Of a stretch of DNA of 40,528 nucleotides, positions 1 through 40,528 are shown in pieces (within the stretch, counting starts at the first letter, position 1; every line of letters begins with the position of its first letter). The notes under the pieces were generated by a model that was not told where the DNA came from, did not search any database, and saw nothing but the letters and a program-made list of their open reading frames with translations. Position numbers and translations under genes: made by a program. This stretch comes from Bacteroidales bacterium. GTDB taxonomy: Bacteria > Bacteroidota > Bacteroidia > Bacteroidales > PUMT01. The stretch spans positions 1 to 40,528 of the forward strand of contig SLPB01000069.1 in NCBI GenBank assembly GCA_007132225.1, read 5' to 3'.

Positions 1-1
1 A

Positions 2-34
2 AACATATTTACCGGGAAGAACTTAGAATCATGA
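2..34 (+). CDS. C-terminal tail of an upstream gene (partial)
   Basis: An open frame enters from the window edge, reads NIFTGKNLES and stops at a TGA that overlaps the ATG of the RND pump by four bases (ATGA). This is a typical translational-coupling junction. RND pumps are normally preceded by their periplasmic membrane-fusion protein, so that is the likely identity, but ten residues cannot prove it. The frame of the pump itself is also open to the window edge, so an earlier pump start cannot be excluded. Confidence 0.4.
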   Translation, partial: NIFTGKNLES

Positions 35-3000
35 GCCGATCATCAGATAAAAACAAATCAAGGGAATTCAGCCCTACCATAATTGCACTCAATAACAGAA
101 GCACCATATTCCTGCTAACAGTTATACTTGCAATTGCCGGGATAATATCTTACAGGACCCTGCCAAAAGAATTATTTCCTGACGTGGTCATTCCAACTGT
201 GATGGTGGTGACCAACTATCCGGGAAATTCTCCCGTAGATATGGAGAACCTTATTACACGTCCCCTTGAGAAAGAGATAAACACTATAACGGGCATTGAA
301 AAACTGAGCTCCTCTTCCCTTCAGGACAACTCAAATATTATTGTTGAGTTTCAGACCGATATAGATATCGGTTCTGCCCTTCAGGATGTAAAAGATGCGG
401 TTGACCGTGTAATACCCGATCTCCCTGCAGATATTCCGGCCGACCCTATGGTAATGGATATAGATTTCTCTGACTTTCCGATTATGAACATCAATCTCTC
501 GGGGGAATTCAGAATAGACGAGCTTAAACGTTTTGCAGACTTTCTGCAGGAAGAGATTGAGCTGGTAAGGGAAATTTCAAGCGTCGAAATTACAGGAATT
601 CCCGAAAGAGAAATACAGATCAACGTTGACCCCCTGCAAATGGATGCCCGGGAAATAAGTTTCATGGATATTGAAAATGCAGTCATGCAGGAAAATATAT
701 CGGTAGGTGCTGGTTCGATAGTATTTGAAGATGATACCCGCTGGGCAGTCCGCACCATCGGCGAATTCACCGATATAAGGCAGATTGAAAATATCATTGT
801 AAAACATGAAATGGGAAATATAGTACACCTGGGTAACATAGCTGTTATTGAGGATACATTTGCAGAGCCCAAAAGTTTTGCAAGACTTGATGATGAGCCT
901 GTTGTATCCCTTCAGGTGGTAAAAAAGGATGGCGAGAACCTTCTTGATGCCACGGAAAAGATATTTGATATTATTGATCAGGCGCGCGATAGCGGCGAAC
1001 TGCCCGGCGGACTTACCGTTACAGTAACAAACGACCAGTCGGAAGATATCCGTAACCAGCTCAGCAACCTGGAGAACAGCGTGATACTGGCCGTTATACT
1101 GGTAATATTTGTACTTTACCTGTTCCTTGGAATAAAAAATGCACTTTTCGTGGGACTGGCCATACCATTGTCCATGCTCTCTTCTTTCATGATACTCGGA
1201 CTGCTGGATATTCAGATAAATATGATCGTACTTTTTTCACTCATCCTTGCTCTGGGTTTGCTGGTTGATAATGCCATTGTAGTGGTAGATAATATATATC
1301 GTTTTGTGGAAAGAGGAAACAGCGTACTGGATTCGGCAAAATATGCCACTTCGGAAATAGCAATGCCAATAATCACTTCAACTGCCACTACCCTTTCGGC
1401 CTTCCTGCCTCTTGCATTCTGGTCAGGAATAGTTGGTGAGTTCATGGTATATCTGCCAATAACCCTGATAATTGTACTCTCATCTTCTCTTTTTGTGGCG
1501 CTGGTAATAATACCGGTATTCTCAAAGGCTTTTTTCCGTGAAGGAGAAATAGCCGGTAACAAATCTCCTGGAAAGGAGCATTTGCAGCCCTTTTATAAAA
1601 AGCAAATGTTTTTCACCGGAATAATAGCAATTTCCGGAATTATTTTTCATTTAGCATCGGTTACCTTATGGGGAAACATTTTTATTCTTATTGCCCTTAT
1701 CTGGGCCCTGGGTTACTTTTTATTAGGGCGGCTGCAGAGATGGTTCCAGCGTAAACTGCTGCCCTTTAATGAGCGGTTGTATTCGCGCACCCTTTCGTTT
1801 GCATTAAAAAAAAATAATTCCTGGTTTTTTGTTGCCGGCACAATTCTGCTTCTTATTTTCTCAGTGATGTTTTTTGTTGCACGAAGCCCCAACGTCCTTT
1901 TCTTTCCTGATAATGAAGCTCAGTATATCAACATTCTTGCTAAAATGCCTATTGGAACAGATATAAATGATACTGACAGAAGAATAAGAGAAGTGGAAGC
2001 TCATGTAGCCGACATAATATCCCCTTACAGGCATATTGTAAAGTCGGTGCTTACCACAGTTGGACAGGGATCGGGAGGAGAGATGGAATTTGCAGTCGAT
2101 GACACACCCAACCGGGCCCGTATTACCGTAACTTTTGTAGAATTCCTTTACAGGGAGGGCATAAATACCAACGATATAATGGCTGAAATAAGTGATGAAC
2201 TGCTTGGAAATTATCCGGGAATTGATTTCAGCATAGAAAAAAATATGGCAGGTCCGCCGGCAGGCCCGCCGGTAAATATAGAAATAACCGGAAGAGACTT
2301 TGACCGGCTTCTTAGTATAGCAAATGAATTAAAAAATGAAATTGAAGACTCTGGTATCCAGGGTATTGAAGGCCTGTCCATGGATCTGGATGTTGACATG
2401 CCCGAAATAACCATAAACATTGACCGGGACAGGGCAAGAAGGTACGGGCTTTCCACATCTGCCATAGCAACTAACATACGTACAGGTTTGTTTGGCAATG
2501 AAATATCAAGCTTTAAAGTAGGTGAAGAGGAATTTCCTGTAATGCTGAGGCTGCAGGGAGACTACAGATACAACCTGAGCAGTCTTTTGAACCAGCAGAT
2601 AACATTCCGCAGTGCTTCCACCGGACAGATTATGCAGGTACCCGTATCGGCCGTTGCCTCCCCGGTATTCGGAAAAACATACGGATCGGTGAACAGGATC
2701 GATATGAGAAGGGTTATCACATTAAGCTCCAATGTACTGCCGGGTTACAATGCCAACCGGATAAATGAAGAACTCAGGGAACTTCTCGCCGGGTACAACA
2801 TACCGGAGGGTTATTCTTACGCATTCACAGGAGAACAGCAGGAACAGGCAGAATCAATGGAGTTTCTTATTACAGCCTTGTTGATCGCCCTGTCATTAAT
2901 TGCACTGATACTGGTTACCCAGTTCAATTCTGTTATCAAACCTTTCATAATAATAGGCAGTGTCATCTTCAGCACCGCAGGTGTATTTTTAGGAATAGCC

Positions 3001-3477
3001 CTGTTCAATATGGAATTTGTGATAATAATGACCGGTATAGGAATAATAAGCCTGGCAGGGGTGGTGGTAAACAATGCGATAGTCCTTGTTGATTACACCG
3101 ATTACCTGCATGAGAGAAAAAGGAATGAGCTGGATATTCCCGAAGATAAATTTCTGGATCCAGGCACCTCCCTTGCCATAATCCAGGATGCAGGAGAGAC
3201 AAGGTTCAGGCCGGTGGTACTTACGGCCATAACCACTGTTCTGGGACTGCTGCCCCTTGCCATGGGCCTGAATATTAACCTGGTGACTTTTATGACCGAA
3301 TTGCGCCCCCAGATCTATTTCGGGGGGGATAATGCGGCATTCTGGAGCCCGATGGCGTGGACTGTAATATTTGGCCTGACAGTTGCCACATTCCTCACCC
3401 TGGTAATTGTCCCCGCCATGTACCAGATAATCCTTGTCACCCGGCGCAAGGCAACAAAATGGTTAAAAGGGGACTGA
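31..3477 (+). CDS. Efflux RND transporter permease (HAE/AcrB-type)
   Basis: Inner-membrane proton-driven efflux pump of the RND superfamily, 1148 residues, slightly longer than AcrB. The typical plan is visible: TM1 near residues 24-41, a first periplasmic porter domain to about 345, TM2-TM6 at about 350-505, a second porter half after TM7 (about 600-625), and TM8-TM12 at the C-terminus. The TM4 proton-relay motif reads GLLVDNAIVVVDN, so the AcrB Asp407/Asp408 pair is Asp413/Asn414. The TM10 motif is VVVNNAIVLVDY, with Asn1014 where AcrB has Lys940. This Asp/Asn pattern suggests a non-AcrB HAE subfamily. Two additional hydrophobic segments lie at about 525-570 between TM6 and TM7. The start overlaps the stop of the upstream gene, indicating an operon with a fusion protein and probably a TolC-like channel. 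Substrate unknown. Confidence 0.93.
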   Translation: MSRSSDKNKSREFSPTIIALNNRSTIFLLTVILAIAGIISYRTLPKELFPDVVIPTVMVVTNYPGNSPVDMENLITRPLEKEINTITGIEKLSSSSLQDNSNIIVEFQTDIDIGSALQDVKDAVDRVIPDLPADIPADPMVMDIDFSDFPIMNINLSGEFRIDELKRFADFLQEEIELVREISSVEITGIPEREIQINVDPLQMDAREISFMDIENAVMQENISVGAGSIVFEDDTRWAVRTIGEFTDIRQIENIIVKHEMGNIVHLGNIAVIEDTFAEPKSFARLDDEPVVSLQVVKKDGENLLDATEKIFDIIDQARDSGELPGGLTVTVTNDQSEDIRNQLSNLENSVILAVILVIFVLYLFLGIKNALFVGLAIPLSMLSSFMILGLLDIQINMIVLFSLILALGLLVDNAIVVVDNIYRFVERGNSVLDSAKYATSEIAMPIITSTATTLSAFLPLAFWSGIVGEFMVYLPITLIIVLSSSLFVALVIIPVFSKAFFREGEIAGNKSPGKEHLQPFYKKQMFFTGIIAISGIIFHLASVTLWGNIFILIALIWALGYFLLGRLQRWFQRKLLPFNERLYSRTLSFALKKNNSWFFVAGTILLLIFSVMFFVARSPNVLFFPDNEAQYINILAKMPIGTDINDTDRRIREVEAHVADIISPYRHIVKSVLTTVGQGSGGEMEFAVDDTPNRARITVTFVEFLYREGINTNDIMAEISDELLGNYPGIDFSIEKNMAGPPAGPPVNIEITGRDFDRLLSIANELKNEIEDSGIQGIEGLSMDLDVDMPEITINIDRDRARRYGLSTSAIATNIRTGLFGNEISSFKVGEEEFPVMLRLQGDYRYNLSSLLNQQITFRSASTGQIMQVPVSAVASPVFGKTYGSVNRIDMRRVITLSSNVLPGYNANRINEELRELLAGYNIPEGYSYAFTGEQQEQAESMEFLITALLIALSLIALILVTQFNSVIKPFIIIGSVIFSTAGVFLGIALFNMEFVIIMTGIGIISLAGVVVNNAIVLVDYTDYLHERKRNELDIPEDKFLDPGTSLAIIQDAGETRFRPVVLTAITTVLGLLPLAMGLNINLVTFMTELRPQIYFGGDNAAFWSPMAWTVIFGLTVATFLTLVIVPAMYQIILVTRRKATKWLKGD

Positions 3478-3479
3478 CG

Positions 3480-4832
3480 TTATTTCGGCCCATGGTATTT
3501 CAGGGCAAGGAAATAAACCGGAACGCCTGCGACTAAAATTCCGGCTCCGGCAATAGCACCGGCACCCGTGAATACCAGGCTCGAATAGAGCATGTAAATA
3601 CATGCAAGAAGGAATAAAACAGGAGGCAACGGGTATAAAGGAACCCGGTATGATCCGGGTACATGATCTTTACGGAACCGGAAAACAAACAGGCTGACCG
3701 TGGTAAGAAGTATAAATGTCCAGAATACCGGTGCGGTATAATCGACCATAGTGCTGACAGCCTGCTGTGACCATGCCCCGATACCCACAAGAACAAGGGC
3801 AATCACCCCCTGGAATATAAGAGCGTTAACCGGACTGTTACGGCGGGTGTTCCATCTTCCCATGAAGCCCAGAAGAGCGAAGTCCCTGCCTATTGCATAA
3901 TTTGTTCTGGCACCGGTTATTATAGTGGCATTGGCTGTAGACAAAGCAGCAATAACCACAATAATAACCACCAGTACCGACGCTCCCGGGCCAAATATTT
4001 TTTCTGTCAGATCAAATCCCACTGTTTGCGATTCCCTTAGTGCCTCAAAACCCAGAACATGAAGATAAGCAAGATTAATAAGTATATAGAGGGTAGTTAT
4101 TACAACTATCCCCATAACCAGCGCCCTTACAATGTTTCGTTTTACATTATGCAATTCTCCGGTAAGATAAGCTGCCTCGCTCCAGCCGCCATAAGTGAGC
4201 AGAACAAATATCATGGCCAGACCGGGAGCTCCTCCGGAAAAAAGTTCCGTATTTCTCCCCGAAAGGGTCAGCCCTGAAACAGCTCCCTCCCCTGACAAAT
4301 TAAGAAGACCAAAAACCGAAACTGCCAGAAGGGTAATTATAATAACAGAAGCAAGGATATTCTGTGTATTGCGGGAATGAACAGTTCCCAGAATATTAAG
4401 TCCGGTAAGGACAATGACAACAGCAGCAGCATACAGGGATGAGCTGTATGGTCCCAGGTCAAGTATCACGGTGGCATAGTCCCCAAGTATAAAAGCAACC
4501 AGTGCAACAGATCCTGTCTGTATAACAGTCATCCTTCCCCATGAAAGGAAAAAACCGGTGGCCGGTCCAAATGCTTTCCTGAGAAAAAAATATTCCCCGC
4601 CGGCATCCGGCATTGACGATGAGAGCTCGGCATAGCACAATGCCCCGGTAAGAGAAATTAATCCACCTGCAAGCCAGAAGAGCATGAACTGCAATTCATT
4701 TACAGAATTTGCTGCAACAATAGGGGGCAGCCGGAAAATACCTATGCCAATAACTATGCCAATGACCACAGTCATTGAGCTGAAAATTGTAAAAGACTTA
4801 AGCGGATGTTCTTTTTGAGAAGGTTGTCTCAT
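3480..4832 (-). CDS. APC superfamily amino-acid permease
   Basis: Inner-membrane amino acid/polyamine/organocation transporter with about 12 hydrophobic segments. The unwound TM1 motif is visible as GIVIGIGIFRLPP, and the TM3 region reads GALCYAELSSSMPDAGGEYFFL, split here between YAELSSSMP and AGGEYF; both are hallmarks of APC/LAT-type permeases. I place the start at the ATG that overlaps the stop of the upstream methyltransferase by four bases (ATGA), giving 450 residues; an in-frame ATG 24 bases earlier would make 458. The 3' end lies only two bases from the stop of the convergent RND gene. It has no C-terminal regulatory domain, unlike the APC permease near 39 kb. Substrate cannot be read from sequence; an amino acid or GABA-like compound is likely. 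Confidence 0.9.
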   Translation of the reverse strand: MRQPSQKEHPLKSFTIFSSMTVVIGIVIGIGIFRLPPIVAANSVNELQFMLFWLAGGLISLTGALCYAELSSSMPDAGGEYFFLRKAFGPATGFFLSWGRMTVIQTGSVALVAFILGDYATVILDLGPYSSSLYAAAVVIVLTGLNILGTVHSRNTQNILASVIIITLLAVSVFGLLNLSGEGAVSGLTLSGRNTELFSGGAPGLAMIFVLLTYGGWSEAAYLTGELHNVKRNIVRALVMGIVVITTLYILINLAYLHVLGFEALRESQTVGFDLTEKIFGPGASVLVVIIVVIAALSTANATIITGARTNYAIGRDFALLGFMGRWNTRRNSPVNALIFQGVIALVLVGIGAWSQQAVSTMVDYTAPVFWTFILLTTVSLFVFRFRKDHVPGSYRVPLYPLPPVLFLLACIYMLYSSLVFTGAGAIAGAGILVAGVPVYFLALKYHGPK

Positions 4833-5659
4833 CGCCTCTGCAGTGTGGCCGACCATACCTCTATATTCCGGGAATCACCGGAAACAATATGAGACATACC
4901 ACTTATATTATTCCCGTCAACTCTTCCGCTGAAAACATATCTATCCCCGCTATTCTTATCAGTGGCCATAAAACTTATTCTCTCACCCATAAGCAGAGGT
5001 TCCTCTATCTCAAATTTCCGTTTACCAGATACAAGGTCAATAAAAACTTTCTGAAACTCCTGTCCAGCACTCATTACGAACCTTTCACCACCGGTTTCCC
5101 ATTCCCATCTGCCTCTTAAGTTTGCTGGGATAACCCAGTAATACACATGCCGGTTATCGACCTGGACATGCTCATCGGCTTCCCATTCTCCCATGCTGAA
5201 GCTGTGTGAAACGATCCGTGTTCCGGGACGCAGTTCTTTCAAAAGAACAGGCCGGAGCTTCAAATTAACAGAACTTAATAAATACATGGTAATTACCGAG
5301 GCTTTACTGATATCAGTTTTAAAGAGATCTCCTTCAAGGAACACAACCCTGTTAAAAACCCCAGCTTCAATTGCATTCTCGTTTGCTTCCTTTACCCTGA
5401 CGGGATTGAGATCAACTCCATGGCCCAATGCCCCCCTTTTGGCAGCGGCAATAACGATCCGCCCGTCCCCTGAGCCAAGATCAATAACATAATCCCCGGG
5501 TCCAACATCGGTTATGTCGAGCATCCTCTCCACCACCTTTTCAGGAGTGGGCACATAGGGAACATCAAGATCCTGTGCATACCCTTTATTAACATTCACA
5601 AAAAACAAAGAGAGTATTACAGGGATTATAATAAACAGTCTGATTATAATATTTTTCAT
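4829..5659 (-). CDS. Exported class I SAM-methyltransferase, FAM173/ATPSCKMT-like
   Basis: 276 residues. A clear Sec signal peptide (KNIIIR, hydrophobic core, VNKGYA-Q, cleavage near residue 28) precedes a Rossmann methyltransferase domain. SAM motif I is VIDLGSGDGRIV (58-69), the ribose-binding acid is Asp83 in GVDLNP, and the family-specific YVPTP (35-39) and SHSFSMGEW (151-159) are those of the FAM173/ATPSCKMT lysine methyltransferases. A further C-terminal region of about 100 residues looks like a beta-rich accessory domain. It is the first gene of an operon with the APC permease (ATGA overlap). The oddity is location: SAM is cytoplasmic, yet the protein appears exported. Either it stays tethered by an uncleaved signal, or it does not use cytosolic SAM. 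Substrate unknown. Confidence 0.82.
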   Translation of the reverse strand: MKNIIIRLFIIIPVILSLFFVNVNKGYAQDLDVPYVPTPEKVVERMLDITDVGPGDYVIDLGSGDGRIVIAAAKRGALGHGVDLNPVRVKEANENAIEAGVFNRVVFLEGDLFKTDISKASVITMYLLSSVNLKLRPVLLKELRPGTRIVSHSFSMGEWEADEHVQVDNRHVYYWVIPANLRGRWEWETGGERFVMSAGQEFQKVFIDLVSGKRKFEIEEPLLMGERISFMATDKNSGDRYVFSGRVDGNNISGMSHIVSGDSRNIEVWSATLQRR

Positions 5660-5735
5660 AATTGAAAGTAATTAAAAAAACAGATTTAAAAACTTAGTGA
5701 TGCTAAGTTAATATAAACAGGCTAATTTAAGACCC

Positions 5736-5768
5736 CAAACATAATAAAAAGCTGATAATATTATCAAA
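5736..5768 (-). promoter_or_regulatory. Bacteroidota promoter with operator-like palindrome
   Basis: On the minus strand TTTG (5768-5765) is followed after 21 bases by TATGTTTG (5743-5736), matching the Bacteroidota primary-sigma pattern TTTG-N19 to N21-TAnnTTTG, about 75 bases before the methyltransferase start. A perfect 14-base palindrome, TGATAATATTATCA (5753-5766), overlaps the -33 box and fills half the spacer, the classic position for a repressor operator. The motif match and symmetry are seen; the regulatory role is inferred. Confidence 0.5.
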
Positions 5769-5882
5769 GCTATTACACGATATTATTTATAAAAAGATTC
5801 ATCCTAATAAAACAGGTTAATCAAATTAATAATCAAGAACTTATATTTTCAGGTAATTCAAAATAGGTGTTTCAAACGTATG

Positions 5883-5933
5883 AAACCCGCATGGTTTGTT
5901 CATGTTATTTTGTCTGCCGAAGGCTGATGAGGG
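5883..5933 (+). repeat. Leader-like repeat element, copy A
   Basis: Shares an exact 20-base block (5892-5911, core GGTTTGTTCATGTTATTT) with 13956-13975, embedded in a wider conserved frame: AAACC-N5-GGTTT, then the block, then two variable bases, CTGCC-N3-GGCT-N-ATG-N-GG. The five-base arms AAACC/GGTTT form a dyad whose loops differ (CGCAT here, TCCCT in copy B), and GCC-N3-GGC is a second small dyad with a different loop. Conserved arms and variable loops suggest a structured leader RNA or binding site rather than chance or coding identity. In copy B the conserved ATG is the start codon of a lipoprotein gene. Confidence 0.55.
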
Positions 5934-5937
5934 TTCC

Positions 5938-5991
5938 ATGCTAAAAAAACTACTGCCGTTTCTGCTGATTTTCCTGTATGTATTAACTTAA
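5938..5991 (+). pseudogene. 17-codon signal-peptide-like mini-ORF
   Basis: Directly after repeat copy A an ATG opens the frame MLKKLLPFLLIFLYVLT and then stops. It has the charged start and hydrophobic core of a signal peptide but no mature protein. The frame also extends back to an ATG at 5902 inside the repeat (29 codons). It may be the decayed start of a lost exported protein or a very small membrane peptide. Nothing homologous was recognised. Confidence 0.3.
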
Positions 5992-6086
5992 AAATGCATA
6001 AATTTATCTACTTAAATTAATAAGGCCGGTCAGGGCGGAGAAAATAATCCGGATAAGGTTTTATAACCCCTCTATAATGCACTATT

Positions 6087-7088
6087 ATGGAAAATAGCAT
6101 AAATTCAATAAAAGAATTACTTCCTGATGTTAATCCGGAGTTATTTGCCAGGCCAAATATGGTTGCAACCGGAATAGGTTATAAAAAAGTACAGGGTAAG
6201 AAAACAGGAGAAATTTGCATAGTATGCTCGGTTGAAACAAAAGTATCAAAGGCTGCACTTACTGAAAAAGAGCTAATACCACCAGTTATTCAGGGCATAC
6301 CAACAGATGTTCAGCCTAGCGGACTGGTTCACAGTCTGGGTTTGCCTACCGGAAGGTACAGGCCTGCACCCGGTGGCGTAAGCATTGGTCATGTACATAT
6401 CACAACCGGAACACTGGGGTGTCTTGTAGCCAGGAACGGGACAAAATATATACTCTCAAACAATCATGTGCTTGCTAATTCGAATCAGGCAAAAAAGGGA
6501 GACATAATACTTCAACCCGGACCCTATGATGGTGGTATAATACCCGATGATCAGATAGCAACACTTTCCGAATTCATCACAATACATTTTGAAAATGAAA
6601 TAAACAGCTGTCGTTTAGCAAATGCCTTCAAGGGCATTTTTAATTTTTTCGCAAAAATTTCGGGAAGCAGCGTACGGTTGTTTTCAAAAAAAATTAATCA
6701 AACATCAAACCTTGTTGATTGTGCAATTGCCAAACCACTGAATGAAGGTGACTTGATAAATGAAATTCTCAGGGTCGGCTCGATAACCGGATCTGCAGAA
6801 GGAATTCTTGATATGAAAGTAAAAAAGTCGGGTCGCACCACCGGTCTTACCAAAGGTGTGATCGAGCAGGTGAATGCAACTGTCAGGGTGAATTTCGGGG
6901 CCGGCAAAACAGCCATGTTCACCGACCAGCTTATTGCCGGATCGATGAGCCAGGGAGGAGACAGCGGCTCGATAGTGCTTAATGGAAAAAATGAGGTCGT
7001 CGGACTCCTTTTTGCGGGCAGTACCAATACCACAATTATTAACAGGATCCAGAATGTATTTGGCGAACTGGGTGTTACCCTTGTGTAA
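6087..7088 (+). CDS. Trypsin-fold serine protease without signal peptide (NAL1-like)
   Basis: 333 residues. A chymotrypsin-type catalytic triad is visible: His127 in LSNNHVLAN, Asp211 in LVDCAIAK and Ser293 in SQGGDSGSIV; a GCLVARNG strand precedes the histidine as in S1 proteases. The N-terminal 80 residues form a separate small domain (VATGIGYKKVQG to GIPTDVQPSG). There is no signal peptide, so it should act in the cytoplasm, unlike most bacterial S1 proteases; bacterial relatives of the plant NAL1 protease have this design. The next gene encodes a protein resembling only the N-terminal domain. Substrate unknown; the N-terminal domain could be a prodomain, regulator or adaptor. Family placement is by motif, and the triad makes protease activity likely. 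Confidence 0.8.
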   Translation: MENSINSIKELLPDVNPELFARPNMVATGIGYKKVQGKKTGEICIVCSVETKVSKAALTEKELIPPVIQGIPTDVQPSGLVHSLGLPTGRYRPAPGGVSIGHVHITTGTLGCLVARNGTKYILSNNHVLANSNQAKKGDIILQPGPYDGGIIPDDQIATLSEFITIHFENEINSCRLANAFKGIFNFFAKISGSSVRLFSKKINQTSNLVDCAIAKPLNEGDLINEILRVGSITGSAEGILDMKVKKSGRTTGLTKGVIEQVNATVRVNFGAGKTAMFTDQLIAGSMSQGGDSGSIVLNGKNEVVGLLFAGSTNTTIINRIQNVFGELGVTLV

Positions 7089-7147
7089 AAACCGGATAAA
7101 AATTTTAATTAAAAAACAACCAAATTCTTCATAAAAAATATTTACTT

Positions 7148-7375
7148 ATGAAAAGCTCAGTCACTAAAGCAGGAGAGATCATAAAACGGTATGAGCAGAT
7201 ATGGATGGGGCTGGAAAATGTAACCGGGGTCGGAACGGGGAAAACAAATGACGGCAGGACGTGCCTGGTGATATCCCTGGTAAAGGATGATCAGTTCACC
7301 AGGGATATCTTTCCCTCTGAAATAGAGGGGCTCCCAGTACAGGTCAGGATCAGTGGAAATTTTGATGCCCGGTAA
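7148..7375 (+). CDS. Small protein resembling the N-terminal domain of the neighbouring protease
   Basis: 75 residues, no signal peptide or membrane segment. Its core (VTGVGTGKTNDGRTC, then LVISLVKDD, then EIEGLPVQVRISGNF) lines up with residues 26-79 of the upstream protease (VATGIGYKKVQGKKTGE, ICIVCSVE, VIQGIPTDVQPSG): same beta-strand spacing, same conserved G-x-G and the P-x-x-I-x-G-x-P-x-x-V sequence. It follows the protease by 59 bases on the same strand and is probably co-transcribed. By analogy with proteases that carry separate prodomain-like inhibitors, it may bind or regulate the protease; this is inference only. Otherwise a protein of unknown function. Confidence 0.62.
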   Translation: MKSSVTKAGEIIKRYEQIWMGLENVTGVGTGKTNDGRTCLVISLVKDDQFTRDIFPSEIEGLPVQVRISGNFDAR

Positions 7376-7413
7376 GCACCTGAATACTTGCCTGTTATTA
7401 GATGACCCATAAA

Positions 7414-7507
7414 ACAAATTACAATCATTTTCTAATTTGTCAGGTGTTCATGAAAAAATGTTTTGCAAAATAGGTAGCTTTAACCGGAATATCATACCTT
7501 AAGGTAT
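7414..7507. promoter_or_regulatory. Two dyads before the DUF1080 gene
   Basis: The gap before the next gene holds a perfect eight-base inverted repeat, ACAAATTA (7414-7421) and TAATTTGT (7433-7440), separated by 11 bases, and a perfect 14-base palindrome ATACCTTAAGGTAT (7494-7507) ending 18 bases before the ATG at 7526. The palindrome is well placed to be an operator; the first dyad could be an operator or a weak terminator of the protease operon. No TAnnTTTG box was found. Confidence 0.35.
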
Positions 7508-7525
7508 TACCATAAAATACCAAAT

Positions 7526-8245
7526 ATGAAGCAGTCAAAAAACTTCTACCCTGTTGTGTTTGTGATGGGAGCCTTGCTTATCATTGCACTTGCCCTTGCA
7601 ATGATTTACATACTTGAGCGTCTTGAAGAAGAGCAGGAACGGACTGTGCACCAGCACGAATTAAGCACAGTGGGATTAGAGGCTGAACCGGATACTGAAG
7701 GCTGGAGGCCCTTGTTTAACGCCCACACCCTGGATGGATGGGAAATAACAAATTTCGGTCCCCAGGGACCTGTTGTGGTAACTGATTCATCTGTGTTGCT
7801 GGTTATGGGTGATGGCCTCACCGGTATTACCTGGGAAAAGGATTTCCCCCCGGCCAACTATGAGATTTCCCTGCAGGCAAAACGTATTGATGGTAACGAT
7901 TTTTTCTGCGGACTGACCTTTCCGGTAATGGATGAGCATTGCACATTTATTGCAGGGGGCTGGGGAGGATCAGTGGTAGGCCTAAGTAGTATAGACAGCC
8001 AGGATGCCTCCGGTAATTTCACAACCACAAGTATGGCATTTGATAACGGCCGCTGGTACAATATCAGTGTGATAGTTGACAACGAGTCAATACGCTGCTT
8101 CATAGATAACGAAGAGATTATTTATGCCCCTGTCGGGGAACACAACTTTTCGGTAAGGTCTGAGGTCAACCTCTCAAGGCCCCTTGGCATCGCCTCCTGG
8201 ATGACAACCTCAGCCCTGCGGGACATCAGGTTCCGGGAATTATAA
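7526..8245 (+). CDS. Membrane-anchored DUF1080 (3-keto-disaccharide hydrolase fold) protein
   Basis: 239 residues. An N-terminal membrane anchor (about 8-30, VVFVMGALLIIALALAMIYI) is followed by a charged stalk and a concanavalin-like beta-sandwich of the DUF1080 family. The family opening WRPLFNAHTLDGWE is at about 62-75, and the ending SWMTTSALRDIRFREL is also typical. Known DUF1080 members include 3-keto-glycoside hydrolases acting with Gfo/Idh/MocA-type dehydrogenases, two of which occur elsewhere in this window. A role in carbohydrate binding or hydrolysis on the outer face of a membrane is likely. The anchor looks like an uncleaved signal anchor rather than a lipoprotein signal, as no Cys follows it. 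Confidence 0.75.
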   Translation: MKQSKNFYPVVFVMGALLIIALALAMIYILERLEEEQERTVHQHELSTVGLEAEPDTEGWRPLFNAHTLDGWEITNFGPQGPVVVTDSSVLLVMGDGLTGITWEKDFPPANYEISLQAKRIDGNDFFCGLTFPVMDEHCTFIAGGWGGSVVGLSSIDSQDASGNFTTTSMAFDNGRWYNISVIVDNESIRCFIDNEEIIYAPVGEHNFSVRSEVNLSRPLGIASWMTTSALRDIRFREL

Positions 8246-8255
8246 AAATTCCCGG
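8233..8255. terminator. Bidirectional hairpin between convergent genes
   Basis: A perfect nine-base inverted repeat, CCGGGAATT and AATTCCCGG, with loop ATAAA, spans the stop codon of the DUF1080 gene and lies just before the 3' end of the convergent aldo/keto reductase gene. There is no long T tract, but position and stem strength favour a shared terminator. Confidence 0.55.
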
Positions 8256-8259
8256 CAAA

Positions 8260-9231
8260 TTACTGTGACCATTCAGTGGGATCCCTGTCCCATCGATGTT
8301 CTTCAAGCTTTTTCAATAATTCAGGATCAAGCGGACCGGCATCACTGGCAGCTATATTTTCTTTAACGTGATGCGGTTTTCTCATTCCCGGAATTATTGT
8401 ACCTACTGTGGGCTCAGCCAGAATAAACCTCAGAGCCATTTCCGGCATGGTCATTCCTTCCGGAACAATCGGTTTGAGCCGGTTGGCATGTTCAACACTG
8501 GAAGCAAGGTTCTCAGGAACAAAATAAGTATTCCTCCAGTCACCTTCGGGCCATTCCGAATCATTTGACAAATTTCCGGTAAGGGAACCTTCATCAAATG
8601 GTACCCGGGCGATTACAGCAACATCATGTTCACGGCAGGCCGGGAACAGTTCATCTTTGGGATTCTGGTCAAATATATTATATATAACCTGTACGCTGTC
8701 AATCAATCCACTCTTAACAGCCTTTATACCGTTCCAGGGTTCCCACCGGTTAAGGCTTATTCCTATGGCCCTGAACATTCCCTTTGATTTCATATCCTGT
8801 AACTTATTTATCCACCTGTCATCCTCCAGCCATGAGTCTTCCCATGTATGAAGCTGCATCAGATCATAGGAATTCAGCCCGGCATTGGTAAGGCTCATCT
8901 CTACATACTCCTCTATATGATCGGGAGGAAAGCAATCATCAAGTGAGTAATCGCGTCGGCTGGGCCATTTAAAATTCTTCGGGGGTATCTTGGTGGCAGT
9001 GTATAATTTCTTTCTGCAGTTGGCCCTTAAAAGATCACCAAGCAGGCTTTCACTCTTTCCTGCGCCATAACCCCAGGCTGAATCAAAGAAATTGCAGCCC
9101 ATATTAACCGCCATCTGCAATGATTGCATCGATTCGGTGTCATCAGAACCGGTCCACCCCCCCATACCCCACATTCCATATCCTATCTCACTAACCTCCC
9201 AGTTTGTTCTTCCAAATTTTCTGTATTTCAT
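8260..9231 (-). CDS. Aldo/keto reductase
   Basis: 323 residues, usual AKR length. NADPH-dependent (beta/alpha)8-barrel oxidoreductase. The catalytic tetrad is seen: Asp50 and Tyr55 (FFDSAWGYG), Lys81 (TATKIPP) and His128 (LMQLHTW). The family features GIS near 160 and the C-terminal cofactor-binding GTIIPGMRKPHHVKEN are present. No signal peptide, so cytoplasmic. It stands alone between two convergent or co-directional genes and is separated from the DUF4954 gene by about 100 bases with a terminator-like hairpin. It resembles the YajO/IolS-type AKRs that reduce sugar-derived aldehydes or ketones; the substrate cannot be assigned. Confidence 0.92.
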   Translation of the reverse strand: MKYRKFGRTNWEVSEIGYGMWGMGGWTGSDDTESMQSLQMAVNMGCNFFDSAWGYGAGKSESLLGDLLRANCRKKLYTATKIPPKNFKWPSRRDYSLDDCFPPDHIEEYVEMSLTNAGLNSYDLMQLHTWEDSWLEDDRWINKLQDMKSKGMFRAIGISLNRWEPWNGIKAVKSGLIDSVQVIYNIFDQNPKDELFPACREHDVAVIARVPFDEGSLTGNLSNDSEWPEGDWRNTYFVPENLASSVEHANRLKPIVPEGMTMPEMALRFILAEPTVGTIIPGMRKPHHVKENIAASDAGPLDPELLKKLEEHRWDRDPTEWSQ

Positions 9232-9288
9232 TTCAAATTGGTTTTAAATATTATACAAAAATCAGATAAATATCAAACGAGCCATGAT

Positions 9289-9322
9289 AAAAACCTTTTG
9301 GCCGCCTCAGGATGATGAGGCC
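9289..9322 (-). terminator. Probable terminator of the DUF4954 gene
   Basis: Downstream of the DUF4954 stop, the minus strand reads GCCTCA-TCATCC-TGAGGC (9321-9304), a perfect six-base stem with flanking GGCC blocks that can extend it, followed ten bases later by TTTTT (9293-9289). The distance to the T tract is longer than ideal. Confidence 0.4.
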
Positions 9323-9333
9323 TTACCAAAAGA

Positions 9334-11541
9334 TTAAAGGGAGTTCCTCCTGTATTTTTCCAGTAATTCCATGTATGCGGTAATCTCTTTCCTGACACCA
9401 ATAATAAAATCGTTATTCTCAAGAGATCCCATAACGGATTTCATCTCATCCTCGCTGCGATGGATCATAGCCCTGAAGGGATTTTCGTAATCCTTTTTCC
9501 TTGAAAGATAGACCTGGTCAAAAATGTACTGTTGAACTCCGACAGTCCTTATAAGCGCCCCATTCCAGATTTTATAAGTCAGGTTTTCCTTATTATAAAG
9601 GGAGCAGAGGGTTGCAAAAGCATGCCTCTGTTTTGAAAGTTCATATTCATCCCAAAGTTGATCGTATCTTTCATGTATATCCTCCCACGATTTCAGCTTT
9701 CCCTTACCTATATCCGAACATAACCTGTCCAGTTCCCTTTCCGGCATCAGTTGTCCGCCGACATTTACCCACGAAACTTCCCTTTCAGCCGAAAGGCTCC
9801 CGCACATCTCCGTAAAAGTCCGCGACGAATCAGCTTCCAAATACCTGGTAAGGTTTTTTACAGCATAATGATAAAGCATATCAAGATAGCTATGATAGGC
9901 CTGGTATGTTTTGAGTATGATCACCCTGCGCCGGGATCGCTCCATCCCTTCACCCCTGATCTCCAGTCCGCGCAACATCTCTTCGCCGCCGGCAAGCAGT
10001 TTCCTGCCCTGTTCGGACAGTTGATGGTCTGATAAATTATCCTCCGGCAAACCCTTATTCCTGAGAGCAGCTTTGGCAGTCCACTTTTCCAAAAGCCGCA
10101 GTGCGGTAAATATCTCCTCAGCAGTATCGGGAGCCAAAGACTCAAACTCTATCTTCTGTGTTTTTCTCAATCGTTCGTCCCTGGCCACAAATTTCCTGGA
10201 GTTCCTCTCCAGGGCATACATATTATGCATCCACCAGAATGCCGGCATTACCTCCAGACGGTCAAGGGTTACGTTATTGCTGACAAGCGAAAAAGGCAGG
10301 GTTATATCCATCTCGGCAGGATAATCGGCCTTGGAAATAAGGGTGAAAGATGCAAACCTGCTGGAGTGCTGCAGACTTATACAAAGTCCCGGCCAGAAAC
10401 CGCGTCCGGCGACTAATTCATTGTCGTTGGATCTGCTGTTGTGATTTGAACCTATTGTCGCTCCGGCTGCAATATTGCTTTGCCCCATTAATACAGAAGC
10501 CACAAGAAAGGAATTATTATGATGTTGCTCATGAGCAGGAAAAATAAGACTATTCAGAACTTCGCAACATGAGATGGTAGAGTTGTCACCTAAAAAAGAG
10601 TTGATAAGCCTGGCTCCGTATTTAAGGTTTGAATTATTTCCCAGTACAAATCTTACCGCTTTACAACCGTAAAAGATCCTGCAGCCATAACCTATAATTC
10701 CATTTACAAGTTCAACCCCCTCTCCTATTTGCGTGGGTTCCTCCTCAGATGAATTGATAGTCAGGTTCTTTAGCTTATTAGCTCCCTTAACGTAACAACC
10801 AGCACCAATTTTTATATCCTTCAGTGTATGTGAATTCTTTATAACACATTCATTTCCTATTGAACCATAATACCCCCTGCGGGAATCAAAACTGCTTTGG
10901 GTAATCTCCTTAAGCCTCTTCTGCATTGGCTCATTATCCCTGTACTTTGCCCATAACCAGGCATCAGCGGGTATCATACCATCAAAAGGCATAACACGTC
11001 TGGCACCGGTCTCATTCATAATATCAAGCCACACCCTTACCTCTTCAGGTTCGCCATCTTTTATTATACCGTTACCAAATTTCGCATGGTCAGTTGTATT
11101 CATCTCCATGAGGTTAAAAAGAATACAACGATCACCAACAATATAACGTGAAAGGTATTTAACATTATGTATGGCTGTGTCATCACCTATATCGCAATCT
11201 ACTATCATGCTGTCGGTAATGCCTGAAGAAAGCCTTAGGTCATGATGCCTCAGCACGACATCTCTCACATTCCCTATCCTTACCAGTCCGAAAAACCTGT
11301 TGCTTCTTATAAGAGAGGGATCAAAGCAGTCCGTTACCAGAATCTCATCCCAGTCACCGGCGGTGTTCTGGTTTTTCACCAGGCTCTCGATCTCATCCGA
11401 CCGCAGATTCCTCCACCTGTCCGCCGGCCAGACAGATTGAATATTCCGGACATCATATTGGTTGGTTCCCTCATGCAGGTATTCACGTGGAATAAAATCT
11501 ATCCCGGGGCTGCCGGGGAGAAGAACAGTTACCTTGGGCAT
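9334..11541 (-). CDS. DUF4954 family left-handed beta-helix protein
   Basis: 735 residues, no signal peptide. The middle (about 95-420) is rich in hexapeptide-like turns (IGDDTAI, IGAGCYV, IGEGVEL, YGCRI, LGNNSNLKYGA, LGDNSTISC, IAAGATIGSNHNSRS), the pattern of left-handed parallel beta-helix acyltransferases and of sugar-nucleotide pyrophosphorylase C-terminal domains. The C-terminal 300 residues are helical and charged. This layout matches the DUF4954 family, which is widespread in Bacteroidota and has no firm function; an acyl- or nucleotidyl-transferase role on cell-envelope sugars is inferred from the fold. The IGSNHNSRS region may hold an active-site His. A TATATTTG -7-like box lies about 35 bases upstream. 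It appears to be a single-gene transcript. Confidence 0.85.
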   Translation of the reverse strand: MPKVTVLLPGSPGIDFIPREYLHEGTNQYDVRNIQSVWPADRWRNLRSDEIESLVKNQNTAGDWDEILVTDCFDPSLIRSNRFFGLVRIGNVRDVVLRHHDLRLSSGITDSMIVDCDIGDDTAIHNVKYLSRYIVGDRCILFNLMEMNTTDHAKFGNGIIKDGEPEEVRVWLDIMNETGARRVMPFDGMIPADAWLWAKYRDNEPMQKRLKEITQSSFDSRRGYYGSIGNECVIKNSHTLKDIKIGAGCYVKGANKLKNLTINSSEEEPTQIGEGVELVNGIIGYGCRIFYGCKAVRFVLGNNSNLKYGARLINSFLGDNSTISCCEVLNSLIFPAHEQHHNNSFLVASVLMGQSNIAAGATIGSNHNSRSNDNELVAGRGFWPGLCISLQHSSRFASFTLISKADYPAEMDITLPFSLVSNNVTLDRLEVMPAFWWMHNMYALERNSRKFVARDERLRKTQKIEFESLAPDTAEEIFTALRLLEKWTAKAALRNKGLPEDNLSDHQLSEQGRKLLAGGEEMLRGLEIRGEGMERSRRRVIILKTYQAYHSYLDMLYHYAVKNLTRYLEADSSRTFTEMCGSLSAEREVSWVNVGGQLMPERELDRLCSDIGKGKLKSWEDIHERYDQLWDEYELSKQRHAFATLCSLYNKENLTYKIWNGALIRTVGVQQYIFDQVYLSRKKDYENPFRAMIHRSEDEMKSVMGSLENNDFIIGVRKEITAYMELLEKYRRNSL

Positions 11542-11575
11542 CCCAAAAATATTTAATTAGTACCTGTATTACTTT

Positions 11576-11583
11576 CAAATATA
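11576..11583 (-). promoter_or_regulatory. -7 box of the DUF4954 gene
   Basis: TATATTTG on the minus strand matches TAnnTTTG exactly and lies 35 bases before the ATG. No clear TTG -33 box is found at the right distance (only TTA), so this is a partial promoter match. Confidence 0.35.
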
Positions 11584-11725
11584 CAATAATTTACGGGCTT
11601 AACTTACTTGCATAATTGAACCTTTGCTTACCGATGAGCTGTGCCGGTATTTCTGCCGGCCCCTCAGTTAGTTTCTGGAAGCTCCCTGGAAGTTGATCCT
11701 GAAAGTTTTGATCCCTGAGTTTTTC

Positions 11726-12994
11726 TCAAATGGTCCATGGATGCCTCATAGGTTGATTAACCATAAGATTGGCTTCATGATCATCTATAAATTCAGATGT
11801 AACAGGATTAAAATTAAGTGACCGGCCAAGCCTCAGGGCAGTTATGGCCATATTCACGATAGTGCATGAGCGGTGGCCGTTAGATTCGTTAAGAGCAAAT
11901 TGTTTTCTGTTCCTGACTGCATAAGAAAAATCAGTAACCTGGGGCTCCGGGTCGGGAAAGGATTCCAGTTTCTTTTTAAGATCCGGGATATCTGAACGGA
12001 ATTTAGGGAATAGCTTGCCATCGGGTCCCTCAATATAAGCGGCATTTTTATCTTTATCTTCTCCATCGAGAATAATTTTACAACCATCCTCATAGGTCAG
12101 TTCAATGCGTCGCCATGTACCTGCCGCATCAAAATGCTGGGTGGGAGCATCCACATCCACACGAACCGGGCTGGTTTCATCTTTTCCCAGGAAATACTGT
12201 ACCGGATCCAGGTAATGTTGCCCCATATCCCCCAGGCCCCCGCCATCATAATCCCAGTATCCACGGAAAGTATCATGAACTCTGTGCGGATGATACCATT
12301 TAAACGGAGCAGGTCCCAGCCACATATCGTAATCCAGTTCGGGGGGCACGGACTGTACATCCAGATCTGTTCTTCCCACCCACTGGAATTTCCAGTTAAA
12401 ACCGGTTGCTGCATTTATGGTAACCTTCAGGGGCCAGCCAAGCAATCCGCTATCCACAAGTTTTTTTATGGGGCTGACTGTAGTACCCATACCGTAAAAA
12501 TTTCCACGAAAGCGGAACCAGGTGTTTAGGCGAAAAATGGTGCCGTGTTGCTTCACAACCTCTTTAACCCTTAAACCCTCACCAATTGTCCGCGTCATAG
12601 GCTTTTCACACCATATGTCCTTCCCGGCTTTGGCAGCATCCACACACATTATTCCGTGCCAGTGGGGCGGGGTGACAATGTGGGCAATATCGACATCGGA
12701 ATTGGCAAGTAACTCGCGGTAATCATGATATTCTTTCACCGGGTAACCAATAGCATTCCTGGCCATAGCAAGATGATTGGTATCAACATCGGCAATAGCA
12801 ACTACCCGGGTGTTATCATATCCTATATGACCCCGTCCCATTGAACCAACACCTATTATTCCCTTGGTGAGCTGATCAGAGGGTGCAATATGATTCTTGC
12901 CTCCCAGAACCCAGGCAGGAACAATTGTAAAAGCCGCAACGGATGCGGCGCCATTTTTAATAAATTTTCTTCTGTCCATGATTTTTGATATCAA
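11726..12994 (-). CDS. Gfo/Idh/MocA family oxidoreductase with Tat signal
   Basis: 422 residues. The N-terminus carries a Tat signal (MDRRKFIKNG, hydrophobic stretch ending near AWVLGG); the true start may be the internal ATG at residue 6, directly before DRRKF. The Rossmann NAD(P) motif GIIGVGSMG is at about 46-53, and the family catalytic Lys lies in CEKPM (129-133), followed by a Gfo/Idh C-terminal domain (WVGRTDLDVQSVPPELDYDMWLGPAP, split as WVGRTDL and DYDMWLGPAP). These exported dehydrogenases of Bacteroidota oxidise sugars or glycoside derivatives, sometimes as an intramolecular redox cycle with bound NAD(P). It is similar in architecture to the gene at 24.1 kb, but the two are clearly divergent paralogues. 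Confidence 0.9.
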   Translation of the reverse strand: MISKIMDRRKFIKNGAASVAAFTIVPAWVLGGKNHIAPSDQLTKGIIGVGSMGRGHIGYDNTRVVAIADVDTNHLAMARNAIGYPVKEYHDYRELLANSDVDIAHIVTPPHWHGIMCVDAAKAGKDIWCEKPMTRTIGEGLRVKEVVKQHGTIFRLNTWFRFRGNFYGMGTTVSPIKKLVDSGLLGWPLKVTINAATGFNWKFQWVGRTDLDVQSVPPELDYDMWLGPAPFKWYHPHRVHDTFRGYWDYDGGGLGDMGQHYLDPVQYFLGKDETSPVRVDVDAPTQHFDAAGTWRRIELTYEDGCKIILDGEDKDKNAAYIEGPDGKLFPKFRSDIPDLKKKLESFPDPEPQVTDFSYAVRNRKQFALNESNGHRSCTIVNMAITALRLGRSLNFNPVTSEFIDDHEANLMVNQPMRHPWTI

Positions 12995-13133
12995 ATTTTT
13001 GCAGACACATTATAGAGCCGGTATTTTATAAAAACAATTGCAAAGTACATAAAATCTTTGAATCCTTATTCAGGCAGTGATATTCCGGCATTGATTTTTT
13101 AGCCGGTCCCGAGCCATAAATACATTATGGTTT

Positions 13134-13595
13134 TTAATCCTGCTTCAGTAGCTTAACCCTTACAGCATTTGGTCCTTTCTGTCCCATTTCTGTCTCAAAG
13201 ATTACCCTGTCTCCTTCTGTAACCGGCTCAGTCAGGCCATGCACATGCACAAATACGCTTTCCTGGGTTTCATGATCCTTGATAAATCCGTATCCTTTGG
13301 AATCATTAAAGAAAGTGACAGTTCCTTTTCTGATCAGGTCGGCAGGATCAGGCTCTTCCTGTTTTGAAACACCTATTTCTATATCTTCGGCTCTTATTTT
13401 TTTCTTTTTACTGGGATCGGGAGGGGTTGATGTGATATTGCCATCTTCATCTACATAGGCCAGCATATCTTCAAGACTCTTTCCTTTTTCGGAGCCGGCT
13501 TTACGGTCTTCCTTCTTTTGCAGCTTTTCTTTCTTTTTCTTAAGCCTTTTCTTTTCTTTTTCTTTTTTGTTATAAGTTTCCTGTGATCTTCCCAT
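13134..13595 (-). CDS. Cold-shock-domain protein with lysine-rich N-terminal extension
   Basis: 153 residues. The C-terminal third (about 89-150) is a cold-shock domain: RNP1-like SKGYGFIKD (99-107) and RNP2-like VFVHVHGL (114-121), ending GPNAVRVKLL. It should bind single-stranded RNA or DNA as an RNA chaperone. The first 37 residues are an almost uninterrupted Lys/Glu/Arg helix (KKEKEKKRLKKKKEKLQKK), followed by an acidic linker. This two-part form is longer than the canonical 65-70 residue Csp proteins, and is seen in Bacteroidota. The basic extension may increase nucleic acid or ribosome binding (inference). It is transcribed divergently from the LamG lipoprotein gene; a TAGTTTTG box sits about 70 bases upstream but lacks a well-spaced -33 element. 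Confidence 0.9.
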   Translation of the reverse strand: MGRSQETYNKKEKEKKRLKKKKEKLQKKEDRKAGSEKGKSLEDMLAYVDEDGNITSTPPDPSKKKKIRAEDIEIGVSKQEEPDPADLIRKGTVTFFNDSKGYGFIKDHETQESVFVHVHGLTEPVTEGDRVIFETEMGQKGPNAVRVKLLKQD

Positions 13596-13990
13596 AATTT
13601 ATTTTTAGTGTCTATTAGTGTCTTTTATTGCTTTACCCTTATTTTGGTGTTCATCCCAATTGCAAAACTAATAAAAAACAACATTAGTATATTAATCTGT
13701 TTAAAAACAAATTGACAAATATTTAATTATTGATAAATTTGCCTGGGTCTCACTGATCAGTTTTTAAGCCTGAATAATAAATTAATTCCGGATATTAACC
13801 GTTATAACCGGCAGAATTGATTCAGGATGCATTATTAACCTGTAAAAAGAATTGTTTAAAAATCCATCCATATAACATGATTCTGAATTTCTGTAAAAAT
13901 TTGTCACAAAGCAATGCTCCCGTTATACAGTTTCTCTATTCTGACAAAACCTCCCTGGTTTGTTCATGTTATTTTAGCTGCCAGTGGCTT
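13596..13990. other. 395-base divergent gap with long leader
   Basis: Region between the cold-shock gene and the LamG gene. It contains the plus-strand promoter described above and the leader-like repeat copy B. The frame upstream of 13991 is open back to an ATG at 13817, but the extension translates to Cys-rich, non-protein-like sequence before the signal peptide, so I treat it as untranslated leader. Confidence 0.6.
13712..13741 (+). promoter_or_regulatory. Bacteroidota promoter of the LamG lipoprotein gene
   Basis: TTG (13712-13714), a 19-base spacer and TAAATTTG (13734-13741) match the Bacteroidota primary promoter pattern exactly. Predicted transcription would begin near 13748, giving an unusually long leader of about 240 bases before the ATG at 13991; that leader includes repeat copy B. 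Confidence 0.5.
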
Positions 13991-13997
13991 ATGGGGA
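13947..13997 (+). repeat. Leader-like repeat element, copy B
   Basis: Second copy of the element at 5883. The 20-base block 13956-13975 is identical; AAACC-N5-GGTTT (13947-13961) and CTGCC-N3-GGCT-N-ATG-N-GG (13978-13995) are kept at identical spacing. The conserved ATG here is position 13991, the start of a lipoprotein. In both copies the ATG lies 35 bases after the start of the block. A short ATG-TTA-TTT frame inside the element stops at once here (TAG) but stays open in copy A, so a conserved leader peptide is unlikely. Confidence 0.55.
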
Positions 13998-16900
13998 AAT
14001 CGTTCAAAAAGATTTACTCGTTTACTGGTTTATTAGTTACGTTGATTATAATTAGTTGTTCATCAGGATGGAGTCAGCAATCACCCGAACCGCCAGCGGG
14101 AATTATGGCTGGTCAGCCCGCTGGTCCTGGCGGTGCCGATGAACGCGGATTACTTTTTCGTTTATCAGGAAGGTATGGGTTTAATGCTAATTATGCTGCA
14201 GGCGGACAAACCCTGCCCAATTACCTTAGAAATGTGCAAATAACTGAAGACGGCCCCTACTGGCACGCTGTCGAAGCTGACGACTTCCCTCTTCTTTCAT
14301 ACTGGGCTCCCGGCAACATATACGCCCAGCGGGGCACCTTGTCGTTTTTCTGGCGCTCACACCATCCTGCCGGATCAAAGAGATTTCCAGTTTTTCATGC
14401 AGGTTTTTCCGATAATTCAGGAGAGGACAGGGTGTGGCTGAATATCGACTATAACGGTTCGGGATTTGATGTTTATTTAGCTGATGCCGGGCTTTCCCCT
14501 GCCCTTCTTTCTCACTACATGGATGAACCTCCAGGTCCTGATGAATGGGTACACCTTGCCATCTCATGGGACGAAACGGAAGGAATACATTTTTATATTA
14601 ACGGCATCCTGGTAGGGAAAAAATTTATACCCGGGTTGATATATGACACAGGGCTTGATCAGTTTGGACCATATTCCGGAATAACCAATCCTTATCATTT
14701 GCAAAACCGGTACGGTTCAGGTCGCGGGGGAGATGTTGCAGACCTGCGTATCTATGACCGTATGCTGTCAGATGAAAATGTCTTTACACTGGCCAGGGGG
14801 GAAAGAATTTTCGGGCTTTCTGATTTCAGACGAAATCTAATTAATCGCCGATGGCGGGATGCATGGTGGAAACGACATGGTTGGAACCTTCCCAATGAGG
14901 CACCCCCGGTGCTGGCTTCCTCAGGCACTTCGGTGCGGAAGGTGGAAATCAACAATGCCACAGATACAGGGCGCTGGTACTGGAAAGCCACTGACGGGAT
15001 TCGTGAAACTACATGGCCGGGCCCATGCAACATGTTGGAATTACCCGGAAGATATGACCACTTTGCCATGCCGGACGGGTACTGTTACTCCTGGTCCGGA
15101 CAGGCAATCCCCTTCAATGTTCAGGGCACTGAATCATGGAACCATATTGAGATATGGGGCAAAGCCCGGGGACAACTGACCCATGAAAATGAACATCCTT
15201 TCCATCATACCTTTGATGAAAGAGATAATAACCAGGTTAAATCTTACCATCGTCTGGAAGAGGCAAAAAAAGGGGGTGTAATCAGGTTTGACAACACCGT
15301 GAGCGCAGGGTCCATAGGTTCATTCATGGTATATGACGTAAAAGAGGGAATAGCACCGGCTGACAGGCATAAGGAGACTTTTACCCTGGTACCCGCACCC
15401 GTATCCGGAAGCCTGGGTTTAAGAGCGATGGATGAGGTAGCTGGTTTCATTTACGGCAGGTACCCGGCAGATGAGCGTACGATGATGACCGGGGTAGCGG
15501 AAGATGAAACACCCCCTGAAGAAACAGTTATATATAATCCTTACGCAATGCCGGTTATACATATAATCATTCCTTATTCAGACTTGCAGGATAAAGGACT
15601 GGACGGTATAGAAATTGAGTTGCCTGAAATGAATGTTAAACCAACTCACAAAGAGGTTTTCCCTTTAAACCTTCGCATCAAGGATCCTTTATGGCAGATG
15701 CGGGATCTGGCTGATTTTAGTTTCTCCATAGAACCGGGTAAGAAATACAGGCTGTGGATTGATACAAGGGACCGCATACTTCCCCGGGGCCGGGCTCTTT
15801 ATCTTACCCTGGCCGGGGCCGGCCAGGATCTGACGCCGGAAATTCTGAAGGGTGCAAAGGTAAGTCTTGTTTACAAATCCAAAGATGAGGCACTTGCAGA
15901 GCATATAAAAGACCGCTTCAACCAGGTCAGGGACCTCCATGCCCATAATGTGGAAAAAAATATTCATTCACCTAGGGTCAACAGGTACAACCGGTTTTAT
16001 GCCGACCTTCAGGATATATTGATCCACGATCCCGGCAACTGGCTTGCAAAAACATACTGGTATTACATTTCAGGCGATAAAAGCGACCGTCCTGAATATG
16101 AGATCAACAAAGCCCCCGAAGGTATTCCCGGGTGGGCTCATCTTCAGGTTGAATATTTAAGGCACCTGGAACGGGTAGTAATGTATAACATCAATGACTG
16201 GCAGGGCGGTAATATTGATTTTAGTGGCAGACCTGCAGATAACACCTCCCCGTTCAAACAAAAAAAACTTCCTCTCTTAAACAGAATTTCAACAATTAAA
16301 ACCGATGAGCCCCATACTTTCATCAGGGACGTAAAGGTTATAAGTAATCCCCGGCCCATTGAACACAGCATGCCTGCACGTTTCAACCCTGATGAACTGA
16401 TAACATTTTATACCGAAGAGATAAAAGAACTGGGCGTGCACGAATATATTAATACTAAGGGTGGTATCCTTACAGATCATATATTACTGGGACAGGATAT
16501 TATTCAAAAACACCGGTCAGGTGCTATTCCAATGATAGAAACAGAAAATAGATATGCACGGAATTTTGCAAGTTGGGAGATTCATAAACCCGGGAGTTAT
16601 GAAAGTTTAGCAATATTCATAACTAAAGCCAATGAGAATTCAATAAATATTGTCACTTATAATCTGGAGAAGGGTGCTGTTCACGCCAGTATGACCCCCG
16701 GGCATATAATCCCCGGGAGATGGCGTGTCATTCAGGGAACCGACACTAACGGCAACCAGGAGATTGACAGCCACTATTCGGAAAAGATTATTGAACTAAA
16801 GAGCGGAGAAAAGCTAGGGCTGACTTTCATGCCGCGTCAACATACCATTATCCAGATGGAGCTTATAGAACCTCATCCCATAGAATACCAGAGAAGAGCA

Positions 16901-17200
16901 GATCTGGGAATAGGCAAAAATGATATTAAGATTGATGGTAACGGGGTGGTCGTTCGCATTCACAGCCTTGGTGAGGCTGATGTTCCGGAAACAACTGCTG
17001 AGCTCAGGGATTCTGAGGGAAATATTGTTGTCACCAAAAAAATTCCTTCACTGGAAGCTCCCCTGGACCTTGTTCCCAGTTGGACAGAGATAAGAATGGA
17101 GGTGCCCGAAGGCACTGACATAAGCAGGGGGAGTGTAATCATAGATCCCCATCAAATGATCCCGCAAATATCCAGGACAAATACAATTGTAAAATGGTAA
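13991..17200 (+). CDS. Large LamG-domain lipoprotein, function unknown
   Basis: 1069 residues from the chosen ATG, which begins a good signal peptide (MGKSFKKIY, hydrophobic core, LIIISC); Cys23 fits a lipobox, though cleavage after GWS is an alternative. A LamG/concanavalin-like domain spans about residues 50-275, with the hallmarks GTLSFFWRSH, WLNIDYNG, DEWVHLAISWDETEGIHFYING and VADLRIYDRMLSDEN. The central 600 residues are not recognised; they hold beta-rich parts and a helical part around HDPGNWLAKTYWYY. The C-terminal 85 residues look like a CARDB-type beta-sandwich (ADVPETTAELRDSEGNIVV onwards). It is likely exposed on the outer membrane or in the periplasm and binds carbohydrate; enzyme activity is not evident. 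The OFA transporter follows after 30 bases and is probably co-transcribed. Confidence 0.8.
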   Translation: MGKSFKKIYSFTGLLVTLIIISCSSGWSQQSPEPPAGIMAGQPAGPGGADERGLLFRLSGRYGFNANYAAGGQTLPNYLRNVQITEDGPYWHAVEADDFPLLSYWAPGNIYAQRGTLSFFWRSHHPAGSKRFPVFHAGFSDNSGEDRVWLNIDYNGSGFDVYLADAGLSPALLSHYMDEPPGPDEWVHLAISWDETEGIHFYINGILVGKKFIPGLIYDTGLDQFGPYSGITNPYHLQNRYGSGRGGDVADLRIYDRMLSDENVFTLARGERIFGLSDFRRNLINRRWRDAWWKRHGWNLPNEAPPVLASSGTSVRKVEINNATDTGRWYWKATDGIRETTWPGPCNMLELPGRYDHFAMPDGYCYSWSGQAIPFNVQGTESWNHIEIWGKARGQLTHENEHPFHHTFDERDNNQVKSYHRLEEAKKGGVIRFDNTVSAGSIGSFMVYDVKEGIAPADRHKETFTLVPAPVSGSLGLRAMDEVAGFIYGRYPADERTMMTGVAEDETPPEETVIYNPYAMPVIHIIIPYSDLQDKGLDGIEIELPEMNVKPTHKEVFPLNLRIKDPLWQMRDLADFSFSIEPGKKYRLWIDTRDRILPRGRALYLTLAGAGQDLTPEILKGAKVSLVYKSKDEALAEHIKDRFNQVRDLHAHNVEKNIHSPRVNRYNRFYADLQDILIHDPGNWLAKTYWYYISGDKSDRPEYEINKAPEGIPGWAHLQVEYLRHLERVVMYNINDWQGGNIDFSGRPADNTSPFKQKKLPLLNRISTIKTDEPHTFIRDVKVISNPRPIEHSMPARFNPDELITFYTEEIKELGVHEYINTKGGILTDHILLGQDIIQKHRSGAIPMIETENRYARNFASWEIHKPGSYESLAIFITKANENSINIVTYNLEKGAVHASMTPGHIIPGRWRVIQGTDTNGNQEIDSHYSEKIIELKSGEKLGLTFMPRQHTIIQMELIEPHPIEYQRRADLGIGKNDIKIDGNGVVVRIHSLGEADVPETTAELRDSEGNIVVTKKIPSLEAPLDLVPSWTEIRMEVPEGTDISRGSVIIDPHQMIPQISRTNTIVKW

Positions 17201-17230
17201 AAAAACTGAACAGCTAATCTCTTATAATAA

Positions 17231-18433
17231 ATGAATTCAACACCAAAAACCGAAGGATGGATAGTTGCAATGGCAGCGCTTGCAATAAATCTAATCCTGG
17301 GTATACTTTACTCATGGAGCGTAATCCAGAAAGCACTGGTGGATGAGTGGGGGTGGACCAATACTGAAGCCTCACTCCCCTATACAGTCTGCATTGCAAC
17401 CTTTGCAGTGATGATGATATTTGCCGGAAGGGCCCAGGATAAATATGGCCCCCGGCCAATTGCCTTCCTGGGTGGAATTCTTTTCGGCACGGGACTAATT
17501 GCCTCTTCTTTCTCCCAGAATCCCACAATCATGATGATTACATTTGGGATAATAGGAGGAATGGGTATCGGTTTTGGCTATTCAGCCGTTACCCCCTGCG
17601 CAATTAAATGGTTCGCGCCTGAAAAAAAAGGAGCAATCTCAGGCATAGTTGTCTCAGGGGTAGGCCTGTCACCTGTCTATATAGCACCTCTAACCAACTC
17701 TCTGCTAAGCTCCCACAGTATACAGCAAACATTCCTTTACCTGGGCATCCTTGCCTTTCTGGGTATTACGGTGCTTTCACTTATCCTCCGTAATCCTCCC
17801 ACCGGTAAGATACCTGGCACCGGATCACAAAAGAAATCTTCACACGGGGGAAACCAATATACATGGAGGGAAATTATTACAGCCAAACCTTTCATCCTTC
17901 TCTGGACGGCATACCTGATGAGTGCAGCAGCAGGACTTATGCTGATCGGGCACCTGGCAAATATAGCCTTTATTCAGGCAAAATGGGAAGCCGGATTTAT
18001 GCTGGTGGTAATACTCTCTGTTTTCAATGCACTGGGCAGGGTTGCCGGGGGATTCCTCTCTGACCGGGCAGGGCGCACCAATGCCCTTCTTATAGTGTTC
18101 CTAGTTCAGGCGGCAAATATGTTTTTATTCTCATTTTACCACAGTATCCCTGCACTAATTGCAGGTTCTGTTATTGCCGGACTTGCCTATGGTGCTCTTT
18201 TTGCCCTTTTCCCGGCAGCAACCGCAGATTTTTTCGGGGTTAACAACCTGGGTGTTAATTATGGCATGGTTTTTACAGGCTGGGGCGTGGCAGGTATTAT
18301 AGGTCCTGTTACCGGGGGACTGGTTGCTGATATCACGGGGGCCTACAATATCTCCTATATTGTATCTGCATTAATGCTAATAGCCGGAGCGATACTGGTA
18401 AAGCAGATAAAAGCACCTCAGAAAATCAGTTAG
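17231..18433 (+). CDS. MFS transporter, OFA (oxalate/formate antiporter-like) family
   Basis: 400 residues with 12 hydrophobic segments in two halves joined by a hydrophilic loop at about 200-216. The N-terminal LILGILYSWSVIQKAL, the TM2-TM3 loop AGRAQDKYGPRP and the motif GGMGIGFGYSAVTPCAIKWF are characteristic of the OFA group within the major facilitator superfamily. The second-half loop GRVAGGFLSDRAGR repeats the MFS signature. Known OFA members exchange oxalate and formate or carry other small carboxylates (lactate, pyruvate). It lies 30 bases behind the LamG lipoprotein gene. Substrate unknown; a monocarboxylate is the best guess. Confidence 0.9.
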   Translation: MNSTPKTEGWIVAMAALAINLILGILYSWSVIQKALVDEWGWTNTEASLPYTVCIATFAVMMIFAGRAQDKYGPRPIAFLGGILFGTGLIASSFSQNPTIMMITFGIIGGMGIGFGYSAVTPCAIKWFAPEKKGAISGIVVSGVGLSPVYIAPLTNSLLSSHSIQQTFLYLGILAFLGITVLSLILRNPPTGKIPGTGSQKKSSHGGNQYTWREIITAKPFILLWTAYLMSAAAGLMLIGHLANIAFIQAKWEAGFMLVVILSVFNALGRVAGGFLSDRAGRTNALLIVFLVQAANMFLFSFYHSIPALIAGSVIAGLAYGALFALFPAATADFFGVNNLGVNYGMVFTGWGVAGIIGPVTGGLVADITGAYNISYIVSALMLIAGAILVKQIKAPQKIS

Positions 18434-18540
18434 CCAGGATCAGGGATAACTGCTCTCATCCGTATAATATACTAATTCAAATTTTCGCAGGTATAATACC
18501 CCCCGCAAAAAAGCTGCAAAGTATGGCCCGGAGAGATCGA

Positions 18541-18571
18541 TTTGATAAACACGATAAATTATTTATTTTTA
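18541..18571 (+). promoter_or_regulatory. Near-consensus promoter before CDP-alcohol transferase
   Basis: TTTG (18541-18544), a 19-base spacer and TATTTTTA (18564-18571) match the Bacteroidota promoter except for the last base of the -7 box (A instead of G). It lies about 40 bases before the ATG. Confidence 0.3.
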
Positions 18572-18612
18572 TGATTATTGCCAAAAAATTTTATTAATTA
18601 AAGATTAAATAA

Positions 18613-19206
18613 ATGCAACTGATTTACAAAGGAGAGGACATCCTTAATATTCCCAATGCAATCAGTTTCTACAGGCTGATCATGTTTCCCGTGGTTCTGG
18701 TTTTAGCCCTTACGGGGTATGAACAATTATTTGTAATTTTACTATGCATTAACCTTATATCAGACATCCTGGATGGATTTCTGGCCCGTACACTTAAACT
18801 TGTAACACGTTTTGGGGCCGCACTGGACAACCTGGCTGACATAGGCACATATATACTTGCACTCTACGGGATATTTGCCTTCAGGTGGACTGAGATTCAG
18901 CCTCACGCCTGGTTATTGTATCTTTTCCTGGCAATCTTTGCATTAAGTTATCTCGTGGCCTTTTTCAGGTTCGGGAAAATACCGGGGCTTCACCTTTATT
19001 CGGCCGTCTCAGCAGGATACCTTCAGGGGACATTCTTTTTTGTACTTTTTGTTTGGGGATTTAATTTATGGTTCTATTATATAGCCGTTGGCTGGGGTGT
19101 GATTGCCTATATTGAAAAAACAATTATCCTGTTAAAAGTCGACGATATCAAACCGGGAATAAAAGGCCTCTACTGGCTCATAAAAAAACCGGATCCCGGC
19201 TCCTGA
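18613..19206 (+). CDS. CDP-alcohol phosphatidyltransferase family protein
   Basis: 197 residues, integral membrane, about six hydrophobic segments. The complete family signature D-G-x2-A-R-x8-G-x3-D-x3-D is present: Asp54, Gly55, Ala58, Arg59, Gly68, Asp72 and Asp76 in DILDGFLARTLK and FGAALDNLADIG. These residues bind the divalent metals and CDP-linked lipid, transferring a phosphatidyl group onto an alcohol such as glycerol-3-phosphate or inositol phosphate. The acceptor cannot be told from the signature, so PgsA-like activity is only a possibility. It starts after a 180-base gap with a near-consensus promoter, so it is probably transcribed separately from the MFS gene. Confidence 0.88.
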   Translation: MQLIYKGEDILNIPNAISFYRLIMFPVVLVLALTGYEQLFVILLCINLISDILDGFLARTLKLVTRFGAALDNLADIGTYILALYGIFAFRWTEIQPHAWLLYLFLAIFALSYLVAFFRFGKIPGLHLYSAVSAGYLQGTFFFVLFVWGFNLWFYYIAVGWGVIAYIEKTIILLKVDDIKPGIKGLYWLIKKPDPGS

Positions 19207-19359
19207 TTATAATTAACCTCTACACAGAAGCTTTTCCAGGATGTGGAGGCTGCTGTGAAAATAGCAGCGAATCAATATCCGGTCCGGGGCAGCATAGATA
19301 AAGCTGCCATTTCAGCAAAACTATTCAGCTGATTAATAACAACAAATAAACTAAAAAAC

Positions 19360-20298
19360 ATGAAGGCATTGACAATAAATCAATTCGGAGGGCCGGAAGA
19401 ATTACGTATACAGGAAGTAGCCCTTCCCTCACCCGGCCCCGGGGAGGTACTTGTTCGTATACATGCGGCCGGAATTAACCCGGTGGATTACAAATTACGT
19501 AATGGCTCCATGAAGCTGATCAGCGGCAGGAAATTCCCCCGCATACTTGGTGGTGATATTGCCGGAGTAGTGGAACAGACACCGAAACAATCTTTTTACC
19601 GCCCGGGCGACAAGGTTTTCGGCATGCTTTCCATTAAAGGGGGAGGCTATGCCGAATTTGTGGCGGTAAAAGAAAAGCAGCTCTGTCCCGTTCCCGAAAA
19701 CCTGAATATGAAACAGGCTGCCGCTGTACCCCTGGCTTCCCTGACAGCTCTCCAGGCTTTAAAAAAGCAGGGCGGAATCAGGCCCGGCGACAGGATACTT
19801 ATAAACGGATCATCCGGCGGGGTTGGCTCATTTGCCGTTCAGATTGCAAAAGCAGAGGGAGCTTATGTAACAGGAGTATGCAGCGCCAGGAACATGGAAT
19901 TTGTAAAAAGCCTGGGAGCGGATCATGTAATAGATTATAATGCTGAAGACTTTACAAAAGGAAAACAGTTATACAATAAGGTATTTGATGCCGTTGCAAA
20001 GAGTTCTTTCAGCCGGTGCAGGAAAATACTGAAAAAAGGGGGAGTGTATATTTCCACTATTCCTAATAACGGAGTTTGGTTTTACCAGGTATTTAATTTC
20101 CTGAGAAGCAAGAAAGCAGGATTTATCATGGTCAGACCATCAGGAGAGGACCTTCTTATAATAGCCGATTATATAAAAAAAGAGCTTCTTTATCCTCATA
20201 TATATAAAGTTTTCCCACTTCATGATGGTCTACAGGCCCATGAGCTTATTGAAACAGAAAGGGTGAGAGGCAAGATTGTCTTATCGGTCATTTCCTGA
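19360..20298 (+). CDS. NADPH:quinone-reductase-like MDR oxidoreductase
   Basis: 312 residues. Medium-chain dehydrogenase/reductase: a GroES-like N-terminal domain with AAGINPVDYKLRNG (36-49) and GGDIAGVV, then a Rossmann domain with the nucleotide motif GSSGGVGSFAVQIAK (about 150-164). The Cys and His ligands of zinc-dependent alcohol dehydrogenases are missing, which places it with the zinc-free quinone oxidoreductase/enoyl reductase group. It probably uses NADPH to reduce quinones or conjugated enones. It is followed, after 190 bases holding two operator-like repeats, by the AOX-like gene; both could belong to an oxidative or nitrosative stress response, which is inference. Confidence 0.9.
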   Translation: MKALTINQFGGPEELRIQEVALPSPGPGEVLVRIHAAGINPVDYKLRNGSMKLISGRKFPRILGGDIAGVVEQTPKQSFYRPGDKVFGMLSIKGGGYAEFVAVKEKQLCPVPENLNMKQAAAVPLASLTALQALKKQGGIRPGDRILINGSSGGVGSFAVQIAKAEGAYVTGVCSARNMEFVKSLGADHVIDYNAEDFTKGKQLYNKVFDAVAKSSFSRCRKILKKGGVYISTIPNNGVWFYQVFNFLRSKKAGFIMVRPSGEDLLIIADYIKKELLYPHIYKVFPLHDGLQAHELIETERVRGKIVLSVIS

Positions 20299-20319
20299 AC
20301 AGGGGGCGCCGGCCCGCTT

Positions 20320-20375
20320 GCATTAAGATAATCTTTATCATGGCAAAGACCTGCAGGCATTAAGATAATCTTTAT
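20320..20375 (+). repeat. Paired 19-base operator-like repeats
   Basis: The 19-base word GCATTAAGATAATCTTTAT occurs twice without mismatch, at 20320-20338 and 20357-20375, start to start 37 bases (about 3.5 helical turns). Each contains the dyad AAGAT-A-ATCTT. The pair lies 110-170 bases before the AOX-like gene, in an AT-rich stretch that goes on with TTTATCTTT-like words. Two identical dyads upstream of one gene suggest a regulator binding site. Confidence 0.5.
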
Positions 20376-20487
20376 ATTATTTGATTATATTTTCATATTT
20401 ATCTTTATATTTATCTTTTTATTTGTCTTTCTATAAACCACACCAACTTACAGAGCCTGTTTAACAATAATAAATTTAACCCAGAAA

Positions 20488-21168
20488 ATGATAGATCTTA
20501 AAAAAGAACAAAAAGCATCCATTGCAAGAAGTCCCTTCAGATACTCTTTTGCAGCAAAATTTTTTTTCATTTCCATGGACCTGGTTACTGGGAAAAAAAC
20601 TACTCTTTCCAAAGCAAAACTGCTTGAAAAACTTGCATGTATTCCTTACCGGGCATGGGAAAACCGGCAATATAAAAGACTCACCTGTAAATACCAGGAT
20701 CAGGAGCTTGTAGGAAAAGCAAAGGAAATAATGATATGGGGAAGGGAAGCCCAGGATAATGAATACTGGCATTTATTAGTCATCAATGAAAAGATGAAAG
20801 AGGACAATATTAAAGACTCGTGGTACCTGGCCCCTATTGTCTCCTGCTTTATGACTGGCACATATGGTTTAATTTCCCGCACACTGGCATTCTTTAATAT
20901 TTCCCGGGCTTTTCTGTTTAATGCTGAATTTGAAGATCATGCCGAGCATATTTATGCTAAATTCGTAGAAGAACATCCCGAGATGGATAAGCAACCTGTG
21001 AAATCAGATCTTATTAAGAATTATGGAGATTTTCAGAACTGGGGAGATGTATTCAGGCGAATCGCACTTGATGAACGTGATCATATGAATAATAGTTTTG
21101 TTTTTGCGGGCAGGCCCGAGGCCGTTGTTCAATATGAAGGCATGCCTGAACAACCTGAAATTAAATAA
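20488..21168 (+). CDS. Alternative-oxidase-like di-iron protein
   Basis: 226 residues. All six di-iron ligands of the alternative oxidase (AOX/PTOX) family can be placed: Glu47 in LLEKLACIPY (cf. LET), Glu92 and His95 in DNEYWHLLV (cf. NERMHL), Glu149 in FEDHAEHIY (cf. LEEEA) and Glu196/His199 in DERDHMN (cf. DEAHH). Order and spacing suit a four-helix ferritin-like bundle lying on the membrane as an interfacial ubiquinol oxidase. AOX reduces oxygen to water without pumping protons and resists cyanide and nitric oxide. The family motifs are loosely kept, so a divergent AOX with another quinol or substrate is possible. It is preceded by twin operator-like repeats. Its 3' end faces the CE15 gene. 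Confidence 0.68.
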   Translation: MIDLKKEQKASIARSPFRYSFAAKFFFISMDLVTGKKTTLSKAKLLEKLACIPYRAWENRQYKRLTCKYQDQELVGKAKEIMIWGREAQDNEYWHLLVINEKMKEDNIKDSWYLAPIVSCFMTGTYGLISRTLAFFNISRAFLFNAEFEDHAEHIYAKFVEEHPEMDKQPVKSDLIKNYGDFQNWGDVFRRIALDERDHMNNSFVFAGRPEAVVQYEGMPEQPEIK

Positions 21169-21183
21169 GAACAATATAAGTCC

Positions 21184-21238
21184 GGCAAAACACTTTAGCT
21201 TTGCCTGCAACTTAAGGCCCCACTCCGGTGTTCCCGGA
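21184..21238. terminator. Small hairpins between convergent genes
   Basis: Two modest hairpins lie between the AOX-like gene and the convergent CE15 gene: GGCAAA/TTTGCC (21184-21189, 21200-21205) and TCCGG/CCGGA (21224-21228, 21234-21238). Neither has a T tract, so a termination role is suggested only by position. Confidence 0.25.
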
Positions 21239-21270
21239 CAGGATTGGCGCTTATTATAATTATTATATAG

Positions 21271-22662
21271 CTATCTCCAGAGCTGGTCTGCAAAATCCAT
21301 GAAATAGTGCCAGTCCACAGGAGTCAGGTTGTGCCCGCCTGGCCGGATATGATAGCCACGCTGATCTTTCACAAGGGGCTTATCTAGAGGCGGCATGTTA
21401 TCTGGATCAATAGGGGCATATTTCCAGAGTTCATATACAGGTGAAGCATGAGCCAGGGAGAGAAATTCACCCCGGGGATCAGCCCACAGGTCCTCATCAG
21501 CACTGGCCACATAAAGGGCACGGGGTGCAATTAGTGATAACAGCATATGCTGGTCGAAGTGAAGTTTTTCTTCCCTGTCGTTATATTTCCTGAAATTGGG
21601 TGCGAACCAGTGGGTGAACCTGTTGACGGCCTCTATGGTTTCACCAAAACAGCGTTTACTCAGTGCTGCGCCTCCGCTGCCTGAATTGTTTGATATCACC
21701 AGGGCAAACCGTTCATCTTCGGCACCGGCCCAGAGCGATGCTTTACCTCCCCTTGAGTGCCCCAGCACGGCGACTTTGGAGCAGTCCACCTTATCGTCCG
21801 TTTCAAAATAGTCCATCGCCCGGCTTGCTCCCCAGCCCCATGCTGCAAGTGCTCCACCGGCATTGGGCGCACGATCTTCGGGGGCAACATCACCTTCAAA
21901 GAGCTTTATCACGCCTTCAACAAACTTTACAGTATCATCAGGCGCCAGTTCTGAATTCTGGATAGCAGCAATACCGTAGCCACGCTGGATCACTTCCTCG
22001 GCAGGCCAGAATCCGGATAGCTCCTGTCGCATAGGATCAGTATTATCGGGGCTCCGATTATTCATCAGTAAAAATAAGGGAGCTGGCTTTTCCAGTTTAT
22101 TGGGCAAAAAAAGGATCAGTTCAAAACGGTGGTCTCTTCCCTTGTGACTACTTATAATTTCAACTATCTTCAGAGTGGCCTCTCCTTCCATAGCCAGAGA
22201 GTTCTCACTAATTAATTTAAAAGTAATTTCTTCCGGATATCCGGGTCGGTGCCCATACATATTTTCACGAAACATATCAAGAATCACAGTGCGGCGTTCC
22301 TTCCATTGCTCCTTCGAAGTAACGGCCGTGCCGGAGGAAGCTTTCAGAGGATCCGGCAATTCATAATAAGGAACTTCACTCTCCCTCCAGATAAGCCGGG
22401 GTCTTCCTTCCTCCCGGTTACTGATCACCTCCGGATTGGCTGTCCAGCCGGATTCCCAGGCATAACAATTATCAGTTACGCTCATTTGTCCCGGTTCCGA
22501 TGATAAAACAGCACCATTATTATTTTGGAAAAAATTGCGGTCACCAAAAGGATTTCCATTTAAATTCCCCCCATACAGAACTATGAAGGCTGATATTATA
22601 ATCCCTGGCCAGCATTTAATAACAAGGCGGTTACGCACTAATCCATATAATTTGTTGGTCAT
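21271..22662 (-). CDS. CE15-type glucuronoyl esterase
   Basis: 463 residues. A hydrophobic segment at about 18-32 serves as signal peptide or anchor, so the protein is exported. The alpha/beta-hydrolase part shows the nucleophile elbow VLGHSRGGKASLWAG with Ser303 and the adjacent Arg304 that forms the CE15 oxyanion site, preceded by GALAAWGWGASRAMDYFE, and the catalytic His444 in PGGHNLTPVDW. LIAPRALYVASADEDLWADPRGEF is also family-typical (split here: LIAPRALYVASADEDLW, ADPRGEF). CE15 enzymes cleave esters between glucuronic acid of xylan and lignin alcohols; bacterial members are often active on other glucuronate esters. The third catalytic residue could not be placed with confidence. It lies divergent to fbaB and has no SusCD genes nearby. 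Confidence 0.85.
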   Translation of the reverse strand: MTNKLYGLVRNRLVIKCWPGIIISAFIVLYGGNLNGNPFGDRNFFQNNNGAVLSSEPGQMSVTDNCYAWESGWTANPEVISNREEGRPRLIWRESEVPYYELPDPLKASSGTAVTSKEQWKERRTVILDMFRENMYGHRPGYPEEITFKLISENSLAMEGEATLKIVEIISSHKGRDHRFELILFLPNKLEKPAPLFLLMNNRSPDNTDPMRQELSGFWPAEEVIQRGYGIAAIQNSELAPDDTVKFVEGVIKLFEGDVAPEDRAPNAGGALAAWGWGASRAMDYFETDDKVDCSKVAVLGHSRGGKASLWAGAEDERFALVISNNSGSGGAALSKRCFGETIEAVNRFTHWFAPNFRKYNDREEKLHFDQHMLLSLIAPRALYVASADEDLWADPRGEFLSLAHASPVYELWKYAPIDPDNMPPLDKPLVKDQRGYHIRPGGHNLTPVDWHYFMDFADQLWR

Positions 22663-22990
22663 GATAATATTTATTATAAAATTTAAATATATTAAAATTA
22701 AATAACTTAATCTTTCTTTAACCTGTAAGATGTTCCATCAAATAAACAGCCAACTGGAAAAGAGTGTAAAAACTCCACAACCCAACATGCTTTCCTGTTA
22801 TCCTGATGATATTCATTTAAAATACAAAAAAAATTTATATGCCTGCATATTAACCACTTAGGCAATATGTTTATACTTTCAGCTTTTGCTTAAGCAGTTA
22901 ATATGATTAATAACCGGAGTATGGTATGAATTTCGCTTGCCATTAATTATGTCTGTACAAAAAATATGTCTAACTTAAAAATGCCAGTAT
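22663..22990. other. 328-base divergent gap between CE15 and fbaB
   Basis: AT-rich, with no TAnnTTTG box found for either gene. A word TATGTCT occurs twice (22949-22955 and 22965-22971) just before fbaB. A 43-codon ORF at 22730-22861 (plus strand, MFHQINSQLEK to ILTT) is present, but nothing supports it as a real gene. Confidence 0.5.
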
Positions 22991-24049
22991 ATGTCGATAA
23001 ATAAAATAAAGGAAATTCTTGGAGATAAAGCAGATTATCTATTAACCCATGAAAGCAAAACTATGGGAAAAGATAAACTGCATTTACCCGGCCCTGATTT
23101 CATTGAAAGAGTTGTTTCCAATTCAAACAGAAACCCCAAAGTGCTTCGCAGCTTACAGCAGCTCTTTAGTCACGGCCGACTCGCCGGCACGGGGTATCTG
23201 TCAATTTTGCCCGTAGATCAGGGTATTGAACATTCGGCAGGAGCATCCTTTGCACCCAATCCGGATTATTTTGATCCTGAAAACATTGTAAAACTTGCCA
23301 TTGAAGGAGGAGCGAATGCCGTAGCTTCTACCTTTGGTGTGCTTGCTGCAGTCTCACGTAAATATGCTCATCGCATTCCTTTTATCGTTAAACTTAACCA
23401 TAATGAATTGCTGACTTATCCCAACAAATATGACCAGATAATGTTCGGATCAGTTGAAGAGGCATGGAATCTGGGAGCTGCAGCTGTAGGTGCCACCATA
23501 TATTTCGGATCACAGGAGTCTTCCCGCCAGATCATTGAGGTTTCCGAAGCTTTCGAATTAGCACATTCGTTAGGAATGGCGACAGTTTTATGGTGCTATA
23601 CCCGCAACAGCGCCTTTAAAGTGGACGGTAAGGATTACAATGTGGCTGCGGACCTTACCTCACAGGCTAATCACCTGGGAGTGACAATACAGGCAGATAT
23701 TATCAAGCAAAAAATGCCGGAACTCAACGGCGGATACAAAGCAGTTAATTTTGGGAAAACCCACGACAAGGTATACAATGAATTAACCAGTGACCATCCT
23801 ATTGATCTGTGCCGATACCAGGTGGTAAACTGTTATATGGGACGGATGGGACTTATTAATTCGGGGGGAGCATCTTCCGGTGACTCAGATCTTGCCGATG
23901 CGGTTACCACCGCAGTTATCAATAAAAGAGCAGGAGGAACAGGTTTGATTTCAGGAAGAAAGGCATTTCAGAGACCTATGGGTGAAGGTGCAAAACTGCT
24001 TCAGGCAATTCAGGATGTTTATCTGGAAAAGGAGATCGGTCCGGCCTGA
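22991..24049 (+). CDS. fbaB: Class I fructose-bisphosphate aldolase
   Basis: 352 residues, about the length of E. coli FbaB (350). Cytoplasmic Schiff-base aldolase of the DhnA/FbaB type that interconverts fructose-1,6-bisphosphate with glyceraldehyde-3-phosphate and dihydroxyacetone phosphate. Strongly conserved blocks are [17 protein letters not shown] (about 75-91), [55 protein letters not shown] and [19 protein letters not shown]. The start ATG is the only one before the conserved N-terminus. A hairpin with a T tract follows the stop, so it is probably a single-gene unit, although the next gene begins after only 81 bases. Confidence 0.95.
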
Positions 24050-24052
24050 GAG

Positions 24053-24087
24053 GCAAATAAAGGATGTACAATCATTTGCATTTTTTT
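24053..24087 (+). terminator. Intrinsic terminator after fbaB
   Basis: GCAAAT (24053-24058) and ATTTGC (24074-24079) form a perfect six-base stem around a 15-base loop that itself can pair GAT with ATC, followed by seven T residues (24081-24087). The stem is short and the loop long, so efficiency is uncertain. Confidence 0.45.
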
Positions 24088-24130
24088 ATATTTTTCCTTA
24101 AGTTTAAGACTATAACTTAAACAAAAATTT

Positions 24131-25477
24131 ATGTTAACTAAAAAATCCAGCAGGCGTGACTTCATAAAAACCAGTGCCACAATGGGTATGACAAGTTTGG
24201 TCGCGCCAGTTATCATTCCCTCCGGCGTTTTGGCTGCTCCGGGCAGAACCGGGGCAAATGAAACAATTCATATTGGAGGAATCGGCGTGGGCAGCCGGGG
24301 TGGCGGATTGCTGGATACTTTCAGCAAATTCAGTGATGTTAAGATTGCAGCCGTTGCAGATGCTGACATGAACCGTTGCAGGGAGATTGGCAAAATCTAC
24401 GGTGCCGATACCTACCAGGATTATCGTCACTTACTGGACCGGGAAGATATAGATGCTGTGGTTATTGCTTCACCCGACCATTGGCATGCCTTGCATTCTA
24501 TACATGCGGCCCAGGCAGGAAAAGATATCTATTGTGAAAAAGCACTAACACTAACTATACACGAAGGGCGGCAGATTGTGAAAGCCGCACGTAAATATGA
24601 ACGGGTGTTCCAGACAGGAAGTCAGCAGCGATCCTCCTCTGATTTTTTCCGTGCCTGCATGCTTATACGTAATGGTTACATAGGTCCGGTGAAAAAAGTT
24701 GTCGGGGTGAACTTCCCCGGTCCATGGGAAAACGCCTTGCCGGGCACACCTGTTCCAAATAGCCTCAACTGGGATATGTGGTGCGGCCCTGCCAGGATGC
24801 ACCCCTATCATCCTGAGATCAAGAATAACCGGGGCTATCCGGGATGGCTGTCCGTTCGTGATTTTTGCGGAGGAGAGATTTGTGGTTGGGGAACGCATGA
24901 TATTGACCAGATTCAGTGGGCCCTGGGCATGGATGAAAGGGGGCCGGTTGAAATATGGACAGTGGGAAATCCCTACGAACCATGGATTGCCCTGAGGCCT
25001 GACCGGACGGGTCGCTTTTATGGTGCCAGGGATCCGGTGATCCATATGAAGTATCCGGGTGATATCCATGTGGAATTTTCCGAAATGAAGAATCCTAACG
25101 GAGGTGCTCTTTTCATTGGAGAAAAGGGAGAAATTCGTGTTGACCGGGGAACACTTGATCTCCCCTATAAAGAGTGGTATAATATGCCTCTTGATAAAAT
25201 GGATATCCAGCTGCACACCAGTGATAATCATTACAGGAACTGGATTGATTGTATACGTGACAGGAGCCGTCCGGTTGCCGATGTGGAGATTGGTCACCGT
25301 TCAGTCACTGCCTGCCATCTCGGCAACATCGCACGCTGGATCAGTGAGCGGACCAGGCAGACTGGTGCACGACTGCTCTGGGACCCGGAACAGGAAAGAT
25401 TTACCAACAACGAATGGGGTAATTTTTATCTGGACAGGCCGCGTCGCAAAGAGTACTCACTGCCCGATGAGATTTAA
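24131..25477 (+). CDS. Gfo/Idh/MocA family oxidoreductase with Tat signal
   Basis: 448 residues. Tat signal SRRDFIKTSATMG plus hydrophobic stretch, cleavage near VLAAPG. NAD(P) motif GIGVGSRGGG at about 50-59. The family EKP box reads CEKALTLTIHEG (135-146): the catalytic Lys is kept, the usual Pro is Ala. The C-terminal domain has the W-C-G-P and GWGTHDIDQIQWALG blocks typical of Bacteroidota/Planctomycetes members. Exported dehydrogenases of this type act on sugars or glycosides, some in 3-keto-glycoside routes together with DUF1080 hydrolases, one of which lies at 7.5 kb. It follows fbaB by 81 bases, and a near-consensus promoter (TTTG-N20-TAAGTTTA) overlaps the fbaB terminator. Confidence 0.92.
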   Translation: MLTKKSSRRDFIKTSATMGMTSLVAPVIIPSGVLAAPGRTGANETIHIGGIGVGSRGGGLLDTFSKFSDVKIAAVADADMNRCREIGKIYGADTYQDYRHLLDREDIDAVVIASPDHWHALHSIHAAQAGKDIYCEKALTLTIHEGRQIVKAARKYERVFQTGSQQRSSSDFFRACMLIRNGYIGPVKKVVGVNFPGPWENALPGTPVPNSLNWDMWCGPARMHPYHPEIKNNRGYPGWLSVRDFCGGEICGWGTHDIDQIQWALGMDERGPVEIWTVGNPYEPWIALRPDRTGRFYGARDPVIHMKYPGDIHVEFSEMKNPNGGALFIGEKGEIRVDRGTLDLPYKEWYNMPLDKMDIQLHTSDNHYRNWIDCIRDRSRPVADVEIGHRSVTACHLGNIARWISERTRQTGARLLWDPEQERFTNNEWGNFYLDRPRRKEYSLPDEI

Positions 25478-25656
25478 TATTTAAAAATATCTCTCCGATC
25501 TGACAAGCAGTGCAAGTCTGGCAATACATTTGATGTCCCTCAAAGTCCGGGCAGTTAATCACTTAAATATTAGAGGGGAATCAAATAGTTTTAACAAGAC
25601 CCTTAATCCTGCCAGATTCTGATGAACATTTTTTATATATAAAAAAATTTTCAATT

Positions 25657-26325
25657 ATGAGTGACTGGTTTAACATAGTACTTGCAACACTGGTTGCACT
25701 TCTTCCCATCACCAACCCGGTAAGCACAGCAGCGCTGTTTATGTCAATAACCTCAGGGAAGAAAAAAAGGGAACGTCATGATCAGGCATTTAAGGCTGCA
25801 ATTTATGCCTTCGCAATACTTATTGCTTTTTTAATTCTGGGTACAATAATCATGGAGTTTTTTGGTATATCTATTCCCGGTCTCAGGATCGCTGGTGGAA
25901 TTATGGTCATTCGGGTGGCTTTTTCAATGCTGAAAGCTGAAATGGAAGAAGTAGAGCCGGATACCAAAAAAGAAGCAAAGCGAAAAAGCGATGTTTCATT
26001 TACTCCTTTGGCTATGCCCAGCCTGAGCGGGCCTGGAGCTATAGCGGTAACTATAGGGTTAGCGGCCGGAACAGAAAGGTTGGCCGATTATTCAGCAATT
26101 GTGCTGGGTATTTTCCTGGTTATCCTGGCGGCATTTTTCACCCTTTTAGCTGCAGATAAGATCCTGAAATTCCTTGGAAAAACGGGAATAAATGCATTAT
26201 CCAAGATAATGGGATTTCTATTGCTGGCTGTGGGAATACAGTTCCTGATTAATGGTATAACAGAAATAATCGTTGACGAGGTCTTTCTTAACCGTCTTGT
26301 TCAGAGTATTCAGAATGTAAGCTGA
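25657..26325 (+). CDS. MarC family (UPF0056) membrane protein
   Basis: 222 residues with six hydrophobic segments. Family-specific words are ALLPITNPVSTAALFMSIT near residue 15 and PLAMPSLSGPGAIAVTIGLA near 122, together with GGIMVIRVAFSML. MarC proteins are inner-membrane proteins of unclear function; the old link to multiple antibiotic resistance was withdrawn, and a transport role is only supposed. The loop between TM3 and TM4 (KAEMEEVEPDTKKEAKRK) is strongly charged. It stands alone, 180 bases after the oxidoreductase and 130 before the aldose dehydrogenase. Confidence 0.92.
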   Translation: MSDWFNIVLATLVALLPITNPVSTAALFMSITSGKKKRERHDQAFKAAIYAFAILIAFLILGTIIMEFFGISIPGLRIAGGIMVIRVAFSMLKAEMEEVEPDTKKEAKRKSDVSFTPLAMPSLSGPGAIAVTIGLAAGTERLADYSAIVLGIFLVILAAFFTLLAADKILKFLGKTGINALSKIMGFLLLAVGIQFLINGITEIIVDEVFLNRLVQSIQNVS

Positions 26326-26455
26326 ACAACCACAACAACTTCTTGTTAAAAGATTGATCACCAAGATTAAAAGTTATATCTAAAAGTTAATCATAGAGAT
26401 CCGCACCACGTGAATTTATATCAGGAAAATAAAAATCATAACAAACTTCAAGGAT

Positions 26456-27691
26456 ATGAAAAAAATAAGCATACATAAAAATGGCAAAAGGCAACTTGCT
26501 CTTGTTTTAATATTATTCCTCTTTGGAAGCGCTATTAGTACCTTCTCGCAGGTAAGAGTCTCAGAGCAAATTTTAGAATCAAAAATACAAAGTGAACTGA
26601 TTGATTTCAGGCTTGTACGCGTTGTGGAAAACCTTGAACACCCATGGTCAATAGCCTGGCTCCCTGACGGGAGGATGCTTGTTACGGAAAGGCCGGGGCG
26701 CCTGCACCTGATAAATGGCACAACAGTAACCGGATTAAACAACCTTCCCCTTATATTTCCCCGGGAAGGCAATCAACAGGATGCTCAGATCAGCGGCCAG
26801 GCAGGTTTGCTTGATGTTGCAGTACACCCTGACTATCCGGATAACGGCTGGATATACTTTACATATTCCAGTCCGGGAGACACAGACGGTGTAGATTCAC
26901 ATACAGCAACCGCTACCGCCCTTGCAAGAGCAAGGTTAAATGCTGAAGGGACAGATCTTGTTGACCTGGAAACCCTTTACACGGCAATTCCACGTACTGA
27001 GCCCGGAAGGCATTATGGTTCGCGTATTGTATTCCCCGGAGATGGCACTGTACTTTTCTCGGTCGGAGAACGTGGATTAAGGTACCCGGCCCAGGACCTG
27101 TCAGATCCCTCCGGTTCAATGATAAGGCTTATGGAAGACGGAGGTGCCCCTCCTGATAATCCCTTCATAGGTGCTGCTCCCGGTAATATAAGGCCGGAGA
27201 TATATTCATTTGGCCACCGAAATAATCAGGGCCTTACTCTAAACCCGGTCAATGGTGAGATATGGACTACCGAACACGGGCCCAGGGGAGGCGATCTGCT
27301 GTTCAGAATTGAAGCAGGCCATAATTATGGCTGGCCCCATGTAGCATTCGGCACTGAATACTCCACAGATGAACATATTGGCATTGGACGTGAAGCACCC
27401 GGTGTCACTCCCCCGGTTTTTATATGGGAATATTCCATGGCTCCTTCAGGCCTTACATTTTATTCTGGAGAAAAATTTGCCCCATGGCACGGGAATCTTC
27501 TTGCCGGATCATTGCGCCTTCAAAGGATAGACAGACTGGTTATTGAAAATGGCCGGGTAACACATAAAGAGATCCTTATATCTGAAAAGATAGGCCGCAT
27601 CAGAGATGTCAGGCAGGGACCAGACGGGTTCATATATATTGCCACCGATGAACCTGAAGGGGGAATTTACAGGCTGGAACCTGTTGAATAG
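26456..27691 (+). CDS. PQQ-dependent soluble aldose dehydrogenase (YliI/Asd-like)
   Basis: 411 residues. A signal peptide (hydrophobic core about 14-29, ending STFSQ) places it in the periplasm. It is a six-bladed beta-propeller of the soluble glucose dehydrogenase (GSDH) family: EHPWSIAWLPDGRMLVTER (61-79), GQAGLLDVAVHPDY with the catalytic base His124, YGSRIVFPGDG, FGHRNNQGLTLNP with the PQQ-contacting Arg (253-256) and WTTEHGPRGGDLL. Such enzymes oxidise the anomeric carbon of aldoses using PQQ, passing electrons to quinones. No pqq biosynthesis gene is in the window, so the cofactor may be taken up from outside. Monocistronic as far as can be seen. Confidence 0.93.
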   Translation: MKKISIHKNGKRQLALVLILFLFGSAISTFSQVRVSEQILESKIQSELIDFRLVRVVENLEHPWSIAWLPDGRMLVTERPGRLHLINGTTVTGLNNLPLIFPREGNQQDAQISGQAGLLDVAVHPDYPDNGWIYFTYSSPGDTDGVDSHTATATALARARLNAEGTDLVDLETLYTAIPRTEPGRHYGSRIVFPGDGTVLFSVGERGLRYPAQDLSDPSGSMIRLMEDGGAPPDNPFIGAAPGNIRPEIYSFGHRNNQGLTLNPVNGEIWTTEHGPRGGDLLFRIEAGHNYGWPHVAFGTEYSTDEHIGIGREAPGVTPPVFIWEYSMAPSGLTFYSGEKFAPWHGNLLAGSLRLQRIDRLVIENGRVTHKEILISEKIGRIRDVRQGPDGFIYIATDEPEGGIYRLEPVE

Positions 27692-27745
27692 ATTAATATT
27701 TCATTAATAATCCAGTTCACTCTTTTCTTTCTCTGACCCGGTTTT

Positions 27746-27753
27746 TAAATTTG
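27746..27753 (+). promoter_or_regulatory. -7 box before the CocE-type hydrolase
   Basis: TAAATTTG matches TAnnTTTG exactly, 50 bases before the ATG at 27803. No TTG lies at the proper -33 distance (TTTC-like instead), so this is half a promoter match. Confidence 0.35.
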
Positions 27754-27802
27754 TTATAGTGAGATCCTGTCCAAACACTAAGTTGAATATAAACAAACAG
27801 TT

Positions 27803-29803
27803 ATGAAAGGTGTTAATGTGATTGAAAATGAATGGATTCCCATGAGCGATGGGACTAATCTTGCAGCAAAGATATGGTTGCCCAAAGATGCTGAACATAA
27901 CCCTGTTCCCGCTGTGCTGGAATATATTCCCTACAGGAAGCGGGACCTGAAAGCAGTTAATGATCATAAACTACACAGTTATTTTGCCCGCAGCGGATAT
28001 GCGGGAGTCCGCGTAGACATAAGGGGAAGCGGCGACTCAGAAGGGATCCTCCGGGATGAATATCTTCAGCAGGAACTTAATGATGGTGTCGAGATAATCA
28101 AATGGCTTGCCAGTAGACCCTGGTGTGACGGAAATGTAGGGATGATTGGCATATCATGGGGAGGCTTCAACGGACTACAGATCGCTGCCCTTCAGCCACC
28201 CGAATTGAAAGCTGTTATTACCGTAGCTTCTACCGACGACCGTTATGCAGATGATGTTCATTATATGGGCGGCTGCCTGCTTTCCGATAATCTTTCCTGG
28301 GCTTCGGTAATGTTTGCCAATAACAGTTGTCCCCCCGACCCCCAGATAGTTGGAGATAAGTGGAGATCGATGTGGCTTGAAAGATTAGAAGGAAGCGGCC
28401 TGTGGTTGAAAAAATGGCTGGAGCATCAGCGGCGTGATGATTACTGGAAGCACGGTTCAATCTGCGAAGATTACGGAGCGATAAAGTGCCCGGTAATGGC
28501 TGTCAGTGGCTGGGCAGACGGCTATTCGAATGCTGTATTCAGGATACTGGAAAACCTGGACGTCCCACGAAAGGGAATTGTTGGAGCCTATGGCCACAAA
28601 TATCCGCATATGGGCGGACCCGGTCCGGCAATGGACTTTCTGAACGAAGCTGTTCGCTGGTGGAACCAGTGGCTAAAGGGAGTTGACAACGGAGTAAAGG
28701 ATGAACCGATGTTATATACATATATGCTGGATACGGTATCTCCCCTGTCATCTGACCGGCCCGGCAGATGGATAGATGAAGAGTCCTGGCCATCCCAAAA
28801 TATTGAAGAAGACAAATATCCCCTCGATAATCTCAATATCGGTTTTCGAAATCACCGGGCAGTTGACGAGGAAAACACCGTCAGCATTAAGAGCCCCCTG
28901 AATGTAGGGTTATTTGCCGGAAAATGGTGTTCTTATTCCGAATCAACTGACCTTCCAAGTGATCAGAGAGAGGAAGATGGGGGAGCACTGGTATTCGACA
29001 GCCCTGTTTTAAAACAAGATTATGAGATCCTGGGCAAACCCTACCTGAGGCTAAGGATAAAATCGGACAAGAGAGTGGCTATGGTAGCTGCAAGAATTTC
29101 GGATATAGGACCTGACGGAAGAGCTACGAGAGTCACATTCGGATTACTTAACCTCACCCACAGGAAGAGTGACGAAGAGCCCGAAGAACTTTTACCCGGC
29201 AAAATTTATGATGTTACAGTTCCCATGAACTATATAGCACAGCATTTTCCCGCCGGAAACCAGTTGAGGATCTCCATATCCACTTCCTACTGGCCACTGG
29301 CCTGGCCATCGCCCGAGCCTTCACGGTTAACTATATACCCTTCTGAAAGCTACATGGTACTGCCAAAACGAAAAGTGGGAAAAAGAGATGTGTCTAAAAA
29401 GGCATTAAGAAAGCCAGGAGCACTTGAGGAGCTGGACACAACTCTCCTTGTTCCGCACAAAAGAGAATGGATCGTGGAACGTAATCTTGCTACCAACGAA
29501 GTGACCCTGAAGATTGAAAATGACGATCCCCAATACCTGTTACATCATATTAACACTGAATTACGAAAAGATGTCACCGAGAAATACTATTACAGCAATA
29601 ATAAATATGACACAGTAAGGGGAGAAGTAAAAAGTGTCAGGGAGTTCAGGCGTGATGACTGGAAAATAAAGACCATCACCCGTACCATCCTTACTTCCAC
29701 ACGCACACATTTTGTTATAAGGGCCACTATGGATGCCTATGAAGGAGATGTAAGGATATATAACAGGGCTTTTGATGAGAAAATACCCAGAGACCTGGTA
29801 TGA
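27803..29803 (+). CDS. CocE/NonD family alpha/beta hydrolase
   Basis: 666 residues, no signal peptide, so cytoplasmic. Opening IPMSDGTNLAAKIWLP and VRVDIRGSGDSEG are typical of the X-Pro dipeptidyl-peptidase (S15)/CocE class. The catalytic triad can be read: Ser118 in GISWGGFNG, Asp239 in SGWADGYSN and a His in GAYGHKYPHMGGP (His265 or His269). The C-terminal half from about 370 is the jelly-roll domain (PYLRLRIKSDKRVAMV and PAGNQLRISISTSYWPLAWP). Family members hydrolyse peptides with proline, cocaine-like esters or beta-lactam side chains; the substrate here is unknown. The ATP-grasp gene follows after 54 bases on the same strand, so a joint pathway on amides or peptides is likely. Confidence 0.9.
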   Translation: MKGVNVIENEWIPMSDGTNLAAKIWLPKDAEHNPVPAVLEYIPYRKRDLKAVNDHKLHSYFARSGYAGVRVDIRGSGDSEGILRDEYLQQELNDGVEIIKWLASRPWCDGNVGMIGISWGGFNGLQIAALQPPELKAVITVASTDDRYADDVHYMGGCLLSDNLSWASVMFANNSCPPDPQIVGDKWRSMWLERLEGSGLWLKKWLEHQRRDDYWKHGSICEDYGAIKCPVMAVSGWADGYSNAVFRILENLDVPRKGIVGAYGHKYPHMGGPGPAMDFLNEAVRWWNQWLKGVDNGVKDEPMLYTYMLDTVSPLSSDRPGRWIDEESWPSQNIEEDKYPLDNLNIGFRNHRAVDEENTVSIKSPLNVGLFAGKWCSYSESTDLPSDQREEDGGALVFDSPVLKQDYEILGKPYLRLRIKSDKRVAMVAARISDIGPDGRATRVTFGLLNLTHRKSDEEPEELLPGKIYDVTVPMNYIAQHFPAGNQLRISISTSYWPLAWPSPEPSRLTIYPSESYMVLPKRKVGKRDVSKKALRKPGALEELDTTLLVPHKREWIVERNLATNEVTLKIENDDPQYLLHHINTELRKDVTEKYYYSNNKYDTVRGEVKSVREFRRDDWKIKTITRTILTSTRTHFVIRATMDAYEGDVRIYNRAFDEKIPRDLV

Positions 29804-29857
29804 AAAATCACATAAAAATCTTTATAATAAGAAAAAGCCTGAATTAATAAAAAAAAT

Positions 29858-31150
29858 ATGAGCAAAAAAAAGAATGTTTTTGTTATAGGACTGGATGATT
29901 TCAATCTTGAAAAGCTGAGCCACTTGCCGGAAGCAAAAGAGTGCGATTTTTTGCCGGCAATAAGACTGGATGAGATGCGGGATGTCGAGAAGTTCTCCAT
30001 CCCTGATCTGCTGGAAACGGCTGATAAAAGAATAAAGGAAGCTGGCAGAATTGATGCGGCAGTGAGCTGGTTCGACTTTCCGGGATCAGTGCTGGTCCCC
30101 ATCATCGCAGAAAAGTATAATGTTCCCGGTCCGTCTCTTAAAGATGTTATGAAATGTGAACATAAATACTGGAGCCGGGTCGAACAACGCAGGGCAATAC
30201 CTGAAAACATACCTGAATTTAAGGCATTTGATATTTATGATGACAATGCATACGATAAGATTGATTTCAAACCCCCGTTCTGGATCAAACCAATCAAATC
30301 TTACGGATCGTTTCTTGCATACAAAATTGAGAACAAAGAGCAATTCAATGAATGCATTCGGGAGGCACGGGAACACATCGACCTGATGGTAGAACCTTTC
30401 ACCTACATTTTTGATAAATATGAGGTGTCACCGGAGATATCTAAAATGGAAGAAAAGATGTTCGCTGAGACCATGATAAAAGGACATCAATGTACTGCCG
30501 AGGGATACTCGGTTAATGGCAAGATTGAGGTGTACGGCATCATTGATTCGATCCTTGAAGGTGATACTTCATCCTTTAGCCGGTATGAGTATCCGAGCAG
30601 TCTGGATCAGGAAACAAAGGAAAGAATTTTTTCAATATCAAAAAAGGCTATCAGGCAGATTGGACTAAAAAACTCAGCCTTTAATATTGAATATTTTTAT
30701 GATGAAAACACCGGTGAAATTAACCTGCTTGAGGTGAATCCCAGGATGTCGCAGTCACACGGAGACATGTTTGAGAAGGTACATGGCATGTCTCATCATG
30801 AGATCATGTTGAATATAGCCCTGGGAAGAAAACCGGTTAAACTCGACAAAACAGGTGAATACGAGATTGCCGCTCACTTTATGCTAAGATCTTTCAAGTC
30901 CGGCATAGTCAAAGAAGCTCCCGGTAAAAAAACAATCAATGAACTGAAACAAAAATACCCGGATTTTGATATTTTACTGAATGTAAAAGAAGGCATGGAT
31001 TTGGATGATATGGCACAGCATCATATTGACAGTTACAGTTACGTGATGGCAAATATCTTTCTCGGTGCGCAGAGCAGTGGGGAGCTGCTTGAAAAATACA
31101 ATGATGTGGTTGAAAAACTTGCCATCAAAGTAGAACCCGGAGAAGAATGA
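29858..31150 (+). CDS. ATP-grasp domain ligase
   Basis: 430 residues, cytoplasmic. Carbamoyl-phosphate-synthase/biotin-carboxylase-like ATP-grasp enzyme: N-terminal pre-ATP-grasp part (NVFVIGLDDFNLEKL), ATP-binding lysine region PFWIKPIKSYGSFLAYKI (about 140-160), AETMIKGHQCTAEGYSVNGK and the metal-binding LLEVNPRMSQSHG around Glu292 and Asn294. Such enzymes activate a carboxylate as an acyl phosphate and join it to an amine or thiol. The C-terminal region is that of the L-amino-acid ligase/carboxylase-like group. It is paired with the CocE-type hydrolase, so the two may build and break the same amide bond, which is inference. Product unknown. Confidence 0.85.
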   Translation: MSKKKNVFVIGLDDFNLEKLSHLPEAKECDFLPAIRLDEMRDVEKFSIPDLLETADKRIKEAGRIDAAVSWFDFPGSVLVPIIAEKYNVPGPSLKDVMKCEHKYWSRVEQRRAIPENIPEFKAFDIYDDNAYDKIDFKPPFWIKPIKSYGSFLAYKIENKEQFNECIREAREHIDLMVEPFTYIFDKYEVSPEISKMEEKMFAETMIKGHQCTAEGYSVNGKIEVYGIIDSILEGDTSSFSRYEYPSSLDQETKERIFSISKKAIRQIGLKNSAFNIEYFYDENTGEINLLEVNPRMSQSHGDMFEKVHGMSHHEIMLNIALGRKPVKLDKTGEYEIAAHFMLRSFKSGIVKEAPGKKTINELKQKYPDFDILLNVKEGMDLDDMAQHHIDSYSYVMANIFLGAQSSGELLEKYNDVVEKLAIKVEPGEE

Positions 31151-31344
31151 TCACTATTTTAATTCGCAATTCCTTATTTTATTAAGCATGATGGAATTTC
31201 AATAAAAAATTTAATCTCCGGTTTTAGAGCTATGGAATAATACGGATGGATTTTATGTAAAATATCCAGACCAATAATATATATCTCCTGGAAATAAACC
31301 CAGGGATATCCCGGGCCCATACGGATATATTTGTCTAAATCCTT

Positions 31345-32862
31345 CTAATAACGGCGTATTATCTCTTTGAGAAAAGACTCCGTGGCAGAGCGGACTTCAT
31401 CACTGGCTTTATAATGATTATTAACAAGTACTGAAAAAATTAAATTCCGTCCTCCTTTAGTAACTATATAGCCGCTAAGCGAAACAGCATTACCTCCCAG
31501 AGTACCTGTCTTGGCATATATTTTCCTCTTCTCATCCATATAATGGTTCTTTAGGGTCCCTTCACCACCCGTGGGCAGCAGGCGGCTTGTTCTATCAAAT
31601 CCGTATTCATCCTTCATTTTCCCAAGAAGCCACACGATTGATTCAGGCGTAAACAGGTTATACCTGCTCAGTCCGCTGCCATCAACCCAGCGGACCGGAT
31701 GTGGCAGATACTTAAAATCATTCTCCAGCAGATAATCAATCAGCAATGTTTCGTCCATCACACCGAATAGTTTTTGGCTGATCATCAACAAGGTCTGCTC
31801 GGCATAAAAATTATCACTATAATGCATCATGGGCCGGAAAAGGGAATCTGCAGGACGGGAATATATGGTCCCTGGATGCTCCGGGTGTACTGTTATGCCT
31901 GAATGATGATCCGTAAAAGGAAAATCCTTTATCCCTGAACGAACGGGAAGTCCGCGCTGGTTAATAAAAGCAGCGCCGCAAGGGGCAACCATAATATCTT
32001 TTTTAAGAGTGTCTTTCAACAATTCAAGAGCTGCCTGCATTCCATTGGTGGCAAAAGGCACAAACATCTCCCTGTCCCCCTCCAGTCCGGGATACACAGT
32101 ATAATCATTGACAGTAACAGGTCTTATGACTTCAAATTTTTCATTCCCACCGTCTTTTATCTCAACCTGCCAGGGATGGCGCGGATATGATGATACCAAA
32201 GTAACCATTACATCTTCGTCCAGGCCAGCCATCTCTTTTTGTGCCCATATCATACCATTTCCATATATTGGAAACGGACTTCGTTCAGGCATGTAATAAT
32301 CCAGGTAAAAGTTCCAGGGCCATCCATACCCTAAAGATCCAGTTCTCCAATGTGGTTCAATGAAAACAACCGGCTTTTCAACATTAATCAAAAAATCAAG
32401 AACCGGCTGAACGGGAAAATCCAGGAGCATAAAGGTGGGATCTCCGGTGGGAAACAAGTACACTGTATCATTATGCACGGAATACTGCATACCAGGAATA
32501 CTGTCACCAAGATATTTCAAGCCTGCATAAAGAGTTGCCAGCTTGATATTACTGGCGGGCAGAAAAAATTTATCACTGTTATGAGTGTAAATGTACTTCT
32601 CACTGCCGGCGTCATAAATTGCGACCCCCACATGGGTATCAGAAATTGCAGGGTCATTTAAAAAGTTCCCGGGAATTGATGTTTTTCCAAAATACCTCGT
32701 AGAAGTACATGATCCTGAAACAAGGAAGAAAAAAAATAGCAGGATCGCTGTAAGATTAAAGAACCCGGCCGGCATACTTTTATTTTCAATCAAAGGTTCC
32801 GGATCAATTTTGTGAACTGCAATTCTCTTTTCAGGTTGCGGCTTTCTTATACATTTATTCAT
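31345..32862 (-). CDS. dacB: D-alanyl-D-alanine carboxypeptidase/endopeptidase (PBP4, S13)
   Basis: 505 residues from the first ATG. Penicillin-binding protein of low molecular mass class C, trimming or cutting peptidoglycan cross-links in the periplasm. The three active-site motifs are present: Ser104-x-x-Lys107 in PASNIKLA, Ser349-Asp-Asn351 in HYSDNFYAEQ and Lys451-Thr-Gly in YAKTGTLGG. A hydrophobic segment before Cys52 (AILLFFFFLVSGSC) is a lipoprotein signal. Because that signal starts at Met30 (position 32775) and the preceding 29 residues are polar, the later ATG is probably the real start. A TATATTTG -7 box (32869-32876) would begin transcription at or just before the first ATG, which supports the later start. 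Confidence 0.92.
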   Translation of the reverse strand: MNKCIRKPQPEKRIAVHKIDPEPLIENKSMPAGFFNLTAILLFFFFLVSGSCTSTRYFGKTSIPGNFLNDPAISDTHVGVAIYDAGSEKYIYTHNSDKFFLPASNIKLATLYAGLKYLGDSIPGMQYSVHNDTVYLFPTGDPTFMLLDFPVQPVLDFLINVEKPVVFIEPHWRTGSLGYGWPWNFYLDYYMPERSPFPIYGNGMIWAQKEMAGLDEDVMVTLVSSYPRHPWQVEIKDGGNEKFEVIRPVTVNDYTVYPGLEGDREMFVPFATNGMQAALELLKDTLKKDIMVAPCGAAFINQRGLPVRSGIKDFPFTDHHSGITVHPEHPGTIYSRPADSLFRPMMHYSDNFYAEQTLLMISQKLFGVMDETLLIDYLLENDFKYLPHPVRWVDGSGLSRYNLFTPESIVWLLGKMKDEYGFDRTSRLLPTGGEGTLKNHYMDEKRKIYAKTGTLGGNAVSLSGYIVTKGGRNLIFSVLVNNHYKASDEVRSATESFLKEIIRRY

Positions 32863-32868
32863 AACTTA

Positions 32869-32876
32869 CAAATATA
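32869..32876 (-). promoter_or_regulatory. -7 box of dacB
   Basis: TATATTTG on the minus strand matches TAnnTTTG. Transcription from it would start about seven bases downstream, close to position 32862, which makes the upstream ATG leaderless and points to the ATG at 32775 as start. No TTG -33 box at the correct distance was seen. Confidence 0.35.
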
Positions 32877-33112
32877 CTTGAATTTTACATCTAATTAAAG
32901 TTGCAAAATGCTCTTGCATTAGCAAATTTATCTATTTATCAAACAGTTTATTAAATGATAAATGAACTGATTAAATTAAATAATATAAGATAAAGCAAAG
33001 CGGTTCATTCTGTAAGTCAAAATTTTGTGTTTTATTAAACAAAGTTTTGTAAAATATCCCTTCTTTCCATACCTTTAATTCTTGTATAACTGTAACTTAA
33101 ATTCTGCTTTTA

Positions 33113-34693
33113 ATGATTAATCCGGCAAACAACCCGTCGCACCCTGACAATAGTAAGGGATGCTCATGTTGCAGCAAAAAACATGAACTCCTTTCAGGAG
33201 GTGTTTCCAGGAGGAAGTTTTTGCAGGTTACAGGCGCATCAACGCTTGGTGCATTAACCCTTCCGGGTCTGTCCTGGTCCGCTCTGGCATCTGTTCAAAC
33301 AGGTGAACAGTTTGAAATAAGACGTACCCCCCTGGTTGTAAAACCCGTTTTGACATATGAAGTAACAACACGGCGTGAACAGACAACCTGGAGACAATGG
33401 GGAGGCATTCAAACCCAAAAAGATGCTGACCAGGAAGTCCTTCGTATCGAGAGTGAACTTAAAAACTTACAGTCCGAAGCAGATTTTCCTGTTGAATTTC
33501 TGCCTGTATCTCTAGTTCGCACAATTTCTGATCTGGGCAGTGGTCCGGAAATTCAGTCAGCTGATCTTTTCCTTGTCTATGCTGCAGGCGGCAGCAGTGA
33601 TATTTTTGACTCGTTGTATAAAACCGGGAAAGATATAATATTTTTCTGCCGCCATAAATCCGGACCGGTTTATCTTTGGTACGAGATAATTAGTCCGCGC
33701 TACCTGAGGCAACATTCTGATAACCCCGGAGTACCGGGAATTGATTTTAATGATGTGGTAATTGACAGTCAGGATGAGATCATATGGAGATTAAGGGCAC
33801 TTTGTGGTTTGAAAAACACGCTTAACTCAAGGATTGTTGCACTCGGGGGAGCAGGAGGCTGGGGGGGGCATTCAAGTGTTGCCCCAATCATGGCCAGGAA
33901 AAAATACAAACTGGATATTATGGATTTCTCCTATAAAGATCTTGGAGAATTGATTACTCAGGCAAGGGCAGATAAGTCTGTCATCTCAAGGGCTAAAAGA
34001 AGAGCTGATGACTATCTTGCTGATCCGTCAATAACACTTGAAACCAGGCGTGAGTTCGTAGATAATTGCTTTGTCCTTGAGGATGTTATTATACGGATCA
34101 TGGAAAAATTTAACAGCAGGGCTTTCACCATCAGGAATTGCATGGATACAATAATGCCGGCATCAGAAACTGCCGCGTGCCTGACCCTTGGACTGCTTAA
34201 TGATGCCGGATATCTTGCTTTCTGTGAATCAGATTTCGTGGTTGTTCCGGCAGGAATTTTAATGGCTAACATTACTGGTAAGCCTGTGTTTTTTTGCAAT
34301 CCAACCTATCCTCACAACGGGATAAAAACACTGTCTCATTGTACTGCCCCGCGACGAATGGACGGAAAAAAACTCGAGCCGGCAAGACTGCTCACTCATT
34401 TTGAATCTGATTATGGAGCAGCACCAAAAGTAGAAATGAGTATTGGGCAGACTGTTACTAATATAATACCTGATTTTTCTTCTGTCAGAAATATCGGTTT
34501 ATTAGGGAAAATTATTGAAAACCCCTTTATGGATATATGCCGTACACAGATAAATATCAGTTTTGAATGCAACAGCTTGTTGCTGGCTGAAAAAATGCCG
34601 GGATTTCACTGGATAACTGTATACGGGGATTATATAAAAGAGAGCAGGTATGCTCTGAAGAAGATAGGTATAGATCTGGAAAACCTTGTTTAA
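33113..34693 (+). CDS. Tat-signal protein with L-fucose/arabinose-isomerase-like fold
   Basis: 526 residues. The N-terminus has a Cys-rich patch (Cys17, Cys19, Cys20 in GCSCCSKKH) ahead of a Tat motif VSRRKFLQVTG and hydrophobic stretch ending WSALAS, so the precursor looks folded before export. The remainder resembles the FucI/AraA-like isomerase superfamily: an N-terminal Rossmann-like half (DLFLVYAAGGSSDIFDSLY, GGAGGWGGHSSVAPIMARKK) and a C-terminal half with NCMDTIMPASETAACLT and AFCESDFVVVPAGI, where Glu and Asp would sit at the metal site. Activity is not provable; it may be an isomerase, a sugar-binding relative or a cofactor-dependent enzyme. Tat export of an isomerase-fold protein is unusual. 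Confidence 0.68.
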   Translation: MINPANNPSHPDNSKGCSCCSKKHELLSGGVSRRKFLQVTGASTLGALTLPGLSWSALASVQTGEQFEIRRTPLVVKPVLTYEVTTRREQTTWRQWGGIQTQKDADQEVLRIESELKNLQSEADFPVEFLPVSLVRTISDLGSGPEIQSADLFLVYAAGGSSDIFDSLYKTGKDIIFFCRHKSGPVYLWYEIISPRYLRQHSDNPGVPGIDFNDVVIDSQDEIIWRLRALCGLKNTLNSRIVALGGAGGWGGHSSVAPIMARKKYKLDIMDFSYKDLGELITQARADKSVISRAKRRADDYLADPSITLETRREFVDNCFVLEDVIIRIMEKFNSRAFTIRNCMDTIMPASETAACLTLGLLNDAGYLAFCESDFVVVPAGILMANITGKPVFFCNPTYPHNGIKTLSHCTAPRRMDGKKLEPARLLTHFESDYGAAPKVEMSIGQTVTNIIPDFSSVRNIGLLGKIIENPFMDICRTQINISFECNSLLLAEKMPGFHWITVYGDYIKESRYALKKIGIDLENLV

Positions 34694-34780
34694 AAGATAT
34701 TTCTTTTAGCAAAAATAATTTAGGATAAAGAAAGTCAAATCTTTACTATTGCCGGGACAGACCATCCATATCTATAATGA

Positions 34781-35623
34781 TTATTTAACTAATCCGTATA
34801 ACATGGCAATCTCTTTCTTCCACATGGTCGTATCAGGGGTTTCCAGGATTATGGGAATATCATCAAACCGTTGATCATTCATCAGTCTCACGAAAACATC
34901 CATACCAAGGGTTCCCATGCCTATCAGGTCGTGCCTGTCTAAACGTGAGCCTAACAATTTTTTAGAATCGTTAATATGCATTCCCTTGAGGTATCTGAAC
35001 CCGATAATCCTGTCAAAATCAGCAAAGGTCTGATTGTACCCTTCAGTTGTCCTGATATCATAACCAGCTGAATAGGCATGTGCAGTGTCTATGCACACCC
35101 CTACCCTTCCTTTGTCTTCAATAAGGTCGATTATGAATTTAATCTGTTCAAATGCATGGCCCAGGTTGGTTCCCTGTCCAGCAGTATTTTCAATAACCGC
35201 TGTCACCCCCCTGGATTTTCCCAGGGTAATATTAATTGACTCTGCGATGGTTTTAAGGCATGTTTCTATATCTGTTAAATTAAGGTGACTTCCAGGATGA
35301 AAATTGAGTCTGTCAAGTCCCAGCGCTTCACATCTTTGCATCTCGTCAATAAATGCTGCCCTGGATTTTTCCAGTGCGGACCTCTCCGGGTGACCCAGGT
35401 TTATTAAATAACTGCCATGGGGAAGAATCTGAAAGCTATTGTACCCAAAATCATCACAGTTATTTCTGAAAGCAAGCACCCTGGCTTTATCAAGGGGCTT
35501 TGCCACCCATTGTCTCTGGTTTTTTGTAAAAAGCCCGAAGGCTTTAGCCCCTATCTTAATTGCATTTAAAGGAGCATTTTCAACACCTCCCGCTGCACTT
35601 ACATGGGCACCTATATATTTCAT
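34781..35623 (-). CDS. nfo: Deoxyribonuclease IV (endonuclease IV)
   Basis: 280 residues, the normal size. Zn-dependent AP endonuclease that cuts 5' of abasic sites in base-excision repair. Conserved parts are [16 protein letters not shown] at the start, [13 protein letters not shown] (metal His), [22 protein letters not shown] (metal Glu), [16 protein letters not shown] (Asp, His), MHINDSK and ILETPDT near the end (metal Glu), which together provide the trinuclear zinc site. No signal peptide. It stands alone, divergent from the 2-hydroxyacid dehydrogenase gene. Confidence 0.96.
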
Positions 35624-35958
35624 AGATTGATACCTGCGGTTTAATATAATATCTATTTAATTCCGGCCAAAATACAAAATATGCAGGAAACCATGGCTAT
35701 CTTACCAGGATAATATATACTCCCAATTCCACTGAATTATTAATAAGAAATTTCTGTCCCGATAATTCAAATTACTAGATTACTTTGGTTTTGCGGACCT
35801 GCAGTTATTTCAGCATTCAATCATAATTTCTTTTGAAATTATTTTTTGGATGAGAAATTCATATCTTTTTGTGTTAGACCCCATCATGGGTATGCATCCC
35901 AAAGAATTGTTTTTATCTTTAACAGGAATTAAGTTGTAAAATTTTAATTCTTAAAAGT
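35624..35958. other. 335-base divergent gap between nfo and the dehydrogenase
   Basis: AT-rich. It holds a terminator-like element in plus orientation (35823-35847), followed by GC blocks CCCATCATGGG (35881 region) and GGGTATGCATCCC that share the middle GGG and so could form only one of two hairpins. No TAnnTTTG promoter was recognised for either flanking gene. No ORF in it is convincing. Confidence 0.45.
35823..35847 (+). terminator. Terminator-like hairpin in a divergent gap
   Basis: ATAATTTC and GAAATTAT form a perfect eight-base stem with loop TTTT, followed by five more T residues. The stem is AT-rich, so stability is low. It lies 112 bases before the ATG of the dehydrogenase and no plus-strand gene ends before it, so it would act as a leader attenuator or end a small RNA, if it works at all. 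Confidence 0.25.
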
Positions 35959-36888
35959 ATGGCAATAGTTGTGGTATGTGATTTCGATAACCTTGAACCC
36001 TGGATCAATGCATTGAAAGAAGTTGATCCTTCCGTCGATATAATTAAAATTAACGAGGTGAAAGATAAATCATCAGTGGGGTTCGTTCTTGCCTGGAACT
36101 ACCCGCATGGCCTGTTCCGGAAATATCCCGGGGTGAAAACCATATCTTCTATGGGTGCTGGCGTTGACCATCTGGTTAATGATCCCTTGCTGCCTGAAAA
36201 CATAAATATTGTTCGTATTGTCGATCCCAGGTTGTCCCAGGACATGTTTGAATTTGCACTTGCAGTAATAATGAACAGGCTGCGGCAGCTTACACAATTC
36301 CGTGAAAACCAGATGAGGGGCATCTGGAAAAAAAAACGGTATCTGCGTATTTCAAATATACGGGTCGGCATAATGGGCACGGGGGCCATTGGCAATCATT
36401 TGGCAACAAAGTTGCATAATGCTGGCTTTAAGGTTGCCGGCTGGGGCAGGACAGCCGGAAAGCCGGCAGATTATAAAAAATATCACGGACAGGAACAATT
36501 GCCGGATCTGCTTAAAAGTTCAGATTTGTTAATCTGCCTGTTGCCCCTTACTCCCGCCACAAAAGATATCCTTAACAAAAACAATCTGCGGATGCTGCCC
36601 AGAAATGCATGGCTGGTAAATCTTGGAAGAGGAGAGCATGTGGTGGATGAAGATCTTATTGAGCTCCTTGACTCGGAACATCTTGATGGTGCAAACCTTG
36701 ATGTCTTTAGGGAAGAGCCATTACCGGAGGTCCATCCATTCTGGAAGCACCCCAAGATTTTCATTACTCCGCATTTGGCAAGCCTGCCTTTCCCAGAATC
36801 TGTTGCCCCCCAGATAATAGATAATTACCACCGAACTATGGAGAATAAGCCGTTACTGAATATGGTGGACCGGCAGCTGGGATATTAA
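35959..36888 (+). CDS. D-2-hydroxyacid dehydrogenase, glyoxylate/hydroxypyruvate reductase A type
   Basis: 309 residues, close to E. coli GhrA (312). NAD(P)H-dependent reductase of glyoxylate or hydroxypyruvate. The Rossmann motif VGIMGTGAIGNHLA has GxGxxG at 140-145; catalytic Arg224 is in VNLGRGEHV, Glu252/253 in REEPLPEVHPFW and His272 in TPHLASLP. GAGVDHL near 67 and QMRGIWKKKRY are also GhrA-like. The gene is convergent with the DUF6340-type lipoprotein gene; the two stop codons share four bases (TTAA). No signal peptide, cytoplasmic. Confidence 0.9.
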   Translation: MAIVVVCDFDNLEPWINALKEVDPSVDIIKINEVKDKSSVGFVLAWNYPHGLFRKYPGVKTISSMGAGVDHLVNDPLLPENINIVRIVDPRLSQDMFEFALAVIMNRLRQLTQFRENQMRGIWKKKRYLRISNIRVGIMGTGAIGNHLATKLHNAGFKVAGWGRTAGKPADYKKYHGQEQLPDLLKSSDLLICLLPLTPATKDILNKNNLRMLPRNAWLVNLGRGEHVVDEDLIELLDSEHLDGANLDVFREEPLPEVHPFWKHPKIFITPHLASLPFPESVAPQIIDNYHRTMENKPLLNMVDRQLGY

Positions 36889-37949
36889 CGGAATTGTTCC
36901 TCTGCTATCCTTTGTTGCCTGATCCGGTTTTCCAGTTTCCGCACATATGACCTTGCCTTTCTGATCCCGTAATCAGTGTATGAATATTGTGCCCACTCTC
37001 TGGCCACATCAAGTTCGCCTAATATTTCATACATCAGGGCCAGATTATAGGCAGAACGTCCGGCAACCTTTCTTCTGCGGGAATTGGCAGATTCATGCCA
37101 TGCCTCTCTTGCCCCCTCCCAGTCATTTACTGTGGCCCTCCTTACTCCGACTTTGAAATCGCGGTTCCACCTGCCTTTGGTGAAGAATTCACGGTTGAGG
37201 CGGAGCCAACGGGGACTGATTCGTTCGGCATAAATAATGCCGGACTGGAGGCCTGCCTCATTCACAGCCTGGCGATAATCAATCATGCCGCCAACTACCA
37301 TCTGAATAGCATTGCCTTCTGCTTCCCACCTGGATTTGTGATCAAACATAAATTCATCAGATATGGCCATATATTGAGGGTCATAAATCCTGAATCCAAG
37401 CTTTACACCTGCCACACCACCAACAAAAAACCTTCTTCCCAGTATCTCACCTCTGCCAGAGGCCGGGCCGGAGGTTGCCCCGTCGGTAGGAATAAATTCC
37501 GAACTAAAAGATTCAAGAACAAGCACAGCATCACTATTGTATTTCAAAGCAATCGCTTCAACTTCTTCCCAGCTTAGGGGAGAAGGCCAGTTTCCCCTTG
37601 ATGCGGGGGTAGTCAGCCGTTCAGCTGTACGAATAACATCATACCGGTTCGAGCTTTCCAGGCTTCTGACCAATCCGTCAATCGCCCTTTGTGCAGCTTC
37701 GCGGTTCAATTCCGGCCTTGATCCGGTTAATACTGATCCAATATTTTGTTCATCCGGTTTCTCGGGTGTAGTCCGGTCCACAACGGCAATCACCTGAATA
37801 TGGGAGCCGATGTTAACCGGTGCTGATTGAAGAACGGGAACATAAACAGTACGTGTGCAGGAACCGAAAACGATAATCACAATCAGCAGTAGCCCACTGG
37901 AGTAAACTCCGCTAATGATTTTTCCGAAATTAGTTGTTTTAAAATACAT
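36885..37949 (-). CDS. DUF6340-type lipoprotein with tetratricopeptide-like end
   Basis: 354 residues. Lipoprotein signal with Cys31 in IVFGSCTRT. The middle (50-250) is a conserved alpha/beta region beginning HIQVIAVVDRT and containing AIALKYNSDAVLVLESFSSE; the pattern resembles Bacteroidota lipoproteins of family DUF6340, function unknown. From about 270 the sequence is helical (WEGAREAWHES, AYNLALMYEILGELDVAREWAQ), like two tetratricopeptide repeats. It is likely attached to the outer or inner membrane, facing the periplasm. It is a single gene, and a perfect 12-base palindrome ACTCTATAGAGT lies 57-68 bases upstream. Confidence 0.75.
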   Translation of the reverse strand: MYFKTTNFGKIISGVYSSGLLLIVIIVFGSCTRTVYVPVLQSAPVNIGSHIQVIAVVDRTTPEKPDEQNIGSVLTGSRPELNREAAQRAIDGLVRSLESSNRYDVIRTAERLTTPASRGNWPSPLSWEEVEAIALKYNSDAVLVLESFSSEFIPTDGATSGPASGRGEILGRRFFVGGVAGVKLGFRIYDPQYMAISDEFMFDHKSRWEAEGNAIQMVVGGMIDYRQAVNEAGLQSGIIYAERISPRWLRLNREFFTKGRWNRDFKVGVRRATVNDWEGAREAWHESANSRRRKVAGRSAYNLALMYEILGELDVAREWAQYSYTDYGIRKARSYVRKLENRIRQQRIAEEQFR

Positions 37950-38005
37950 TTGCTTTTATAATTAGTGACAAATTCATCACATGTGGCTTTATGACGCGAT
38001 AACTA

Positions 38006-38017
38006 ACTCTATAGAGT
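38006..38017. promoter_or_regulatory. 12-base palindrome upstream of the DUF6340-type gene
   Basis: ACTCTATAGAGT is perfectly self-complementary, 57 bases before the lipoprotein ATG. An operator role is possible but only position and symmetry support it. Confidence 0.25.
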
Positions 38018-38110
38018 GACTCTGAATATATAATTTTTGTTTTGCAAGATAACAATATTCTGAAATACAAAACCATTTCCTCCTGGTATGGAAATGAACT
38101 GTGTGGATAA

Positions 38111-38190
38111 TCAGGGGGAATGTTTGCGCTGATTTAGAGTCATCAGATTTTTCAGTTCAGCCTGGTTGCTGCAATGCTCCGTTCACCCAG
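38111..38190 (-). pseudogene. Degenerate C-terminal scrap of an APC-EIIA permease
   Basis: Directly downstream of the APC-EIIA gene, the minus strand still reads AELKNLMTLNQRKHSP and a stop, beside AELKNLLTLCSRKRLS at the end of the intact gene and VELKNSIILYQRERPVS in the partial copy at the window edge. The nucleotides are alignable over about 75 bases (TGCAG, then GCTGAACTGAAAAA), with single-base gaps that break the frame upstream. It is the remnant of a third tandem copy whose body has been deleted. Confidence 0.6.
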
Positions 38191-38201
38191 GAAGACCGGC
38201 A

Positions 38202-40034
38202 TCACGAAAGCCGTTTCCGGCTGCAAAGGGTTAACAGGTTTTTCAGTTCAGCAGGGGTTTCTGCAGTGAGCCATTTTTCCCGGAATTCTTTTTGCTCAGT
38301 CACTGAGGCAAGACAATCAAGCGCTTCAAACTGGGCTTTTCGTTTTTCTCTTGTACCCCCGACCAGAAATATGGCTTTTACTTCATCTTTCCGATCGGTA
38401 AATCTGATCCCCTTCCTGCTTCTTATTATTTTCAAAAACATCTCCCCCTCACCTTCCAGAACTATATGATGAATTGCTGTAAAACCGGCAACACAGATAT
38501 TGGATTCCTTACGCCGGGCAAGAAAACGGGATAATAACTCATCTGCACTCATATCAACCTGGCCGGATATTTTTTCCACAACCTTTTCAATTACATTTTC
38601 AATGGTTTCTGGTCCGTCGATATCGGTAATTTCAGCATCCTTGATCAAATGATCAAAAAAATCCTGCTCAATTCCCTCCCGGTCAATGATTATCTCCCTG
38701 AGTTCATCTTCAAGAATGTCTTCTGTTAGCTCCCGGGCAGTTACCCTCTCAAGCAGATGCAGCAGGGCATATTCTTTTTTTTGTCTTTTCCGACCGTAAA
38801 ACATGTAAACAATAAATCCTGCCAGTATCAACCCGAGAGTTATTTCGATGGCCTCTGCACCAAGATCAACAATAAGGAAAATAAACAATAAAATACTTGC
38901 TATCTGGAGCCATGGGTAGAACGGTGTTTTAAAACTTGGCTGGTAATTTACCATTTTACTTTCCCTCAAAATAATAACTGCAAAATTGGTAAGCACATAA
39001 AGAGCCAAAATTACCGTTGAAGCAGCTTTGACAAGTATCTCAAGGGGCAATAATAACGAAAGGAAAATAATTATTCCTGTTATGACAATAGCAATAGTTG
39101 GAGTACCGAATCTCTTATTAACTAATGAGAGCTTACCAGGCAGCAACCGATCGCGGCTTAAAGCCAGTGGATAACGTGCAGCCGCCATTATGCCGGCATT
39201 GGCAGTGGAGATGAAGGCAAGCAGGGAAGCCAGGGTAATAATCACATAGCCGGTGGTTCCCATAAACAATTGCGCGGAGTCGGCTACTGGGGTCATGGAG
39301 CCTCTGAAATTTTCGGGCTCAAGTGTTCCGGTTATGACAAATGTTACCAGTGAATATACAATTGAAACTACCACAACTGAAGAAATTATGCCCAGCGGCA
39401 TATTTCTTTTGGGATTAATTATTTCTTCGGAAACATTGGATACCTGAATTAATCCGCCAAAAGTAACAAAAACGAATGCTGTGCCTACAAATATCCTGTT
39501 GATACCATTATCCAGAAATGGAGTGAATCGGCCTGGTTCTATTTCCGGAATACCAAAGGCAATAAAGATCACCAGCAACGTCAGCAGACTTACAACCAGA
39601 GTACTTTGAAATGCAGTTGCTTTTTTGACTCCTATAATATTAAGGAAAACAAAAATGCAACAAAAAACAAACCCGGTTATTATGTGGTTTATCCCCGTAT
39701 AAGAATGAGCAACTTCTGCCAAACCAAATATTGCAAATGCGCTTTTAAGGAGAATGGCCGCCCATGCAAGAAAGCCGGTGAGTGTTCCCGCCAGGGGACC
39801 ATAAGTTTTGTTTATGAAAAAGTAAGCACCACCGGATTTGGGCATTGCCGTAGATAATTCAATAACACTCAGTATCCCTAGTAATCCCAGCACTCCCGCC
39901 AGCAAGTAAGAGGCAAATACCGCCGGCCCTGCTATGTCGAAAGCCATACCTGGTAAAATGAAAATTCCTGAACTTATCATTGCCCCGGCGGCAATGCTGA
40001 AAACCCCAAAAACCGTTATTCTTTTTTTTAACAT
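38202..40034 (-). CDS. APC permease with fused C-terminal PTS EIIA-like domain
   Basis: 610 residues. The first 420 form an APC-superfamily transporter with about 12 hydrophobic segments (SIAAGAMISSGIFILPG at TM1, ELSTAMPKSGGAYFFINKTYG at TM3, split as ELSTAMPKSGGAYFF, INKTYG). An acidic linker (430-500) leads to an EIIA type-2-like domain, about 500-598, with LLSRFLARRKES, FTAIHHIVLEGEGEM, GIRFTDRKDEVKAIFLVGG and ELKNLLTL. In PTS EIIA the phospho-accepting His follows a GIAIPH motif; here His523 in AIHHI is the candidate and is conserved in the tandem copy. APC permeases with such domains may be gated by phosphorylation or metabolites. Substrate unknown. The start has no good ribosome site; the ATG at 40034 is followed directly by the KKRITVFGVFSIAAG opening expected of the family. 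Confidence 0.88.
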   Translation of the reverse strand: MLKKRITVFGVFSIAAGAMISSGIFILPGMAFDIAGPAVFASYLLAGVLGLLGILSVIELSTAMPKSGGAYFFINKTYGPLAGTLTGFLAWAAILLKSAFAIFGLAEVAHSYTGINHIITGFVFCCIFVFLNIIGVKKATAFQSTLVVSLLTLLVIFIAFGIPEIEPGRFTPFLDNGINRIFVGTAFVFVTFGGLIQVSNVSEEIINPKRNMPLGIISSVVVVSIVYSLVTFVITGTLEPENFRGSMTPVADSAQLFMGTTGYVIITLASLLAFISTANAGIMAAARYPLALSRDRLLPGKLSLVNKRFGTPTIAIVITGIIIFLSLLLPLEILVKAASTVILALYVLTNFAVIILRESKMVNYQPSFKTPFYPWLQIASILLFIFLIVDLGAEAIEITLGLILAGFIVYMFYGRKRQKKEYALLHLLERVTARELTEDILEDELREIIIDREGIEQDFFDHLIKDAEITDIDGPETIENVIEKVVEKISGQVDMSADELLSRFLARRKESNICVAGFTAIHHIVLEGEGEMFLKIIRSRKGIRFTDRKDEVKAIFLVGGTREKRKAQFEALDCLASVTEQKEFREKWLTAETPAELKNLLTLCSRKRLS

Positions 40035-40108
40035 AATTTATATAATCACCCTTGTTTTTCCGTGGGAAGTCCCGCCAGGTTATTGCCGCACTATAATGAC
40101 ATCACCGC

Positions 40109-40528
40109 TTAACTGACAGGCCTTTCCCTCTGGTATAAAATAATGGAATTCTTCAATTCAACTGTATTTTCAATTTTGAGCCATTTATCCTTGAACTCTT
40201 TTTTGTTGGACAGATGGACCAGGTATGCAAGCACTCTCAGATGCAGCATCCTTTTTTCCCGGGTTCCACCCAGAAGGAAAAAAGCTTTTACATTATCTTT
40301 TTTATCGGAGAATTTAATCCCGCTTCTATTCCGTATCATGGTCAGAAACATCTTATTCTCCCCCTTTATAAAGACATGCAGGATAGCTGAAAAATCGGAA
40401 ATGCAGATTTCGTGTTCTTTCTGGCCTTTCAGGAACCGGGATAATAACTCTTCCTCATCGAGATGAATATCAACCGCTAATTCGTTAACAGCCCTTTCAA
40501 TGGCATCATGCGAGGAGACAGGTTTTTC
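40109..40528 (-). CDS. C-terminal part of a second APC-EIIA permease (runs off the window)
   Basis: The frame is open to the window edge, giving the last 139 residues. It aligns with the C-terminus of the neighbouring permease: EEELLSRFLKGQKEHEICIS, then FSAILHVFIKGENKMFL, GIKFSDKKDNVKAFFLLGG and VELKNSIIL. The candidate His is kept (AILHV) while the other His of the neighbour is Leu, pointing to the second as the functional one. The transporter part should lie to the right of the window. It precedes the intact copy by 75 bases on the same strand, so they form a tandem duplication and probably one transcript. Confidence 0.8.
   Translation of the reverse strand, partial: EKPVSSHDAIERAVNELAVDIHLDEEELLSRFLKGQKEHEICISDFSAILHVFIKGENKMFLTMIRNRSGIKFSDKKDNVKAFFLLGGTREKRMLHLRVLAYLVHLSNKKEFKDKWLKIENTVELKNSIILYQRERPVS

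Follow-up and report, generated by a model that had tools for sequence, protein, structure and literature searches.

Two related elements in a Bacteroidales contig

The window, by which we mean the whole stretch of 40,528 nucleotides analysed here, carries two related elements that we refer to as copies A and B. Copy A lies in intergenic DNA by a methyltransferase gene (4829-5659), and copy B overlaps the start of a gene encoding a lipoprotein-like protein. A preliminary description had drawn attention to a 20-base block at 5892-5911 that recurs identically at 13956-13975, and to the surrounding pattern AAACC-N5-GGTTT ... CTGCC-N3-GGCT-N-ATG-N-GG. Re-reading of 5400-6600 and 13500-14600 bears out both the identity and the equal spacing of the pattern in the two copies. 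The pattern is real, but it is one end of a larger unit, composed of a left end (LE) and a right-end (RE) hairpin, with the following features in the window:

5798..5802, forward strand: TTCAT on the left flank of copy A, the insertion site (reverse complement ATGAA)
5803..5939, forward strand: copy A, a complete 137-bp unit, delimited by the full-unit profile and by the unit size at empty sites
5803..5879, forward strand: copy A's LE, assigned to the CCTAATAAAACAGG type by alignment with other units
5807..5814, reverse strand: candidate promoter-like TRnnTTRY box, TGTTTTAT, located at -12 to -5 relative to the ATG of the reverse strand
5834..5836, reverse strand: candidate promoter-like TTG at -34 to -32, 19 nt from the TRnnTTRY box
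5880..5939, forward strand: RE hairpin of copy A, with outer arms 5880-5892 and 5927-5939
5893..5913, forward strand: conserved unpaired strand GGTTTGTTCATGTTATTTTGT, which contains an internal TTCAT and most of the 20-base block
5916..5924, forward strand: inner hairpin GCC-GAA-GGC of copy A, with compensatory CG/AU changes at the middle pair
13944..14003, forward strand: copy B, a decayed RE hairpin, from the covariance model R1
13864..14005, forward strand: outer limits that copy B may have if a decayed LE is counted in, tentatively from the full-unit profile
13991..17200, forward strand: gene encoding the lipoprotein-like protein (1069 aa), an ORF with a Laminin_G_3 domain

The AAACC/GGTTT dyad had been taken for a conserved stem, which is incorrect: intact copies pair 5880-5892 with 5927-5939 and 5916-5918 with 5922-5924, and GGTTTGTTCATGTTATTTTGT is the conserved unpaired strand of the hairpin, not a stem arm. 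In the window, the 19-mer GGTTTGTTCATGTTATTTT (at most 3 mismatches) occurs at two places, copies A and B only; shuffled windows (n=100) contain 0.02 on average, and none reaches two.

Copy A matches the full-unit profile over 1-144 (E 1.7e-33, with copy A within the training set of the profile), and its RE hairpin scores 83.1 bits against R1, a model that contains copy A. Against R1, which was built without copy B, the RE of that copy reaches 31.9 bits, with an E of 3.4e-5 over the window. Its match to the full-unit profile (E 9.4e-21) comes from a profile with copy B in its training set, so the extent given for copy B (13864..14005) is tentative. Folded as DNA and compared with shuffles, copy A has a z of -0.94 and copy B a z of -0.10, the latter no better than shuffles. 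Copy A is an intact intergenic unit, and copy B, given its lower score and its shuffle-like fold, is a relic. The ATG (13991) of the gene encoding the lipoprotein-like protein sits within the 3' arm of the decayed copy B, and a search of the other 15 genomes of the family at E<=1e-10 identified no relatives of the encoded protein (13991-17200). The TTCAT at 5798..5802 opens a frame of only nine codons, and copy A is therefore not located at the start of a gene. Elsewhere in the window, 6087-7088 may encode a trypsin-like protease, with matches to NAL1-type and Trypsin_2 domains below cut-offs only.

The methyltransferase gene by copy A has orthologues that are 62-68% identical within the family. 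The intergenic DNA beside these orthologues could not be lined up, and no empty site for copy A was obtained from it. Upstream of the methyltransferase orthologue, genome G301 has 33 nt of LE only (L151) and G150 has a separate unit (L161). Both lie at the start codon of the orthologue, which is repeated insertion at one gene.

Anatomy of the unit

Alignment of copies defines a unit of approximately 137 bp, in which an LE of about 77 bp directly follows TTCAT or a close variant and is itself followed by the 60-bp RE hairpin. LEs are of several types (for example TCGTATAAAGTATAGTTAGC, ACGAATAAACTATTGTTATC and CCTAATAAAACAGGTTAATC). Exact TTCAT precedes 93 of the 111 distinct units with readable left flanks. 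The end of a unit was taken as the listed ending nearest the expected place, which leaves 15 of the 111 units without one; TTCAT closes 85 of the other 96. The median length of these 96 units is 137, a value that leans on the nearest-ending rule, as the empty sites described below do not. The left and right ends of the units differ, that is, there are no terminal inverted repeats. Head-to-tail arrays are formed by 27 of the 111 units, classed as following another unit; this class partly demands a TTCAT ending, and its 27/27 TTCAT is therefore not an independent count. One unit after a hairpin remnant ending in ATCAT (L077) was counted as 'other'.

Several variants of this organization were observed. 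Composite units have an extra hairpin module between LE and RE (TCACATC...GCATGTGAGATC together with GACCGCAGGTC or GACGAAGTC) and occur at L034:4645-4810, L175, L176, L182, L206, L208 and L114. A second left-end family (type d, of the AAGTAAATATTAATATTAAATC type; e.g., L014:1337, L129, L202, L208) also abuts start codons; 16 were found, with four at a start, nine after a unit (undercounted by the rule used) and three at other places. At L001:1394-1613, two inverted units apparently have one hairpin in common. Finally, among 26 RE-only copies, 15 were inspected, and six of these (L184, L195, L196, L197, L207 and L028) follow a co-directional ORF, 10-49 nt behind its stop codon. These hairpins may serve as terminators or may occupy a position like that of attC in a cassette.

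The folding of the RE was evaluated in two alignments of mutually related rows. The first (A2) holds 39 hairpins chosen by hand from 55 listed ones and copies near them; the second (A3) is a cleaner set of 31 rows obtained by dropping eight, copy B among them. RNAalifold predicted no structure on A2, and the pairs of a specified 16-pair structure were counted in place of its prediction. In the 39 hairpins, 87.9% of cells are paired and eight pairs are changed on both sides. The preliminary description had proposed a covariance model and a search for compensatory changes, and these reveal covarying stems: the covariation score is 0.219 against 0.104 shuffled for the 39 rows (slid versions at most 0.055) and 0.181 against 0.075 for the 31 rows (slid versions at most 0.057), with none of 500 shuffles reaching the observed score in either alignment. 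The number of pairs changed on both sides was reached by four (39 rows) and 15 (31 rows) of 500 shuffles, and further pair types show no excess over shuffles (reached by 126/500 and 149/500). Covariation is clearest at two places, the tenth pair of the outer stem (GC, CG, UA) and the central pair of the inner one (CG, AU). A consensus-like hairpin (L100) folded as DNA has a z of -3.58. The hairpin is real, and both of its stems keep their pairing through compensatory changes. In two hairpins (L087 and L090), the 5' and 3' arms are mismatched and come from different subtypes, which suggests that two hairpins were spliced or exchanged at the internal TTCAT.

Copy number and host range

Across the whole genome that supplied the window, the core has 38 matches (at most 3 mismatches), 21 of them exact, compared to three for a reversed control. 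Many copies are at contig ends, so the repeat probably breaks the assembly of this genome. R1 matches (E<=0.01) occur in 16 of 16 family genomes from two genera, with from at least 7 to at least 67 in each; 150 first-look candidates were scored per family genome, and these counts may be low. Family genomes judged not to have supplied rows to the model have from at least 8 to at least 63. The outcome that would have spoken against the preliminary description, namely two copies only and none in relatives, did not arise.

The order was sampled with 295 genomes, and 22 of them contain a match to the core. Four of these are family members, with 40, 23, 15 and 4 matches, and the remaining 18, from outside the family, have one match each. 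The reversed control gave 15 matches in 12 genomes of the same sample, and since the single matches resemble it, the core occurs outside the family at about chance level. Four named records with exact matches to the pattern are Bacteroidales MAGs with isolate names beginning CSSed. Viral contigs gave nine exact matches to the 19-mer, none with the 5' arm, and no match to the LE pattern; one of the nine (L261) matches the RE profile at 32-73 with an E of 8e-5. We found no description of such units in the open-licence PMC literature. These mobile units with a hairpin end constitute a new family, seen to date in a single family of Bacteroidales.

Empty sites

Genome G038 and its close relative G304 share 88% DNA identity in long collinear pieces. 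The G304 region that matches L084 is without three units present in G038, a difference of 411 nt, or 3 x 137. In G304, the upstream sequence ...ATAGCAA runs directly into ATGAAACATTTATC; in G038, the 411-nt array lies between them, exactly before the start codon, and has ATGAA on either side. G304 also lacks another unit of this region, 137 nt long, which is flanked by TTTAT and TTCAA, not by TTCAT. The two empty sites in G304 show that the units are mobile, with precise loss in G304 as a formal alternative.

Target site and start codons

TTCAT is ATGAA on the other strand, so many insertions fall between the upstream region of a gene and its start codon. Among 66 units at a host TTCAT, 42 abut the ATG of an ORF of at least 60 codons (40 if open at the contig end). 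We compared this with other non-coding TTCAT sites, using simple ORF rules in all start-codon counts. An initial comparison gave 117 of 417 other sites (28%; p 4e-8), with a gene rule stricter than that used for the units. Under an equal rule of at least 80 codons, the counts are 38/66 units and 183/481 other sites (38%; odds ratio 2.2, p 0.003). Equal rules of 60 and 150 codons give 40/66 against 232/521 (p 0.018) and 34/66 against 138/438 (p 0.002), respectively. The excess of units at start codons is thus present but modest.

Targets that could be named by profile include murA (at TCCAT), rpiB and ruvC, matched from protein residue 1 to 7 on. The start of pfkA is adjoined by the type d left end, and that of pth by an LE without a hairpin. 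MurA, Pth and similar proteins are essential.

The preliminary description had also linked the element to exported proteins and expected copies to cluster before signal-peptide genes. By a crude rule, signal-peptide-like N-termini occur at 23 of 45 gene-start units and at 39 of 104 unit-free ORFs starting with ATGAA (p 0.15), and murA, rpiB and ruvC are among the targets; the units are not specific to exported proteins. The apparent association is explained by the target itself, since ATGAA gives proteins with Met-Lys or Met-Asn starts.

The left end as a possible promoter

Reading outward from the unit, two boxes stand at fixed distances from the A of the ATG. Of 111 units, 87 have TRnnTTRY precisely at -12 to -5, 76 have TTG precisely at -34 to -32, and 62 have both in exact register; these are counts from related sequences and are not independent. 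Adjacent registers are near zero. In the other 23 registers, TRnnTTRY does not exceed 4/111, and TTG has a secondary peak of 18. For comparison, published work gives a -7 box in Flavobacterium johnsoniae (TAnnTTTG, -12 to -5 from the transcription start; PMC6847099) and a variant in F. psychrophilum (TAnnTTGY, at the same positions; PMC9723704), together with a deduced Bacteroidota -33 element TTTG that is much less evident in F. johnsoniae (PMC6847099). The LE differs from the published boxes at -6, which is mostly A in the units, T in the sigma-A boxes and G in the SM5 boxes. If the LE is a promoter, the register of the boxes would place the transcription start at the A of the AUG.

The boxes are equally common at gene starts (26/45 units), at other host sites (21/39) and in arrays (15/27). 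Because they are as common away from genes as at gene starts, they may serve mobility instead, and a stronger conservation of the LE at gene starts was not seen (p 0.17). A TTG at -34 is found in none of ten left-end-only copies, which comprise nine newly read places in the genome of the window and L151. In this genome, seven of nine host-abutting copies with an LE and no complete RE are at the starts of ORFs of 145-431 aa; the nine come from 15 newly read places (of 48 LE matches in the genome), and the search pattern favours ATGAA. The motif was also considered as an ordinary native promoter and rejected, as it scores at least 4 at 1/401 unit-free gene starts and at 2/2758 control ATGs, one of these two scoring above 10. 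Equal ORF rules leave only a modest excess at start codons, and this lowers the odds of the promoter reading. We place the probability that the LE is an outward promoter a little under one half.

Candidate enzymes and comparison with known systems

The fixed left target, right hairpin, repeated target letters, arrays and lack of inverted repeats would suit an enzyme that acts on folded single strands. A Y1 transposase (PF01797) has no match in the genome of the window (G000) and none in 9 of the 16 family genomes in all. These PF01797-free carriers include the four genomes richest in R1 matches (G000, at least 67; G296, at least 63; G306, at least 53; G302, at least 50). In the seven family genomes with PF01797, the loci of these matches contain no RE match. 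Five of them, L106-L110 in five relatives, are IS200-type fragments, in which pieces from the C-terminal third of the transposase are followed by a hairpin that differs from the RE. A Y1 transposase was rejected as the mover, being either absent or present without these unit ends. A reverse transcriptase was also rejected, with matches in only 5/16 family genomes, three of them over the cut-off. Genomes without a match number 9/16 for Y1, 11/16 for reverse transcriptase and 7/16 for both. Inspection by eye of the ORFs beside seven RE matches without a complete LE identified no transposase-like gene bracketed by unit ends, as autonomous copies would have.

Like IS200/IS605 elements and their derivatives, the units insert 3' of a short fixed sequence, have a hairpin end and lack terminal inverted repeats. 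Unlike them, the letters at the right cut equal the target and lie inside a stem, the units form arrays, the 60-bp hairpin has a conserved 20-nt internal loop, and Y1 is unmatched in 9/16 carrier genomes. With respect to a fixed 3' target, one empty site is cut exactly before ATGAA and the other is at the TTTAT/TTCAA variant. As for hairpins at both ends, the RE forms one, and the only LE folded (that of copy A) has a z of 0.92, no better than shuffles. REP/REPIN sequences with RAYT subclass 2.6 (PMC6006769) are likewise dispersed intergenic Bacteroidota hairpins of atypical structure; the present units are set apart from them by description, not by hairpin sequence, as two-part units of 137 bp with a fixed TTCAT. 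By PF01797 only, a RAYT gene has no match in 9/16 carrier genomes, G000 included. A GT[AG]G foot is not present: 0/39 aligned hairpins begin with GTAG or GTGG, and most begin with ATGGA or ATGAA.

Integron cassettes carry attC, a folded site with a paired stem and the R'/R'' core GTTRRRY / RYYYAAC, and occur in head-to-tail arrays. The units are similar in having a folded site with a paired stem, cut letters in the stem and head-to-tail arrays. They differ in their TTCAT core, in having no gene inside and in being dispersed. Their conserved core is TTCAT/ATGRA, and several hairpins end in GATTCAT or GCTTCAT without GTT, unlike the attC core. Unlike classical MITEs (DDE), the units have ends that differ from each other, and their flank letters are mostly the fixed TTCAT with no variable target duplication. 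The BrickBuilt MITE of Porphyromonas gingivalis is also a short Bacteroidota mobile repeat, with segments of reported promoter activity. Its ends are inverted repeats, it contains tandem 23-nt repeats, and its distance from genes is 49-591 nt (PMC4596501); the present units lack inverted repeats at their ends and are often directly adjacent to the start codon. The units behave like a derivative of IS200/IS605 or like an integron cassette without a gene, yet they lack a tested defining feature of each.

Alternative explanations

The preliminary description had offered a leader RNA, a binding site or an interspersed repeat tied to exported proteins. Of these options, the interspersed repeat stands, on the 38 genome matches, the presence in 16/16 family genomes and the covarying stems. 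A leader RNA or riboswitch-like element before genes for exported proteins has become very improbable and is largely refuted. An RNA would be consistent with the conserved hairpin, its compensatory changes and its conserved unpaired letters, and copy B lies at the start of the gene encoding the lipoprotein-like protein. However, no Rfam match at the gathering threshold occurs in the window, and, the decayed copy B excepted, gene-start units point away from the gene that they abut (divergent orientation). The units also form arrays and show clean empty sites, and the genes at which they lie include murA, rpiB and ruvC, with no significant signal-peptide excess over ORFs starting with ATGAA. Evenly balanced, in our judgement, is the view that the units are parasites only: their placement at start codons would reflect the target letters and selection against gene disruption, the LE would have no promoter function, and a gene would still be transcribed from its former promoter, by read-through of the unit. 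Gene starts are frequent among the other non-coding TTCAT sites (28% under the gene-call rule and 32-45% under equal ORF rules), the G038 site keeps the old upstream region with TATATTTG beyond the array, and units away from genes equal the others in LE conservation and in boxes. What speaks against this view is that the boxes occupy the precise register that a start at the A would require, and that the host-abutting LE copies without a complete RE are mostly (7/9) at ORF starts, though the search pattern favours ATGAA.

As to ancestry, it is conceivable, though we would not bet on it, that the units derive from an IS200/IS605-type (Y1) or REP/RAYT element whose transposase is lost or lies on unassembled DNA. 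The site 3' of a fixed pentanucleotide, the hairpin end and the lack of terminal inverted repeats fit such an origin, as does a Bacteroidetes-specific Y1 subclass (2.6), for which PMC6006769 describes atypical hairpins copied elsewhere in the genome. The carriers without PF01797 include the four with the most R1 matches, the transposase fragments of relatives have other ends, the hairpins lack the GT[AG]G foot, and the cut letters lie inside a stem, all of which speak against it. Integron-like movement, with the RE as an attC-like folded site for a tyrosine recombinase and the units as tiny gene-less cassettes, appears unlikely. In integron cassettes, attC is located shortly after the stop codon of the gene, the place that the RE-only copies occupy behind co-directional stops (10-49 nt; 6/15 inspected), and the units share head-to-tail arrays (27/111) and cut letters within a paired stem with such cassettes. 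The core, however, is TTCAT and not GTTRRRY, and many units stand alone at scattered sites instead of sharing one platform.

A hairpin-recognised mobile unit and its implications

We consider that copies A and B are short, non-autonomous, hairpin-recognised mobile units of approximately 137 bp (probability about 0.76), possibly a mobile promoter for leaderless mRNA. In the mechanism that we propose from the sequence comparisons, a trans-acting enzyme would recognise the hairpin on single-stranded DNA, cut after TTCAT and join the segment to another TTCAT, as in IS200/IS605 or integron-cassette recombination. The usual TTCAT ending of the unit lets further units stack head to tail. With less assurance, the LE may act as an outward promoter with its start point at the A of AUG, in which case the host gene would survive with a leaderless mRNA and insertion would be tolerated even at housekeeping genes. 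The extension of this to a family-wide mobile promoter, in which the unit inserts precisely at ATGAA starts, replaces the proximal 5' region of the gene, drives transcription from the A of AUG to yield a leaderless gene and is moved by a putative single-strand recombinase, is tentative, and we hold it to be somewhat doubtful.

If the promoter reading is true, the unit would be a selfish element that lands before genes without killing them, with the start point in register, and it would offer a natural system for promoter swaps at single-base precision. It would also supply leaderless genes to a phylum in which mRNAs of this kind are uncommon; in Flavobacterium psychrophilum, they make up 5.5% of the mRNAs examined (PMC9723704). 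Even without a promoter, the presence of a hairpin-ended, array-forming unit in 16/16 genomes, many of them without a match to a Y1 transposase or reverse transcriptase, suggests a mobility enzyme that awaits discovery.
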